This document shows positions 1-64,000 of a DNA stretch of 64,000 nt, in pieces. The first letter of the stretch is position 1; the number at the start of each line of letters is the position of its first letter. The stretch is taken from NCBI RefSeq assembly GCF_008642235.1, contig NZ_SJEV01000001.1, positions 1,816,400-1,880,399 of the forward strand. Reading direction: 5' to 3'. The stretch comes from Planctomonas psychrotolerans. Lineage in GTDB: Bacteria > Actinomycetota > Actinomycetes > Actinomycetales > Microbacteriaceae. The translations under genes and the position numbers were made by a program. Below the pieces are notes generated by a model. That model saw only the letters and a program-made list of their open reading frames with translations. It was not told the origin of the DNA and ran no database searches.

Positions 1-1509
1 GCCGGGTTGCCCCTCGTCGAGCTCGTCGACTATCCGGTCGATCGCACCGCCGTCGCGCTGGTGCCCGCGTCGATGTGCCGCCGGTATCAGGTACTGCCGA
101 TCGCCATCACCGACGACCGGATCACTCTGGCCATGGTCGACCCCGGCAACGTGTTCGCCCTCGATGACGTGCGTTCGGCCGCCCGCATGCAGGTCACGCC
201 GGTCGTGGCCTCGCAGCCCGACCTCCTTGCCGCCCTCGATCGCTTCCACCGTGCGGACGGCGAACTCAGCGACCTCACCTCGGCCATCGAGGAGGAGCAC
301 GAGGAGCAGGATGCGTCGAGCGGCATCGGCGGTGCCGACGTGGATGACGACGCACCCATCGTGCGCTTCGTCAATTTGCTGGTCAGCCAGGCGATCCAGG
401 ACCGCGCGTCCGACATCCACATCGAGCCTGCGGAGAAGGACGTGCGGGTCCGTTACCGTATCGACGGCGTATTGCACGAGATGCAGCGCGCGCCCAAGAG
501 CATCCAGAACGGCGTCATCTCGCGGCTCAAGATCATGAGCGACATCGATATCGCCGAGCGGCGGAAGCCGCAGGACGGCCGCATGTCGGTTTCGCACGGC
601 GGCCGGCGCATCGACCTCCGCGTGGCCACCCTGCCCACGGTGTGGGGCGAGAAGGTCGTCATGCGCATCCTCGACAATGCCGCGTCGAACATGGACCTGC
701 GCGAACTGCACCTGCTCGACCGCAACTTCGAGGCCTACCGCCAGTCCTATTCGAAGCCGTACGGGATGATCCTCGTCACCGGCCCCACCGGGTCGGGCAA
801 GTCGACCACCCTGTACACGACGCTGAACACCGTGGCCCGTCCGGAGATCAACGTGATCACGGTCGAGGACCCGGTGGAGTACCGGATGCCCGGCATCAAT
901 CAGGTGCAGGTGAACCCGAAGGCAGGACTGACCTTCGCCAGCGCCCTCCGCTCCATCCTGCGGTCCGACCCCGACGTGGTGCTGCTCGGCGAGATCCGCG
1001 ACCACGAGACCGCGCAGATCGCTATCGAGGCCGCCCTCACCGGCCACCTCGTGCTCTCCACGCTGCACACCAACGACGCACCGAGCGCCGTGACTCGCCT
1101 CACCGAAATGGGCATCGAACCTTTCCTCGTCGGCTCCGCCCTCGACTGCGTGGTCGCCCAGCGACTCGCTCGTCGGTTGTGCGACCGCTGCAAGGCGGCG
1201 TATCAGCACGATCCCGAGGAACTGGCCCGACTGCGTCTCGGACCGGGACTCGACGCCCCGCCTGCCACGCTCTACCGGCCGGTCGGGTGCTCGTCCTGCT
1301 CGAACACCGGGTACCGCGGCCGCATCGCCGTGCACGAGGTCATGCAGGTCACCGAGGAGATCGAGCGCCATGCGGTGGCACGGTCGTCGAGCGCGGACAT
1401 CGCGCACACCGCCCGCGAGCAGGGGATGATCACGCTCCGCGAAGACGGCTGGGCCAAGGCGCTGCTGGGGTACACCTCGGTGGAGGAGATTCTGCGCGTG
1501 GTCGCATAA
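1..1509 (+). CDS. pilB: Type IV pilus extension ATPase PilB (GspE family), 5' truncated by window
   Basis: Cytoplasmic hexameric ATPase that powers pilus extension. The frame is open to base 1, so the true start lies upstream; the first in-frame start codon seen is TTG at 7. Numbering from there: an N-terminal GspE/MshEN-like domain (about 1-80), then the secretion ATPase core with Walker A GPTGSGKSTT (259-268), Walker B-type SDPDVVLLGEIRD (320-332) and a His box GHLVLSTLHT. A zinc-type four-cysteine motif (C392, C395, C428, C431) is typical of extension rather than retraction ATPases. The following pilT and pilC support the assignment. About 50 N-terminal residues are probably missing compared with the usual family length. 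Confidence 0.93.
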   Translation, partial: AGLPLVELVDYPVDRTAVALVPASMCRRYQVLPIAITDDRITLAMVDPGNVFALDDVRSAARMQVTPVVASQPDLLAALDRFHRADGELSDLTSAIEEEHEEQDASSGIGGADVDDDAPIVRFVNLLVSQAIQDRASDIHIEPAEKDVRVRYRIDGVLHEMQRAPKSIQNGVISRLKIMSDIDIAERRKPQDGRMSVSHGGRRIDLRVATLPTVWGEKVVMRILDNAASNMDLRELHLLDRNFEAYRQSYSKPYGMILVTGPTGSGKSTTLYTTLNTVARPEINVITVEDPVEYRMPGINQVQVNPKAGLTFASALRSILRSDPDVVLLGEIRDHETAQIAIEAALTGHLVLSTLHTNDAPSAVTRLTEMGIEPFLVGSALDCVVAQRLARRLCDRCKAAYQHDPEELARLRLGPGLDAPPATLYRPVGCSSCSNTGYRGRIAVHEVMQVTEEIERHAVARSSSADIAHTAREQGMITLREDGWAKALLGYTSVEEILRVVA

Positions 1510-1574
1510 CGACGGGCCTGACGGCGCGAGGGGACGCGCCGCAGGGTGGGGAAGTGCAATGGGGGGACACAGCA

Positions 1575-2948
1575 ATGGAACATCCGATCTACGAAATACC
1601 GGTCACGACGCCGGGGGACGATCGACGGCCGTACGCCGCCGCCGGAAGCGGCGGGCGGCTCACCTACGAGGTCGACGAGGCCCCAATGTGGGAGATCGAC
1701 GACGCGTCACCACGCGCCACGCCGTCGCATGCCATCCCGACAACGGTGGCCCCCGCGGAGCCGGTAACGGAGACCGCCGCGGGATCCGGAGCGGCGGTGG
1801 GCCGTCACAACGCGGATGCGGACCTCGTCGCCGCCCTCAATGACGTGCTCGACCTCAAGGCCTCCGACCTGCACGTGACGGTGAACGCCGCACCGACCAT
1901 CCGGTTGGACGGCGGGCTGAAGCCCATTCCCGGTTCGTCGCCCTGGGGGAGGGACAAGGTCACCTCGGCGCTGCGGAGCATCATGACGCCGGCTCAGCGG
2001 GAGACGTTCGAGCGCGACCTCGAACTGGACTTCGCGTACACCATCTCGAGCAACGCCCGCTTCCGGGTGAACATCTATCAGCAGCGCGGCGCGGTCGGGG
2101 CGGCGTTCCGACTGATCCCCACCGAGATCAAGTCGTTGCAGGACCTCGGCGTGCCCGACAGTGTCGCCCAGTTCTCCACCCTGGCCCGCGGCCTCGTGCT
2201 CGTCACCGGCCCCACCGGATCCGGCAAGTCGACCACCCTGGCCGCGCTCGTGGACCTGGTAAACCGCACCCGCGCCGACCACATCATGACGGTCGAAGAC
2301 CCGATCGAGTTCCTGCACTCCAACCACCTGTCGCTGGTGAACCAGCGCGAGGTTGGGAACGACACGCACAGCTTCGGCGCTGCGCTCAAGCACGTGCTGC
2401 GGCAGGACCCCGACGTGATCCTCGTGGGCGAGCTTCGGGACCTCGAGACGATCTCCGTCGCGCTCACCGCCGCCGAGACCGGGCACCTCGTGTTCGCCAC
2501 CCTGCACACCCAGGATGCCGCCCAGACGATCGACCGCGTCATCGACGTGTTCCCCCCGCACCAGCAGGGCCAGGTGCGGGCACAGCTCGCCGCCACGCTG
2601 CGGGGCGTCGTCTGCCAGACGCTCGTGAAGAAGGCGGACGGTCGCGGCCGGGTGGTCGCGACCGAGGTGCTCGTCACCACGCCGGCCATCGGAAACCTCA
2701 TCCGCGAGGGCAAGACCTATCAGATCCTCTCGTCCATGCAGGCGGGTCGCGATCTCGGCATGAACACCATGGACCAGCACCTCGCCGACCTGGTCAATGC
2801 CGGGAAAATCAGCCAGAAGGCCGCGATGGAGAAGGCCCACGACGCGGAGGGCATCAAGCGCCTCATGCATCGCGACGACTCCCGACCGACCACATCCGGG
2901 CTCGGCGGCATCGACTTCGGCGACTCCTTCTCGAGGAGGACGAGCTGA
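1575..2948 (+). CDS. pilT: Type IV pilus retraction ATPase PilT
   Basis: Retraction ATPase, 457 aa. Walker A GPTGSGKST begins at residue 212, followed by a Walker B-type segment DPDVILVGELRD, and the zinc cysteines of PilB are absent, as expected for PilT. The first ~80 residues are a proline/alanine-rich, probably disordered extension before the PAS-like domain (DLKASDLHVTVNAAPTIRLDGG), which is longer than in most PilT proteins. ATG 1575 is chosen because GGGGGGAC lies just upstream; GTG 1554 is an in-frame alternative. It sits 65 bp after pilB and its TGA overlaps the pilC ATG by one base, so the genes are probably co-transcribed. Confidence 0.93.
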   Translation: MEHPIYEIPVTTPGDDRRPYAAAGSGGRLTYEVDEAPMWEIDDASPRATPSHAIPTTVAPAEPVTETAAGSGAAVGRHNADADLVAALNDVLDLKASDLHVTVNAAPTIRLDGGLKPIPGSSPWGRDKVTSALRSIMTPAQRETFERDLELDFAYTISSNARFRVNIYQQRGAVGAAFRLIPTEIKSLQDLGVPDSVAQFSTLARGLVLVTGPTGSGKSTTLAALVDLVNRTRADHIMTVEDPIEFLHSNHLSLVNQREVGNDTHSFGAALKHVLRQDPDVILVGELRDLETISVALTAAETGHLVFATLHTQDAAQTIDRVIDVFPPHQQGQVRAQLAATLRGVVCQTLVKKADGRGRVVATEVLVTTPAIGNLIREGKTYQILSSMQAGRDLGMNTMDQHLADLVNAGKISQKAAMEKAHDAEGIKRLMHRDDSRPTTSGLGGIDFGDSFSRRTS

Positions 2949-4177
2949 TGGCAGCAACGCAGACCTACGCATACCGCGGCCGCGACACGTCGGGCAAGGT
3001 GGTCAAGGGTCGGGTGGATGCCGCCACCGAGGCCGCCGTCGCGTCGCGACTGCGCACGATGGGACTCGCGCCGATCTCCATCAGCGAGGCCTCGGCGGGC
3101 ACCGGACTCAACCGGGAGATCACCTTCGGGGGCTTCACCAAAGCCGTCGGGCTCAAGGACCTCGCCGTGATGAGCCGCCAGATGGCGACCATGATCTCGG
3201 CCGGCCTGTCACTGCTGCGGGCGCTGCACATCCTCGCGGACCAGACCGAGAATCCCACGCTCGCCAAGACACTCGAGACGGTGCGGAACGACGTGGAGAC
3301 CGGCGTGAGCCTGTCCGATGCGATGCGCAAGCACGCCGAGATCTTCCCGCCGCTGATGATCAACCTCGTGCGCGCGGGGGAGACGGGCGGCTTCCTCGAG
3401 GGATCGCTCGAGTCGATCGCGAACAACTACGAGGCGGAGGTGAAGCTCCGCGGCACCGTGAAGTCCGCACTCACCTACCCGGTGATCGTGTTGATCATGG
3501 CGGTGCTCGCCGTCATCGGCATGCTCATCTTCATCGTGCCGATCTTCGAGCAGATGTTCGCCAATCTGGGCGGCGAACTCCCGCTGCCCACGCAGTTCCT
3601 GGTGCTGCTGTCGAAGGTGATGATCTGGATCGGACCACCGCTCGCGATAGGCGCCGTGTTCTTCTCCTTCTGGTGGCGTAAGAACAAGAACACCGACCGC
3701 GTGCGACGCATCGTGGAGCCCGCCATCCTGAAGCTGCCGGTGTTCGGTCCGCTGTTCACCAAGGTCGCGATCGCGCGATTCAGTCGCAATTTCTCGACCA
3801 TGATGTCGTCGGGCGTGCCCATCCTGCAGTCGCTCGCCATCGTCGGGGAGACGTCGGGCAACTGGGTGATCGAACAGGCGCTGATCAAGGTGCAGGACTC
3901 CGTGCGCACGGGCAAGTCGGTGGCCGGACCGCTCTCGGCGGAACCCGTGTTCCCGTCGATGGTGTCGCAGATGATCGCGGTAGGCGAGGACTCGGGCGCG
4001 ATGGAACAGATGCTGAGCAAGATCGCCGACTTCTACGACGAAGAGGTCACCTCCACCACGGAGCAGCTCACCGCCCTCATCGAACCGCTCATGATCGCCT
4101 TCATCGGCGTGGTGATCGGCGGCATGATCGTGGCGCTCTACCTCCCCGTCTTCACCATCTTCGAGAACATCAAGTAG
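2948..4177 (+). CDS. pilC: Type IV pilus inner-membrane platform protein PilC
   Basis: Polytopic membrane platform protein (GspF/PilC family), 409 aa, that couples the PilB/PilT motors to the growing pilin helix. Two repeated T2SSF domains are visible (about 75-200 and 275-400), each starting with a conserved helix such as SRQMATMISAGLSLLRAL and FSRNFSTMMSSGVPILQSL, with hydrophobic membrane segments near 170-200, 220-245 and 375-400. The N-terminal YAYRGRDTSGKVVKGRVDA segment is typical of PilC. Start and stop overlap (TGATG) with pilT. A hairpin follows the stop codon. Confidence 0.93.
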   Translation: MAATQTYAYRGRDTSGKVVKGRVDAATEAAVASRLRTMGLAPISISEASAGTGLNREITFGGFTKAVGLKDLAVMSRQMATMISAGLSLLRALHILADQTENPTLAKTLETVRNDVETGVSLSDAMRKHAEIFPPLMINLVRAGETGGFLEGSLESIANNYEAEVKLRGTVKSALTYPVIVLIMAVLAVIGMLIFIVPIFEQMFANLGGELPLPTQFLVLLSKVMIWIGPPLAIGAVFFSFWWRKNKNTDRVRRIVEPAILKLPVFGPLFTKVAIARFSRNFSTMMSSGVPILQSLAIVGETSGNWVIEQALIKVQDSVRTGKSVAGPLSAEPVFPSMVSQMIAVGEDSGAMEQMLSKIADFYDEEVTSTTEQLTALIEPLMIAFIGVVIGGMIVALYLPVFTIFENIK

Positions 4178-4178
4178 C

Positions 4179-4203
4179 GCGTGCCCCCGGACTGGGGGCG
4201 CGC
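4179..4203 (+). terminator. Hairpin after pilC (terminator-like)
   Basis: A 10-bp stem (4179-4188 with 4194-4203, one G-U pair) closes a GGACT loop directly after the pilC stop. No T-run follows, so it may be a weak terminator or an mRNA 3' stabiliser separating motor genes from the pilin gene. Confidence 0.5.
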
Positions 4204-4326
4204 TCTGCGCTTAAACCCCCTATTCAAGGGATGCCCGGATTTCCCGGGCCCGCATAGCGTTTTGATCAGGGTCATCACCGTGGGGGGACGGCCTGAAACA
4301 TTCACTCACCTAGATAGGACAGCACC

Positions 4327-4767
4327 GTGATGATCCGCTTTTCCGACGCACTGACCGCCCGCCGCGACGCACTGAAGAACGATGACAAGGGATTCACCCT
4401 CATCGAGCTCCTCGTGGTCGTGCTCATCATCGGCGTTCTCGCCGCCATCGCCATCCCGATCTTCCTCGGCCAGCAGACCGCCGCCAAGGAGAGTGCGGCC
4501 CAGTCCGACGTTTCGAGCGCGAAGACGGCCGTCATTGCTCAGCTCGTTACGGGCGCCGCCGTGCCGACCGGCGTGTTGACCGCGAGCTCGCTGGACGGCT
4601 TCGCACCGTCCGGCAAGGTCACGGTCGAGGTGACCGTCCCGGCCGGTGGCATCAAGGATGGCTTCTGCATCGACGCCATCCACACCGAGACCAGCCAGTC
4701 GTATGGCGCGACGGACGACTCCGGTGTCGCCAAGGGCACCTGCGCAGCCGGTGTCTTCACGCCCTAG
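4327..4767 (+). CDS. pilA: Type IV major pilin (PilA-like prepilin)
   Basis: Structural pilin precursor, 146 aa. A positively charged 22-residue leader ends in KG, followed by the class-III processing site G22|FTLIE with the conserved Glu at mature position +5 (E27) and a hydrophobic alpha1 helix (24-47). The short C-terminal globular domain has two cysteines (C114, C139) placed like the disulfide D-loop of type IVa pilins. The annotated start is GTG 4327; ATG 4330 is equally possible, and AGGA at 4316-4319 serves either. It stands between two hairpins, so it may be expressed more highly than its neighbours. Cleavage is expected by the prepilin peptidase at 7588-8415. Confidence 0.92.
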   Translation: MMIRFSDALTARRDALKNDDKGFTLIELLVVVLIIGVLAAIAIPIFLGQQTAAKESAAQSDVSSAKTAVIAQLVTGAAVPTGVLTASSLDGFAPSGKVTVEVTVPAGGIKDGFCIDAIHTETSQSYGATDDSGVAKGTCAAGVFTP

Positions 4768-4786
4768 CACCACCTAGCACCCGAAG

Positions 4787-4823
4787 AACGGTGGGATGTC
4801 GCGTTCCGCGGCATCCCACCGTT
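4787..4823 (+). terminator. Strong hairpin after the major pilin gene
   Basis: A 12-bp perfect stem (AACGGTGGGATG at 4787-4798 with its complement at 4812-4823) is continued inside by a G-U pair and CGCG/CGCG around a TTC loop, about 17 bp in all. No T-run follows. It is likely a terminator or 3' stability element between the abundant pilin and the minor prepilins. Confidence 0.65.
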
Positions 4824-4901
4824 GTGCGACCAGCACGTCTTAACAGCACGTCCAGCAGGTCACAGACTCTGACACGTTGGAACATCGAGAGGGGGATCAA
4901 G

Positions 4902-5321
4902 ATGTCCACAGTTCGCACAACGCCTGACGATGGCGACGCCGGCTTCGGCATGATCGAGATCGTCGTGTCGATGTTCCTGCTCGGCATCCTCGCCATCGCC
5001 TTCCTTCCGCTGCTGGTCACCTCGATGACCACCACCGCGACCAACACGTCTTTCGCGTCGGCAAGCCAGCTCGTCGGCCAGCAGCTCGACGCCGCACGAG
5101 CCCTCGGCCCGACCTGTGCCGCCGTGCAGGCCTTCGACGACACCCTGCCCGCCCCGACCACCGATCCTCGCGGTGTGGAGTACCAGCCGCGGCGGGCCGT
5201 CAGCCCCTGCCCCTCCTCGTTCCCGGGCACCGTTCCCGTGCGGGTGTGGGTCACCGAGGTCGGCGACACCCGATCGCTCTCCGAGGCCGTCACCCTCGTC
5301 TTCGTGGAGTCGGCCGCATGA
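4902..5321 (+). CDS. Minor prepilin-like protein (PilV-type)
   Basis: Small prepilin-like protein, 139 aa. The N-terminal leader ends in G14 followed by FGMIE, so the class-III cleavage site and the +5 glutamate (E19) are present, then a hydrophobic helix IVVSMFLLGILAIAFLPLL. The remainder is a short ectodomain with two cysteines (CAAV, CPSS). ATG 4902 has GAGAGGGGG about 10 bp upstream; an upstream in-frame ATG at 4791 falls inside the hairpin and is unlikely. The stop overlaps the next start (ATGA). It probably acts as a minor pilin priming or decorating the pilus; assignment to PilV is by position and type only. Confidence 0.8.
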   Translation: MSTVRTTPDDGDAGFGMIEIVVSMFLLGILAIAFLPLLVTSMTTTATNTSFASASQLVGQQLDAARALGPTCAAVQAFDDTLPAPTTDPRGVEYQPRRAVSPCPSSFPGTVPVRVWVTEVGDTRSLSEAVTLVFVESAA

Positions 5322-5923
5322 GCACCGACGTCCGCAGAGCCGCACGCAACGACCGCGGAGAAGCCCGCTACGAGCGCGGCTTCACCCTCGTGGAACTCCT
5401 GATCTACTCCATGCTCTCCATCGTCGTGCTGCTGATCGTGGGCGGTATCCTCATCAACTCGCTGCGCGCCGAACAACTCGTGCGCACCTCCACCGACGCG
5501 ACGAGCACCGGCCAGCTCGTCTCGCAATCGGTCACCACCGGGGTGCGCAACGCGAGCGCGATCGCGTGGAGCGAACCCGCTCCCGGCACCGAGCTCCTGC
5601 TCGTCCGCACCGTCGGATCGGGCGCCACCGAGACCTGGTCGTGCCAGGCCTGGCACTTCGGCGGCGGAGAGGTGCGCACCACACGGTCGACGAGCCTCAT
5701 TCCGACGCCCACGGCTGCGGCCCTGTCCGGCTGGACGCTGCTCGTCGATGGCGCCGCGCCCTCCGCGGGCAGTCCCGTCTTCGATCTCGACGCCACCGAG
5801 CGCCGAGTGGACCTCACCGTCGAGGTCGCCGCGGGCACCGGCAAGCCGGTACTGATCAAGACGTCGGCACTCAGCCGCCAGCCCGTGTCACCGACCGGAG
5901 CGGAGAGCGCCCCGTGTTTCTGA
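5318..5923 (+). CDS. Minor prepilin-like protein (PilW/PulJ-type)
   Basis: Prepilin-like protein of 201 aa. The leader ends RG21|FTLVE with Glu at +5 (E26), followed by LLIYSMLSIVVLLIVGGILI, a typical alpha1 membrane helix. The ectodomain has no recognisable catalytic motif. ATG 5318 overlaps the previous stop by four bases, and the next gene begins inside its 3' end, so translation is probably coupled through this trio. Likely part of a minor pilin complex; the PilW/PulJ label is inference from order. Confidence 0.8.
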   Translation: MSTDVRRAARNDRGEARYERGFTLVELLIYSMLSIVVLLIVGGILINSLRAEQLVRTSTDATSTGQLVSQSVTTGVRNASAIAWSEPAPGTELLLVRTVGSGATETWSCQAWHFGGGEVRTTRSTSLIPTPTAAALSGWTLLVDGAAPSAGSPVFDLDATERRVDLTVEVAAGTGKPVLIKTSALSRQPVSPTGAESAPCF

Positions 5924-7542
5924 ACCGCACCGCCGCGCGTCTGCGCGACGAGGACGAGGGCAGCACGATGCTCGCGGTGATCGGTCTCATGGCCGTCACC
6001 GCGGTGATCAGCGTGACGGTTGCCGCCGCCACCATCCACGGCTTGGGCGTGTCCAGTTCCGTGCAGGCGTCCATCCAGTCCCGCGCCGCCGCGGAGGCGG
6101 GCATCGACGTCGCCCGCGCCGGCCTGCTCACCGCCGGGAGCTGCGGCTCGGTCTCCGGCGTCTACGAGTCCACCACCGCGCCGGCGTACCGGGCACGGGT
6201 GCAGTACGACGCCGGCGGCGGGTGGGTCTCCGGATGCCCCATCGACACCGCGACACTCGTGCGTATCGAGTCGGTGGGCACTGCCAACGCCGCCGGTGTC
6301 GCCGGGGCATCGTCGGGCGACACCCGCACGGTGGAAGCGATCTTCAACTTCGTGCCCGACTACGTCGAGGTACCGCAGATCGACGCCGCCGTGTACGCGC
6401 ACGAGATCCAGGGCGCGCTCAAGAACTTCGAACTCATTTCGGCCGACAACAGCCTCGCCGCAGACGTGCAGATCCGCAACGGCAACGTCACGTGCCTCAA
6501 CGGCGCCACCATCGCGGGCGACGTGATCCTCGGCAACGGCTTCGCCGCGCTCAAGGACTGCGCGGTGACCGGGTCCGTGCACGTGTCCCAGTACGTGCAC
6601 GCGGAGAACGGGAGCCGCGTGCGGGGCGACGTGATCGCAGCGGGCGTCGGCGTCGCGGCCGGGTCGGATGTGGCCCGCGTCGGTAGCGGCAGCATCGTCG
6701 ACGGCAATGTTTACGCCGGTGGTACGACCAGCGTGCTGAGCTCGAGCGTCTCACGGGTCAAGAAGAACATCACGGTCGCGGGCACCGGGTCGAGCGCGGC
6801 GAGGGTGGCGAGCGGATCCGTTGTGGAGGGCAACGTCATCTCCAGTGGTTCGGTGAGCGCCGCGGGCACCGTGCAGGGAACGACCAGCACGAACGTGGGC
6901 GGTCTTTCCGCGCCGCCCCTTCCGCTCATCCCGAACTGGACCGACGTGCCATACCCGTCGAGCACCTGGGCGAACAACGGCTTCACGGAGATCACCTGGA
7001 CCGGATCCTGCTCGATCGGCCACGGCGACCCGCGATGGGCCGCTCTGGCGACCCGCACCACGCCGACGGTGGTCAACGCACTCGGCTGCGGACCCGCCGG
7101 CATCCACACCCTGAGCACGGTCGATCCGCTGGCGTTGAAGACGAAGATCGCCTTCATCGCGCAGTCATTCAGTTTCGACAAGCTACGGCTGGAGTCGGCG
7201 ACCGCCGCGAATCAGAACGTGTGGTTCATCGTGCCCGACAACACCGCGGATGGCCTGCCCACCTGCCCCTCCGCCACGGCCGGCGACATCTACCTCCACA
7301 ACGAGGCCGACATCGCCCTCACTATTTCGGCGATGGCCTACACTCCCTGCACCGTGTACAGCGATCGTGATGGCTGGCGTGGCCAGATCTACGGCGGCGA
7401 GGTCGAGTTCGGCCAGCAGGCCAAACTCACCTTCGTTCCGGTGGGAGTGCCCGGCGTGAGCTTCACCGGAGGCCTGCCCCCGACTCTCGTACTGAACGGC
7501 GGCCACCTGGCCAACCTCCGCAGCATCCGCGAACTGTCCTGA
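5914..7542 (+). CDS. PilX-like pilus-tip candidate with beta-repeat (bactofilin-like) ectodomain
   Basis: Large protein of 542 aa starting at GTG 5914 inside the preceding gene. Residues about 17-45 (STMLAVIGLMAVTAVISVTV...) form a single membrane helix like that of PilX proteins. The typical GFTLIE signal is degenerate (EG-STMLA, no +5 Glu). Residues about 190-324 are a run of short repeats with the pattern G-x-V-x-G-[ND]-V-I (AGDVILGNG, RGDVIAAG, DGNVYAGG, EGNVISSG) resembling the right-handed beta-helix of polymer-forming/bactofilin proteins. The C-terminal third contains several cysteines and no known motif. It is probably an exported tip or adhesive subunit assembled with the two minor prepilins; the function is inferred from context. 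Confidence 0.7.
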   Translation: MFLNRTAARLRDEDEGSTMLAVIGLMAVTAVISVTVAAATIHGLGVSSSVQASIQSRAAAEAGIDVARAGLLTAGSCGSVSGVYESTTAPAYRARVQYDAGGGWVSGCPIDTATLVRIESVGTANAAGVAGASSGDTRTVEAIFNFVPDYVEVPQIDAAVYAHEIQGALKNFELISADNSLAADVQIRNGNVTCLNGATIAGDVILGNGFAALKDCAVTGSVHVSQYVHAENGSRVRGDVIAAGVGVAAGSDVARVGSGSIVDGNVYAGGTTSVLSSSVSRVKKNITVAGTGSSAARVASGSVVEGNVISSGSVSAAGTVQGTTSTNVGGLSAPPLPLIPNWTDVPYPSSTWANNGFTEITWTGSCSIGHGDPRWAALATRTTPTVVNALGCGPAGIHTLSTVDPLALKTKIAFIAQSFSFDKLRLESATAANQNVWFIVPDNTADGLPTCPSATAGDIYLHNEADIALTISAMAYTPCTVYSDRDGWRGQIYGGEVEFGQQAKLTFVPVGVPGVSFTGGLPPTLVLNGGHLANLRSIRELS

Positions 7543-7587
7543 CCCGATGCCCGCAACCGACTGCCCTGAACCCGGAAAGGACCCCGC

Positions 7588-8415
7588 ATGACCGTCGCAC
7601 TGGGCGCCGCCGCCGGGATCCTCGGGCTGCTCATCGGGTCGTTCCTCAACGTGGTGATCCACCGCGTGCCTCGGGGCGAGTCCGTGGTGTCACCGGCGAG
7701 CGCCTGCCCGGGGTGCGGAACACCCATCCGACGACGCGACAACGTGCCGGTGCTGTCCTGGCTTCTCCTCCGCGGTCGCTGTCGCGACTGCCGCATGGGT
7801 ATTCCCGCGCGGTATCCGCTCATCGAGCTCGGAACGGCAATCTTCTTCGCCGTCACCGCGGTTCGGTTCGCAGGCGCCCTGGTTCGCGCGGACACCGGCA
7901 CCGAGGTCGCCGCCGAGGCAGTCGTTCTCGTCGCCTACCTCTATCTCGCCGCGATCTCCGTGGCGCTCGCGACGATCGACCTCGAGACTCACCGGCTCCC
8001 CAACGCGATCGTGCTGCCTGCCTACGTCGTCGGTATCGCGGCGCTCGCCGTTGCGGCGCTGCTCACTCCGGATGCCGAGGCCCTGCTCCGCGCCGGCGTC
8101 GGAGCGATGGCGATGGGAGGCGTGTACCTCGCCATGGCCGTGCTGTTCGCGGGCGGCATGGGATTCGGTGACGTCAAGCTCGCCGGCGTGCTCGGTCTGT
8201 TCCTCGGCTGGCTGGGCTGGGGAGAGCTGCTCGTCGGCTTCTTCGCCGCGTTCGTACTCGGTGGTGTCTACTCCGTGATCCTGCTCGCCAGTCGGCGGGC
8301 GCACCGTCGCACCGGCATACCGTTCGGGCCGTGGATGCTGGGCGGGGCATGGCTCGGCATCTTCTTCGGATCACACATCTGGACTGCATACCTGCGTTTC
8401 GTGGGCCTGGGGTAG
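7588..8415 (+). CDS. pilD: Prepilin peptidase / N-methyltransferase (PilD, A24 family)
   Basis: Membrane aspartic protease that cleaves prepilin leaders and methylates the new N-terminus, 275 aa. The N-terminal cytoplasmic domain carries the CPGC...CRDC zinc motif (C40, C43, C65, C68). The two catalytic aspartates are visible: D131 in TIDLETHRLPN and D195 in GFGDVK. About seven hydrophobic segments span the rest. GGAAAGGA precedes ATG 7588. Its substrates are presumably the pilin and prepilins encoded just upstream. Confidence 0.94.
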   Translation: MTVALGAAAGILGLLIGSFLNVVIHRVPRGESVVSPASACPGCGTPIRRRDNVPVLSWLLLRGRCRDCRMGIPARYPLIELGTAIFFAVTAVRFAGALVRADTGTEVAAEAVVLVAYLYLAAISVALATIDLETHRLPNAIVLPAYVVGIAALAVAALLTPDAEALLRAGVGAMAMGGVYLAMAVLFAGGMGFGDVKLAGVLGLFLGWLGWGELLVGFFAAFVLGGVYSVILLASRRAHRRTGIPFGPWMLGGAWLGIFFGSHIWTAYLRFVGLG

Positions 8416-8450
8416 GCGCACGGCGCATGACAACAAGGGGGAACGGTCGA

Positions 8451-9500
8451 ATGGGCAGAACAGTCGTCGGCGTGGACATCGGCAGCGCGTCGATACGCGC
8501 CGTGGAAGTGGCGGACTCCCGAAAGGCGATGCCGGAGGTGGTGCGATGCCACGAGGTCGCCCTCCCCGAGGGTGCCGTGCGCAGCGGCGAGGTGATGGAG
8601 CCGCACACGGTCGCCACCGCGCTCAGCACACTCTGGTCGGCGGGTGGTTTCCGCAGCAAAGACGTCGTCCTCGGCATGGGCAACCATCGCGTGCTCGCCC
8701 GCGAGGTGTCGGTGCCCCGCATGTCGATGCGGCAGGTGCGGGAGGCGCTGCCCTTCCAGGTTCAGGATCTGCTCCCCGTGCCGGTGGCCGATACCCTGCT
8801 CGACTTCTACCCGGTGAGCGAGACGATGACCGACACCGGTCCGATGCTGAACGGCTTGCTCGTCGCCGCGGTGAAGGAGGCGGTGAACGGGAATGTGGCG
8901 GCGGTCACGCTGGCCGGGCTCAACACCGTCGACGTCGATCTCATCCCCTTCGCGCTCACTCGGGTTCTCGCCCGCGCTCACAGCGAGCACCGCTCGATGG
9001 CGTTCGTCGAGGTGGGCGCGGCCACGACCAGCGTCGTCGTTGTGGTGGCCGGCGTGCCGCAGTTCGTGCGGATCATCCCCACCGGCGGAGCCGACGTCAC
9101 GGCGGCTCTCGTCGCACGACTCGGTATGGAGCCGGATGAGGCCGAGTCGGCCAAGCGGAGCATCGGGTCCGAGTCCTCCGCAGTGCCGGCCGACCAGCAT
9201 GCCGCGGCCGATGTGATCGCCGAGTACTCGCGGGAACTGGTGCAGAGCATCCAGAACACTCTCAACTACGTCGCCAACACGCGGCAGAACGATCCGGTCA
9301 GCGCCGTCGTACTGGCGGGAGGCGGAGCCCAGCTGCCCGGCCTTGCCGCGCGACTCGCCACGGCCACCGGCGTGGACATTCTCCGGCCCGACGCCTTCAG
9401 CACGGTCACCCTCGGCAAGAACGTCGACCTCGCCCGGCTGGCCGAACGACGCGGCGCGATGACCGTTGCGCTCGGTCTCGCTCTGGGGAGCGCCGCATGA
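8451..9500 (+). CDS. pilM: Type IV pilus assembly protein PilM (actin-like ATPase)
   Basis: Cytoplasmic actin-fold protein, 349 aa. The N-terminal phosphate-1 motif VGVDIGSASIRAVEV and the C-terminal nucleotide-binding segment VVLAGGGAQLPGL are conserved; PilM binds the N-terminal tail of PilN. ATG 8451 is chosen over an in-frame ATG 8427 because AGGGGGAAC lies about 7 bp upstream. The last codons overlap the pilN start (ATGATGC). Confidence 0.92.
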   Translation: MGRTVVGVDIGSASIRAVEVADSRKAMPEVVRCHEVALPEGAVRSGEVMEPHTVATALSTLWSAGGFRSKDVVLGMGNHRVLAREVSVPRMSMRQVREALPFQVQDLLPVPVADTLLDFYPVSETMTDTGPMLNGLLVAAVKEAVNGNVAAVTLAGLNTVDVDLIPFALTRVLARAHSEHRSMAFVEVGAATTSVVVVVAGVPQFVRIIPTGGADVTAALVARLGMEPDEAESAKRSIGSESSAVPADQHAAADVIAEYSRELVQSIQNTLNYVANTRQNDPVSAVVLAGGGAQLPGLAARLATATGVDILRPDAFSTVTLGKNVDLARLAERRGAMTVALGLALGSAA

Positions 9501-10168
9501 TGCGCTCGAGAAGCACTGAGAAAGCCGCGGTCGTGGGCGGTGAGCCACGAATCAGCCTGCTCCCGCCGGAGGTCGCGCAGGCACGGAAAGGCAAGGCGCT
9601 CCGGCGTGCCCTCCTCGGAGTCGTGATGGTAGCGCTTCTCGCAGTGGGGGGAGGGGTCGCCTGGGCCACCGTCGACGCCACCTCGGCCGAACAGGCCCTG
9701 CTGCGGGAACAGGCACGAACCGAGGAACTGCTCGCCGAACAGGGGAAGTACGTGGAGGTCCGCGTCATCGCCGACCGCGTACGCACCACGGAAGCTGCTC
9801 GCATGGTGGGTGCATCGACGGAGATCGACTGGACCGAGTACCTCGGCGAACTCAACGCGACCCTTCCCGCCGGTTCCAGCATCACCGAGTTGACCGTCGA
9901 CTCCGCCACGCCACTCGAGGCGTACGCGCAGGCCACCGCGCCGCTTCAGCCCCAGCGGGTGGCGACGATCACCGCAACGGCGCAGGTGCCCGATCTGGCC
10001 GATGTGCCGAAGTGGCTCGACGCCCTGCGCGATCTTCCCGGATTCGCGGACGCGACCCCGAACACCGTCAGCACCACGGGCACCGGTGGCGGATACACCG
10101 TGGAGCTGACCCTCCACGTGGATTCCCGCGCCTACGCCAACCGATTCAGCACGGAGGACTCGGAATGA
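9497..10168 (+). CDS. pilN: Type IV pilus assembly protein PilN
   Basis: Bitopic membrane protein, 223 aa. The cytoplasmic tail contains RISLLPPEV, matching the I-N-L-L-P motif by which PilN docks on PilM. A single membrane helix follows (about 39-60), then a coiled segment (SAEQALLREQARTEELLAEQ) and a ferredoxin-like extracytoplasmic domain. It overlaps pilM and pilO by four bases each, consistent with assembly of a PilMNO alignment complex. Confidence 0.88.
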   Translation: MMRSRSTEKAAVVGGEPRISLLPPEVAQARKGKALRRALLGVVMVALLAVGGGVAWATVDATSAEQALLREQARTEELLAEQGKYVEVRVIADRVRTTEAARMVGASTEIDWTEYLGELNATLPAGSSITELTVDSATPLEAYAQATAPLQPQRVATITATAQVPDLADVPKWLDALRDLPGFADATPNTVSTTGTGGGYTVELTLHVDSRAYANRFSTEDSE

Positions 10169-10968
10169 GCATCACGAAGGTTTGGGGAATCGGCGCACTG
10201 ATACTGGTCGCGGTCGTCACCACCCTCGGGTGGCTGCTGGGCATCGCCCCGCAATTGGAGAACGCGCGGCTCGCGCGAGCATCACTCGTCGAGACGCAAA
10301 CGGTCAATGCCGTGCAGGAACGGGCGCTGGCCGAAATCAAGGAGCAGTACGAGGGCATCGACGGGCTTCGCCGCGAGCTCGCGGACCTGCAGGAGGCGGT
10401 GCCGGGCGAGGCTCATCTCGCGGAGCTGTTCTCACAGCTGAACTCGCTCGCGACCAGCAGAGGCGTGGCGTTCACCAGCTTCACGGCAGGGGAGGCGCAG
10501 GCCTACGCACCGCAGGCTGTCGCGGCCGGAGTCGTCCCGCCGGTCGATGGCGGTGCTGTCGAGGGTGGCGGGACTGTCGAAGGTGGAAGCGCCGAGGGCG
10601 CGGAGCCGGCCGCAGCGGCGGTCGCGCCGGAGATCGTGCTGACCGCGCCGGACGGAACGCCGGCGCCTCCGGTGCCGGTGGTCAGCCCGCTGGTCACCGC
10701 GTCGAACTTCGTCGCGATCACCGTCACGATGGAGGTGTCGGGTGGCGAATCCAACGTGCTCAGCTTCCTGGAGGGGGTCCAGTCGACCGACCGTCTCGTC
10801 CTCCTCAGCGACTTCTCCACCTCACGCGGGGGAACCAGCGAGTACACCGCGCGAATGACGGGAATCATCTACGTACTGGTCGATCCGTCTGCGGCGGACC
10901 GTCCCGCGGATGGGGCCGCGGACGCCCCGGCGACTGACCCGGAAGGGATCGAAGCGGCGGCGCCCTGA
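10165..10968 (+). CDS. pilO: Type IV pilus assembly protein PilO
   Basis: Bitopic membrane protein, 267 aa. One membrane helix near residues 5-27 (VWGIGALILVAVVTTLGWLLG), a coiled-coil region to about 90, and a C-terminal domain with the PilO-type AVPGEAHLAELFSQLNSLATSRGVAFTSF segment. Residues about 115-180 are an unusual Gly/Ala/Glu/Pro-rich insertion inside the globular part, with GGGTVEGGSAEG-like runs. ATG 10165 overlaps the pilN stop. It is the last gene of the tight pilMNO block. Confidence 0.88.
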   Translation: MSITKVWGIGALILVAVVTTLGWLLGIAPQLENARLARASLVETQTVNAVQERALAEIKEQYEGIDGLRRELADLQEAVPGEAHLAELFSQLNSLATSRGVAFTSFTAGEAQAYAPQAVAAGVVPPVDGGAVEGGGTVEGGSAEGAEPAAAAVAPEIVLTAPDGTPAPPVPVVSPLVTASNFVAITVTMEVSGGESNVLSFLEGVQSTDRLVLLSDFSTSRGGTSEYTARMTGIIYVLVDPSAADRPADGAADAPATDPEGIEAAAP

Positions 10969-11135
10969 CCCGCTCACAGCCGCGTCGAAACACCCCCTCT
11001 CGGGGGCGTATCCAGCATGCCCTCCGATCGTCTATCGTCTAATCGTCCGATCGCGCTCTGCGTCGGAAAATCCACGTGTCTCGGGACTCCCGGGACTTTC
11101 GCGCGCCCGCGCACGGTCACCATCGAGAAGGAGTA

Positions 11136-11549
11136 ATGGGCGTCGTCATCGAGGTAGCAGGCTGGGCCGGCTCCATCATCATCCTGGCCGGATACGGCCT
11201 GTTCTCCTCCGGTCGCATCGGCAACGGACGCATCTATCAGCTCTCCAACCTGAGCGGCGCGCTGCTCGTCTCGATCAACGTGGCCGCACACGGCGCTCTT
11301 CCGTCCACGATGGTCAACGTCGTGTGGGCGGCCATCGCGCTGGGTGCCCTGGTGCGGCTCGCCCGGTCCCCGAAAGCCACGGCAGCGGCAACGGTAACGG
11401 ATCCTGCTCCGGAGCAGGTCCTCGACCTTTCTCCTGCGCCGAATCCGGAACCGGTCACCGGCCTGGTGCCTCTGGTGACCACGCCGCTCAAGGAGTTCGC
11501 GTCGGCGCTCACCGCTCCCATCTCGATCGTGCCGGTTCCCGCGCGTTAG
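11136..11549 (+). CDS. Small membrane protein, CBU_0592-like
   Basis: Protein of 137 aa with about three membrane helices in residues 1-75 (GWAGSIIILAGYGLFSSGRI, IYQLSNLSGALLVSINVAA, PSTMVNVVWAAIALGALVRLA), an SMR-like arrangement resembling the CBU_0592-like family. The C-terminal ~60 residues are an Ala/Pro/Thr-rich tail. ATG 11136 is preceded by GAGAAGGAG. It lies 167 bp after pilO, so a link to the pilus genes is uncertain. Transport or scaffold function is unknown. Confidence 0.65.
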   Translation: MGVVIEVAGWAGSIIILAGYGLFSSGRIGNGRIYQLSNLSGALLVSINVAAHGALPSTMVNVVWAAIALGALVRLARSPKATAAATVTDPAPEQVLDLSPAPNPEPVTGLVPLVTTPLKEFASALTAPISIVPVPAR

Positions 11550-11583
11550 CCGCTCGGAACGGCGGTTCCGGCGTTAGGGTGAA

Positions 11584-11607
11584 ACCCCGCGTCGGCCGGC
11601 GCGGGGT
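11584..11607 (+). promoter_or_regulatory. 5'-leader hairpin and -10 element before the hypothetical gene
   Basis: A -10-like TAGGGT (11575-11580) is followed by an 8-bp hairpin (ACCCCGCG 11584-11591 with 11600-11607) and then AAGGA six bases before ATG 11628. The hairpin would lie in the 5' UTR or could end upstream transcription. Confidence 0.4.
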
Positions 11608-11627
11608 CACGCCGATCAAGGATGCGC

Positions 11628-12098
11628 ATGCTCGAGGACGTGATCCGCGTGTGGGCGGACTTCTCGCTTGCAAGCTCCACCGCGACGGCCGTGCAGCCCG
11701 AGCGTGACGGCTGCCGCTTCTGCTCGGAATCGCCGTTCGCCGCGCATCCCGCCATTCCGCAGGACGCGCCGCATGCCGCGGTGCACCCCCTCCTCGTCGA
11801 TCTCGGCGAGGCGAGGGAGGAGGCGCTCTGCGGAGCCCGCCTGCGGGTGCACGAGCAAACCTACGGCCCGCGCCATGCGAGCGGCCCGTTCGGCGTGCCG
11901 AGCTTCGTCGACTACGGCGAGCGGGAAGACGACATCATCGTCGCCGTGGATCTCGCGCTGTGGAACGACCTCAATCGTCACTCCGACGCGATCGGCGCCG
12001 CAGTTCGCCGCTTCGTCGACAACCGGCTGATGGAACTGGAGATCGAGGTGGGCATGTCGGTGAACCGGCCCGATCCGGGCCAGGACACCCTGTGGTGA
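11628..12098 (+). CDS. Hypothetical protein, 156 aa
   Basis: Not recognised. The frame has strongly GC-rich third positions, which favours it over a longer open frame on the opposite strand (11616-12392). A CRFC pair near residue 30 could bind metal. The C-terminal half (VPSFVDYGEREDDIIVAVDLALW, then AVRRFVDNRLMELEIEVGMSV) looks like a compact alpha/beta domain. No signal peptide or membrane segment is present. ATG 11628 is preferred to ATG 11622 because AAGGA sits six bases upstream. Confidence 0.65.
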   Translation: MLEDVIRVWADFSLASSTATAVQPERDGCRFCSESPFAAHPAIPQDAPHAAVHPLLVDLGEAREEALCGARLRVHEQTYGPRHASGPFGVPSFVDYGEREDDIIVAVDLALWNDLNRHSDAIGAAVRRFVDNRLMELEIEVGMSVNRPDPGQDTLW

Positions 12099-12189
12099 CG
12101 GCATTCTCGGTGCCGCGTCGGAATAATCGCCAGTCGGCGTCGGTTCGGGACAGTGGCGGCTCGCCATTCCCCTCGACGCAAGGAACCCT

Positions 12190-13041
12190 ATGACGCGCGC
12201 GTTCTCCTCCCGACTCCGTAGTGCCGGCATCGTCGCGGCTCTCGCTCTCACGCTCACCGGCTGCTCCGCGGGTGGCACCGGCAGCACCGGTAGCACCGGT
12301 GGCGACGCGAACGGTGGCGACGCGGACGCCTCGGGCACGACGCTCGAGAGCGTGCGCGACGCCGGAGTCATCACGGTCGGCACCGAGGGCACCTACGCGC
12401 CCTTCAGCTTCCACGAGGGCGGCAGCGGTCCCCTCGTCGGATACGACGTGGAGGTGGCCGAGGCGGTCGCGGAAAAGCTCGGCGTCGAGGCGGAGTTCGA
12501 GGAGACCCAGTTCGATGGCATCTTCGCCGGCCTGGAGGCGGGTCGCTTCGACATGATCGCCAACCAGATCTCGATCAATCCCGCGCGGCAGGAGGCCTAC
12601 GAGCTCTCCACCCCGTACACGATTTCGCCCGGCGTGCTCATCGTCGCCGCCGATAACACCGACATCGCCGGGTTCGCCGACCTGGAGGGCAAGACGTCCG
12701 CGCAGTCACTCACCAGCAACTGGTTCGCGCTCGCCGAGGAGAACGGTGCGGACGTGGAGGCGGTCGAGGGCTTCGCCCAGGCCGTCGAACTGCTCGTGCA
12801 GGGTCGCGTCGACGCCACCATCAACGACAAGCTCACGCTGCTCGAGTACCAGAACCAGCAGGGTGACGCGGGGCTGAAGGTCGCCGCCGAGACGGAAGAC
12901 CCGTCGCTCAGCGCCTTCGCGTTCCGCAAGGGCAGCACCGAACTGGTGGATGCCGTCAACGCCGCGCTCGAGGAGCTCACCGCCGACGGAACGCTCGCCT
13001 CGATCAGCGAGAAGTACTTCGGCGAGGACGTTTCGCAGTAA
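12190..13041 (+). CDS. Amino-acid ABC transporter substrate-binding lipoprotein (SBP family 3)
   Basis: Extracytoplasmic binding protein, 283 aa. The signal peptide ends in lipobox LTGC with the lipidated Cys at 25, followed by a Gly/Ser/Thr-rich linker. The mature part is a family-3 solute-binding protein: GTEGTYAPFSFHE, LVGYDVEVAEAVAEKLG, GLEAGRFDMIANQISINPAR. Sequence style and gene order resemble cystine transporters (TcyA-type), but specificity cannot be read from sequence alone. AAGGA lies 8-9 bases before the ATG. The permease and ATPase genes follow with 2-bp spacing and a 14-bp overlap. Confidence 0.9.
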   Translation: MTRAFSSRLRSAGIVAALALTLTGCSAGGTGSTGSTGGDANGGDADASGTTLESVRDAGVITVGTEGTYAPFSFHEGGSGPLVGYDVEVAEAVAEKLGVEAEFEETQFDGIFAGLEAGRFDMIANQISINPARQEAYELSTPYTISPGVLIVAADNTDIAGFADLEGKTSAQSLTSNWFALAEENGADVEAVEGFAQAVELLVQGRVDATINDKLTLLEYQNQQGDAGLKVAAETEDPSLSAFAFRKGSTELVDAVNAALEELTADGTLASISEKYFGEDVSQ

Positions 13042-13043
13042 CG

Positions 13044-13709
13044 ATGCGCACCGACTCGGAGTTGTTCTGGGATTCTCTCGGCCCCATCGTGCTGGGCGGG
13101 ATCACCGGGACAATTCCGCTGGCGGTCGTCTCTTTCGTCATCGGGCTCGCCATCGCCCTCGGCATCGCATTGATGCGCCTGTCGAAGGTGCGCGTGGTGT
13201 CGGCGATCGCCCGCTTCTATATCTCCGTGATCCGGGGCACGCCGCTGCTCGTGCAGCTGTTCGTGATCTTCTACGGTCTGCCCTCCATCGGAATCGTGGT
13301 CCCGGCGTGGCCGTGCGCGGTGATCGCGTTCTCGATGAACGTCGGTGGCTACGCCGCCGAGGTGATCCGCGCCGCCATCCTGTCGGTGCCGCGCGGCCAG
13401 TGGGAAGCCGGCTACATGGTCGGCATGTCGTCGTCCACCACGCTGCGGCGCATCATCCTTCCGCAGGCGGCGCGGGTGAGCGTGCCGCCGCTCTCGAACA
13501 CGTTCATCAGCCTGGTGAAGGATTCGTCGCTGGCATCGCTCATCACGGTGACCGAACTCTTCCGGGTGGCGCAGCAGGTGGCGGCGTTCAGCCAGGAGTT
13601 CATGCTTCTCTATCTCGAGGCCGCTCTGGTGTACTGGGTGATCTGCCTGGTGCTGTCCACCGCTCAGGGCCGCATCGAGACCCGATTGGACCGCTATGTC
13701 GCCCACTGA
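13044..13709 (+). CDS. Amino-acid ABC transporter permease (HisM/TcyB type)
   Basis: Inner-membrane permease of 221 aa with about five helices. The family motif IRGTPLLVQLFVIFYGLP and the EAA-type coupling loop (QWEAGYMVGMSSSTTLRRIILPQA) are clear. It starts 2 bp after the binding-protein stop and its 3' end overlaps the ATPase gene by 14 bp, so the three genes form one operon. Confidence 0.92.
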   Translation: MRTDSELFWDSLGPIVLGGITGTIPLAVVSFVIGLAIALGIALMRLSKVRVVSAIARFYISVIRGTPLLVQLFVIFYGLPSIGIVVPAWPCAVIAFSMNVGGYAAEVIRAAILSVPRGQWEAGYMVGMSSSTTLRRIILPQAARVSVPPLSNTFISLVKDSSLASLITVTELFRVAQQVAAFSQEFMLLYLEAALVYWVICLVLSTAQGRIETRLDRYVAH

Positions 13710-14472
13710 GCCGGTCGCCGAGGCGGTGCTGACCGTGCGCGGCCTGCACAAGAGCTTCGGAGACACCGAGGTGCTGAAGTCGATCGATCTGATCGTGCGA
13801 CGGGGCACGGTGGTCGCGCTCATCGGACCGAGCGGGTCGGGCAAGACGACGGTGCTGCGCTGCCTGAACGGCCTGGAAGTGCCCGACGGCGGCACGGTCG
13901 ACATCGCGGGCGAGCTGTCCCTCGACTTCTCCGCCCCGGTGGGCAAGCGCGCGCTGGCATCGCTGCGCGACCGATCCGCCATGGTGTTCCAGCACTACAA
14001 CCTCTTCCCGCACAAGACGGTGATCGAGAACGTGATCGAGGGCCCGGTGCAGGTGCAGAAGCGCCCGCGGGCGGAGGCCGAAGCGGATGCGGACGAACTG
14101 CTGCGCCGCGTGGGGCTGCTGGAGAGGCGGGACGCCTATCCGTTCGAACTGTCGGGCGGCCAGCAGCAGCGGGTCGGGATCGTGCGGGCGCTCGCCCTCC
14201 GACCCGAGCTGCTGCTTTTCGACGAGCCCACCTCGGCGCTCGACCCCGAACTCGTGGGCGACGTGCTGTCGGTGATGAAGGAGCTGGCCGACGAGAGCTG
14301 GACGATGGTCATCGTGACCCACGAACTCGAGTTCGCCCGGCAGGTAGCCGACGAGATCGTGTTCATGGCCGACGGCGTGGTAGTGGAGCACGGCACCCCC
14401 ACCGAGGTGCTCAAGAACCCGCGGCACGAGCGCACCCGCCAGTTCCTGCACCGCCTGCTCAACCCCTTCTGA
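13696..14472 (+). CDS. Amino-acid ABC transporter ATP-binding protein (GlnQ/TcyC type)
   Basis: ABC ATPase, 258 aa, energising the adjacent permease. Walker A GPSGSGKTT (44-52), Q-loop in MVFQHYNLFPH, signature LSGGQQQRV, Walker B LLLFDEPTSALDPE and H-loop VTHE are all intact. The start ATG lies within the end of the permease gene. The gene is followed by intergenic repeats, not by a T-rich terminator. Confidence 0.94.
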   Translation: MSPTEPVAEAVLTVRGLHKSFGDTEVLKSIDLIVRRGTVVALIGPSGSGKTTVLRCLNGLEVPDGGTVDIAGELSLDFSAPVGKRALASLRDRSAMVFQHYNLFPHKTVIENVIEGPVQVQKRPRAEAEADADELLRRVGLLERRDAYPFELSGGQQQRVGIVRALALRPELLLFDEPTSALDPELVGDVLSVMKELADESWTMVIVTHELEFARQVADEIVFMADGVVVEHGTPTEVLKNPRHERTRQFLHRLLNPF

Positions 14473-14477
14473 CCCGC

Positions 14478-14720
14478 GGTCCCTGAGCCTGTCTCATCGC
14501 CGGTCCCCGTCCCGGTCCCTGAGCCTGTCGAAGGGACGGCCTGCGTGCGTGCGTCCCTTCGACGAGCTCAGGGACCGTGGGGTCGCGTCGGGTCATACCG
14601 TCCCGGTCCCTGAGCCTGTCGAAGGGACGGCCTGCCTGCGTGCGTCCCTTCGACGAGCACAGGGACCGTGGGGTCGCGTCGGGTGGTTCCCATCCGGTCC
14701 CTGAGCCTGTCGAAGGGACG
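14478..14720. repeat. 91-bp tandem repeat built from inverted 24-bp intergenic repeats
   Basis: Copies of GGTCCCTGAG...TCGAAGGGAC start at 14514, 14605 and 14696, exactly 91 bp apart. Inverted copies start at 14553 and 14644. The first two units each pair a forward with an inverted copy and can fold into a large hairpin (14514-14576, 14605-14667); the third unit is cut after the forward copy. A broken copy lies at 14478-14493. This fills most of the 326-bp gap between the ABC operon and the next gene. Confidence 0.9.
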
Positions 14721-14787
14721 TTGCACCACCACGGGCCGCGGGCGGATGGCAGCGGCGGGGCATCCGGATGCCGACACGCCCCGTTGC

Positions 14788-14793
14788 TACAGT
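14788..14793 (+). promoter_or_regulatory. -10 element for leaderless transcript (TACAGT)
   Basis: TACAGT is separated from ATG 14800 by six bases, so transcription would begin at or next to the start codon. No -35 element and no Shine-Dalgarno sequence are visible. Confidence 0.5.
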
Positions 14794-14799
14794 GACCCC

Positions 14800-15936
14800 A
14801 TGAGCGACGACCGACTCCCGGGGCACCCCCGCGACTCCGATGACCGTGCGACCCCGGACGACGGATCGGCGCAGTTCACCTCGCGCGCGGTTCCCGTGAG
14901 TGCTGACGACGTGCGCCGCACCGATGCCGACGGGCCGACCGGGCCCGACGCGCAACGCGCCGCGGTGGAGCACGCTCCCGACGAGACGCTCGCCGTCAAC
15001 GCGGCGCCGAAAGTGCCCACCGCGGAGCCCCCGCTGCTCAACCCCGACTCGTCTTCCGCAGAGGCGGCATGGCCCGGGAACCGCTCGGCGGACGAGGCGG
15101 ACTCCTCGGACCACCCGGTCACCTCGCCCACGGAGACGATCGTCACCTCGCCGGCGGACGACGAACCCGCCGACAACCGGTATGCCGGTTGGTACGAGTC
15201 CGTCGACCCGTCCGGCGATGACGACGGAAACGCACCGACCACACCCATGCGAGCCGCACCCGTGTCGGCGGCATCCGCTGCCGCTGGCGCATCCGTCGCC
15301 GCCGGCGCGACGCCGACCGCGCCGACTGTCGCGGCGCCGACCGTCGTCGCACCCGCCGTACCGGTCGCCGCGCCGTCACCGCAGTCCGGCCCTCAGTACG
15401 TGCACAACTCGCCGCCGCCGCACAAGAAGAGCAACCGCGGCGTCGGCCTGCTCATCGCGCTCCTCTCCGCACTCGTCTTCGGACTGCTCTTCGCCGTGGG
15501 AGCCGCGCTCCTCGCGAGCATCACGAACCCCGCCCCGTTCGACGCGCTGCTCGCTCGGTACGTGGCGGAGCCGGTTTTCTGGATCCCCGTGCTCGTCTTC
15601 TTCGGAGCGTTCGCCCTGCTCGTCCTGATCCTCAACCGCGCCAACTGGTGGGCGTTCGTGCTCGGCGGGTTCCCCGTCGCCCTCATCGTGTATGCGGCGT
15701 ACATCGGCGCCCGGCTCATTCAGCAGGACTTCGTGCAGCTGACGCCCGCCGAGGCGGCGCTGGTCGTGCAGCGCGTCAGCACGTTCCCCGACGGGATCCT
15801 CGCCGCCGTGCTCGCCCGCGAGATCGTGATCTGGGCGGGGGCGGCCATCAGTGCACGCGGCCGCACCGTGAAGGCACGCAACGCGGAGGCGCGCGCCGAG
15901 TACGACCGACAGCTGGCGGGGATGTCCGGCGCCTGA
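14800..15936 (+). CDS. Membrane protein with long disordered N-terminus
   Basis: Function not recognised; 378 aa. The first ~205 residues are acidic and rich in Asp, Pro, Ala, Ser and Thr (predicted disordered), ending in PPPHKKSNRG. Four membrane helices follow (GVGLLIALLSALVFGLLFAVG; VFWIPVLVFFGAFALLVLIL; WWAFVLGGFPVALIVYAAYI; GILAAVLAREIVIWAGAAIS), then a short charged tail. ATG 14800 is supported by the -10 element six bases upstream. It is transcribed as a single gene, with a hairpin at 15973-16000 after it. The layout suggests a cell-envelope protein with a cytoplasmic flexible arm, but this is inference. Confidence 0.75.
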   Translation: MSDDRLPGHPRDSDDRATPDDGSAQFTSRAVPVSADDVRRTDADGPTGPDAQRAAVEHAPDETLAVNAAPKVPTAEPPLLNPDSSSAEAAWPGNRSADEADSSDHPVTSPTETIVTSPADDEPADNRYAGWYESVDPSGDDDGNAPTTPMRAAPVSAASAAAGASVAAGATPTAPTVAAPTVVAPAVPVAAPSPQSGPQYVHNSPPPHKKSNRGVGLLIALLSALVFGLLFAVGAALLASITNPAPFDALLARYVAEPVFWIPVLVFFGAFALLVLILNRANWWAFVLGGFPVALIVYAAYIGARLIQQDFVQLTPAEAALVVQRVSTFPDGILAAVLAREIVIWAGAAISARGRTVKARNAEARAEYDRQLAGMSGA

Positions 15937-16332
15937 GCGCGCCGACCGCCCGGCACGACGTCGTGGCGCGAGACGCATCGGTTCGACCGGGTCGATGCGT
16001 GGCGGGCGAGTCCCGGACGACGGGCTGAGCATCACCCGCGACCATTTGACCGCAGTATTTCCGGCGGCTATTCTTGTCTAGGTGTGCGCTTTGTCGTGCG
16101 CTCGACCCGTGCCTACACGATGGCGGCGAGCACTCGACTCCGTTCCACACTTCGGGTTTCGGCCATTCGGCCGGCCCCCACGGCATACCAGTTCCGATCG
16201 ACCAACCGGATGTTCTCATCCGGGTGGCGCATCGGGCCGGTCCAGATGAACTTGGCGGAAGTCCGCGCGTCGGACTCGTCGAATGCTAACCATCAACCCG
16301 CTGTCACCGTGCAGCACACAAGGAGTCACGTA
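15937..16332 (+). other. Intergenic region and long 5' leader of the str operon
   Basis: This 396-bp gap holds an 8-bp hairpin (15973-15980 with 15993-16000) probably ending the upstream transcript, the str promoter (16046-16074), and a leader of roughly 250 nt. The leader contains hairpins at 16206-16223 (CCGGATG, TTCT loop) and 16261-16275 (GTCCG, CGCGT loop), and AAGGAG shortly before the rpsL GTG. No convincing leader peptide was identified. Confidence 0.6.
16046..16074 (+). promoter_or_regulatory. str operon promoter
   Basis: TTGACC (16046-16051), a 17-bp spacer, and TATTCT (16069-16074) form a good primary-sigma promoter. GTCTAG follows two bases after the -10, at the expected transcription start; the same arrangement occurs at the S10 promoter. 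Confidence 0.75.
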
Positions 16333-16707
16333 GTGCCAACCATTCAGCAGTTGGTCCGCAAGGGCCGCAGCCCCAAGGTCGTCAAGACCAAGGCGCCCGC
16401 CCTCAAGGCCAACCCCCAGCAGCGCGGCGTGTGCACGCGTGTGTACACCACCACCCCGAAGAAGCCGAACTCGGCGCTTCGCAAGGTCGCTCGCGTGAAG
16501 CTGAGCAACGGCCAGGAAGTCACGGCCTACATCCCGGGCGAAGGCCACAACCTGCAGGAGCACTCGATGGTGCTCGTCCGCGGTGGTCGTGTGAAGGACC
16601 TCCCCGGTGTTCGCTACAAGATCGTCCGCGGCGCCCTCGACACCCAGGCTGTCAAGAACCGCAAGCAGGCTCGCAGCCGTTACGGCGCGAAGATGGAGAA
16701 GAAGTAA
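16333..16707 (+). CDS. rpsL: 30S ribosomal protein S12
   Basis: Decoding-centre protein, 124 aa, full length. [13 protein letters not shown] contains K43 and [12 protein letters not shown] contains K88, the positions whose substitution causes streptomycin resistance, so the sequence is wild type there. The start is GTG 16333 with AGGAG upstream; the longer frame upstream is the operon leader. Its TAA overlaps the rpsG ATG by one base. Confidence 0.97.
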
Positions 16708-17177
16708 TGCCTCGTAAGGGTCCAGCCCCCAAGCGCCCCGTCGTCGCAGATCCCGTCTACGGCGCACCCATCGTCAGCCAGCTCGTCAACAAGATCCTTC
16801 TTGATGGCAAGAAGGGCCTCGCCGAGAAGATCGTCTACGACGCCCTCGCCGGCGTGTCAGCAAAGAACGGCGCGGATGCCGTCGTCACGCTGAAGAAGGC
16901 CCTCGACAACGTGCGCCCCGCGCTCGAGGTGCGTTCGCGCCGCGTCGGTGGTTCCACCTACCAGGTGCCGATCGAGGTCAAGCCGCACCGCGCGAACACG
17001 CTCGCGCTGCGCTGGCTCACCACCTACGCCAAGTCGCGCCGCGAGAAGACGATGACCGAGCGTCTCACCAACGAGATCCTCGACGCGTCGAACGGTCTCG
17101 GTGCCGCGGTCAAGCGCCGCGAAGACACCCACAAGATGGCCGAGTCGAACAAGGCGTTCGCGCACTACCGCTGGTAA
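16707..17177 (+). CDS. rpsG: 30S ribosomal protein S7
   Basis: Primary 16S rRNA 3'-domain binding protein, 156 aa, of usual length. The N-terminus [12 protein letters not shown], the central [23 protein letters not shown] and the C-terminal AFAHYRW are typical. It is translationally coupled to rpsL by a TAATG overlap. Confidence 0.97.
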
Positions 17178-17294
17178 CCCGCTGACCCCGGCACCCGCCC
17201 GAGCGGGAACGCCGGCCAGGCATCGGGGGAGCCCGCAGTCACGGCTCGCGCTCCCTCCCCAGCACTCATACACAACCCCTTTCGGAGGATATCT

Positions 17295-19409
17295 GTGGCA
17301 CAGGACGTGCTCACCGACCTGAACAAGGTCCGCAACATCGGCATCATGGCTCACATCGACGCCGGCAAGACCACCACCACCGAGCGCATCCTGTTCTACA
17401 CGGGTATCACTCACAAGATCGGTGAGGTGCACGACGGCGCCGCAACGATGGACTGGATGGCTCAGGAGCAGGAGCGCGGCATCACGATCACGTCGGCCGC
17501 GACGACCTGTTTCTGGAACAAGAACCAGATCAACATCATCGACACCCCGGGTCACGTCGACTTCACGGTCGAGGTGGAGCGTTCGCTCCGCGTGCTCGAC
17601 GGTGCTGTCGCGGTATTCGACGGCAAGGAGGGCGTGGAGCCCCAGTCGGAGACCGTGTGGCGCCAGGCGGACAAGTACGACGTGCCGCGCATCTGCTTCG
17701 TCAACAAGATGGACAAGCTCGGCGCCGACTTCTACTTCACGGTCGACACCATCATCAACCGTCTCGGCGCCAAGCCGCTGGTTCTCCAGCTGCCGATCGG
17801 TTCCGAGAGCAACTTCGAGGGTGTCGTCGACCTCGTGGAGATGCGCGCCCTCACCTGGCGCGGCGACTCCAAGGGTGACGTCGAGATGGGTGCCAAGTAC
17901 ACCATCGAAGAGATCCCCGCGGACCTCAAGGACCGTGCCGACGAGTACCGGGCCACGCTGCTCGAGACCGTCGCCGAGACCGACGACGCACTGCTCGAGA
18001 AGTACTTCGGTGGCGAAGAGCTCACCGTCGCCGAGATCAAGGCTGCGATCCGCAAGCTGACCGTCAACAGCGACATCTACCCCGTGCTCTGCGGTTCCGC
18101 ATTCAAGAACCGCGGTGTGCAGCCGATGCTCGACGCCGTCATCGACTACCTCCCCAGCCCGCTCGACGTGCCGCCCATGGAGGGCCATGACGTGCGCGAC
18201 GAGGAGCAGATCATCATCCGCAAGCCCGACTCCACCGAGCCGTTCTCGGCTCTGGCGTTCAAGGTCGCGGTTCACCCCTTCTTCGGTCGCCTCACCTACG
18301 TGCGCGTGTACTCCGGCACCATCCAGGGCGGCTCGCAGGTCATCAACTCGACCAAGGGCAAGAAGGAGCGCATCGGCAAGATCTTCCAGATGCACTCCAA
18401 CAAGGAGAACCCGGTCGACTCCGTCACCGCCGGTCACATCTACGCGGTCATCGGACTGAAGGACACGACCACGGGCGACACCCTGTGCGACCCGAACGAG
18501 CAGATCGTGCTCGAGTCGATGACCTTCCCGGAGCCCGTCATCGAGGTGGCCATCGAGCCGAAGACGAAGGCCGACCAGGAGAAGCTCGGCACCGCGATCC
18601 AGAAGCTGGCCGAGGAAGACCCGACGTTCCGCACCGAGCAGAACCAGGAAACCGGCCAGACGGTCATCAAGGGAATGGGCGAGCTGCACCTCGACATCCT
18701 CGTCGACCGGATGAAGCGCGAGTTCAACGTGGAAGCGAACGTGGGCAAGCCCCAGGTCGCGTACCGCGAGGCGATCCGCGGAACCGTCGAGAAGCACGAC
18801 TTCACGCACAAGAAGCAGACCGGTGGTTCGGGTCAGTTCGCGAAGATCCAGATCAAGATCGAGCCGCTGGAGATCACGGCCGAGACGACCTACGAGTTCG
18901 ACAACAAGGTGACCGGTGGTCGCATCCCGCGGGAGTACATCCCGTCCGTGGACGCGGGTATCCAGGACGCCCTGCGCGTAGGTGTTCTCGCCGGCTACCC
19001 CATGGTGGGCGTGAAGGCGACACTGCTCGATGGTGCGGCTCACGACGTCGACTCCTCGGAGATGGCGTTCAAGATCGCCGGATCGATGGCATTCAAAGAG
19101 GCCGTGCGCAAGGCGAAGCCCGTGCTGCTCGAGCCGCTCATGGCCGTCGAGGTGCGTTCGCCCGAGGAATACATGGGCGACGTGATCGGCGACCTGAACT
19201 CCCGTCGCGGCCAGATCCAGTCCATGGAGGACGCGAGCGGTGTGAAGGTCATCAAGGCCAACGTCCCGCTGTCGGAGATGTTCGGTTACGTGGGTGACCT
19301 GAGGTCCAAGACCTCCGGTCGCGCCGTGTACTCGATGGCGTTCCACAGCTACTCCGAGGTCCCCAAGGCTGTTGCCGAGGAGATCGTTCAGAAGAACAAG
19401 GGCGAATAG
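17295..19409 (+). CDS. fusA: Elongation factor G
   Basis: Translocation GTPase, 704 aa, full length. G1 [14 protein letters not shown]2 RGITITSA, G3 DTPGHVDFT and G4 NKMD are intact, followed by domains II-V ending near [20 protein letters not shown] 17295 is preceded by a strong GGAGGAT. It is 117 bp after rpsG in the str operon. Confidence 0.97.
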
Positions 19410-19466
19410 CCCTAACGACACGACGGGCTCCAACGCCCCGAGTAACATAAGTACACACTCCAACCC

Positions 19467-19499
19467 GTAGAGCATCCGGAAACCAGTCGGATGCCCTAC
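19467..19499 (+). promoter_or_regulatory. Hairpin in the fusA-tuf spacer
   Basis: A 12-position stem (19467-19478 with 19488-19499, one mismatch) with loop GAAACCAGT lies just upstream of the tuf Shine-Dalgarno GAGGAGG. It may be a processing site or attenuator adjusting EF-Tu output; no T-run follows. Confidence 0.45.
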
Positions 19500-19524
19500 C
19501 CCCGAGTCCTGAGGAGGACCCACA

Positions 19525-20718
19525 GTGGCGAAGGCCAAGTTCGAGCGGACCAAGCCGCACGTAAACATCGGAACGATCGGTCACGTTGACCACGGAAAGA
19601 CCACGCTGACCGCAGCGATTTCCAAGGTCCTTGCCGACAAGTACCCGTCGAAGACCAACGTGCAGCGCGACTTCGCGTCGATCGACTCCGCTCCCGAGGA
19701 GCGCCAGCGCGGCATCACGATCAACATCTCGCACGTCGAGTACGAGACGCCCAAGCGTCACTACGCTCACGTGGATGCCCCTGGTCACGCTGACTACATC
19801 AAGAACATGATCACCGGTGCCGCTCAGATGGACGGCGCGATCCTCGTGGTCGCCGCCACCGACGGCCCGATGGCTCAGACCCGTGAGCACGTTCTGCTCG
19901 CCAAGCAGGTCGGCGTGCCGTACCTGCTCGTCGCGCTGAACAAGTCCGACATGGTCGACGACGAGGAGATCCTGGAGCTCGTCGAGCTCGAGGTTCGCGA
20001 GCTGCTCTCCAGCCAGGACTTCGATGGCGACAACGCCCCCGTGGTTCAGGTCTCCGGCCTCAAGGCGCTCGAGGGCGACGAGAAGTGGGTCGAGCAAATC
20101 GTCAAGCTCATGGATGCCGTCGACGAGTCCATCCCGGAGCCCGTCCGCGACAAGGACAAGCCGTTCCTCATGCCCGTCGAGGACGTCTTCACGATCACCG
20201 GTCGTGGAACCGTCGTCACGGGTCGCGCCGAGCGCGGAACCCTCGCCATCAACTCCGACGTCGAGATCGTGGGCATCCGTCCCACCGTCAAGACCACGGT
20301 GACCGGTATCGAGATGTTCCACAAGCAGCTCGACGAGGCATGGGCCGGCGAGAACTGTGGTCTGCTGCTCCGCGGCACCAAGCGCGAGGACGTCGAGCGC
20401 GGCCAGGTCATCGTCAAGCCGGGTTCGGTCACGCCGCACACGGTGTTCGAGGGCACGGCGTACATCCTGTCCAAGGATGAGGGTGGGCGTCACAACCCGT
20501 TCTACGCGAACTACCGTCCGCAGTTCTACTTCCGCACCACCGACGTCACCGGCGTCATCACGCTGCCCGAGGGCACCGAGATGGTCATGCCCGGCGACAC
20601 CACCGACATGACCGTTGAGCTGATCCAGCCCATCGCCATGGAGGAGGGCCTCGGCTACGCCATCCGTGAGGGTGGCCGCACCGTCGGCGCCGGAACGGTC
20701 ACGAAGATCGTCAAGTAG
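19525..20718 (+). CDS. tuf: Elongation factor Tu
   Basis: Aminoacyl-tRNA carrier GTPase, 397 aa, full length. [24 protein letters not shown] and NKSD are intact, and domains II and III follow. GTG 19525 has GAGGAGG upstream. It is the last gene of the str operon, closed by a textbook terminator. Confidence 0.98.
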
Positions 20719-20746
20719 TCTCGGTTCCTCGAGACTTCTCGGAACA

Positions 20747-20775
20747 GGGTCGGACCTTCGGGTCCGGCCCTTTTT
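20747..20775 (+). terminator. Rho-independent terminator of the str operon
   Basis: GGGTCGGACC, TTCG tetraloop, GGTCCGGCCC (10 bp with one G-U) followed by TTTTT. This is the clearest intrinsic terminator in the window. Confidence 0.93.
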
Positions 20776-20885
20776 CGTTCCCGGTGCGGGCCCCCTGCGC
20801 TCGTCACTCGGGTGACTCGCGCCAGGGGAGGGCACAATGGATGTGTCCCCTCCACCCCAAGGGACCCGACGGAGAAGGAGTCACC

Positions 20886-21098
20886 ATGGCAGGATTCGGC
20901 AACATCGGCAGAAAGGCCCAGAGCTTCCTGAGGAACCCGAAGGTCCAGGAAACCCTGAAGAGCGAGAAGGCCGAAGGCACCAGCGACAAGGTGCTGGGCG
21001 GCTTGTCCGACGCCGTGAACAAGGCGACCGGCGGCAAGCACACGGACAAGATCACCAAGGCGCGGAACGCGGCCGACAAGCGGATTGGGAACGAGTAG
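20886..21098 (+). CDS. Small antitoxin-like protein (MT0933/Rv0909 family)
   Basis: Basic helical protein of 70 aa (MAGFGNIGRKAQSFLRNPKVQ... ending KARNAADKRIGNE). The N-terminal KAQSFL and later D-K-V-LGGLSDAVNKATGGKHTDKI segments match the family annotated as Rv0909-type putative antitoxins. AAGGAG lies 5-6 bases before ATG 20886. No toxin partner is adjacent: the neighbours are tuf and a topoisomerase, each separated by terminators. It is therefore an orphan, possibly a general nucleoid or stress protein. Confidence 0.7.
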   Translation: MAGFGNIGRKAQSFLRNPKVQETLKSEKAEGTSDKVLGGLSDAVNKATGGKHTDKITKARNAADKRIGNE

Positions 21099-21121
21099 GC
21101 ACGCGTGCTCGACAACGACGT

Positions 21122-21153
21122 ACGGCCCCTTCCCTTCGCGGGGGAGGGGCCGT
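21122..21153 (+). terminator. Hairpin terminator after the antitoxin-like gene
   Basis: A 13-bp stem (ACGGCCCCTTCCC 21122-21134 with 21141-21153) around TTCGCG, followed by TTCGG rather than a T-run. Likely terminator. Confidence 0.75.
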
Positions 21154-21230
21154 TCGGTCGTCGGACGAAGCGAGTCCCGCGTCCGCGGTGCTTCGAGCCG
21201 GATCCCGCCGCACGTTCAGGCACCGGAGCG

Positions 21231-21236
21231 TAGTTT
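21231..21236 (+). promoter_or_regulatory. -10 element for leaderless topoisomerase IB transcript (TAGTTT)
   Basis: TAGTTT lies six bases before ATG 21243, with no Shine-Dalgarno sequence between. The spacing equals that of three other genes in this window. Confidence 0.5.
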
Positions 21237-21242
21237 CTCCCT

Positions 21243-22211
21243 ATGGTTCGTTTGCGTCGAAGCGATTCCTCCGGCGCAGGCTACAAGCGAGTGCGGTCCG
21301 GTACGGGATTCAGCTACCGGGATCCGAAGGGCGGCGCGGTGGCCGACGCCGAGTTGCGCGCCCGCATCGAGAAACTCGCCATCCCGCCCGCGTGGACCGA
21401 TGTGTGGATCGCCCCGTACGCCAACGGGCACATCCAGGCGATGGGGGTGGATGCCGCCGGCCGGCGCCAGTACATCTACCATCCGACCTGGCGGGAGCAG
21501 AAGGACCGGGTCAAGTTCGATCGTGCCCTCATGCTCGCCGAAGCCCTGCCCGCAGCACGTCGCCGGGTGACCATGGACCTGCGCGGTCCGGAGCCCACCG
21601 AGAGCCGCGCCCTCGCCGCGGCGTTCCGGATGCTCGACACCGGCTCGCTGCGAGTCGGGTCGGAGCGGTACGCCGAGTCGAACGGCAGTCACGGCCTGAC
21701 CACGCTGCTGTGCTCGCACGCCACCGTCAGCGGTACCACCGTGCACCTCAACTTCCCGGCGAAGAGCGGGCAGGAGTGGGAATCCGACATCACCGACCCC
21801 GATCTCGCATCCGTCGTCCGAAGCCTGAAGCGCCGCGGGGCCCAGGCGCGACTGCTGGCCTACAAGACGGGCAAGACGTGGCGCCCGGTGGATGCCAGCG
21901 CGGTCAACGAGTACGTGCGAGAGCGCACCGGTGGCGCCTTCACCGCGAAGGACTTCCGCACGCTGCACGGCACCATCGCCGCCGCCATCAGTCTGGCCAA
22001 GCACGGTCCCGAGAGGACCAAGTCCGGCCGCACCCGGGCGCTCGCCCAGGCGATGCGCGACGCCGCGGAGGTGCTGGGCAATACGCCCACCATCGCGAAG
22101 AGCAGCTACGTCGACCCTCGCATCGTGGACGAGTACGTGCACGGGCGCACCATCGACCCGAACCGTCTCGCCTCGGCCGAATCGGAGCTCCGCGCCCTCC
22201 TCTACGACTGA
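21243..22211 (+). CDS. DNA topoisomerase IB (poxvirus-type)
   Basis: Type IB topoisomerase, 322 aa, relaxing supercoils through a 3'-phosphotyrosine link. The N-terminal domain has the family's SYRDPKGG...IPPAWTDVWIAPYANGHIQAMGVDAAGRRQYIYHP region. The catalytic core contains LDTGSLRVGSERYAESNGSHGLTTLL, the FTAKDFRTLHGT motif, and the nucleophile region NTPTIAKSSYVDPR, where the tyrosine of SSY is the likely active residue. Length is normal for bacterial TopIB. It is monocistronic with a putative leaderless start. Confidence 0.9.
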   Translation: MVRLRRSDSSGAGYKRVRSGTGFSYRDPKGGAVADAELRARIEKLAIPPAWTDVWIAPYANGHIQAMGVDAAGRRQYIYHPTWREQKDRVKFDRALMLAEALPAARRRVTMDLRGPEPTESRALAAAFRMLDTGSLRVGSERYAESNGSHGLTTLLCSHATVSGTTVHLNFPAKSGQEWESDITDPDLASVVRSLKRRGAQARLLAYKTGKTWRPVDASAVNEYVRERTGGAFTAKDFRTLHGTIAAAISLAKHGPERTKSGRTRALAQAMRDAAEVLGNTPTIAKSSYVDPRIVDEYVHGRTIDPNRLASAESELRALLYD

Positions 22212-22292
22212 CCCGCCCGCCGCCGGCGCGCCCGCCGCGCACCCACGCCCGTCCCCGCGCCGTCGCGGCGCCGTCGCGCCACGCGCTCTAGT

Positions 22293-22317
22293 TTCGCTCA
22301 ATCGCCCGCGAATCAAC
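22293..22317 (+). repeat. Left copy of a 25-bp perfect inverted repeat
   Basis: The segment beginning TTCGCTCAATCG recurs as an exact reverse complement at 23546-23570. Together the copies bound the frameshifted AbiEi-like gene (1,278 bp end to end). No target-site duplication is visible outside the copies. The rest of 22212-22473 is GC-rich sequence in which I see no gene. Confidence 0.85.
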
Positions 22318-22491
22318 CGCGGCGATCGACGGATTGGGCGGCGCGAGTAAGCGGACACGCGGCGCGAGAGCGCAACGGGCGCGGGACCCACCCGCACGAG
22401 ACCGTTCCTCCTCCGCAGGTGGGCGCGGGACGTTCCGCACGGATGCCTCTGACCGCCCCGCACCGGAAGACGCATGCCGGAGGGTGATCGC

Positions 22492-23489
22492 ATGCGCCCC
22501 TTCGTTCCCCGGCCCCGTGACAAGCGACGGGCAGCAGCCCCGGAGCGACCGGTCGCCGCAGCAGCGCCGGAGCGACCGCTCGCCCTGCTCACCACGCGCT
22601 CACTCGCTCGCCGGGGCATCGATCCCCAGCAGTGTCGGAGAGCGGTGCTTCGCGGTGAGATGGTGCGGGTGCGGCGCGGTGCGTTCTGCGACCGCTACGT
22701 CTGGGACGGCCTGGACGACCGGGAACGCCACCTCATGCGGGTCTTCGCGGTGGCGGAGCAGAGCCCGCACGTCGTGCTCTCCCACTGGTCGGCCGCGGCC
22801 GTGCACGGCATCGCCACCCTCCTGCCGCTGCCGACGGAGGTGTCCATCACCACGGATCAGTCAACGGGCGGGCGCTCGACACCGGGATCCGGCGGCATTG
22901 CACCGGGATCGCCCTCTCGGATATCGCGCGCCTCGGCCAGCTCACCGTGACGACGGTCGAGCGCACCCTGATCGATTTTGCCCGTCTCGCACCGTTCGGC
23001 GTCGCGGTTGCGTCGGTCGACGCAGCCCTGCGCGAGAGGCTCACCACCCGGGAGTCGCTGAGCGGCACCCTCGCGCTGAACTCGCCCTCCCGCGGCCACT
23101 CCCGCGCAGCCAGGGTGTTCGCGTTCGCGGATCCCTTGGCCGAGAGCCCGGGGGAGTCCCTGTCGCGAGTGGTGATGCACGAACTCGGCGCGCCGGTTCC
23201 GCGCTTGCAGGAGGAGCACCGGATGTGGGACGGCTCCCGGTACTACCCGGACTTCGCGTGGCCGGAATGGCACGTCCTCGGCGAGTTCGACGGCAAGGGG
23301 AAGTACCTGAATGCCGACCTGCGCAACGGTCGAACAGCGGGGCAGGTGGTGTACGACGAGAAGCGCCGCGAGGACCGGTTGCGGGCGGCCACGGGCGCGT
23401 CATTCGCTCGGTGGGGCTGGGACGACCTCACTCATCCGGACCGCCTCCGGCGCATCCTCACCGAGGCGGGGCTCCCCGTTCCCGGCTGA
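22492..23489 (+). pseudogene. Frameshifted AbiEi-like / PD-(D/E)XK-type protein
   Basis: Two adjacent frames together make one protein of about 330 aa. The first frame (from ATG 22492, GGAGGG upstream) has an AbiEi-type winged-helix start: LALLTTRSLARRGIDPQQCRRAVLRGEM, VRRGAF, VVLSHWSAAAVHG. Past about 22858 the homologous text continues in another frame (RALDTGIRRHCTG, IALSDIARLGQLTVTTVERTLIDFAR). The C-terminus has PDFAWPEWHVLGEFDGKGKY, a D-x(n)-E-x-D-G-K pattern like PD-(D/E)XK folds. The shift equals one lost base (or two gained) near 22855-22870. No slippery heptamer is present, so a mutation or sequencing error is likelier than programmed shifting. No AbiEii-type toxin gene is adjacent. 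Confidence 0.75.
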
Positions 23490-23545
23490 CGGACTCGATC
23501 GGCGTCCCCTCAACGAACGCGCGCCGGTTTTCGTCAATAGCCCCC

Positions 23546-23570
23546 GTTGATTCGCGGGCGATTGAGCGAA
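23546..23570 (-). repeat. Right copy of the 25-bp inverted repeat
   Basis: Exact reverse complement of 22293-22317. It begins 56 bp after the stop of the frameshifted gene and ends about 100 bp before the S10 promoter. Confidence 0.85.
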
Positions 23571-23670
23571 GCGGCGGCGCATCGGAGCGTAAGCACCGCG
23601 AGCACGGCACCCCACCAGAGCACCGCACGGCGCCGCGGAAAGACGCGACCGAACCCGCGACACGCCCGGG

Positions 23671-23699
23671 TTGCACGTAGGGAACCGATGTGGCAAACT
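23671..23699 (+). promoter_or_regulatory. S10 operon promoter
   Basis: TTGCAC (23671-23676), 17-bp spacer, CAAACT (23694-23699). GTCTAG starts two bases after the -10 (23701), exactly as at the str promoter. Confidence 0.6.
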
Positions 23700-24057
23700 C
23701 GTCTAGTTCAACATTCCGGTCCAGGGTGCAGTCTGCGTGCAGACAGGCGCCTCAGGAGTTCGGATCACTGCCAGGCAGTGCATAGTCGCAACAGAGTTCG
23801 CGGAAGCGGACCATGCAGGCTAGGCCGCGGGCAGCAGAGCACAGCTTAATCGACTCCCCGCAGCATGCCCAGCAGCCCTGGAATCCGCATGCCTGTGCCG
23901 TTCGCGAAACGGATACGGATGTCGGGAGCGGCCCGGGAGAGATTCCGACCGCTTCCCAGATATTGACAGAACAACAGTGGTGCAACAGAAGTAGTGCTAC
24001 TAAACGCGTCCAATACGGCTGACTGCCGCACGACGCTTGAACGAGAGAGAGTCAGAC

Positions 24058-24366
24058 ATGGCGGGACAGAAGATCCGCATCCGACTTAAGTCATACGATC
24101 ACGAGGTCATCGACACCTCGGCACGCAAGATCGTCGACACGGTGACCCGCGCGGGTGCAACGGTCGTCGGCCCCGTGCCGCTGCCGACCGAGAAGAACGT
24201 GGTGTGCGTCATCCGCTCACCCCACAAGTACAAGGACAGCCGCGAGCACTTCGAGATGCGCACCCACAAGCGTCTGATCGACATCGTCGACCCGACCCCG
24301 AAGGCCGTCGACTCGCTCATGCGCCTCGACCTTCCGGCCGACGTCAACATCGAGATCAAGCTCTAA
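24058..24366 (+). CDS. rpsJ: 30S ribosomal protein S10
   Basis: Head protein of the 30S subunit, also the transcription antitermination factor NusE; 102 aa. [15 protein letters not shown] opens the protein and [34 protein letters not shown] closes it, the standard ends. ATG 24058 follows a GAGAGAGAG purine run; an upstream in-frame ATG at 24037 is disfavoured. First gene of the S10 operon. Confidence 0.97.
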
Positions 24367-24373
24367 GGGAACC

Positions 24374-25027
24374 ATGTCTACTGCTACCAAGACTTTCAAC
24401 GGTCTGCTGGGCACGAAGCTTGGCATGACCCAGGTGTGGGACGAGAACAACAAGCTCATCCCCGTCACCGTCGTCCAGATCACTCCGAACGTCGTCACCC
24501 AGGTGCGCACGCCCGAGGTCGACGGCTACACCGCGATCCAGATCGCGTACGGCCAGATCGACCCCCGCAAGGCGAACAAGCCCGCCACCGGTCACTTCGA
24601 CAAGGCGGGCGTCACGCCCCGCCGCCACCTCACCGAGGTGCGCACCGCCAACGCCGGTGAGTACAGCCTCGGTCAGGAGATCGGCGTCGACGTGTTCGAA
24701 GCCGGCTCCAAGGTGGACGTCGTCGGCACCAGCAAGGGCAAGGGCTTCGCCGGTGTCATGAAGCGTCACAACTTCAAGGGTGTCTCGGCATCGCACGGTG
24801 CGCACCGCAACCACCGCAAGCCCGGATCCATCGGCGCGTCCTCCACCCCCAGCCGGGTGTTCAAGGGCATGCGCATGGCCGGCCGCATGGGTGGCGAGCG
24901 CGTCACCGTCATGAACCTCTCCGTCCACTCCGTGGATGTCGAGAACGGTCTCCTGCTGGTCAAGGGTGCCGTTCCCGGCGCTCGCGGCCGCATCGTATTC
25001 GTCCGCAACGCAGTGAAGGGGAAGTAG
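24374..25027 (+). CDS. rplC: 50S ribosomal protein L3
   Basis: Assembly-initiator protein, 217 aa. [15 protein letters not shown] at the N-terminus and the long extension [14 protein letters not shown]...[35 protein letters not shown] reaching toward the peptidyl-transferase centre are conserved. It follows rpsJ by 7 bp. Confidence 0.97.
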
Positions 25028-25030
25028 TTC

Positions 25031-25705
25031 ATGGCAACCGCAACCCAGATCGACGTCGTCAACGCCAAGGGTGAGAGGGCCGGCTCGGTCGACCTTCCCG
25101 CCGAGGTCTTCGACGTTCAGACCAACGTTCCGCTGATCCACCAGGTCGTCGTCGCGCAGCTCGCCGCCGCCCGCCAGGGCACGCACAAGACCAAGCGTCG
25201 TGGCGAGGTGTCCGGAGCCGGCCGCAAGCCGTTCAAGCAGAAGGGAACCGGTCGCGCTCGTCAGGGCTCGATCCGCGCCCCCCAGATGACCGGTGGTGGC
25301 ATCGTCCACGGACCGACGCCGCGCAGCTACGACCAGCGCACCCCGAAGAAGATGATCGCGGCAGCACTGCGCGGCGCCCTCTCCGACCGCGCCCGTGGTG
25401 GACGCGTCCACGTCATCGACAGCCTCTTCGACGGCGACACGCCCTCGACGAAGATCGTCGTCGAGCTGCTGGCCGGCATTGCCACCTCCAAGCACGTTCT
25501 CATCGTGCTCGAGCGTGACGACGAGCTCGGCTACCGCAGCGTCCGCAACATCCCGACGGTCCACGTGCTCCCGCACGACCAGCTCAACGCCTACGACGTG
25601 CTCGTCAGCGACGACATCGTCTTCACGCGTGCCGCGTTCGACGCGTTCGTGAGCAGCAAGACGGCCAACGGCACCGCCGAGGGTCAGGAAGAGGTCAGCG
25701 CATGA
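25031..25705 (+). CDS. rplD: 50S ribosomal protein L4
   Basis: Exit-tunnel protein, 224 aa. The tunnel loop [36 protein letters not shown] and the globular domain ending in [16 protein letters not shown] are present. A short C-terminal tail (about 12 residues) exceeds the family core. Its last four bases overlap rplW (ATGA). Confidence 0.97.
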
Positions 25706-26001
25706 GCGCCATCAACAAGGACCCCCGCGACGTCATCATCTCGCCGGTGGTCTCCGAGAAGAGCTACGGCCTGATCGACGCCGGCAAGTACACCTTCGAG
25801 GTGGACCCGCGCTCGAACAAGACCGAGATCAAGCTCGCCATCGAGAAGATCTTCAACGTGCAGGTCGCGTCGATCAACACCCTGAACAAAAAGGGCAAGA
25901 CCCGTCGCACCAAGTTCGGAATCGGCAAGCGCAAGGACACCAAGCGTGCGATCGTGACGCTCAAGTCCGGTTCCATCGACATCTTCACGGCAGTCGGCTA
26001 G
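25702..26001 (+). CDS. rplW: 50S ribosomal protein L23
   Basis: Exit-site protein that docks trigger factor and SRP, 99 aa. [16 protein letters not shown] and [22 protein letters not shown] are characteristic. Translationally coupled to rplD by a four-base overlap. Confidence 0.97.
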
Positions 26002-26031
26002 CGGCGACCGGGATCAAGAGGATACAGACAC

Positions 26032-26871
<840 letters not shown>

Positions 26872-26883
26872 GAGTTGTAGACG

Positions 26884-27165
26884 ATGCCACGCAGTCTCAA
26901 GAAGGGCCCCTTCGTTGACGACCACCTGTTCCGCAAGGTGGTCACGGCGAACGAAGCCAAGAGCAAGAACGTAATCAAGACCTGGTCGCGCCGCTCGATG
27001 ATCGTCCCCGCAATGCTGGGACACACCATCGCGGTGCACGACGGACGCAAGCACATCCCGGTGTTCGTCACCGAGACGATGGTGGGCCACAAGCTCGGCG
27101 AGTTCGCGCCCACCCGCACCTTCCGTGGACACGAGAAGGACGACAAGAAGGGTCGTCGCCGCTAA
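26884..27165 (+). CDS. rpsS: 30S ribosomal protein S19
   Basis: Head protein contacting L5, 93 aa. [15 protein letters not shown] and [46 protein letters not shown] segments are canonical. AGGAG lies shortly upstream of ATG 26884. Confidence 0.97.
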
Positions 27166-27189
27166 CGCGGTGACGTAAGGAGGAGAGAA

Positions 27190-27594
27190 ATGGTGGAGTC
27201 GATCGCACGCGTGCGACACATCCGCGTCACCCCCATGAAGGCCCGGCGTGTCGTTGACCTGGTCCGCGGCAAGCAGGCGCACGAGGCGCTCGCGATCCTG
27301 AAGTTCGCCCCGCAGGCCGCGAGCGAGCCCGTCTACAAGCTCGTCGCGTCCGCCATTGCGAACGCACGGGTCAAGGCCGACGCCTCGAACAGCTTCCTGG
27401 ACGAGCAGGACCTCATCGTGACGAAGGCTTTCGTCGACGAGGGCACCACGCTCAAGCGCTTCCAGCCCCGCGCACAGGGTCGGGCATTCCAGATCCTGAA
27501 GCGCACCAGCCACATCACGATCGTGCTCAACACGCCGGACGAGGTGGACGCACCGTCCACCCGCTCGAGCAAGAAGAAGGCGAGGACCAACTAG
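27190..27594 (+). CDS. rplV: 50S ribosomal protein L22
   Basis: Tunnel-lining protein, 134 aa. [20 protein letters not shown] and the hairpin tip [23 protein letters not shown] are conserved. A lysine/serine-rich tail of ~15 residues follows. AAGGAGGAG precedes the ATG. The TAG overlaps the rpsC GTG by one base. Confidence 0.97.
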
Positions 27595-28379
27595 TGGGCC
27601 AGAAAGTAAACCCGTACGGTTTCCGTCTCGGTATCACCACCGACCACGTGTCGCGCTGGTTCTCCGACAGCACGAAGTCCGGACAGCGTTACAGCGACTT
27701 CGTCGCCGAGGACGTCAAGATCCGCACGCTGCTGAAGACCTCGCTCGACCGCGCCGGCGTTGCGCGTATCGAGATCGAGCGCACCCGTGACCGCGTCCGC
27801 GTCGACATCCACACCGCCCGTCCGGGCATCGTGATCGGTCGTCGTGGCGCCGAGGCCGAGCGCATCCGCTCCGACCTCGAGAAGCTCACCGGCAAGCAGA
27901 TCCAGCTCAACATCCTCGAGGTGAAGAACCCCGAGGCCGAAGCCCAGCTCGTGGCCCAGGGCATCGCCGAGCAGCTGAGCGCCCGCGTGGCGTTCCGTCG
28001 TGCGATGCGCAAGGGCCTCCAGGGCGCCCAGCGCGCCGGAGCCAAGGGTGTCCGCATCCAGGTCTCCGGTCGCCTCGGCGGCGCGGAGATGAGCCGCTCC
28101 GAGTTCTACCGCGAGGGTCGCGTGCCGCTGCACACCCTTCGCGCGAACATCGACTACGGCTTCTACGAGGCGCGCACCACCTTCGGTCGCATCGGCGTGA
28201 AGGTGTGGATCTACAAGGGCGACATCACCAACAAGGAGCTTGCCCGCGAGCAGGCCAACCAGAAGTCATCGCGCCCCGAGCGACGTGACGGACGCGATGG
28301 CGACCGTCCCCGCCGCGGGAGCGCTCCACGCACGGACGCGGCAGCAGCACCCGTCGCGGCAGCAGGAGTTGAGGCATAA
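27594..28379 (+). CDS. rpsC: 30S ribosomal protein S3
   Basis: mRNA-entry protein with KH domain, 261 aa. [12 protein letters not shown], the KH GxxG region [17 protein letters not shown], and [15 protein letters not shown] are standard. The last ~40 residues form a basic, then alanine-rich tail ([18 protein letters not shown]...). Start GTG 27594. Confidence 0.97.
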
Positions 28380-28381
28380 CC

Positions 28382-28801
28382 ATGTTGATTCCACGCAGGG
28401 TCAAGCACCGCAAGCAGCACCACCCCGGTCGTAGCGGCCAGGCCACCGGTGGCACCAAGGTCAGCTTCGGTGAATACGGCATCCAGGCGCTCACGCCTGC
28501 CTATGTGACGAACCGCCAGATCGAGTCCGCTCGTATCGCGATGACCCGTCACATCAAGCGTGGTGGAAAGGTGTGGATCAACATCTACCCCGACCGCCCG
28601 CTCACCAAGAAGCCCGCCGAAACCCGCATGGGTTCCGGTAAGGGTAGCCCCGAGTGGTGGGTCGCGAACGTCAAGCCGGGTCGCGTGCTCTTCGAGCTCA
28701 GTGGCGTGGACGAGACCGTCGCCCGCGAAGCACTCACCCGGGCAATCCACAAGCTGCCCCTGAAGGCACGCATCATCAAGCGCGAAGAGGGTGACGCATA
28801 A
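28382..28801 (+). CDS. rplP: 50S ribosomal protein L16
   Basis: A-site region protein, 139 aa. [43 protein letters not shown] and LPLKARII are conserved. Its stop overlaps the rpmC start (TAATG). Confidence 0.97.
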
Positions 28802-29151
28802 TGGCGATCGGATCCAAGGAGCTCGCTCCCACCGAGCTCGACACGTTCGAGGACGAGCGACTCGCTGAAGAGCTGAAGAAGGCCAAGGAGGAGCTGTTCA
28901 ACCTGCGCTTCCAGTCGGCCACCGGTCAGCTCGAGGGTCATGGGCGCCTGCGCGCGGTCAAGCGCGACATCGCCCGCATCTACACGGTGCTCCGTGAGCG
29001 CGAGCTCGGCATTCGGGCCACCCCCGCCCCGATCGAGGCCCCGGCCCCGGCCGAGAAGAAGAAGAAGTCCAAGAAGGCCGACGCGTCGACGACGGCCGAC
29101 TCTTCGACCACCGTCGAAGAGACGACCGAGACTGCCGAGGAGACCAAGTAA
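28801..29151 (+). CDS. rpmC: 50S ribosomal protein L29 with C-terminal extension
   Basis: Exit-site protein, 116 aa, where the family core is about 65-75 aa. The core is residues ~1-75 ([45 protein letters not shown]). The rest is a disordered tail, first Pro/Ala, then KKKKSKK, then Ser/Thr/Glu-rich. It overlaps both neighbours by one base. Confidence 0.96.
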
Positions 29152-29465
29152 TGGCACAGGCACAGGAAGCCACCGGCCACGAGTCGGCGGAGCACGACGT
29201 CAAGGACGCCGGATCGCGCGGCTACCGCAAGACCCGTCGCGGCTACGTCACGAGCGACCGCATGGAGAAGACCATCACCGTCGAGGTCGAGGACCGCGTC
29301 AAGCACCCCCTCTACGGCAAGGTCATCCGCCGCACGTCCAAGGTCAAGGCCCACGATGAGGCGAACACCGCCGGCATCGGCGACCTCGTCCTCATCAGCG
29401 AGACCCGACCGCTCAGTGCATCCAAGCGCTGGCGCCTCGTCGAGATTCTTGAGAAGGCAAAGTAA
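29151..29465 (+). CDS. rpsQ: 30S ribosomal protein S17
   Basis: Early 16S binder, 104 aa. [42 protein letters not shown] is the OB-fold core; about 20 acidic residues precede it. Coupled to rpmC by TAATG. Confidence 0.97.
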
Positions 29466-29495
29466 GCCTCGGCTTGCTTTGAAGGAGGAAACACA

Positions 29496-29864
29496 GTGAT
29501 TCAGCAGGAATCTCGCCTGAAGATCGCCGACAACACCGGTGCCAAGGAGATCTTGACCATCCGCGTGCTCGGTGGTTCGGGTCGTCGCTACGCCGGCCTC
29601 GGCGACGTCATCGTCGCCACCGTCAAGGACGCGATCCCCGGCGGCAACGTCAAGAAGGGTGAGGTCGTCAAGGCCGTCATCGTTCGCACCAAGAAGGAGA
29701 CACGTCGTTCGGACGGCTCCTACATCAAGTTCGACGAGAACGCCGCAGTGATCCTGAAGAACGACGGCGAGCCCCGCGGCACCCGCATCTTCGGACCGGT
29801 CGGTCGCGAGCTTCGCGACAAGAAGTTCATGAAGATCATCTCGCTGGCACCGGAGGTCATTTAG
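29496..29864 (+). CDS. rplN: 50S ribosomal protein L14
   Basis: Interface protein, 122 aa, canonical ([18 protein letters not shown] ... [22 protein letters not shown]). The start is GTG 29496 after GAAGGAGG. It opens the spc gene set, 30 bp after rpsQ with no visible terminator, so S10 and spc probably form one transcription unit here. Confidence 0.97.
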
Positions 29865-29866
29865 TC

Positions 29867-30226
29867 ATGGCAAACATCAAGAAGGGTGACCTGGTTCAGG
29901 TCATCACCGGGCGCACGCAGGCCCGAGGCGGAGACCGCGGCAAGCAGGGTCGAGTGATCGACGTGCAGGTCGAGCGGAACCGCGTCGTGGTCGAGGGCAT
30001 CAACTTCGTCACCAAGCACTCGCGCGTCGGCCAGACGCAGCGCGGCACGAAGACCGGTGGCATCGAGACCTTCGAGGCACCCATTCACGTATCCAACGTG
30101 GCGCTCGTCGACCCGGAGACCAAGACGCCCACGCGCGTCGGATTCCGCACCGAGACCCAGGTCAAGGACGGCGTCTCCAAGACCGTTCGCGTTCGCTACG
30201 CCAAGAAGTCAGGTAAGGACCTGTAA
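29867..30226 (+). CDS. rplX: 50S ribosomal protein L24
   Basis: Assembly-initiator protein with KOW motif, 119 aa. [43 protein letters not shown] and the C-terminal [11 protein letters not shown] are typical. Overlaps rplE (TAATG). Confidence 0.97.
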
Positions 30227-30822
30227 TGACCGACACGACTACTGCCGCGCAGGCTGTCAAGGTGCAGCCCCGCCTGAAGCAGAAGTACAAGTCCGAGATC
30301 TCGGACAAGCTGAAGACCGACCTCGGTCTCACGAACGTGCACCAGGTGCCGAGCCTCGTGAAGATCGTCGTGAACATGGGTGTCGGCGAGGCTGCCCGTG
30401 ACGGCAAGATCATCGACGGTGCGGTCGCAGACCTCACCAAGATCACCGGCCAGAAGCCGCAGGTCACGAAGGCCCGCAAGTCGATCGCCCAGTTCAAGCT
30501 CCGCGAGGGTCAGCCCATCGGCTGCCACGTCACGCTGCGCGGCGACCGCATGTGGGAGTTCCTCGACCGGCTGCTCTCGCTCTCGCTTCCCCGTATCCGC
30601 GACTTCCGCGGGCTCAGCCCGAAGCAGTTCGACGGCAACGGCAACTACACCTTCGGTCTCACCGAGCAGTCCATGTTCCACGAGATCGACCAGGACCGCG
30701 TCGACCGCGTTCGCGGAATGGACATCACCGTCGTCACGACGGCGAAGAACGACGAAGAGGGACGCGCCCTGCTGCGCCAGCTCGGGTTCCCGTTCCAGTC
30801 CACCGAGAACGCCGGCGCGTAG
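30226..30822 (+). CDS. rplE: 50S ribosomal protein L5
   Basis: 5S rRNA-binding protein, 198 aa. [43 protein letters not shown] and [27 protein letters not shown] are standard. The 109 bp after it contain no S14 gene. Confidence 0.97.
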
Positions 30823-30931
30823 CACCGAAGCACCACCGGTGCCGGGCAATCCGGTCGGGCACCATAACCACCACAGGTCGGCATTTCCGTGTAACGGATG
30901 ACGAAACCAGGCGAGAAAGGCACCACTCCTC

Positions 30932-31330
30932 ATGACAATGACAGATCCGGTCGCAGACATGCTGACCAGACTGCGCAACGCTAACTCGGCGTTCCACGAC
31001 ACCGTGTCGCTGCCGAACAGCAAGCTCAAGTCCAACATCGCCGAGATCCTGAAGGCGGAGGGTTACATCTCCGCCTGGAAGGTGGAGGACGCCCGCGTCG
31101 GCAGCACGCTGACGCTCGACCTCAAGTACGGTCCCAACCGCGAGCGCTCCATCTCCGGCATCAAGCGGGTGTCGAAGCCCGGTCTCCGCGTCTACGCGAA
31201 GTCCACCGAGATCCCCAGCGTTCTCGGCGGCCTCGGCGTCGCGATCCTGTCCACCTCCTCGGGGCTCCTCACGGACCGCCAGGCAGCGAAGAAGGGCGTG
31301 GGTGGGGAAATCCTCGCCTACGTGTGGTAA
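30932..31330 (+). CDS. rpsH: 30S ribosomal protein S8
   Basis: Central-domain 16S binder, 132 aa. [29 protein letters not shown] and [26 protein letters not shown] are canonical. It follows rplE after a spacer where many bacteria carry rpsN/rpsZ. Confidence 0.97.
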
Positions 31331-31337
31331 CTCCGTC

Positions 31338-31874
31338 ATGTCACGTATTGGAAGACTTCCCATCGAGATCCCTGCCGGGGTCGACGTTTCGGTGAACGGC
31401 TCGGCCGTCTCCGTCAAAGGCCCGAAGGGCGAGCTCGGTCTGACCGTCGCCAGCCCCATCGCGGTTGAGGTCGCTGATGGCCAGGTTCTGGTCACGCGTC
31501 CCAACGACGAGCGCGAGTCGCGCTCGCTGCACGGCCTCACGCGCAGCCTCATCGCCAACCAGATCGTCGGCGTCACCCAGGGCTACACCAAGGGCCTCGA
31601 GATCGTCGGTACCGGTTACCGCGTCGTCGCCAAGGGTGCCGGAGTCGAGTTCGCGCTCGGGTTCTCCCACCCGGTGTCCGTTGAGCCGCCCGCCGGCATC
31701 ACCTTCACCGTCGAGGGCAACAACCGCCTCACCGTGAGCGGCATCGACAAGCAGGCCGTGGGCGAGGTCGCCGCCAACATCCGCAAGATTCGCAAGCCCG
31801 AGCCCTACAAGGGCAAGGGAGTCCGCTACGCCGGCGAAGTTGTTCGCCGCAAGGCCGGAAAGAGTGGTAAGTAA
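31338..31874 (+). CDS. rplF: 50S ribosomal protein L6
   Basis: 178 aa protein near the GTPase-associated centre. [24 protein letters not shown] and the C-terminal [31 protein letters not shown] are typical. ATG 31338 is 7 bp after rpsH. Confidence 0.97.
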
Positions 31875-31876
31875 CC

Positions 31877-32248
31877 ATGGCTCTCGGAGTTAGAGGAAAG
31901 AGCAAGTCTGCCGCCCGTGGCCGCAGGCACCTTCGCCTTCGCAAGAAGGTCGTGGGAACCGAGGTTCGCCCCCGTCTCGTCGTGACCCGTTCGGCGCGTC
32001 ACGTGTTCGTGCAGGTCGTCGACGACAGCAAGGGCTTCACCCTCGCGTCCGCATCGACGCTCGAGGCGGACATGCGCACGTTCGACGGTGACAAGACCGC
32101 CAAGGCCCGCAAGGTCGGCGAACTCGTCGCCGAGCGCGCCAAGCAGGCCGGTATCGAGGCCGTCGTATTTGACCGCGGTGGTAACCGCTACGCAGGACGC
32201 GTTGCGGCCATCGCCGATGGAGCTCGAGAGGGCGGATTGAAGCTATGA
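31877..32248 (+). CDS. rplR: 50S ribosomal protein L18
   Basis: 5S rRNA-binding protein, 123 aa. [37 protein letters not shown] and [26 protein letters not shown] are standard. Overlaps rpsE by four bases. Confidence 0.97.
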
Positions 32249-32940
32249 GCACTGTTCCTGAGAACGTTGACACCAAAGAGCCCGACGTGGCTGCGGTGAC
32301 CGAGACGCCGGTGGAGACCGCCGCCTCGAGCGCGCCCGCCCAGAACGAGCCCCGCGAGGCCCGTCGTGGTGGCCGCGAGCGCAACCCCAACAAGGACCGC
32401 AACTCGCGCGATGCCGACAAGAGCCAGTTCCTGGAGCGCGTCGTCACCATCAACCGCGTGTCGAAGGTCGTCAAGGGTGGCCGTCGCTTCAGCTTCACCG
32501 CGCTCGTCGTGGTCGGAGACGGCAACGGACTCGTCGGCGTCGGTTACGGCAAGGCCCGCGAGGTCCCCACGGCCATCTCGAAGGGCGTCGAAGAGGCGAA
32601 GAAGAACTTCTTCCGCGTTCCCCGCGTCGGCAACACCATCCCGCACCCCGTGCAGGGTGAGGCCGCCGCGGGCGTCGTCCTGCTGCGTCCCGCCTCGGGT
32701 GGTACCGGTGTTATCGCCGGTGGCCCGGTGCGCGCCGTGCTCGAGTGCGCCGGCATCCATGACGTGCTGAGCAAGTCGCTCGGTTCGTCGAACACGATCA
32801 ACATCGTGCACGCGACCGTCGCTGCTCTCCAGCAGCTCGAGGAGCCCCGTGCGGTCGCCGCACGTCGCGGCCTCGAGGTCGACCACGTTGTCCCGGCGCG
32901 CCTGCTGCGCGCCGAGGCCGAAGCGAAGGCAGGTGCCTGA
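32245..32940 (+). CDS. rpsE: 30S ribosomal protein S5 with N-terminal extension
   Basis: Decoding-fidelity protein, 231 aa against a usual 165-215. The core starts near residue 60 ([42 protein letters not shown]). The first ~55 residues are acidic/Ala-rich then Arg-rich and probably disordered. Overlaps rplR (ATGA) and rpmD (TGATG). Confidence 0.97.
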
Positions 32941-33128
32941 TGGCTGCACAGCTCAGGGTCACGCAGATCAAGTCCAGAATCAGTGAGAAGCAGAACCAGC
33001 GCGACACGCTCCGCAGCCTCGGTCTCCGACGCATCGGTCAGACCGTCGTCCGCGAGGACAACAAGCAGAACCGCGGTTACGTCAACACTGTCGCTCACCT
33101 GGTGAAGGTTGAGGAGATCAACTCATGA
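32940..33128 (+). CDS. rpmD: 50S ribosomal protein L30
   Basis: 62 aa. [37 protein letters not shown] is the family core. Coupled at both ends (TGATG with rpsE, ATGA with rplO). Confidence 0.96.
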
Positions 33129-33652
33129 CGAACATCAACACCCCCGCCGCTGAGTCGACCCCTTCGGCCGACTCCGCGGGAACCGCACGGAAGGGCCAGG
33201 TCGCGGAGTCCCGCGACCAGGTCCTCAAGGTCCACCACCTCCGCCCCGCCCCCGGCGCCAAGACCGCACGCACCCGCGTCGGTCGCGGTGAGGGCTCCAA
33301 GGGCAAGACCGCTGGTCGCGGTACCAAGGGAACCAAGGCGCGCTACACCGTGCGCATCGGTTTCGAGGGTGGCCAGATGCCGCTGCACATGCGTACCCCG
33401 AAGCTGCGCGGGTTCAAGAACCCGTTCCGCGTGGAGTACCAGGTCGTCAACCTCGACAAGCTCGCGGAACTGTACCCCTCGGGTGGCGACGTCACCGTGG
33501 CCGACCTTGTCGCCAAGGGTGCCGTTCGCAAGAACGAGAAGGTCAAGGTTCTTGGGCAGGGCGACATTGCGGTTAAGCTGAGCGTTGCGGTCGACAAGGT
33601 CTCGGGTTCAGCCGAGCAGAAGATCGTAGCCGCAGGTGGCTCCGTAAAGTAG
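33125..33652 (+). CDS. rplO: 50S ribosomal protein L15 with N-terminal extension
   Basis: Late-assembly protein, 175 aa. The normal start of the family corresponds to [36 protein letters not shown], here preceded by ~35 extra Ala/Ser/Thr-rich residues. The extended ATG is supported by its overlap with the rpmD stop; no good internal start codon was seen. Confidence 0.95.
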
Positions 33653-33659
33653 GTCATCT

Positions 33660-33736
33660 CGGGTGGTCGGTTCGCCGACCACCCGGAGTCCTTTCACAGC
33701 GCGACACCTGGGCGACCGGTACACACCGGTCGCCCA
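33660..33736 (+). promoter_or_regulatory. Two strong hairpins in the rplO-secY spacer
   Basis: First stem: 11 bp, 33660-33670 with 33675-33685, loop TTCG. Second stem: 11 bp, 33709-33719 with 33726-33736, loop TACACA. Neither is followed by a long T-run. They probably lower transcription into, or separate mRNA stability of, secY-adk-map relative to the ribosomal genes. Confidence 0.65.
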
Positions 33737-33767
33737 TGTTTGTACCCAATGGAAAGCAGGACGCCTT

Positions 33768-35090
33768 TTGTTTAGCGCCGTTGCGAGGATTTTCCGCACG
33801 CCAGACCTCCGCAGAAAGATCGGCTTCACGCTGGGCATCATCGCCCTGTTCCGCCTCGGGTCGTTCATCCCTGCGCCCTTCGTCGACTTCGGCAATGTGC
33901 AATCCTGCCTCGCGGCGAACCAGGGCACGTCCGGCCTCTACGAGATGGTCAACCTCTTCAGCGGCGGTGCTCTGCTCCAGCTGTCGGTGTTCGCGCTCGG
34001 CATCATGCCGTACATCACGGCGTCGATCATCGTGCAGCTTCTCCGTGTGGTCATCCCGCACTTCGAGACGCTGCACAAGGAGGGTCAGTCCGGCCAGGCG
34101 ACCCTGACGCAGTACACCCGCTACCTCACCATCGCGCTCGGTGTGCTCCAGTCGACCACTCTCATCACCGTCGCCCGCAGCGGATCGCTCTTCGGCAGCA
34201 CCAACGTTCCCGAGTGCACGCAGCTCATCACGAATGACGCCTGGTACGCCATCATGCTCATGGTCATCACCATGACCGCCGGCACGGGCCTCATCATGTG
34301 GATGGGCGAGCTCATCACCGAGCGCGGCATCGGCAACGGCATGTCGCTCCTCATCTTCATCTCGATCGCGGCCACGTTCCCCACGTCCCTCTGGGCCATC
34401 TCGCAGAGCCAGGGCTTCGAGATCTTCCTGCTCGTGCTCGCGGTGGGCCTCGTGATCGTGGCACTCGTCGTATTCGTCGAGCAGTCGCAGCGTCGTATCC
34501 CCGTCCAGTACGCCAAGCGGATGGTCGGGCGCCGGACCTATGGCGGCAACAACACCTACATCCCGATCAAGGTGAACATGGCGGGAGTCATCCCGGTCAT
34601 CTTCGCGTCGTCGCTCCTGTACCTCCCCGCGCTGATCGCGCAGTTCAACCAGCCGCCGGCCGGCGAGGCGCCGCAGCCGTGGGTTCAGTGGATCACCGAC
34701 AACCTCACGAGCGGCGACAACCCGCTGTACATGGCGCTGTACTTCGCCCTGATCATCGGATTCACCTACTTCTACGTGGCCATCACCTTCAACCCGGAGG
34801 AGGTCGCGGACAACATGAAGAAGTACGGCGGCTTCATCCCGGGCATCCGTGCGGGTCGGCCCACGGCGGAGTACCTCGACTACGTGCTCACCCGCGTGAC
34901 CCTGCCGGGGTCCATCTACCTCGGCCTCATCGCGCTAATCCCCCTCATCGCCCTGGCCCTCGTCGGCGCGAACGCCAACTTCCCGTTCGGTGGCGCGAGC
35001 ATCCTCATCATCGTCGGCGTCGGGCTCGAGACGGTCAAGCAGATCGACTCGCAGCTGCAGCAGCGCCATTACGAAGGACTTCTCCGGTGA
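33768..35090 (+). CDS. secY: Preprotein translocase subunit SecY
   Basis: Channel subunit of the Sec translocon, 440 aa with about ten membrane helices. It opens [36 protein letters not shown], has a plug/TM2 region with [26 protein letters not shown], and cytoplasmic loop [33 protein letters not shown]. The start is TTG 33768 with GCAGGA upstream; in-frame sequence further upstream lies inside the two hairpins. It overlaps adk by four bases. Confidence 0.96.
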
Positions 35091-35677
35091 CCCGTCTCCT
35101 CCTGATCGGCCCGCCCGGCGCGGGTAAAGGCACGCAGGCCGTGCGCCTCTCCGAGGCCTACGGCATCCCCGCCATCTCGACCGGTGACATCTTCCGGTCG
35201 AACGTGCGCAACCAGACCGAGCTCGGCACCCTCGCCAAGGGCTACATCGACGCGGGTGACAATGTGCCCGACGAGCTGACCAACGCGCTCGTGCGCGACC
35301 GCCTCGCGGAGGACGACGCCCAGCACGGGTTCCTGCTCGATGGGTATCCGCGCACGACCGACCAGGTGCGGGCTCTGGACGCGTTCCTCGCCAGCCATGA
35401 CACCGCGCTCGACGCGGTCGTCGAACTGGTGGCCGACCCGGAAGAGACGGTCGCCCGTTTGCGCAAGCGCGCCTCGGAGCAGGGGCGAAGCGATGACAAC
35501 GACGACGTGGTCCGCCACCGCCTCGAGGTTTACGCCCGCGAGACCGCCCCGCTCATCGACGTGTACGAGGGCCGGAGCGGACTCGTGAAGATCGACGGCC
35601 TCGGCACCGTGGACGAGGTCACCGACCGGATCATCTCGGCCCTCACCGGTCACGGCATCGCCGTGCCCGTGCGGTGA
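35087..35677 (+). CDS. adk: Adenylate kinase
   Basis: ATP:AMP phosphotransferase, 196 aa, the short form without a zinc-type LID. Walker [15 protein letters not shown]-site [18 protein letters not shown] and [13 protein letters not shown] are intact. Start GTG 35087 overlaps the secY stop (GTGA), and the gene overlaps map by four bases. Confidence 0.96.
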
Positions 35678-36519
35678 GCCGACCCGGCCCCCTGCGCGCC
35701 AAGGGCATCTACAAGACGCCCGACGACCTGCGCCGGATGATCGCCCCCGGTCTCGCGACCGCGGCGTCGCTGTCCGCCGTCCGCGACATCCTCGCCCCGG
35801 GCGTCACGACGCTCGAACTCGACGCCGCCGCCGACGCGGCCATCCGAGCGGTCGGCGGGCGATCCAACTTCCAGCTGGTTCCGGGATACCGGCATACGGT
35901 CTGCACCTCGGTCAATGACGAGGTCGTGCACGGCATCCCGGGCTCGCGCGTGCTCCAGCCCGGAGACACCGTGTCCGTGGACAGCGGTGCGGAGATCGAC
36001 GGCTGGAACGGCGACTCCGCCATGACCGTGGTGCTGCCGGATCCGACCCGCGAGGATGTGGTGGCCGAGCGCCGGACGCTGTCCGACGTCACCCGTGGCG
36101 CCCTCTGGCACGGCGTCGCCCGACTCGCCACGGCGCGGCACCTCAACGAGGTGGGCGAAGCCATCGAGGACTTCGTCGAGTCGCAGGGGGAGTACGGCAT
36201 CCTGACCGACTACATCGGTCACGGCATCGGTCGCACCATGCACGAGGAACCGCCGGTGTTCAACTACCGCGTGCGCGCCAAGGGCCCCGTGGTGAAGCCG
36301 GGACTGGTGGTGGCGATCGAGCCGATGATCACGGCCGGGAGCGCCGACACGCTCGTGCGGGACGACGACTGGACGGTCGCGACCGTGGACGGCAGCATGG
36401 CCGCGCACTGGGAGCATTCCGTCGCGGTGCACGCCGACGGCATCTGGGTGCTCACCGCGACCGACGGTGGCGCCGCCGATCTGGCGCCGTTCGGCATCGT
36501 CCCGGTGGTGCCCCGATAA
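35674..36519 (+). CDS. map: Type I methionine aminopeptidase
   Basis: Removes N-terminal methionine from new proteins, 281 aa. Metal ligands are visible: two Asp in [18 protein letters not shown], His in [17 protein letters not shown], Glu in AIEPMI and Glu in WEHSVAVH. The substrate His of [16 protein letters not shown] is present. No N-terminal zinc finger. GTG start overlaps adk (GTGA). Last gene of the secY-adk-map run. Confidence 0.95.
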
Positions 36520-36535
36520 CTGCGCCTTGCAGGGC

Positions 36536-36683
36536 GTCCCTTCGACGAGCTCAGGGACCGTATCAACGTGCGCCTCGGTCCCTGAGCCTGTCGAAGGGGC
36601 GCGACTCGCGTGCGTTACGTCCCTTCGACGAGCTCAGGGACCGGAGGGACGTGGACCTCGGTCCCTGAGCCTGTCGAAGGGGC
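36536..36683. repeat. Four alternating copies of the 24-bp intergenic repeat
   Basis: Inverted copies at 36536-36559 and 36619-36642 alternate with forward copies at 36577-36600 and 36660-36683. Adjacent copies can pair into hairpins. They lie between the convergent ends of map and the mtl regulator and may act as bidirectional terminators. Confidence 0.88.
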
Positions 36684-36704
36684 GCGACCGGAGGCGGCTC
36701 CCCG

Positions 36705-38678
36705 CTACGCGTCGATGACGTGGACGAGCTGCTCGATGAAGGAGGCGAAGTCCGCCGACTTGTCGATGATGCCCAGCACGTCGGCGCGATCCGAGAACAC
36801 CTCGACGAATTGGTCGAACACGCGCTGGAAGCTGCCGCGGCCGCTCGCACTGAAGGCGATCAGTGCGACGACGTTCACCCGGCTCCCGCCCCACGGCATC
36901 GGCACCTCGTTCACCGCGATGGCGATGGAGGTGCGCTCCGCCGTCATCTCCATCGCGTGCGGAACCGCGAGACTGTCGGTGAACGCGGTCGACGACATCC
37001 GCTCGCGGGCGATCGCGCCCTCGATGTAGGACTGGTCGATGACCCCCCGCTCCACCATGCGCTTCCCGAGGGCACGGATCATCGACTCCTCGTCCGGGGC
37101 GTCGAGGTTGCGGAAGAACAGCTCCTCGTCGAAGAACCGCAGGAGGTCGTCCTTGATCGCGGCCCGTCGATTGTGCCGGCGCACCCGGGTGATGGCCGCC
37201 CGGATCGCGTCGATGTCGTCGGTGGTGGGGATCGGATGGATCGGCACCACGTTGCCGCCGGGCCGCGACACCGCAGCGCTCAGCACCAGATCCACCGGCA
37301 GGGTCTGCGGGTCGATGTCGGTGCGCGTGACCACGAGCTCGATCGACAGCTCGCTGCCGAGCTCGGACTCGATGCGCCGGCGGAGCAGGTCCTGCAGGTC
37401 GTAGTAGTTCGCGCACACGATCGCGCAGGTCACGCGCTGCTGCCGGTGCGACGACCGTTCCAGGTGCGACCCGACATGGAGGGCGATGTAGGCGATCTCG
37501 TCGTCGTTCAGCACGATCGCCTTGCGGCGCGAGATCTCGCTGGCGATGAAGACCGCCACCTCGAAGGTCATCGGATACGTCGTCTTGATCGATCGGGCGA
37601 GCGGATTCCGTGCGAGAGAGCGATTGCGGGCCCGAGCGACGAGGTTGCCGAGGTGCAGGGAGAACCGGGCGGTGAAGGCGTCGTCGTCGAGGTCGACGAG
37701 GTACTCCTGCTGCACGCGCCGCACGATCGCCCGAACGGTGTCGAGATCCGATGACGCCACGTGATCCCGCAGCACGGTGGCGAGTGCCTCATCGTTCCCC
37801 GGGGTCACGACCCGCGTGGTGAGGAGGAGGGTGAGGTAGTCGATGTTCGCCCGGCCGAGATCGACGCCGAAGTGACGGCGGGTCAGTTCGGACAGGCCCT
37901 CGGCGAGCACCGTGGAGCGGTCCGGCACGTCGGGTACGCCGGACGGATCCCCGGTCGCCGACTCGCCGAAGCCGACCCCGGAGGGGAGCGGATGCTCCTC
38001 GAGCGCCCGCTCCCGCGATGCCCGGTCGACGGCGATCGCCACGTGCAGGAGCACGTTGTCGGTGCCGAACTCGTTGACGAAGTATCCGTTGCGCTCGAGC
38101 ATCTCGAGGAGATCGGTCTTGAAGGCGCCGAGGCCAGGCACGGAGAACTCGCGCTGCACGTTCTCGAGCTCGAAGAAGTCCTGCACCCGTTCCTCGCGGA
38201 ACATCCTGCTGAGGAGGCGACGGAAGTCGTGCTCCGAACCCGTCAACGACACGGTGGACCCGGTGCGGGTCAGGCCGAGGTCGGCGCCCTCGACCAATCC
38301 CCGAATGCGCCGGAGGTCGGCCTCGATGGTGGACTCGCTCACGAAGTGCGCGTCGGCGAGGTCGTGCACATCGAGTCCCGACGGTGCGTTGCCGAGCTGG
38401 CGCACGAGGGAGTAGATCCGGTCCCGGGGAGTCTCGGCCTCCGCCCCCCGGCTGCGGACGGCCTTGCGATACGCCGCATAGCTCCCGCGGTCGAGACGGT
38501 ACCCGTCGGACGACGATTCGATCGCCACGAGCGGCGTGGTTCGGGAGCGGACCGTGTTGACGTAGTTGCGCACGCTGCGCGTCGTCACTCCGAGGTGCGC
38601 GGCGAGCTCACCGGCATCGACCCACCGTTCGGTCATCGACAGGTAGTCGAGCAACCTTTCGTGCGACTCGCTGAGCAC
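36705..38678 (-). CDS. mtlR: PRD-containing PTS regulator (MtlR/BglG type)
   Basis: Transcription activator of PTS operons, about 657 aa. From the N-terminus: HTH domain (ERWVDAGELAAHLGVTTRSVRNYVNTVRS), a second HTH-like region (ADAHFVSESTIEADLRRIRGL), two PRDs carrying regulatory histidines (DNVLLHVAIAVDRAS; EIAYIALHVGSHLERS), an EIIB-like domain (VTCAIVCANYYDLQDLLRRRIE) and a C-terminal EIIA-like domain (DSLAVPHAMEM). Phosphorylation by HPr and the mannitol EII proteins is expected to set its activity. GTG 38678 is preferred because GAGGG lies 8 bases upstream; ATG 38813 would add 45 residues without a domain. It is divergent from the mtl genes. Confidence 0.88.
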   Translation of the reverse strand: MLSESHERLLDYLSMTERWVDAGELAAHLGVTTRSVRNYVNTVRSRTTPLVAIESSSDGYRLDRGSYAAYRKAVRSRGAEAETPRDRIYSLVRQLGNAPSGLDVHDLADAHFVSESTIEADLRRIRGLVEGADLGLTRTGSTVSLTGSEHDFRRLLSRMFREERVQDFFELENVQREFSVPGLGAFKTDLLEMLERNGYFVNEFGTDNVLLHVAIAVDRASRERALEEHPLPSGVGFGESATGDPSGVPDVPDRSTVLAEGLSELTRRHFGVDLGRANIDYLTLLLTTRVVTPGNDEALATVLRDHVASSDLDTVRAIVRRVQQEYLVDLDDDAFTARFSLHLGNLVARARNRSLARNPLARSIKTTYPMTFEVAVFIASEISRRKAIVLNDDEIAYIALHVGSHLERSSHRQQRVTCAIVCANYYDLQDLLRRRIESELGSELSIELVVTRTDIDPQTLPVDLVLSAAVSRPGGNVVPIHPIPTTDDIDAIRAAITRVRRHNRRAAIKDDLLRFFDEELFFRNLDAPDEESMIRALGKRMVERGVIDQSYIEGAIARERMSSTAFTDSLAVPHAMEMTAERTSIAIAVNEVPMPWGGSRVNVVALIAFSASGRGSFQRVFDQFVEVFSDRADVLGIIDKSADFASFIEQLVHVIDA

Positions 38679-38912
38679 TGTGCATCCCTCGGGCGGTTCG
38701 AGGCCCGGAGTCGGGTCGTGCGGCCGCTCGGTGGGCGCACCCTCGAGCGCCCAGTCAATCACCTTCCACCCGTACTGCGGCTGAGGCGCGCACCCGCTCC
38801 GCTGCCGCAGCACGGAAGGCCTTTCCTATCCGGCGGAAAGGAAACTGGTGGCGAAGAGGCCGCAAGCGCGGAAAGATCGGGTGACGGGCAGTGCGGCGCG
38901 AGGAGGTCGAGC
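38679..38912. promoter_or_regulatory. Divergent mtl control region with operator-like inverted repeat
   Basis: The 234-bp gap between mtlR and the mtl genes contains CCTTTCC (38820-38826), an 8-bp spacer and GGAAAGG (38835-38841), a symmetrical site suited to a dimeric activator such as MtlR. GGAAGG immediately to the left adds a partial third half-site. No clear -35/-10 pair was identified. Confidence 0.5.
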
Positions 38913-39293
38913 ATGAGGCGAGTTCTCGTGGTGTGCGGCGCCGGTGCCTCGAGCACCTTCCTCGCGCACCGGATGCGACGCCTCGCCACCGAGAGCGATC
39001 AGCCGCTGACCGTCGAGGCGGGAAGCGAGTCCGACCTCGAGGCGCTGGTCGTCGGCATCGACGTGGTGCTCGTCGGGCCGCACCTCGCGAGTCGCTTCGC
39101 GGACATCGAGCGCGCGGTCGCTCGCGAGGGTTCCACCGCCCTGCTCCTCCCGGCAACCGTGTACTCGTCGACCGGTGCGGCGGACGCCCTCCGCACCATC
39201 ACCGAAGCAGCGCCGCTTCACCCGACCGGCCCGTTCCCGACGGGCAGCCCGTCGGATCCCACCATCCTTCCGCACGACCTGATCAAGGAGTAA
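38913..39293 (+). CDS. Stand-alone PTS EIIB component (lactose/cellobiose-like)
   Basis: Phosphotransfer protein of 126 aa. MRRVLVVCGAGASSTFLAHRMR has the P-loop cysteine (C8) of EIIB domains. The rest resembles the lactose/chitobiose EIIB family (DVVLVGPHLASRFADIE). The last ~20 residues are a Pro/Ser-rich tail. AGGAGG precedes ATG 38913. It starts the operon, only 2 bp before ptsI. The mannitol transporter already has its own EIIB, so this one is either an extra relay or a sensor acting on MtlR. Confidence 0.75.
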   Translation: MRRVLVVCGAGASSTFLAHRMRRLATESDQPLTVEAGSESDLEALVVGIDVVLVGPHLASRFADIERAVAREGSTALLLPATVYSSTGAADALRTITEAAPLHPTGPFPTGSPSDPTILPHDLIKE

Positions 39294-39295
39294 CC

Positions 39296-40945
39296 ATGCA
39301 GATGACCGGCGTTGGAATCGGCAGAGGATCGGCAATCGGTCAGGTGGTCCGCATGCCGGAACCGCTTCCCGACCCGCAGGACTCCCCGAGCTCCCGTTCG
39401 GCCGAGGATGAGGGGGCACGCGCTGCGGCCTCGCTCGCCGCGGTCGCAGCCGACATCCGCGACCGAGGCGCCCGCGCGGGCGGCTCGGCGAAAAACGTGC
39501 TGGAGGCCCAGGCGTTCATGGCCGAGGACCCCACACTCAGCGCCGACGTCACCACCCGCCTCGCCGACGGCAAGACCGCCGAGCGGGCCGTGTTCGAGGC
39601 GTTCGCGGGCTTCCGCGACATGCTCCGCAGCATGGGCGGCTACATGGGGGAGCGGGCCGCCGACCTCGACGATGTATCGCAGCGGGTTGTCGCGCACCTG
39701 AGCGGTGTGCCCGCCCCGGGTGTGCCCTCGCCGGAGCACCCCTTCATCCTGGTGGCCCGCGACCTCGCGCCCGCCGACACCGCCCTCCTCGACCTCGACA
39801 AGGTGCTCGCCCTGGTCACGAGCGACGGTGGACCCACGTCGCACACGGCGATCCTGGCCAGAGACAAGGCGATCGTCGCCATCGTGGGCGTCAGCGAGGC
39901 GTCGTCGCTCTCCGACGGTGACACGGTCATCGTCGATGCCGCCACCGGAGCGGTAACGGTGTCGCCCACCGACGACGAGATCGCCGCGGCCGAGCGGGCG
40001 ATCGCCGAGCGCGAGTCCGCCATCGCCGCGCCCACCGGACCCGGTGCACTCGCCGACGGCACGCCCGTTCCCCTGCTCGCCAACCTCGGATCGGCCGCGG
40101 CGGCGGAGGATGCCGTGACCAAGGGCGCCGAGGGCGTCGGACTGTTCCGCACCGAGTTCCTGTTCCTCGACTCGAACAGCGCACCCACCGTCGAGGAGCA
40201 GCAGGGGCACTACACGAAGCTGCTTCAGGCGTTCCCCGGCAAGAAGGTCGTGGTGCGGGTGCTCGACGCGGGAGCCGACAAGCCGCTCAGCTTCCTCAAC
40301 GACTCGCCCGAGGAGAACCCGGCCCTCGGGCTCCGAGGGCTCCGTGCCCTCCGCGCCAACGAGCAGATCCTGCGCGACCAGCTCACCGCACTGGCGAACG
40401 CCGACGCGGCGACCGAGAGCGATCTGTGGGTCATGGCCCCGATGGTCTCCACGGTCGAGGAGGCGCGGTACTTCACCGCCCTCGCGCACGACCTCGGACT
40501 CCGCACGGCGGGCGTGATGGTGGAGGTGCCGTCCGCGGCGCTCCTCGCCGACCGCATCCTCGCCGAGTCGGACTTCGCGAGCATCGGCACGAACGACCTC
40601 ACCCAGTACACCCTGGCCGCCGACCGTCTCCTCGGTTCGGTCGCCTCGTTCCAGGACCCCTGGCACCCGGCGGTGCTCCGGCTCGTCGGCGAGGTCGGCG
40701 CTGCAGGTGCCGCCCTCGATCGTCCGGTCGGCATCTGCGGCGAGGCCGCCGCCGACCCGCTCCTGGCCGTCGTGCTCGTCGGCCTCGGCGCGACGACCCT
40801 CTCCATGTCCCCCGCGGCGCTCGCCGATGTGCGCGCCGAACTCGCCCGGTTCACCCTGGACCAGGCGAAGCAGTTCGCGTCCCTCGCACTGTCGGCGAAC
40901 AGCGCCGTCGAGGCACGCGCCGCCGTCACCGCAGCAATCCAATAA
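39296..40945 (+). CDS. ptsI: PTS enzyme I (phosphoenolpyruvate-protein phosphotransferase)
   Basis: First phosphotransfer step of the PTS, 549 aa. The phosphohistidine motif GGPTSHTAILAR places the active His at 183. The PEP-binding domain includes GVGLFRTEFLFLD, GLRGLRA, and GTNDLTQYTLAADR, with the catalytic Cys region GICGEAA. ATG 39296 is 2 bp after the EIIB stop. No HPr gene is in the cluster, so HPr must be encoded elsewhere. Confidence 0.95.
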   Translation: MQMTGVGIGRGSAIGQVVRMPEPLPDPQDSPSSRSAEDEGARAAASLAAVAADIRDRGARAGGSAKNVLEAQAFMAEDPTLSADVTTRLADGKTAERAVFEAFAGFRDMLRSMGGYMGERAADLDDVSQRVVAHLSGVPAPGVPSPEHPFILVARDLAPADTALLDLDKVLALVTSDGGPTSHTAILARDKAIVAIVGVSEASSLSDGDTVIVDAATGAVTVSPTDDEIAAAERAIAERESAIAAPTGPGALADGTPVPLLANLGSAAAAEDAVTKGAEGVGLFRTEFLFLDSNSAPTVEEQQGHYTKLLQAFPGKKVVVRVLDAGADKPLSFLNDSPEENPALGLRGLRALRANEQILRDQLTALANADAATESDLWVMAPMVSTVEEARYFTALAHDLGLRTAGVMVEVPSAALLADRILAESDFASIGTNDLTQYTLAADRLLGSVASFQDPWHPAVLRLVGEVGAAGAALDRPVGICGEAAADPLLAVVLVGLGATTLSMSPAALADVRAELARFTLDQAKQFASLALSANSAVEARAAVTAAIQ

Positions 40946-40976
40946 CCCTTCCCCCTCACGACAGGAGTTTCATCCC

Positions 40977-42536
40977 ATGACGACGACGTCACAGTCGGCC
41001 ACACCCGCCGGCGCACAGCGAAGCGGAGCGCGCGTTCGCGTGCAGCGCTTCGGTGCATTCCTCTCCGGCATGGTCATGCCGAACATCCCCGCGTTCATCG
41101 CGTGGGGGCTCATCACCGCCCTCTTCATCGAGAAGGGGTGGATCCCGGTGCCGCAGCTCGGCGGATTCGGGGAGGACGCGAATGGCGACGCCTACACCGG
41201 GCTCGTCGGGCCGATGATCACCTACCTTCTGCCGCTGCTCATCGCGTACACCGGAGGCCGCATGGTCTACGACGTGCGCGGTGGCGTCGTGGGCGCCGCA
41301 GCGACCATGGGCGTCATCGTCGGCGCCGGGGTGCCGATGTTCCTCGGAGCGCTCATCGTCGGTCCGCTCGCCGCGTGGCTCATGAAGAAGGTCGACAGCA
41401 TCTGGGACGGCAAGATCCGTCCCGGCTTCGAAATGCTGGTGAACAACTTCTCGGCCGGAATCCTCGCGATGCTGCTCTCGCTGGCCGCGTTCTTCGGTCT
41501 TGCGCCGCTGCTCACCGCGCTCAGCCGGGCTCTGGGTGGCGCGGTCGACTTCCTCATCGGAGCGAACCTGCTGCCGCTGGCAAGCATCGTGATCGAGCCC
41601 GCCAAGGTGCTGTTCCTCAACAACGCCATCAACCACGGCGTGCTGACGCCGCTCGGAGTCCAGCAGTCCGAAGAGGCCGGCAAGTCGGTGCTGTTCCTGC
41701 TCGAGGCGAACCCCGGCCCGGGCCTCGGGCTGCTGCTCGCCTTCGCGATCTTCGGCGTCGGAGTCTCCAAGGCCACCGCACCCGGTGCCATCATCATCCA
41801 GTTCTTCGGCGGCATCCACGAGATCTACTTCCCGTACGTGCTCGCCAAGCCGATCCTCCTGCTCGCCGTCATCTCCGGTGGTGCGACGGGCGTGTTCACC
41901 AACGTGCTCTTCGGCTCCGGTCTCGTGAGCGTGGCGTCTCCCGGCAGCATTTTCGCGGTGCTCGCAGTGACCGCTCGGGATAGCTTCCTGGGCGTCATCC
42001 TGTCGGTGGTGCTGTCCGCCGTGGTGTCCTTCATCGTGGCGGCCGTCATTCTGCGGGCCAGCCGCTCGCGGGACCTCGCCGCGGAGGCCGCGGGCACCAA
42101 CTCGCTCGCCGATGCCGCAGCACGGATGGACGAGCTCAAGGGCAAGAAGAGCTCCGTCACGGCCGCCATGCGCGAGACGTCCGGCGCGGGCGCCGCAGCC
42201 GGCGCCGGTGCAGCCGCGGGCGCAGCGGCAGGCACCATCGAGACGACGAAGGTCAACAACATCGTCTTCGCCTGCGACGCCGGCATGGGCTCCAGCGCCA
42301 TGGGCGCGAGCGTGCTGCGCAACAAGCTGAAGAAGGCCGGGGTGGAGGGTGTGACCGTGGTCAACAAGTCCATCGCCAATCTCGACGGCAACGAGGACCT
42401 CATCATCACCCACCAGGACCTCACCGACCGAGCACGGCAGAAGAACTCGACCGCCACGCACGTATCGGTCGACAACTTCATGTCGAGCCCGAAGTACGAC
42501 GACGTGGTCAGCCTCGTGCAGGACCAGCAGGCGTAG
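40977..42536 (+). CDS. mtlA: Mannitol PTS transporter EIICB
   Basis: Membrane transporter that phosphorylates mannitol on entry, 519 aa. The EIIC domain (about 15-360) has GAFLSGMVMPNIPAFIAWGLITALF, GGRMVYDVRGGVVGA, NNAINHGVLTPLG and PGAIIIQFFGGIHEIYFPYV. An Ala/Gly-rich linker (about 400-420) joins the EIIB domain, whose active Cys is C433 in VFACDAGMGSSAMG. ACAGGAG precedes ATG 40977. The separate EIIA follows. Confidence 0.95.
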   Translation: MTTTSQSATPAGAQRSGARVRVQRFGAFLSGMVMPNIPAFIAWGLITALFIEKGWIPVPQLGGFGEDANGDAYTGLVGPMITYLLPLLIAYTGGRMVYDVRGGVVGAAATMGVIVGAGVPMFLGALIVGPLAAWLMKKVDSIWDGKIRPGFEMLVNNFSAGILAMLLSLAAFFGLAPLLTALSRALGGAVDFLIGANLLPLASIVIEPAKVLFLNNAINHGVLTPLGVQQSEEAGKSVLFLLEANPGPGLGLLLAFAIFGVGVSKATAPGAIIIQFFGGIHEIYFPYVLAKPILLLAVISGGATGVFTNVLFGSGLVSVASPGSIFAVLAVTARDSFLGVILSVVLSAVVSFIVAAVILRASRSRDLAAEAAGTNSLADAAARMDELKGKKSSVTAAMRETSGAGAAAGAGAAAGAAAGTIETTKVNNIVFACDAGMGSSAMGASVLRNKLKKAGVEGVTVVNKSIANLDGNEDLIITHQDLTDRARQKNSTATHVSVDNFMSSPKYDDVVSLVQDQQA

Positions 42537-42572
42537 TCTCCGACCACAGCGAACAGCAATCGAGAGGGAACC

Positions 42573-43013
42573 ATGACAGACAACGTGCTCGACCCCGAAC
42601 GCATCGTCATCGGCGGAACGTCGACCACCAAGGACGAGGCCATCCACGAGGCGGCCAGCATCCTCGAAGCGGCCGGGGCCGTGACGGCGGACTACGCCGG
42701 CTACATGCTCGAACGGGAGCGACTCACGTCGACGTACATGGGCAACTTCCTCGCCATCCCGCACGGCACGAACGAGGGCAAGGACACGATCCTCTCCTCC
42801 GCGCTCTCGTTCGTGCGGTACGAGTCCCCGCTCGACTGGGACGGCAACGAGGTGCGTTTCGTGGTGGGCATCGCCGGCAAGGACAACGGACACCTCGAGA
42901 TCCTCAGCAAGATCGCCATCATCTTCAGCGATGAGGACCAGGTGCAGAAGCTCCTCGACGCGAACAACGCGGCGGAGGCCTACGCGATCCTCGCCGAGGT
43001 GAACGAGGAATGA
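42573..43013 (+). CDS. mtlF: Mannitol PTS EIIA component
   Basis: Cytoplasmic phosphocarrier, 146 aa. [27 protein letters not shown] carries the phosphohistidine (H64), and [19 protein letters not shown] is typical of the mannitol/fructose EIIA fold. GAGAGGGAA is upstream. Overlaps mtlD by four bases. Confidence 0.94.
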
Positions 43014-44182
43014 AGGCGGTCCACTTCGGCGCCGGCAACATCGGCCGCGGCTTCGTCGGGCTGATCCTGCACAACGCGGGCTACGAGGTCGTCTTCGCCG
43101 ACGTGAACGCCGACCTCATCGGCCAGCTGGCCGAGGCGCCGGAGTACCGCGTGCACCAGGTCGGTGCCGACGAGCGCAGCTGGACGGTCGACGACTTCCG
43201 GGCGATCGACAGTTCGGCGGATCCGGAGGGCCTGGCCGCCGAACTGGCGACCGCGGACGTGATCACCACGGCCGTCGGCCCGAACATCCTGCGCTTCGTG
43301 GCACCGGCCATCGCCGCCGGACTGTCGGCCCGGGCGGCCGACGCTCCCCGCGTCGCGGTGATGGCGTGCGAGAACGCGATCAATGCCACCGACACGCTGC
43401 GGGATGAGATCGTCGCGGCACTCGACGGCGCGGCGCCGGACGGTGATCGGGCCGCTCTCGACCGCGCCGTGTTCGCGAACACCGCGGTGGACCGGATCGT
43501 GCCGAACCAGGCGCCGGGCACCGGGCTCGACGTCACGGTGGAGGACTTCTTCGAGTGGGTGATCGAGCGACCGCCGTTCGGCGACGCCGTGCCGCGCATT
43601 CCGGAGGCGACTTTCGTCGACGACCTCGAGCCGTACATCGAGCGCAAGCTCTTCACCGTGAACACCGGCCACGCGACGGTGGCGTACCACGGCTTCGCGC
43701 GCGGCGCCGTCTCGCAGTCGGATGCCATGGCGCTGCCCGAGGTCGCCGACGAGGTGCGGGCCGTGCTGGGAGAGACGAGTCGCCTCCTCGTCGAGAAGCA
43801 CGGACTCGATCCGAAGGAGCAGCAGGCCTACCTGCAGAAGAACCTCACCCGATTCGAGAACCCGGCGCTCGCCGACACCGTCGAGCGGGTGGGTCGCCAG
43901 CCGTTGCGCAAGCTCGGACGCCACGAACGCTTCGTCGGGCCCGCCGCGGAGCTCGCCGAGCGGGGACTGCCGTTCGACGCTCTCGTGCGGGCGATGGGTG
44001 CAGCGCTCCGATTCGACGTGCCGGAGGATCCGCAGAGCGTGGAGTTGCGCGAGCTGCTCGCCTCCGCGTCGCCCGACGAGTTCGTGCGCCAGGTGACGGG
44101 CCTCGACGAGGCATCGCCGGTCTTCGACGCGCTTGTGCCGGTGGTCGCGGACGCGAAGAACGGCGAAGCGACGGTACGGTAG
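43010..44182 (+). CDS. mtlD: Mannitol-1-phosphate 5-dehydrogenase
   Basis: Oxidises mannitol-1-phosphate to fructose-6-phosphate with NAD, 390 aa. [33 protein letters not shown] is the NAD-binding start; [11 protein letters not shown] and [16 protein letters not shown] with its catalytic lysine/histidine region are conserved. ATG overlaps mtlF (ATGA). It completes the pathway encoded by the locus. Confidence 0.94.
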
Positions 44183-44222
44183 TCCCGTTTCGCGCTGAGC
44201 GCTACACGCCACGCGGCACAAA

Positions 44223-44251
44223 TTGCCTCAACGGGCCGAATGGCCTATGGT
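44223..44251 (+). promoter_or_regulatory. infA operon promoter
   Basis: TTGCCT (44223-44228), 17-bp spacer, TATGGT (44246-44251). The leader to the infA ATG would be about 85 nt. Confidence 0.6.
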
Positions 44252-44343
44252 TGATCCTTGGTGTCTTGAGCCCGTTTTCGTGTGCCAACTTTCACCACAT
44301 CCCCGCACGACCAGCAGACTTTACCTATAGCGACAGTGAGTGT

Positions 44344-44565
44344 ATGGCCAAAAAAGACGGTGTCATCGAAATCGAAGGCGCAGTAGTCGAAGCCCTTCCC
44401 AACGCGATGTTTCGCGTTGAGTTGAGCAACGGCCACCGAGTGCTTGCCCACATCTCGGGCAAGATGCGCCAGCACTACATCCGCATCCTCCCGGAGGACC
44501 GCGTGATCGTGGAGCTGAGCCCCTACGACCTGACCCGTGGCCGGATCGTCTACCGCTACAAGTAA
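44344..44565 (+). CDS. infA: Translation initiation factor IF-1
   Basis: OB-fold A-site factor, 73 aa. [31 protein letters not shown] and [37 protein letters not shown] are canonical over the full length. The upstream open frame is the leader and the out-of-frame mtlD end. Confidence 0.98.
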
Positions 44566-44644
44566 ACGTCCGCTGTAAGGAACGGCCGATGCCGCCTCCC
44601 GGCGGCCCCGGCACGAGGCCAGCGAACAAAGGAACAGAAGAACA

Positions 44645-44758
44645 ATGAAGGTCAACCCCAGCGTCAAGCGGATCTGCGAAAAGTGCAAGGTGATCCGTCG
44701 CAACGGACGCGTCATGGTGATTTGCGACAACCCGCGTCACAAGCAGCGCCAGGGCTAG
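44645..44758 (+). CDS. rpmJ: 50S ribosomal protein L36 (zinc-binding form)
   Basis: 37 aa, short but complete: [20 protein letters not shown] opens it, and it ends PRHKQRQG. The zinc ligands C11, C14, C27 and H32 are intact, so it is the C+ form. It is 79 bp after infA, with AAAGGAACAGAAG upstream. Confidence 0.96.
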
Positions 44759-44851
44759 TTCCCGGCCGACACGCGGAACGCTCCGGCGTCCCGCGATCAG
44801 CACGACCCGTACGACCCAGAACGACAACGAACTGCAGAGCAGCATCAGATC

Positions 44852-44879
44852 CTGACAGAGCGGCGCACGCCGATACCGT
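44852..44879 (+). promoter_or_regulatory. Possible internal promoter before rpsM
   Basis: CTGACA (44852-44857), 16-bp spacer, TACCGT (44874-44879), followed by a 7-bp hairpin (44890-44908). These lie in the 199-bp rpmJ-rpsM spacer. Tentative. Confidence 0.4.
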
Positions 44880-44957
44880 CAGGGGACACCAGTGGCGAGG
44901 GGCCACTGCACCGGTGCTGTTTCACACCTCTCACTCACATCAACAGGAGAAGCCACA

Positions 44958-45332
44958 ATGGCACGTCTCGCAGGCGTAGACATTCCGCGCGATAAGCGCG
45001 TGGAAGTAGCACTCACGTACATCTATGGCGTCGGCCGCACGAGGGCACTCAAGACCCTCGCGGACACGCAGATCGACGGAAACATCCGTGTGAAGGATCT
45101 GACCGACGAACAGCTCATCGCTCTCCGCGATCACATCGAGGGCAACTTCAAGGTAGAGGGTGACCTCCGCCGCGAGGTGGCCGCCGACATCCGCCGCAAG
45201 GTCGAGATCGGCAGCTACCAGGGTATCCGCCACCGCCGTGGTCTCCCCGTGCACGGTCAGCGCACCAAGACCAACGCTCGCACCCGCAAGGGCCCGAAGC
45301 GCACCGTCGCCGGCAAGAAGAAGGCCCGCTAG
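44958..45332 (+). CDS. rpsM: 30S ribosomal protein S13
   Basis: Head protein bridging to L5, 124 aa. [29 protein letters not shown] and [34 protein letters not shown] are standard. ATG 44958 follows AGGAGAAG. Confidence 0.97.
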
Positions 45333-45377
45333 GCCCCGGCCAGCGGCGCACAGCCTCTTTAGGACTTAGGAGAAATC

Positions 45378-45776
45378 ATGGCTACACCCAAAACCGCTGC
45401 GCGGAAGCCCCGTCGCAAGGAAAAGAAGAACGTTGCTGTGGGCCAGGCCCACATCAAGAGCACCTTCAACAACACCATCGTCTCGATCACCGACACCACC
45501 GGTGCGGTCATCAGCTGGGCATCGTCCGGTGGCGTCGGCTTCAAGGGATCGCGCAAGTCGACCCCGTTCGCCGCTCAGCTCGCCGCCGAGTCCGCCGCGC
45601 GTCAGGCGCAGGAGCACGGCATGAAGAAGGTCGACGTGTTCGTGAAGGGACCCGGATCGGGTCGCGAGACGGCGATCCGTTCGCTGCAGGCAGCCGGCCT
45701 CGAGGTCGGTTCCATCAACGACGTCACCCCGCAGGCGCACAACGGATGCCGCCCGCCGAAGCGCCGCCGCGTCTAA
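45378..45776 (+). CDS. rpsK: 30S ribosomal protein S11
   Basis: Platform protein, 132 aa. [30 protein letters not shown] and the C-terminal [33 protein letters not shown] are canonical. rpsD, often next in other bacteria, is not here. Confidence 0.97.
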
Positions 45777-45787
45777 TTCCGCTGTGT

Positions 45788-45821
45788 CTCCGGTGAGCCG
45801 CTGTACGGCGGCTCACCGGAG
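45788..45821 (+). terminator. Strong hairpin between rpsK and rpoA
   Basis: A 13-bp perfect stem (45788-45800 with 45809-45821) with an 8-nt loop, no T-run after it. A second 7-bp stem (AAGTGTC 45937-45943 with 45952-45958) lies just before rpoA. Partial termination or mRNA processing is likely. Confidence 0.6.
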
Positions 45822-45977
45822 CCAACGCCGGTAGTGCCCGAGCGGATCCGCCGATCCGGTTCGCGGCGGTCGTCACCGATGCGACGCTCACCACTTTCTT
45901 CAGTCCCACCCCTGCCGGTCTCCCGGTTCATTTGCCAAGTGTCATATAGCGGACACTTCGCCGAAAGGAATCCATAA

Positions 45978-46970
45978 GTGCTGATTGCACAGCGTCCAAC
46001 GCTCACCGAAGAAAACATCACCGAGTTTCGTTCGCGGTTCGCCATCGAACCCCTCGAGCCCGGCTTCGGCTACACGCTCGGCAACTCGCTCCGCCGCACC
46101 CTGCTCTCCTCGATCCCGGGCGCCGCGGTCACCAGCATCCGCATCGACGGTGTGCTGCACGAATTCACCACCATTCCGGGTGTGAAGGAAGACGTCACCG
46201 AGATCATCCTGAACATCAAGGGTCTCGTCGTCTCCAGCGAGCACGACGAGCCCATCACGGCGTACCTGCGCAAGACCGGCTCCGGCCAGGTCACCGCTGC
46301 GGACATCTCCGCTCCCGCCGGCGTGGAGATCCACAACCCCGACCTCGTGATCGCCACGCTGAACGAGAAGGCGAAGTTCGAGCTCGAACTCACCATCGAG
46401 CGCGGCCGCGGGTACGTCTCCGCCACCCAGAACCGCAGCGAGTTCAGTGAGGCCGGCCAGATCCCGGTCGACTCCATCTACTCGCCCGTGCTCAAGGTCA
46501 CCTACCGCGTCGAGGCGACGCGTGCCGGTGAGCGCACCGACTTCGACCGTCTCGTCGTCGACGTCGAGACCAAGTCGGCCATCAGCCCGCGCGACGCCAT
46601 CGCCTCCGCCGGTCGCACCCTCACCGAGCTGTTCGGTCTTGCTCGCGAGCTGAACAACGCCGCCGAGGGCATCGAGATCGGCCCCGCGCCGGTCGACGCC
46701 GTTCTCAGCTCCGAACTGTCGATGCCGATCGAGGACCTGGACCTGTCGGTCCGCTCCTACAACTGCCTCAAGCGCGAGGGCATCAACAACGTGAGCGAAC
46801 TGGTCGCCCTGTCGGAGACCCAGCTCATGAACATCCGCAACTTCGGACAGAAGTCGGTGGATGAGGTCAAGGACAAGCTCGTCGAGATGGGTCTGTCGCT
46901 GAAGGATGCCGTTCCCGGCTTCGACGGCGCCCACTTCTACAGCGGCACCGACGACGAAGAGTACAGCTAA
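45978..46970 (+). CDS. rpoA: DNA-directed RNA polymerase subunit alpha
   Basis: 330 aa. The N-terminal assembly domain ([40 protein letters not shown]) and the C-terminal promoter-binding domain ([52 protein letters not shown]) are intact, with a short acidic tail. GTG 45978 follows GAAAGGAA. Confidence 0.98.
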
Positions 46971-47020
46971 CCGTCGGTCACGCGACCATCAACCGTTTTT
47001 GATACTGGAGACACAACACC

Positions 47021-47629
47021 ATGCCTAAGCCAACCAAGGGCCCTCGTCTCGGCGGCGGACCGTCGCACGAGCGCCTGATGCTCGCGAACCTCGCGGCAGC
47101 CCTGTTCACCCACCGGTCGATCAAGACGACGGAGACCAAGGCCAAGCGCCTTCGTCCGGTCGCCGAGCGACTGGTCACCTTCGCGAAGCGTGGCGACCTG
47201 CATGCTCGCCGCCGCGTTCTCAGCATCATCTCGGACAAGACCGTCGTGCACGAGCTCTTCACCGAGATCGCCCCGCTGGTCGCCGAGCGCGAGGGCGGTT
47301 ACACCCGCATCACGAAGCTGGGCTTCCGCAAGGGCGACAACGCCCCCATGGTGCAGATCGAGCTCGTTCTCGAGCCCGTGACCCCGAAGGTCAAGCGCAG
47401 CAGCACGCGGTCCACCGCGTCTGCCGCCACCGCCGCTCCGGTCGCCGAGGCGCCCGCTGAGGATGAGGTCGTCGAGGACGCGCCCGTCGAGGACGTCGTC
47501 GTCGAGGATGTCGCCGTCGAGGACGGTGCCGCCGTCGACGCGCCCGCCGAGAGTGACGCCGCCGAGAGCGACGCCGCCGCATCCGCCGCCACCCCGGTGG
47601 AGTCGACGGAAGAGTCCGACACCAAGTAA
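47021..47629 (+). CDS. rplQ: 50S ribosomal protein L17 with acidic C-terminal tail
   Basis: 202 aa against about 120-130 in the core family. Core: [59 protein letters not shown]. From about residue 130 the protein is a highly acidic tail with repeated VEDV/VVED units and Ala/Ser/Glu runs. Last gene of the alpha-operon set; a terminator follows. Confidence 0.96.
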
Positions 47630-47658
47630 CACAGCACCGCAGCGTTCTGCTGCGCGAT

Positions 47659-47693
47659 ACGGCCCCGGCATCCTCACGGATCCGGGGCCGTTT
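47659..47693 (+). terminator. Terminator after rplQ
   Basis: ACGGCCCCGG (47659-47668) pairs with 47682-47691. The stem continues after a one-base bulge as ATCC/GGAT around a TCAC loop, and TTT closes it. Confidence 0.8.
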
Positions 47694-47751
47694 CGTGTGC
47701 CCGGCGGCTTGGGCATCGGCCTCAGCCGCTCATCGGCGCGATACCGGTGGG

Positions 47752-47757
47752 TAGGAT
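47752..47757 (+). promoter_or_regulatory. -10 element for the thi operon (TAGGAT)
   Basis: TAGGAT would start transcription about 7-10 bases later, just before the TPP aptamer. No convincing -35 was seen. Confidence 0.4.
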
Positions 47758-47766
47758 GACCGGTAG

Positions 47767-47850
47767 TGACACGGGGTGCTCGCGCAGGATGCGCGGGCTG
47801 AGATAACACCCGTCGAACCTGATCTAGTTAGAACTAGCGAAGGGATGTCG
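47767..47850 (+). promoter_or_regulatory. TPP riboswitch controlling thiM-thiE-thiD/tenA
   Basis: Conserved aptamer segments ACGGGGTGC, GGGCTGAGATAACACCC and GAACCTGATCTAG...CTAGCGAAGGGA are in order, and GACA/TGTC can close P1 (47768-47771 with 47846-47849). The 3' strand AAGGGA is also the Shine-Dalgarno sequence of thiM (ATG 47854), so thiamine pyrophosphate probably represses translation by masking it. Confidence 0.93.
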
Positions 47851-47853
47851 CGA

Positions 47854-48666
47854 ATGGGTATTCGCACGTCGAACGACCATGTCCACTTCAGCGCGGAGCT
47901 GCTCGACACGCTTCGACGCGAGACGCCGCTGGTGCAGAGCATCACGAACGCGGTGGTCACGAACTTCACTGCCAACGTGCTGTTGGCCATCGGTGCAGCT
48001 CCGGCGATGGTCGACATACCGGGCGAGGCGGGACCGTTCGCCCGGATCGCGTCCGGTCTGCTCGTGAACCTCGGGACACCGCAGGCCGAACCCCGCGAGG
48101 CCATGCTCGAGGCGGCGCGCGCGGCTGTGTCGGCGGGCACGCCGTGGGTGCTGGACCCCGTGGCGATCGGCTCGCTGCCCGTGCGCACCGCGCTCGCCTA
48201 CGACCTCGTGGAGCTGCGGCCGATGGTCGTGCGCGGAAACGCATCCGAGATCATCGCCCTCGCGAGGCTGGGCACCGGCGGGCGAGGTGTCGACGCGACC
48301 GATTCTGCCGAGAGTGCGCTGGACGCGGCGCGACAGATCGCGCGGGAGCACGGGTCGATCGTCGCCGTCTCCGGCGCGACCGACGTCATCACCGACGGTG
48401 CCACCGTGGTGCGGGCACGCAACGGGCACGCGCTGCTCACGAAAGTGACGGGAGGTGGCTGCGCGCTGGGTTCGGTGATGGCGGCCTTCGCGTCGCTCGA
48501 CGGAGATCGTCTCGCCACGACGGTGGCGGCGACTGTTTGCTACACGATCGCGGCCGAGCAGGCGGCAACGGTTGCCTCAGGGCCGGGGAGTTTCGCCGTC
48601 GCGTTCCTCGATCGGCTTGCCGGCCTCGACCCGGCGACGGTGCTCGAGCGGGCGGTGATCGAATGA
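47854..48666 (+). CDS. thiM: Hydroxyethylthiazole kinase
   Basis: Phosphorylates the thiazole alcohol for thiamine salvage, 270 aa. [49 protein letters not shown] and [16 protein letters not shown] are characteristic. ATG 47854 is chosen because AAGGGA lies about 8 bases before it; upstream in-frame ATGs fall within the riboswitch. Confidence 0.94.
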
Positions 48667-48677
48667 GGGGTGATCGA

Positions 48678-49367
48678 ATGAGCGGCCGGGGAGGCGCGGA
48701 CTACCTCGGTACCTACCTCGTCACCGACCCTGTCCTGTGCGGCGAACGCGGTGTGCTGTCCGTGATCTCCGCCGCGGTGGACGGTGGCGCGACCACGGTG
48801 CAGATCCGCGAGAAGACGGCAAGCGCGCGGGACCTGTTCGAGCTCACCGTTCGTGCGAGCGAGATCATCGCTGGACGGGCACGACTGATCGTCGATGACC
48901 GGGTCGACGTGTTCCTCGCCGCGCGCGCGGAGGGTGCTCGTGTCGACGGCGTGCACGTGGGACAGACCGACCTCCCGGTCGCCGTGGTGCGGGCCCTCGT
49001 CGGCACGGAAGCCGTGGTCGGTCTCACCGCCAACACGTCGGCGCACCTCGCGGCCGTGGCCGAGCTGCCGTCCGGCACCGTCGACTACCTCGGCGTGGGA
49101 GTGATCCGCCCGACGGCGACCAAGCCCGGCCATCCGGAACCGCTGGGTATTGCGGGTTTCGCTGCGTTGGCCGCAGCCACCGATCTGCCGTGCGTGGCGA
49201 TCGGGGGAGTGCACCTCGACGACACCGCGGGGCTTCGGGCCGCCGGTGCTGCGGGCCGTGCTGTCGTGTCGGCGATCTGTGCGGCCGATGATCCGGAGCG
49301 GGTCGCTCGAGCCTTCGCGGCCGCGTGGGCGGGAGAGGACTCGCCGTCGGACGGAGGGCGATCGTGA
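48678..49367 (+). CDS. thiE: Thiamine-phosphate synthase
   Basis: Joins HMP-PP and thiazole phosphate to thiamine phosphate, 229 aa TIM barrel. TTVQIREK, LIVDDRVDVFLAARAEGARVDGVHVGQTDLP, YLGVGVIRPTATK and CVAIGGVHLDD are family motifs. ATG 48678 has GAGGGG upstream; ATG 48663, overlapping the thiM stop, is an in-frame alternative. Overlaps the next gene by four bases (GTGA). Confidence 0.93.
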   Translation: MSGRGGADYLGTYLVTDPVLCGERGVLSVISAAVDGGATTVQIREKTASARDLFELTVRASEIIAGRARLIVDDRVDVFLAARAEGARVDGVHVGQTDLPVAVVRALVGTEAVVGLTANTSAHLAAVAELPSGTVDYLGVGVIRPTATKPGHPEPLGIAGFAALAAATDLPCVAIGGVHLDDTAGLRAAGAAGRAVVSAICAADDPERVARAFAAAWAGEDSPSDGGRS

Positions 49368-50896
49368 CCACCAACGGCGTGCCGGATGGCCGGACGCCTC
49401 GGGCCCGACCGCCTCGCGTGCTGAGCATCGCGGGGACCGATCCGACGGGTGGCGCCGGCATTCAGGCCGACCTCAAGAGCATCGCCGCTTCGGGAGGATA
49501 CGGGATGGCGGTGGTGACCGCCCTCGTCGCGCAGAACACCCACGGCGTGCGCAGCATCCACACGCCGCCCGTGGCCTTTCTCCGCGAGCAACTCGACGCC
49601 GTCAGTGACGACGTCACCATCGACGCCGTCAAGATCGGGATGCTCGGCAGCACGGCCGTCATCGACGAGGTCGCCGACTGGTTGCGTCGGAACCGGGCAC
49701 CGATCGTCGTGCTCGATCCGGTCATGATCGCGACGAGCGGGGACCGGTTGCTCGACGCCGACGCCGAGGAGGCCGTGCGACGGTTGCTCCCCCTGGTCGA
49801 TCTGGTCACCCCCAATCTGCCCGAACTCGCGGTCCTGGCCGACGAACCGCTCTCCACGACATGGGCGGAAGCCCTGGACCAGGCCGCCCGAGTGTCCGAG
49901 GAAGGCTCCGTCACCGTGTTGGTCAAGGGCGGACACCTGTCCGGTGCCCAGTCGCCCGACGCGTTGGTCGACGCGGCAGGCCGGTTGCCCGAGGGCAGCA
50001 CCGTGATCGAGGTGCCGGGCGAACGCATCCCGACCAGCAACACCCATGGCACCGGGTGCTCCCTCTCGAGCGCGATGGCGACACTCCGCGCGCGGCATGG
50101 CGATTGGCACACTGCCCTGATCGACGCCAAAGCCTGGCTCGGCGGGAGTCTGCGATTCGCGGACGACCTCGACGTCGGTTCCGGCAGCGGACCGATCAAC
50201 CACTTCTGGTCGTTGTGGCGAGGCGATGGGGCGTCGGCGATCCCGCGCACTCTCACCGATGCCTGGTGGGCCGACATCGATGACATCCGCACGAAGATCG
50301 ATCGCCTCGCGTTCGTGCGAGGTCTCGCCGACGGCAGCCTGGCTGAGGAGGAGTTCGCTCACTATCTCGCGCAAGACGCCCTGTATCTGCGCGACTATGC
50401 GCGGGCGCTCGCTCGGGCGAGTCAGCTGGCACCCACCACGGAGGAGCAGGCGTTCTGGGCCGATGCCGCGCACGCCTCGATAGCGAGCGAGATGGAGGTG
50501 CATCGCGACTGGCTAGGAACGCGTCGCACCGCGCGGCCGGAGCCCCACCCGGTCACCACCGCGTACCTCACCCATCTGCTCGCGGTGAGCGGAGGGTCGG
50601 ACTATGGCGTGCTGATCGCCGCTCTCCTGCCCTGCTTCTGGATCTACCGGGACGTCGGCATGCGCCTGCGCGCGCATGCTTCCGGCGAACACCCCTACGC
50701 GTCGTGGCTCGAGACGTACGCCGATCCAATGTTCGCCGCAGCAACCAGTCAGGCGATCGACTACGTGGGCCGATCAGCAGTGCGAGCGGGGGCAGACGAT
50801 CGGGATGCGATGTGGAGAGCGTTCCGGGCGTCAGCACAATTCGAGCTCGAATTCTTCGCGATGTCGTCACGGGAAGGGTGCAGCCCTAGTTCATGA
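49364..50896 (+). CDS. thiD: Bifunctional HMP/HMP-P kinase and TenA thiaminase II (ThiD-TenA fusion)
   Basis: 510 aa fusion. Residues ~15-270 are ThiD: LSIAGTDPTGGAGIQADLKSIAASGGYGMAVVTALVAQNT, VLDPVMIATSGDRLL, HGTGCSLSSAMA. Residues ~290-505 are TenA: FAHYLAQDALYLRDYARALA and LLPCFWIYRDVG, where the cysteine matches the thiaminase II nucleophile. The TenA half would hydrolyse degraded thiamine or aminopyrimidines to HMP, which the ThiD half phosphorylates. GTG 49364 overlaps the thiE stop. No thiC or thiG is nearby, so the operon reads as salvage. Its last 11 bp overlap the convergent SDR gene. Confidence 0.94.
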   Translation: MTTNGVPDGRTPRARPPRVLSIAGTDPTGGAGIQADLKSIAASGGYGMAVVTALVAQNTHGVRSIHTPPVAFLREQLDAVSDDVTIDAVKIGMLGSTAVIDEVADWLRRNRAPIVVLDPVMIATSGDRLLDADAEEAVRRLLPLVDLVTPNLPELAVLADEPLSTTWAEALDQAARVSEEGSVTVLVKGGHLSGAQSPDALVDAAGRLPEGSTVIEVPGERIPTSNTHGTGCSLSSAMATLRARHGDWHTALIDAKAWLGGSLRFADDLDVGSGSGPINHFWSLWRGDGASAIPRTLTDAWWADIDDIRTKIDRLAFVRGLADGSLAEEEFAHYLAQDALYLRDYARALARASQLAPTTEEQAFWADAAHASIASEMEVHRDWLGTRRTARPEPHPVTTAYLTHLLAVSGGSDYGVLIAALLPCFWIYRDVGMRLRAHASGEHPYASWLETYADPMFAAATSQAIDYVGRSAVRAGADDRDAMWRAFRASAQFELEFFAMSSREGCSPSS

Positions 50897-51650
50897 CCAG
50901 GCCGCCGTCGACCACGAGGTTCTGTCCGGTCACCGACCGGGCCCAGGGGGAGGCGAAGAACAGCACCGCATCCGCGAACTCGGCGGGGGTGGTGACTCGG
51001 CGCAGCGGGGTGGAGGCGGCGATGAAGTCGAACACCTCCTCCGGGGTGGCCGAACTGGCGTCCGTCGTGCGCAACAGTCCGCCGGAGACCATGTTCGCGG
51101 TGATGTTGTGCGGACCGAGGTCCGCGGCGAGGGTGCGGGTCAGCGACAACAGGGCGGCCTTGGCTGCGGTGTAGTCGTGGTACGGGACCACCGGGTTCTG
51201 GAAGAGGTTGGTGCCGATGGTGATGATGCGGCCGAAGCCCGCCTCGCGCATGCTCGCCAAGGTCTGCTGGGTCGTGTTCAGGGCGCCACGCACACTGCCG
51301 GCGAACTGGGTCTCGAACTCGTCCCAGCCGATGTCCGCAGCGGTGGAGCGGGCATCGCCGTTGAAACTGAAGTCGGCTAACGCGTTGTTCACCACCGTGG
51401 TCACGGCGGATCCGAAGTGTGCTCGAGCCTGTTCGAGCATTGCCGCGACCTGGTCGGCGTCGGTGACGTCGGCGCGCACGGCAAGCGCCTGTTCAGGCCC
51501 GTAGTCGGCGGCCAGCGCCTCCGCTCCTGCGGCGCTGGCGCGGTAGTTGACGACCACCCGCGCGCGCTGGGTCGCGAAAGCCTGGACGACGCTTCGGCCC
51601 AGGCCGCGTCCGCCGCCGGTGACCAGGACGATCTGTTCCGCAATCTGCAT
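50886..51650 (-). CDS. TPP-riboswitch-controlled short-chain dehydrogenase (FabG-like)
   Basis: SDR of 254 aa. The NAD(P) motif TGGGRGLGRS (11-20) and the catalytic YTAAK (Y160, K164) are present. The position of the catalytic Ser, 13 residues before Tyr, is Thr147, and NNAG is replaced by NNAL. A C-terminal GQNLVVDGGLV is typical of FabG-like enzymes. The ATG lies about 66 bp after a TPP aptamer on the same strand, and the gene converges on thiD/tenA with an 11-bp overlap. Regulation suggests a role in thiamine precursor metabolism, for example oxidoreduction of a pyrimidine or thiazole side chain. The substrate is unknown. Confidence 0.85.
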   Translation of the reverse strand: MQIAEQIVLVTGGGRGLGRSVVQAFATQRARVVVNYRASAAGAEALAADYGPEQALAVRADVTDADQVAAMLEQARAHFGSAVTTVVNNALADFSFNGDARSTAADIGWDEFETQFAGSVRGALNTTQQTLASMREAGFGRIITIGTNLFQNPVVPYHDYTAAKAALLSLTRTLAADLGPHNITANMVSGGLLRTTDASSATPEEVFDFIAASTPLRRVTTPAEFADAVLFFASPWARSVTGQNLVVDGGLVMN

Positions 51651-51716
51651 GAGTTTTCTCCACCTCAGTCAAGGCGAAAGGAGGCGATCGGCGCCAACGC
51701 GGGCGTGATCGTTCCA

Positions 51717-51800
51717 TGACATCCCTTCGCTAGTTCGAACTAGATCAGGTTCAACGGGTGTCATCTCAGCCGGCCGTTTCGTGGTCGGCACCCCGTGTCG
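51717..51800 (-). promoter_or_regulatory. Second TPP riboswitch, upstream of the SDR gene
   Basis: Read on the - strand: GACACGGGGTGCC, GGCTGAGATGACACCC, GTTGAACCTGATCTAG...CTAGCGAAGGGATGTC, with GACA/TGTC closing P1. It is nearly the same as the thiM aptamer. The 66 bp between aptamer and ATG contain a weak CGATC/GATCG stem and a GGTGGAG ribosome site, so the mechanism (termination or translation) is not obvious. Confidence 0.92.
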
Positions 51801-51983
51801 TTGGGGACGAGTACACGGAGGGGCCGGTCCGGCGAACGCCCATCACTGCGGAGGCCGGCGGAGGTCGATGACCAGTTCACTGTGTGGGTGCGTGCGATCG
51901 CAACGCACGGGTCGCTCGGTGATGGGGGTCTCGCCCGTGGTGAGGGGGGGAGGAGGAGCCGGGGCTGGGGAGGAGAGGGTCGT

Positions 51984-51989
51984 TAGGCT
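51984..51989 (+). promoter_or_regulatory. -10 element for leaderless acetyltransferase transcript (TAGGCT)
   Basis: TAGGCT lies six bases before ATG 51996; no Shine-Dalgarno in between. Confidence 0.5.
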
Positions 51990-51995
51990 GGAGCG

Positions 51996-53033
51996 ATGTC
52001 CGCTCTTCCCCTGAGTGCGCGGGTGACCGCTCCCTCGCACGTGTCCGTCCCCGTCGATGCCGACGGCATCACCTGGCGCCCCGCCCGGGCCGACGACGTG
52101 GATGCGATCGCCGCACTGCACCGTCGCATGGATCCGCTCGATCACCCGCACTACATCACGAGTCGCGAGGAGGTGGCCGTCGAATTCGCCCACTCGTACG
52201 TGGACGCGGAGCGGGACACGGTGGCCGCCCTCGATGCCGACGGCACGGTGATCGCTTACGGGTTCAGCATCCTGCCGCCCGGCCAGGAGACGCTCGTGCG
52301 GGTGATTCTCTTCGGCGGGGTCGACCCCGACCACCGAGGTCGCGGCCTCGGCCGTGCGCTGCTCGAATGGCAGGAGTCACGCGGTCGACAGCATCTCGCC
52401 GGGTCATCCCGAACGTTGCCGGGGTGGATGCTGTGCTTCGCCGACGAGGAGGCCGTCGCGTCCGTTCGGTTGTTCGAGCGTGCCGGTTTCGACACGGCGC
52501 GGTACTTCCTGGAGCTGCGGCGCGATCTCTCCCTGCCGATCCCCGAGGTGTCGTTGCCCGACGGTGTGCGCCTCATCCCGTACGACCCGTCGTGGCGCGA
52601 ACGCACTCGCGACGCGAAGAACGAGGCCTTCCGCGACCACTGGGGGTCGCAGCCGGCGTCGGAGGAGCAGTGGGAGAGCTTCGTCGGGATGGACGTCTTC
52701 CGGGCTGACCTGTCATTCCTCGTCGTGGCGCCGGACGGCGACGGGGGTGAACGCGTCATCGCGTTCGTCCTGACCGAGGTCAACGAGGACGACTGGCAGG
52801 TTCAGGGCTATCGCGGCGCCTACATCGCCCTCGTGGGAGTAGTGCGAGACTGGCGCGGCAAGCGCCTCGCGCAGGCGCTGCTCGCACGCACCATGACCGC
52901 CTATCGCGAGGTCGGCCTCGAGAAGGCGAACCTCGATGTCGACTCCGACAGCCCCACCGGCGCGCTCGGGCTCTACACCGGCATGGGGTTCGAGCAGGCG
53001 ACTCGCTCGATCGGCTTCGTCAAGACGTTCTGA
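51996..53033 (+). CDS. Double-GNAT acetyltransferase
   Basis: 345 aa with two GNAT folds. The first (about 20-175) has a complete acetyl-CoA loop (GGVDPDHRGRGLGRALLEW). The second (about 185-345) has a weaker loop (VGVVRDWRGKRLAQALL) followed by LGLYTGMGFEQATRSIGFVK. Tandem GNAT proteins in actinobacteria include mycothiol synthase (MshD) and related enzymes; this one is similar in layout, but the acceptor substrate cannot be deduced. Monocistronic, probably leaderless. Confidence 0.8.
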   Translation: MSALPLSARVTAPSHVSVPVDADGITWRPARADDVDAIAALHRRMDPLDHPHYITSREEVAVEFAHSYVDAERDTVAALDADGTVIAYGFSILPPGQETLVRVILFGGVDPDHRGRGLGRALLEWQESRGRQHLAGSSRTLPGWMLCFADEEAVASVRLFERAGFDTARYFLELRRDLSLPIPEVSLPDGVRLIPYDPSWRERTRDAKNEAFRDHWGSQPASEEQWESFVGMDVFRADLSFLVVAPDGDGGERVIAFVLTEVNEDDWQVQGYRGAYIALVGVVRDWRGKRLAQALLARTMTAYREVGLEKANLDVDSDSPTGALGLYTGMGFEQATRSIGFVKTF

Positions 53034-53070
53034 CGAGGCGGTAGCGCGCCCCCGCGCCCGTCGTCGGTAC

Positions 53071-53330
53071 GGTCCCTGATTCGTCAAAGGGACGTCCCCA
53101 TACGGTCCCTGAGCCTGTCGAAGGGACGTCCCCATACGGTCCCTGAGCTTGTCGAAGGGACGCAACCCACGGTCCCTGAGCTTGTCGAAGGGACCCGACC
53201 ACTCGGTCCCTGAGCCTGTCGAACGGACGTTGCCACGCGGTCCCTGAGCTTGTCGAAGGGACGTTCCCACGCGGTCCCTGAGCTTGTCGAAGGGACGTTC
53301 CCACGCGGTCCCTGCGCTTGTCGAAGGGAC
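53071..53330 (+). repeat. 34-bp periodic array, eight copies of the 24-bp repeat
   Basis: Copies start at 53071 (degenerate), 53104, 53138, 53171, 53205, 53239, 53273 and 53307, so the period is 33-34 bp. All are in the same direction (GGTCCCTGAG...TCGAAGGGAC). The 9-10-bp spacers are themselves alike (GTTCCCACGC, GTCCCCATAC). With the following elements it fills the 760-bp gap 53034-53793. Confidence 0.92.
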
Positions 53331-53350
53331 GCGATTGGTTGCGGTCGTGT

Positions 53351-53430
53351 GGGGGTGCGGAGGTGGCGTGCTGGGGCTCCGCCCATAGATGCCCACCGAC
53401 CCCCGAGCCCCACCACGCCACCTCCGCCCC
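53351..53430 (+). repeat. Left 80-bp hairpin element of the HNH module
   Basis: A 67-nt core (53359-53425) starts GGAGGTGGCGTG and ends CACGCCACCTCC, and its arms pair into a long hairpin. The identical core occurs as an exact reverse complement at 55439-55505; including flanks the near-match covers 80 bp. Confidence 0.92.
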
Positions 53431-53485
53431 GAACTTTCCGGGACGCCTTTCGGTCCCGAGGTGGGCTTCGGGCTGAGAAGAGTAC

Positions 53486-53679
53486 GGCCCCTGAGCTTGT
53501 CGAACGGGCGCCACCCCGCGGTCCCTGAGCCTGTCGAAGGGACGCACGCATACGGTCCCTGAGCTTGTCGAATTGGCGTTCCCATACGGTCCCTGAGCCT
53601 GTCGAAGGGGCGCCACCCCGCGGTCCGTGAGCCCGTCGCAGGAACCCGACCACCCGGTCCCTGAGCCTGTCGAAGGGAC
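53486..53679 (+). repeat. Second 34-bp periodic array, six copies
   Basis: Copies start at 53486, 53520, 53554, 53588, 53622 and 53656, exactly 34 bp apart, same direction as the first array but out of register with it. Several copies are degenerate (CGAACGGGCG, CGAATTGGCG, CGTCGCAGGA). Confidence 0.9.
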
Positions 53680-53747
53680 ATAAGGCGCCGTCGACCGCCC
53701 CCTCTTCTCCTCCACAAGCTCGACCGAGAAACGGCCACTGACCGGGG

Positions 53748-53776
53748 TTGACCTCCGGGCGAGAATGTCGTAGGTG
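53748..53776 (+). promoter_or_regulatory. Promoter of the HNH gene
   Basis: TTGACC (53748-53753), 17-bp spacer, TAGGTG (53771-53776). The start would fall near 53783, just upstream of ATG 53794. This argues against the in-frame GTG 53776 as start codon. Confidence 0.55.
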
Positions 53777-53793
53777 TGTGCGATGGTACCTCC

Positions 53794-55242
53794 ATGAAAG
53801 CCCCGGACGACGAAGCCACAACCGAGCAGAAACCCGAGGACGCCGGCCGTGCGATCGCCCGGATCCAAGCACTCGCCACCGAATGCGCCGACGCACTCCC
53901 GTGCACCACCATTCCGGACCTCACCGACGCCGACACGCTCGCGCTGGTGGCCGAGGTCGAACGCCTCGGCCGTCGCATCGACGCCCTACGGGTCGCCCTG
54001 GCCGGTGAGGTCGCGGACCGTTCCCGCCCGTCCCGCGGCGCGCGCGGTCTGGCCGTGTCCCGGGGCTGTCGCACTCCCGCGGATCTCATTGAGCGGCTGA
54101 CACAGGTGTCCGGCACCACCGCCCGCCGGCGGGTAGTCCTCGCCAGTGACGTTCGTCGCGACCCGTTCCCGGGTGGCGACCGCACGCGCGCCCGGTTCGA
54201 CCTCGTCGCTGGCGCGCTCGAGGACGGCCGGATCGGCATCGACGCGGCCACGGTCATCACGAAGGGCCTCACCCCGCTTCTCGCTCACGGGTCGTTGGAC
54301 GAGCTGAAGAAGGCGGAGACCGAACTCGTCGCCGCTGCAAGCGGCACCGGCCCTGACTCGACGGTGCCGGCGTCGGCGGACTCGGTGCGGGTGATGGTGT
54401 GCGTGTGGCAGGCGAAGATCGACCCCGACGGCCTTGATCCGGCGGAGGACAGGGTGATGGCGGTGCGGGACTTCCGGTTCGGTCCGGAACGCAACGGGTT
54501 GCTGCATGGTTCGTTCCGGCTCATGGCGGAAGCCGGAGGTCGGGTGAAGGCCTTGTTCGACGCGTACCTGGCCCCGACCACCGCACCCGCGTTCATGTCC
54601 GAAGAAGAATGCGCAGCCGCGGAAGCGGAAGGCGGCAAAGACCTACGGACGCCGGCTCAGCAGCGGCATGACATCTTCGTCGCGATCATCGACGCCATGG
54701 CGAGAAGCGGCCAGGCGCCCGAGGTCGGTGGTGCTGCACCCACCGTGCTCGTGTCGGTCCGCGCCGAGGACCTCGAAGCGAACCGGGGTGTTGGGTGGTC
54801 GGATCGGGTGGAGGGTCCGGTGTCGATGCGGACGGTGCGGCAGCTGGTGTGCACCGGCGGCATCCAAAAGGTCGTCCTCACGACTGAGGGGCGGATCGTG
54901 CAACTCGGTTCACCGGAGCGGTGCTTCACCCCACAGCAGCGACGCGCGATCTCCCTCCGTGACGGTGGCTGCGTCATTCCCGGCTGCACCATCCCCGCCG
55001 GGTGGTGTGAGATCCACCACGTGGTCCCGGACCGGGATGGCGGGCCGACGCACACGGATAACGGTGTGCTGTTGTGTTGGTTCCATCACCGCACCATCGA
55101 CACCTCCGAGTGGCAGATCCGGATGCGGGACGGGGTCCCCGAGGTGAAACCGCCGCCGTGGATCGAGTACTTCGGGAAGTGGCGACCCGCCACCAGATCC
55201 CGCACCCGACTCCTCGACCGGCACCACACCCCACCCGACTAG
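53794..55242 (+). CDS. DUF222 / HNH endonuclease (13E12 repeat family)
   Basis: 482 aa. The N-terminal ~330 residues match the DUF222 region typical of actinobacterial 13E12-type proteins (LTDADTLALVAEVERLGRRIDALRVALAGEVADRS, GARGLAVSRGCRTPADLIERLTQVSGTTARRRV). The C-terminal HNH domain has CVIPGCTIPAGWCEIHHVVPDRDGGPTHTDNGVLLCWFHHR, with paired zinc cysteines, the catalytic HH, the central Asn and the terminal HH. The protein is probably a DNA nickase or nuclease. The gene is bracketed by inverted copies of the same repeat blocks and followed by a 12-bp hairpin, so it looks like a discrete module that can spread. Confidence 0.88.
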   Translation: MKAPDDEATTEQKPEDAGRAIARIQALATECADALPCTTIPDLTDADTLALVAEVERLGRRIDALRVALAGEVADRSRPSRGARGLAVSRGCRTPADLIERLTQVSGTTARRRVVLASDVRRDPFPGGDRTRARFDLVAGALEDGRIGIDAATVITKGLTPLLAHGSLDELKKAETELVAAASGTGPDSTVPASADSVRVMVCVWQAKIDPDGLDPAEDRVMAVRDFRFGPERNGLLHGSFRLMAEAGGRVKALFDAYLAPTTAPAFMSEEECAAAEAEGGKDLRTPAQQRHDIFVAIIDAMARSGQAPEVGGAAPTVLVSVRAEDLEANRGVGWSDRVEGPVSMRTVRQLVCTGGIQKVVLTTEGRIVQLGSPERCFTPQQRRAISLRDGGCVIPGCTIPAGWCEIHHVVPDRDGGPTHTDNGVLLCWFHHRTIDTSEWQIRMRDGVPEVKPPPWIEYFGKWRPATRSRTRLLDRHHTPPD

Positions 55243-55282
55243 TCCCGCGCCGGGGAGACGCGTCGACCGGTAGCCACGGTCG

Positions 55283-55309
55283 CCGGTCCTGTCGAAGCGA
55301 CAGGACCGG
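55283..55309 (+). terminator. Hairpin after the HNH gene
   Basis: Perfect 12-bp stem CCGGTCCTGTCG (55283-55294) with 55298-55309 and an AAG loop; no T-run. Probable terminator. Confidence 0.6.
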
Positions 55310-55319
55310 TGCGGCCAGT

Positions 55320-55379
55320 GTCCCTTCGACGAGCTCAGGGACCGTGTGCGAATGCGTCCCTTCGAGAAGCTCAGGGACC
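55320..55379 (-). repeat. Two inverted copies of the 24-bp repeat, right flank of the HNH module
   Basis: Copies at 55320-55343 and 55356-55379 run opposite to the left-flank arrays, 36 bp apart. With the following elements they fill 55243-55599. A further stem (55399-55407 with 55428-55436) precedes the hairpin element. Confidence 0.88.
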
Positions 55380-55433
55380 GTGTTCCGGTCAGTCCCCTCC
55401 CCAACTCGGGAACGTACGTCATTCGAGGAGTTG

Positions 55434-55513
55434 GGGGCGGAGGTGGCGTGGTGGGGCTCGGGGGTCGGTGGGCATCTATGGGCGGAGCCCCAGCACGCCA
55501 CCTCCGCACCCCC
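55434..55513 (-). repeat. Right 80-bp hairpin element of the HNH module
   Basis: Reverse complement of 53351-53430; the 67-nt core (55439-55505) is identical base for base. Confidence 0.92.
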
Positions 55514-55515
55514 CG

Positions 55516-55573
55516 GTCCCTTCGACAGGCTCAGGGACTGTGGGGGTGCAAGCCTTTCGACGAGCACGGGACC
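55516..55573 (-). repeat. Outer pair of inverted 24-bp repeats
   Basis: Copies at 55516-55539 and (degenerate) 55552-55573, 36 bp apart, again opposite to the left flank. They end 15 bp before the truA -10. Confidence 0.82.
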
Positions 55574-55587
55574 GGGCGGTGCGCTTC

Positions 55588-55593
55588 TAGACT
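55588..55593 (+). promoter_or_regulatory. -10 element for leaderless truA transcript (TAGACT)
   Basis: TAGACT lies six bases before ATG 55600. Confidence 0.5.
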
Positions 55594-55599
55594 GCAGGG

Positions 55600-56598
55600 A
55601 TGGATGCGGGGAGCGAAGCGGACGGCGGTGCCGCCGACACGGACGCCGGGGAAACGCTCCGCTTCCGCCTAGACATCGCGTACGACGGCACGAACTTCAG
55701 CGGGTGGGGCAGACAGCCGCGCCTCCGCACGGTGCAGGGGGAGATCGAGGCCGCGCTCGCCAGCATCTTCCGGTCCGCGCCCCCGCCGCCCATGCTGGTG
55801 GTCGCGGGTCGCACCGACGCCGGCGTGCACGCCACCGGGCAGGTCGCCCACGTGGATCTCACGCCGGCGCAGGTCGCCAAGCTGACACAGCCTCCTCGCG
55901 GATCCCGAACCCGGAGACCGAAACAGCAGACCGAGCTGGCGACGGCACCGGCTACGGCACCCCAGCAGGCGCGAACGCAGAGCACGGACCCCGGTCCCAC
56001 ACTGGCCAGGCGCATCAACGGCATCTTCGGTGCGGCGTCCGACGTCGTCATCCGGGCGTGCACTCCCGCGCCGGAGGGCTTCGACGCGCGGTTCTCTGCC
56101 ACCTGGCGCGCCTACCGCTACCGCATCGCCGACACCCCCGACACGCACGATCCGCTGCAACGCCACCGCACGGTCTGGGTGCCCGGCGCGCTCGACGACC
56201 GGGCGATGGATGCGGCCGCGGTGGCGCTGATCGGACTGCACGACTTCGCGGCCTACTGCAAACCGCGGGAGGGCGCCACCACGATCCGCACCCTGCAGGA
56301 CTTCCGGTGGACCCGCGCGGAGGACGGCGTGCTCGTCGCCGACGTGCGTGCCGACGCCTTCTGCCACAGCATGGTGCGCGCGCTCGTCGGGGGGAGCGTC
56401 GCCGTGGGGGAGGGGCGGTTGCCGCCCGAGCGCCTGGTCGAACTCCTCAGCTCGGATGCGCGCACCAGCGACTTCAAGGTGATGCCCGCGAAGGGACTCA
56501 CCCTCCTGCGCGTCGGCTACCCGGCCGACGACCTGCTCGCCGCACGCACCTTGATCACCCGGGCCCGCCGGGCTCCGCACGAGCGCACGACGGTTTGA
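55600..56598 (+). CDS. truA: tRNA pseudouridine(38-40) synthase TruA with insertion
   Basis: Isomerises U38-40 of the tRNA anticodon arm, 332 aa against about 250-290 in most relatives. LDIAYDGTNFSGWGRQPRLRTVQGEIEAAL and the catalytic Asp of VAGRTDAGVHATGQVAHVDL are intact, as are FDARFSATWRAYRYRI and AFCHSMVRALVGG. A Gln/Thr/Ala/Arg-rich insertion of ~40 residues (about 100-138) splits the first half after the catalytic motif. It is followed by rplM-rpsI, a common actinobacterial order. Confidence 0.94.
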   Translation: MDAGSEADGGAADTDAGETLRFRLDIAYDGTNFSGWGRQPRLRTVQGEIEAALASIFRSAPPPPMLVVAGRTDAGVHATGQVAHVDLTPAQVAKLTQPPRGSRTRRPKQQTELATAPATAPQQARTQSTDPGPTLARRINGIFGAASDVVIRACTPAPEGFDARFSATWRAYRYRIADTPDTHDPLQRHRTVWVPGALDDRAMDAAAVALIGLHDFAAYCKPREGATTIRTLQDFRWTRAEDGVLVADVRADAFCHSMVRALVGGSVAVGEGRLPPERLVELLSSDARTSDFKVMPAKGLTLLRVGYPADDLLAARTLITRARRAPHERTTV

Positions 56599-56674
56599 CC
56601 CGCGCTTCCCCGCTGGTCTAGGCTGGGGTGTTGGTGTTTGCGCCCCTGCGCGCGGCACACGAATTTGAGCCCTC

Positions 56675-56700
56675 CACCGGTCGCTATTCTTGCGGGCCGC
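56675..56700 (+). promoter_or_regulatory. Possible rplM-rpsI promoter
   Basis: TATTCT (56695-56700), the same -10 as the str promoter, is preceded by TTGAGC (56675-56680). The 14-bp spacer is short, so the -35 assignment is doubtful. Confidence 0.4.
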
Positions 56701-56784
56701 GTCGCATTCGAGCGAGCAGCCGCAGAATGGGCCACGGAGCGGGATTCACGAACAACTCATTTCGACAAGGAAAGTAGCTCCACT

Positions 56785-57231
56785 GTGACGCGCACGTACA
56801 CCCCCAAGGCCAGCGAGATCCAGCGCGAATGGGTCGTCATCGACGCCACCGACATCGTGCTCGGCCGCCTCGCCAGCCACGCCGCCGTACTCCTCCGCGG
56901 CAAGCACAAGGCCACCTTCGTCCCGCACCTCGACAGCGGCGACTTCGTGATCATCATCAACGCAGAGAAGGTCGCACTCACCGGCGCCAAGCTCGAGAAG
57001 AAGCTGGCCTACCGCCACTCCGGTTACCCGGGCGGCCTCACGGCCACCACGTACTCCGAGCTGCTGGAGAAGCACCCGACGCGCGCCGTCGAGAAGGCGA
57101 TCCGCGGCATGCTGCCCAAGAATTCCATTGGTCGTGCGCAGCTGACCAAGCTCAAGGTCTACGCAGGCCCCGAGCACCCGCATGCTGCTCAGCAGCCGAA
57201 GCCGTACACCCTCGACCAGGTCGCTCAGTAA
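56785..57231 (+). CDS. rplM: 50S ribosomal protein L13
   Basis: Early 23S binder, 148 aa. [60 protein letters not shown] and [39 protein letters not shown] are canonical. Start GTG 56785. Confidence 0.97.
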
Positions 57232-57280
57232 CGCCCGCGGGCTGCTGACACCCAGACTCAACCAAAGGATTCACACCATC

Positions 57281-57766
57281 GTGGCGAAGATCGCAGACTC
57301 CATCGACGCGGCTCCGGAGAGCTTCTCGACCGAAACCCCCGCAGAGACGGCCCCGCGCACCCCGCGCGCCGTCCTCAACGTTCCCGGCGCGGCCGTGGGC
57401 CGTCGCAAGCAGGCCATCGCCCGCGTGCGCATCGTCCCCGGTTCGGGCAACATCGTGGTCAACGGCCGCGAGCTCGCCGACTACTTCCCCAACAAGCTGC
57501 ACCAGCAGCTCATCAACGACCCGTTCAAGGTGCTCGACCTGCTCGGCAGCTACGACGTGATCGCCCGCATCACCGGCGGTGGCCCCTCCGGCCAGGCCGG
57601 CGCACTGCGCCTCGGCATCTCGCGGTCGCTCAACCAGATCGACGAAGAGAACAACCGCGCCACGCTCAAGAAGTCCGGCTTCCTCAGCCGCGACGCTCGC
57701 GTCAAGGAGCGCAAGAAGGCCGGTCTCAAGAAGGCTCGTAAGGCGCCGCAGTTCTCTAAGCGCTGA
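57281..57766 (+). CDS. rpsI: 30S ribosomal protein S9 with N-terminal extension
   Basis: 161 aa; the core (about 125-130 aa) starts near [26 protein letters not shown] and ends [11 protein letters not shown], whose C-terminal KR reaches the P-site tRNA. The first ~35 residues are an Ala/Thr/Pro-rich extension. GTG 57281 follows AAAGGA. The stop codon lies in a 20-bp palindrome. Confidence 0.96.
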
Positions 57767-57776
57767 TCAGCGCTTA
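57757..57776. terminator. 20-bp perfect palindrome over the rpsI stop codon
   Basis: TAAGCGCTGATCAGCGCTTA is fully self-complementary and contains the rpsI TGA. As RNA it could form a short hairpin ending 13 bases before the glmM ATG, or as DNA it could be a dimer-binding site. Confidence 0.5.
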
Positions 57777-57789
57777 GCGACTGGCGTTC

Positions 57790-59136
57790 ATGCCTCGTTT
57801 GTTCGGCACGGACGGCGTGCGCGGCCTGGCCAACAAAGACCTTACGGTCGAGTTGGCGCTCGGGCTCGCGCAGGCCGCCGCGCAGGTTTTGGGCTCCGGT
57901 GCCTTCGAGGCCGGTCGTCGCCCCACAGCGGTACTCGCGCGTGATCCGCGCGTGTCCGGCGAATTCATCGCCGCCGCGGTGGCGGCCGGTCTCGCAAGCT
58001 CCGGAGTCGACGTTCTCGACGCCGGGGTCATCCCCACCCCCGCCGCGGCCTTTCTGATCGCGGACATCGGCGCGGACTTCGGCGTGATGATCTCGGCGTC
58101 GCACAACGCGGCACCCGACAACGGCATCAAGTTCTTCGCGAGTGGCGGACGAAAGCTCGCCGATGAGCTCGAGGACCGCATCGAAGCGCTGCTGCACGGC
58201 CCGAAGCTCACCCCCCTCGGCGGCGACGTCGGACGCATCCGCCGATTCGCCGACGCCGAGGATCGCTACATCCTGCACCTGCTCGGTGCGCTGCCGCACC
58301 GTCTGGACGGCCTGTCGATCGTGCTGGACTGCGCCCACGGCGCGGCCGCCGGCATCTCGCCCGAGGTGTTCACCGACGCCGGGGCCACCGTCATCGTGAT
58401 CGGCAACGATCCCGACGGCATGAACATCAACGACGGGGTCGGCTCCACTCATCTCGAGTCGCTCGCGAAGGCCGTGCTCGAGCACGGTGCCGATCTCGGC
58501 ATCGCGCACGACGGCGATGCCGACCGATGCCTCGCGGTCGACCACGAGGGCTCGCTCGTGGACGGCGACCAGATCATGGCCGTGCTCGCGCTGTCTCTCG
58601 CCGAACGCGGCATGCTGCACGAGCGCACGCTCGTGGCCACGGTGATGAGCAACCTCGGGCTTCGTCTCGCGATGGAAGCTCACGACATCCGGGTGCTTCA
58701 GGCCAAGGTCGGCGACCGTTACGTGCTCGAAGCCATGAACGAGGGCGGCTACACGCTCGGTGGCGAGCAGTCCGGCCACCTGATCATGGCCGACCACGCC
58801 ACCACCGGCGACGGCATCCTCACCGGCCTCCAGCTCGTGGCCGAGATGGCCCGCACGGGCAAGACGCTCAAGGAACTCGTCGGGGTGATGACCGTGTTCC
58901 CGCAGATCATGGTCAACGTGCGCGGGGTCGACCGGCACCGCGTCGGCGGCGACGAGGTCGTGGCGGACGCCGTTCGCGCGCTCGAGGAGGAGCTCGGCGA
59001 GTCCGGCCGTATCCTGCTGCGCGCGTCGGGCACCGAACCCATGGTGCGCGTGATGGTGGAGGCCGCCGATCAGCCGACGGCGGACCGGATGGCGCACGAG
59101 CTCGCCGACGTGGTCAAGCGCCGCCTGGCCGTCTAG
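57790..59136 (+). CDS. glmM: Phosphoglucosamine mutase
   Basis: Converts glucosamine-6-phosphate to glucosamine-1-phosphate for peptidoglycan, 448 aa. [13 protein letters not shown] opens it; the phosphoserine loop is [17 protein letters not shown]; the metal loop is [13 protein letters not shown]; the sugar loop is GGEQSGHLI; and [14 protein letters not shown] closes it. It follows rpsI, as in many actinobacteria. Confidence 0.96.
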
Positions 59137-59156
59137 GGCCCGACGCACGCCGGTCG

Positions 59157-59951
59157 CTACCGCTTGAGCAGTCGCGAGACTCTCGGCAGCACATCGCGGC
59201 TGGGACCGGAGAGCCCGCACTCCATGGCGAGCCAGCCGTCGTAACCGATGTCCTCGAGAGCGGTCAGCGTCTCGTCCCAGTCGTAGTGCCCGGCGCCCGG
59301 CTCCAGCCGATTGCTGTCCCCGAGCTGCACGTGCTGGATGCGGGACCCCGATCGGCGGATCGCCGCCCCGATGTCCGACTCCTCGATCGACATGTGCCAG
59401 GTGTCGGCGATCACCGCGACGCCGGGCGAGGCGAGTTCGTCGACGTACCAGGACGCGTCCACGAGCGTGTTGACGACGAAGTCCTCGAACCTGTTCAGCG
59501 GCTCGAGGTACACGACCACCCCCTCAGATTCCGCATGCGCAGCCACCTCCCGGAGTGCCTCCAGTAGCAGAAGCCTCGAGTCCGCCACGCTGCGGGGTGG
59601 GACGAACGGCGGCAGCCGGGTCGAGAACAGGCCGAACGCGTGAGGCGTCACGAACCCGTTTCCCCCGGCCGCGGTGAGCGCCGTGAGCATCGCCGTCAAC
59701 TCGTCGATAGCCCCCCGGCGTTTCTGCGGATCGAAGTCGCCGAGAAAGTGATCGACGTGAGCGACCGCGGTCGGCATGACCACCCCGGCCTCCCGAGCGG
59801 CGCGGAACTCGTCCGCACGGCCGACGAAGACTCCGTTCCCCCTGCCCGAGAGCTCGATGCCATCGAACCCGACCGACAAGGCGAACTCGTACTTCTCCAC
59901 GAGGGTGTCGCCCTCGCAAGTGGACTCCTGTGCGGCGAGCCGGAAAGTCAT
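59157..59951 (-). CDS. Sugar phosphate isomerase/epimerase (xylose isomerase-like TIM barrel)
   Basis: 264 aa, AP-endonuclease-2/IolE-like fold. GFDGIELSGRGNG, VVYLEPLNRFEDFVVNTLVDASWYVDELASPGVAVIADTWHMSIEE and IQHVQLGDSNRLEPGAGHYDWDETLTALEDIGYDGWLAMECG contain the Glu, Asp and His residues that usually bind metal. It is the last gene of the sugar cluster, its start overlapping the MDR stop by three to four bases, and it converges on glmM with 20 bp between. Substrate unknown; probably a ketosugar made by the dehydrogenase. Confidence 0.82.
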   Translation of the reverse strand: MTFRLAAQESTCEGDTLVEKYEFALSVGFDGIELSGRGNGVFVGRADEFRAAREAGVVMPTAVAHVDHFLGDFDPQKRRGAIDELTAMLTALTAAGGNGFVTPHAFGLFSTRLPPFVPPRSVADSRLLLLEALREVAAHAESEGVVVYLEPLNRFEDFVVNTLVDASWYVDELASPGVAVIADTWHMSIEESDIGAAIRRSGSRIQHVQLGDSNRLEPGAGHYDWDETLTALEDIGYDGWLAMECGLSGPSRDVLPRVSRLLKR

Positions 59952-60997
59952 CAGCGAGCCGTCCGAGCGTCGAGGACGACCTGGAGCACGTTCTGCGGGG
60001 TGCTGTCGAGAAGCTCGAACGCCTCACGGCCCGACTCGAGCGGCATCTCGTGCGTGATGAGATCGGTCACCCGAAGTCGCCCGTCGACGGCGAGGCCGAC
60101 AGCGGTGGTCTGCAGCCTGTGCTCATCCCATCGGTGTCGAAGCACCGGAGCCACCCCGGATATCTGGCTCGCGATGACGGCGACCCGGTTGTGGTGGAAC
60201 TCCTCGCCGAGCCGCAGGCCGGCCCCCTCACCCTGCATGAAGCCGGCGACGCAGACGCGCGAACTGTAGGCCACGGAGCGGATCGCCTCGTGCAGGGCGT
60301 GATAGTTGCCGGTGACTTCGAGGCAGACATCGGCGCCACGACCGTCGGTGAGGCTGCGGATACGTTCAGCCACGCCCCCCTCGGTCGCGTCGACCACCAC
60401 GTCTGCGCCGAGCCGGGTGGCCAGCTCGCGACGGGACGCGACACCGTCGACGCCGATCACCCGGGCCCCATTGAGCCGGGCGAGCTGAGCGACGAGCTGC
60501 CCGGGAACCCCGAGTCCGAACACCGCCACGGTCTCGCCCACGTGGATGTCGGCGTCGAGCACCACATTCAGTGCGATCGCACCGATCTGGGAGAAGACGC
60601 CGATGCGCGGGTCGACGCCCGGGGGGAGGATCCGTCTCGCGGCTCGCTCCGCTTTCTGCACGGTCTCCGTGCGATGACCCCACGTGCCCCAGATCACATC
60701 ACCCACCGACACCGACGTCACGTCGGAGCCGATCTCGCACACCTCGCCCACCTCCTCGTAGCCCCAGCCGTTGACCGGGTACTCGAAGCTGGTCGATCCG
60801 TCGACGAAGAGTCGTCGGCCCTCATCCCACTTCTTGTTGAGGTAGGGATTGCTGCCCCGGTAGGCCGTCAGCTCCGTGCCCGCGGAGATGCCCGAGTACA
60901 GGGTCGCGATGCGCACCTCATCGGCACCGAGGCTCTGCGACTCCTCGTCGACGACCTCGGCCACGCGGGGGGAGATGAAGCTCACCATTCTTGCCAT
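59951..60997 (-). CDS. MDR-family dehydrogenase lacking the zinc ligands
   Basis: 348 aa medium-chain dehydrogenase/reductase. The nucleotide motif GLGVPGQLVAQLARLNGARVIGVDG is intact. The catalytic zinc ligands are not: the usual C-G-I-C-G-T-D is SGISAGTE (from S35), GHE is GYE (Y80), and the four-cysteine structural lobe is absent. The enzyme should therefore be zinc-independent and may oxidise a sugar or inositol-like alcohol by another mechanism. It lies between the ABC permeases and the isomerase in one - strand operon. Confidence 0.8.
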   Translation of the reverse strand: MARMVSFISPRVAEVVDEESQSLGADEVRIATLYSGISAGTELTAYRGSNPYLNKKWDEGRRLFVDGSTSFEYPVNGWGYEEVGEVCEIGSDVTSVSVGDVIWGTWGHRTETVQKAERAARRILPPGVDPRIGVFSQIGAIALNVVLDADIHVGETVAVFGLGVPGQLVAQLARLNGARVIGVDGVASRRELATRLGADVVVDATEGGVAERIRSLTDGRGADVCLEVTGNYHALHEAIRSVAYSSRVCVAGFMQGEGAGLRLGEEFHHNRVAVIASQISGVAPVLRHRWDEHRLQTTAVGLAVDGRLRVTDLITHEMPLESGREAFELLDSTPQNVLQVVLDARTAR

Positions 60998-61082
60998 GTT
61001 CGTTCCTCTTTCGATGGGGAGTGGGTCCGTTCGGGGTGGGGCGAGGTGGTGCGGCGCCGCTCGGAGCGCGGCGGCGAAAGGG

Positions 61083-62006
61083 TCAGCCTTTGACCGCTCC
61101 GGAGATGAAGCCCTGGGTCACCTGGCGCTGAAGCACGATGAACAGCACGATGACCGGCAGGATCGTGATGAGGGTGCCGGCGGCGAGCGGACCCACGTCG
61201 TTGGAACGCCCGCCGGTGAACATGTACAGCCCCGTCGTGAGCGGCCGGTACTCGCCGCCCGGCAGGTAGAGCAACGGCACCAGGAAGTTGTTCCAGTTGG
61301 CGAGGAACGTGAACACCGTGAGAGCGCCGATCCCCGAGCCGACGAGCGGCAGCATGATCCGGGTGAAGATCTGCCACTCCGAGCAGCCGTCGACCCGGGC
61401 GGACTGCTCGAGTTCCGCCGGGAGTTCGGCGAAGAACGCCCGCATGAAGAATGTGCCGAACGAGATGCCGGTCGACGTGAGCACGAGAACCGCCCCGGGG
61501 AGCGTGTCCAGTAGCCCGAGCGATCGCAGCTGGAAGTACAGCGGAATCATGAACGTGAAGAACGGCACGAGCAGGCCGAGCACCACCAGGTAGAACAGCG
61601 CGGTGCGCCCGCGGAAGGGGAGCCGTGCGAAGGTGTACCCCGCCATAGTCGACATCACGATCACGAGCGCCGTACTGGGCACGCTCAGCAGAATGCTGTT
61701 CACCAGGTAGTCGCTGAACCGCCCCACGGTCCAGGCGTCCACGATGTTGCGGAACGAGAACGACGTGAACAGTCCGAACGGGTCGACCCGCACGTCCTCG
61801 GGCGTCTTGAGCGTGGTGGAGACGACCATCATGACGGGGGTGATGGTCAGAACGGCGAGCGCGATCAGTACGACGTGACGGAGCACCTGTCCGGCCACCT
61901 TCTTGCCGTGTCCGCCGGCGGAAGAGGGCGCCCGGCTGCCGGCGTCCGGGTCGGACAGCGCGCGTCGCGCAGCCGGGTCGGTCATGGCGAGGGTCGTTTC
62001 GGCCAT
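61083..62006 (-). CDS. Carbohydrate ABC transporter permease (MalG type)
   Basis: 307 aa with about six membrane helices. The EAA loop is ELEQSARVDGCSEWQIFTRIMLPLVGSG, and the C-terminus QRQVTQGFISGAVKG is typical of MalG/AraQ proteins. The N-terminal ~35 residues are a hydrophilic extension. Its start overlaps the MalF-type gene (TGATG). The 85 bp after it hold only the ribosome site GAAAGAGGAA of the dehydrogenase gene. Confidence 0.93.
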   Translation of the reverse strand: MAETTLAMTDPAARRALSDPDAGSRAPSSAGGHGKKVAGQVLRHVVLIALAVLTITPVMMVVSTTLKTPEDVRVDPFGLFTSFSFRNIVDAWTVGRFSDYLVNSILLSVPSTALVIVMSTMAGYTFARLPFRGRTALFYLVVLGLLVPFFTFMIPLYFQLRSLGLLDTLPGAVLVLTSTGISFGTFFMRAFFAELPAELEQSARVDGCSEWQIFTRIMLPLVGSGIGALTVFTFLANWNNFLVPLLYLPGGEYRPLTTGLYMFTGGRSNDVGPLAAGTLITILPVIVLFIVLQRQVTQGFISGAVKG

Positions 62007-62929
62007 CAGGCACCCGTTCCCTGGAGGGACAGCTTGCGCTGCAGTCGGTTGAGGAGCACGGCGACTGGCACCGACAGCACGGTGATGAGCAGAGCGAGAG
62101 TGGTGCCGTACCCGATGTCGCTCAGCTGGAACGCGTTGCTGTAGGCATAGGTGCCGAGAACCTCGGTGGCATCGGCCGGCCCGCCGCCGGTCATGATGAA
62201 GATGATGTCGAACACGCTGAAGCCGCCGACGAGGGTGAGCGTGAGCACCATGAGGAAGACCGGCATGATCTGGGGGAGGACGATGAACCAGAGGCGCTGC
62301 AGCGAGTTGGCCCCGTCGATGCGAGCGGCTTCCACCAGTTCGATGTCCACGTTGCGAAGCGCCGACAGGAAGATGACGATCGCGAAGCCGGTGCCCGCCC
62401 AGATCGCGGTCACGAGCACGGCGTAGATCGCGACATCGGGTTCACCGAGCCAGCCCCGGGCGAGATCGCCGAGGCCCATCGCCCGCAGCAGTTGATTGAG
62501 CAGGCCGTTGACCGGGTCGTAGATCCATCCCCACACGATGCCGATGGCCACCCCGGGGAGAACGTAGGGCAGGAAGAACAGCACCCGGTAGACCACGCTA
62601 GCCCGCTGGACGGACCACAGCAGCATCGCCACCAGCAACCCGATCACCATCGGCGAGATGGTGCCCACGATGATCCAGGTGATGTTGTTGCCGAGCGCGT
62701 GCGCCATCTTCGGGTCGGTGAACAAGCGCTCGAAGTTCGCGAGGCCCACGAAGTCCGGGTTGGGGTTGATGCCGTTGAAGTCGACGACCGAGTAGTAGAG
62801 GGCGTTCACCAACGGAATGAGGAAGAACGCCACCACCATGATCATGACCGGCAGGACCAGGGCGACGCCCAGGCGGGCCTGCGCCCGTCTGGTCACCGCC
62901 GGGGCAGGGCTGCGGTTCGCGATGCTCAT
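62006..62929 (-). CDS. Carbohydrate ABC transporter permease (MalF/UgpA type)
   Basis: 307 aa with about six helices. VLPVMIMVVAFFLIPLVNALYYSVVDFNG opens the transmembrane part and the EAA loop reads IELVEAARIDGANSLQRLWFIVLPQIMPV. It follows the binding-protein gene by 32 bp. No ATPase gene is in view; such importers often use a shared MsiK-type ATPase encoded elsewhere. Confidence 0.93.
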   Translation of the reverse strand: MSIANRSPAPAVTRRAQARLGVALVLPVMIMVVAFFLIPLVNALYYSVVDFNGINPNPDFVGLANFERLFTDPKMAHALGNNITWIIVGTISPMVIGLLVAMLLWSVQRASVVYRVLFFLPYVLPGVAIGIVWGWIYDPVNGLLNQLLRAMGLGDLARGWLGEPDVAIYAVLVTAIWAGTGFAIVIFLSALRNVDIELVEAARIDGANSLQRLWFIVLPQIMPVFLMVLTLTLVGGFSVFDIIFIMTGGGPADATEVLGTYAYSNAFQLSDIGYGTTLALLITVLSVPVAVLLNRLQRKLSLQGTGA

Positions 62930-62961
62930 CGCTACGCTTCGGGTCCGCGTTCCGCGGCCGA

Positions 62962-64000
62962 TCAGTAGTTCTCTTGCAGGGTCACCGCAACCTCTTCGGG
63001 CGTCGCCTGCCCGGTGAGAATGCCCTGGATGCCGTTGCCCATCGCCTCGTTGAACGTGTTCGACATGAGCACGTCGATGTTGTATCCGAAGTCCCCCGAG
63101 CCGTCGGCGATCTTCGCCGCGTCATCCAGGATCTGCGAGAACAGCGGCGTGGCCTCGATGCCCTCCGTGTCGATGGGGAAGGCGGGGATGCTCTGCGTGT
63201 TCTCCACACTCCAGCGTCCGTGCTCTTGGGTGAGGAGGTAGTCGATGAACTCGACCGCCGCATCCGTCTTGGTGGTCGTGGCATTCACGAACAGGCCGGA
63301 GCCAAGACCTCCGCTGAAGATGCCCGGGCCGTCGGATGCGGGGAAGGGCATGTAACCGACCTCGAACTCCACGTTCCGCTCGATATCCTGGGCGAGCCAG
63401 CTGCCGGTCGGGTTGATCGCCGCCTGGCCGGAGTAGAACAGGGCGTTCGCGTTGTCGTAGGTCACGGCGGCGGGCGACGGCGTGAAGTAGCCGGCCTCGT
63501 TGAAGTCGGCGAGCAGGGTGAGCGCGGACACGACCTCGGGGGAGTCCCACCTCGTGTCGCCCGCGATGAGAGCCTCCATGGCGTCGGACCCGACCTCGCT
63601 CGACAACACCATGCTGAGCAGGTGCCCGCCCTGCCAGCCTTCCTGGTCGCTGACCGCGAACGGGATGACGCCGGAGTCGGCGATGGTCTGGGCCGCGGCG
63701 GTCAGGTCCGCCACCGACTGCGGCTGGGCGATACCGAGCTCGTCGAACATCGTGGCGTTGTAGAAGAGTCCGACCGTCTCGATGTCGTTGGGGATGCCCA
63801 CGATCTCGCCGCCGAACGTGACCCGCTCCTGCGCGAAGTCGTAGATCGGCCACTCCCGCTCCGAGAAGTGCTCGGTGAGCGGGTAGAGCAGGCCGGCCTC
63901 GGCGAGCGCACCGGCGAAGCCGGGGCCGGTGTCGTACCCGAAGATGTCCGGCCCGTCTCCCGACCGCAGCTGCGTCTGCAGCACGGTGCGCACGTTCTCC
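62962..64000 (-). CDS. Sugar-binding protein of ABC transporter (SBP family 1), 5' part beyond window
   Basis: C-terminal ~345 residues of a family-1 binding protein; the frame is open to the window end, so signal peptide and start are missing. GDGPDIFGYDTGPGFAGALAEAGLLYPLTEHF, IVGIPNDIETVGLFYNATMFDELGI, GQAAINPTGSWLAQDIE and GIQGILTGQATPEEVAVTLQENY are family hallmarks. It is the first visible gene of the - strand sugar operon. The ligand cannot be deduced. Confidence 0.92.
   Translation of the reverse strand, partial: ENVRTVLQTQLRSGDGPDIFGYDTGPGFAGALAEAGLLYPLTEHFSEREWPIYDFAQERVTFGGEIVGIPNDIETVGLFYNATMFDELGIAQPQSVADLTAAAQTIADSGVIPFAVSDQEGWQGGHLLSMVLSSEVGSDAMEALIAGDTRWDSPEVVSALTLLADFNEAGYFTPSPAAVTYDNANALFYSGQAAINPTGSWLAQDIERNVEFEVGYMPFPASDGPGIFSGGLGSGLFVNATTTKTDAAVEFIDYLLTQEHGRWSVENTQSIPAFPIDTEGIEATPLFSQILDDAAKIADGSGDFGYNIDVLMSNTFNEAMGNGIQGILTGQATPEEVAVTLQENY

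Follow-up and report, generated by a model that had tools for sequence, protein, structure and literature searches.

The window, a 64,000-nucleotide stretch of the Planctomonas psychrotolerans genome, contains a DUF222/HNH gene at 53794..55242 (+), which encodes 482 amino acids from the ATG at 53794 and whose open reading frame opens upstream at the GTG at 53776. On its left, an outer array of seven same-direction copies of a short repeat, GGTCCCTGAGCYYGTCGAAGGGAC, with a period of about 34 bp, occupies 53104..53330 (+) and is preceded by a degenerate extra copy starting near 53077. This repeat is referred to below as the REP. Next come an 85-nt arm at 53351..53435 (+), which holds a 67-nt core that folds into a hairpin with a conserved loop and a 22-bp stem (DNA folding z-score of -7.1), and an inner array of six same-direction REPs at 53486..53679 (+). 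The interval that separates this inner array from the gene (53680..53793, +) was assigned by its position as the leader/promoter region. The same parts recur in inverted orientation on the right: two inverted REPs (55320-55343 and 55356-55379, -), the right 85-nt arm, in which the hairpin core is inverted (55429..55513, -), and an outer inverted REP (55516..55539, -), with a degenerate inverted copy near 55553-55576 beyond it. The 24-nt REPs face inward, and the two left arrays together have 13, against three clear ones on the right (starting at 55320, 55356 and 55516); with three clear copies and one degenerate copy, the right flank is shorter than the left. At up to three mismatches the 24-mer was found 24 times in the window against a chance expectation of 0.00, and such a 24-mer never occurred in shuffled versions of the window.

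The two arms are 99% complementary over their 85 nt, with a single mismatch at 53431. Since this mismatch falls outside the cores, the 67-nt cores are identical, as the sequence-only reading of this DNA had claimed, and the mirror-image repeats that it described around the HNH gene are confirmed by the arms and the inward-facing REP arrays. Its estimate of a cassette of about 2.5 kb also agreed with the distance from the GNAT stop to the truA start, which is 2566 nt here vs 22 nt at the same locus in both sister species (G001 and G002), so an insert of about 2.5 kb is present in this lineage. The empty site that the earlier reading had proposed to seek in relatives was therefore present in both, and an empty site in a relative is a feature of homing elements. 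As for the features of DDE-type insertion sequences, the cassette gene matched only DUF222/HNH, and the sister junctions were too diverged for a target-site duplication to be read. Elsewhere in the window, two TPP riboswitches at 47762-47862 (+) and 51705-51805 (-) face each other around thiamine genes (RF00059, above the gathering score).

The window protein scored 99 bits against PF02720 (cut-off 24.4), with HNH_2 and HNH also above their cut-offs, and the gene belongs by its domains to the DUF222/HNH (13E12) family. Its HNH residues are H408/H409, N423 and H431/H432. An AlphaFold model of the protein from five sequences was poor (pLDDT 43), and a PDB profile search gave weak matches, solely to the HNH modules of a McrA-type enzyme (6ghc) and of IscB. 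A scan of genome contigs returned four named relatives of about 50% identity, from Agromyces and from Micrococcales/Microbacteriaceae MAGs, and no REP of the window type was found at these four loci. Viral contigs yielded no relatives of the protein, no REP and no hairpin loop, and a plasmid search gave distant DUF222 matches only. In clade B of this genome (L061-L068) and in L146-L160 of G001, the central HNH residue is D instead of N, and the motif reads TDIADGVLLC vs THTDNGVLLC; the replacement holds across whole subfamilies, which are still placed behind REP arrays.

The REP palindrome as the cassette border

The REP is a short palindrome, C-GGTCSCTGAGCYYGTCGAAGSGAC-G, with a conserved C before and a conserved G after the 24-mer. 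Its stem pair 5-21 was C-G in 595, G-C in 128 and A-T in 46 of 821 units, and since the pair takes one of these forms in 769 units, the palindrome is kept. The genome surveyed (3.29 Mb, two contigs) contained 457 exact copies of CCCTGAGCNNGTCGAAGGG, and the reversed control contained none. Inverted REP pairs were found at 14514 and 36536, and a high-copy palindrome with inverted pairs is what marks a REP system. In the window, REPIN-type clusters of alternating + and - REPs lie at 14499-14721, where a 91-nt unit is repeated in tandem, and at 36535-36688, with no DUF222 gene adjoining either. REP positions were read near DUF222 genes and, elsewhere, among the first 100 matches listed. The cassette is present in about 20 copies in this genome, most of them with REPs at their borders, and the REP itself in hundreds. 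In this genome 105 of 457 exact REP cores, and in G001 85 of 218, lie no more than 1.2 kb from a DUF222 gene, an enrichment of about 10-fold over the share of the DNA scanned.

The nearest upstream REP within 1.2 kb pointed toward the gene in all 101 DUF222 genes that have one, a count over related copies, not independent events, which covers several subfamilies in six genomes of four genera (17 of the 21 genes examined in this genome, G000; 37 of 37 in G001; 19 of 19 in G002; 11 of 11 in G067; 7 of 9 in G023; 10 of 18 in G155). No upstream REP was present at 8 of 18 genes in G155, which is REP-rich and belongs to another genus, and at 4 of 21 in this genome. A reverse-oriented REP within 600 bp past the stop was present at 76 of 115 DUF222 genes, distributed as 34/37 in G001, 18/19 in G002, 9/11 in G067, 5/9 in G023, 2/18 in G155 and 8/21 in this genome, whose clade-B genes have REPs on the upstream side only. 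In L061-L066 of this clade, similarity ends a few bases past the stop (CAACGCACATGA), giving a sharp 3' end with no downstream REP.

Cassette similarity stops sharply at the REP, which is the defining end of the unit. In one aligned G001 subfamily, identity stayed at the background level (0.27-0.34) outside the cassette to within four bases of the REP, reached 0.90-0.95 in the terminal REPs and was intermediate further inside. The 3' REP variant of one subfamily was the same in both sister species. The distance from the last REP to the gene was nearly constant within subfamilies and similar among clade A copies.

Distribution, homogenization and site turnover

DUF222/HNH genes are present in most genomes of a 300-genome sample of the family, and every genome with at least 10 REPs encodes DUF222, against a base rate of 185/300 (a raw count that ignores relatedness). 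Y1_Tnp (PF01797), the RAYT class of transposase, was found in none of 20 REP-carrying genomes from seven genera, this one included, while the control genomes were positive; an origin from RAYTs was rejected for this reason. A second palindrome, GCTGCCGCGCSCTSCGSGCTTGCC, occurred only in genera g8 and g12 among the 300 genomes, at low copy. These two genera lack the window-type REP, and GCTGCCGCGCSCTSCGSGCTTGCC adjoins their DUF222 genes; among the matches listed, many were at DUF222 genes. In g8 its + copies are in the 5' coding region and its - copies past the stop, and in g12 it is found mainly as a pair past the stop. The 5' palindrome of g8 (L226-L234; genomes G009 and G263) is located within the DUF222 coding region, not upstream of it. 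Between the two genera the palindrome differs by a compensatory change, GCGC/GCGC vs GCCC/GGGC. The presence of another palindrome at the DUF222 genes of g8 and g12 means that palindrome and protein change together. At the DUF222 genes of G070 and G118, both of which were examined, no repeat was seen.

Comparison of the two sister species showed that all 19 compared G002 loci have both flanks in common with a G001 locus; these sites are therefore old, and new insertion is rare there. At these 19 sites, whose flanks are 78-96% identical, identity of the gene to its ortholog was 79-84%, and in every case a paralog from its own genome was closer, at 85-94%, which implies that the cassettes are homogenized within genomes. 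At four-fold sites the orthologs diverge by about 0.49, compared with 0.12-0.43 for the best paralog, and in the gene tree the copies cluster by genome inside each subfamily. Alignment of 12 orthologous sites gave identities mostly of 0.85-0.97 in the flanks, 0.4-0.6 in the REP block and 0.75-0.85 in the gene. Either whole cassettes are overwritten from their own genome, or the sites that they occupy see repeated replacement. Among the G000 sites there is none whose two flanks both match G001 or G002; over longer periods, then, cassettes also settle at new sites. The cassettes appear to be mobile and to overwrite one another without the enzyme that is usually linked to such palindromes.

Proposed mechanism and alternative explanations

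On balance, we consider it probable that the REP-bounded HNH cassette is a mobile unit spread by nuclease-promoted copying or gene conversion. The HNH protein would recognize the REP hairpin or a nearby cassette sequence and nick or cut there, and repair templated by another cassette would then copy the whole unit from REP to REP. Such homing-like gene conversion would act between occupied sites and now and then into new ones, and free REPs and REP pairs may be by-products or miniature derivatives of the cassettes. The sequence-only reading had suggested an HNH-assisted selfish element. Its element-like character was borne out by the sharp ends, the roughly 20 copies per genome and the empty sister site; spread driven by the HNH protein is still what we infer, now with stronger indirect support. 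A broader proposal is put forward more tentatively: the DUF222/HNH proteins may be the missing mobilizers of a REP class, independent of HUH enzymes, with the nuclease acting at the palindromes, copying the cassette, seeding free REPs and REPINs, and switching palindrome together with the protein between genera. Several points count against the nuclease-driven model: the rarity of new insertion at the 19 compared G002 loci, the genes with no upstream REP in G155 and in this genome, the REPs of clade B on the upstream side only, the DUF222 genes of G070 and G118, where no repeat was seen, the central Asn to Asp replacement in the HNH motif of clade B, and RecA-mediated conversion between repeats, which would need no nuclease.

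The last point leads to the main rival, RecA conversion combined with movement of the REPs by another enzyme. Here an unrelated host transposase, or one that has since vanished, would move the REPs, the DUF222/HNH gene would be a passenger, and RecA recombination would homogenize the copies. RecA conversion works on any multicopy family, of the 457 exact REP cores counted here, 352 lie away from DUF222, and some REP classes have no known dedicated enzyme (PMC3733652). Nevertheless, every REP-rich genome encodes DUF222, no Y1 transposase was found in the 20 REP-carrying genomes, and a mere passenger would not be expected to turn up again beside another, unrelated palindrome, as DUF222 does in other genera. 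This explanation is considered rather unlikely.

Less probable still is a regulatory or terminator role, in which the upstream array would serve as an autoregulatory operator, the downstream palindromes would end transcription, and the gene family would be multicopy and immobile. The nearly constant distance from the last REP to the gene within subfamilies, the palindromes directly past the stop and the 19 of 19 sites common to two species are consistent with such a role. It is opposed by the hundreds of REPs away from DUF222 and by the loss of similarity between copies exactly outside the REP. The window site is moreover empty in both sister species, which have both flanks of no G000 site.

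The hairpin core was examined as a further candidate. Among the 11 cores with this stem in the genome, ten are located at eight DUF222 genes, which upholds the earlier tie between core and DUF222/HNH genes, and one (C1:989110) lies alone in a REP array without a gene. The expectation that most cores occur as inverted pairs failed, as two cores were present at 2 of the 8 loci and a single core at the other 6. By the tree, 8 of 10 clade-A DUF222 genes carry a core, and a search of both sister species found no core with this stem. Because their core-less DUF222 genes are still bounded by REPs, it is the REP that defines the end, with the core as a local passenger. The loop CGGGGTTCGGYGGGCATCYWTGGGCG is common to hairpins in about ten genera, each with its own long stem (window 53351-53435; L012, L013, L022; L106-L113; L240-L269). 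The stems, of 20-29 bp, are hypervariable and nearly perfectly complementary: similarity within the family is 92% in the loops and 37% in the arms, and arms pair at 23 of 26 positions with their own partner vs 12.6 after swapping. Many of these hairpins sit between gene ends, often convergent ones. The family has no entry in Rfam 15, and a known RNA was rejected as an identity for the core, as Rfam gave only sub-threshold matches to miRNA-type hairpins. The core is one hairpin of this intergenic family, which is unrelated to the cassette; a single sub-lineage took it up, and it was then multiplied together with the cassette. For the complementary change of the stems, template-switch correction or inverted duplication can be offered as guesses. 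That the core is itself the mobile unit, a transposon terminal inverted repeat with the REPs as landing pads, was rejected as highly improbable: the cores do face inward at DUF222 genes in every case and the best copies are 98-100% identical, but the paired cores at only 2 of 8 loci, the core-less REP-bounded cassettes of the sister species and the membership of the core in a wider family, whose stems are unrelated and which lies away from DUF222, all stand against it.

Relation to known repeat systems

REP palindromes rank among the commonest bacterial repeats, and their proposed mobilizers are Y1 HUH transposases. To our knowledge, DUF222/HNH genes have no known function. The link between the two offers a testable function for the protein and a candidate mobilizer for the palindrome, as well as a natural example of concerted evolution among dispersed sites across a genome. 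A full-text literature search, with most subscription journals outside its scope, returned no paper describing an association of DUF222 with REPs or inverted repeats. The cassette also bears on the question of REP classes without a transposase (PMC3733652). Di Nocera (2013) described CGTC-tagged REPs with no dedicated transposase, in families reported from five phyla, actinobacteria not among them (PMC3733652). The present REP resembles these in lacking such an enzyme and differs from them in its tag and stem rules.

The cassette gene shares its protein family (PF02720 with HNH), its multicopy state and its repeat-like character with 13E12/REP13E12, but for that family the papers searched do not describe ends made of REP palindromes, concerted evolution or a switch of palindrome. 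With HNH homing endonuclease elements it has in common the HNH gene, the conversion-like spread and the empty site. Unlike them, it occupies dispersed paralogous sites and not one allelic site, its ends are palindromic REPs, and cleavage by its protein is putative. The likeness to the REP/RAYT systems (REPtrons, REPINs, TnpA-REP) lies in the hundreds of short palindromes, single or in inverted pairs, in their inverted arrangement around a putative mobilizing gene and in a palindrome type that follows the gene lineage. In contrast to those systems, the flanked gene here is DUF222/HNH and not a Y1 HUH transposase, the cassette gene itself is multicopy and homogenized, and the foot of the palindrome carries no GTAG-type tag but a C before and a G after the 24-mer.
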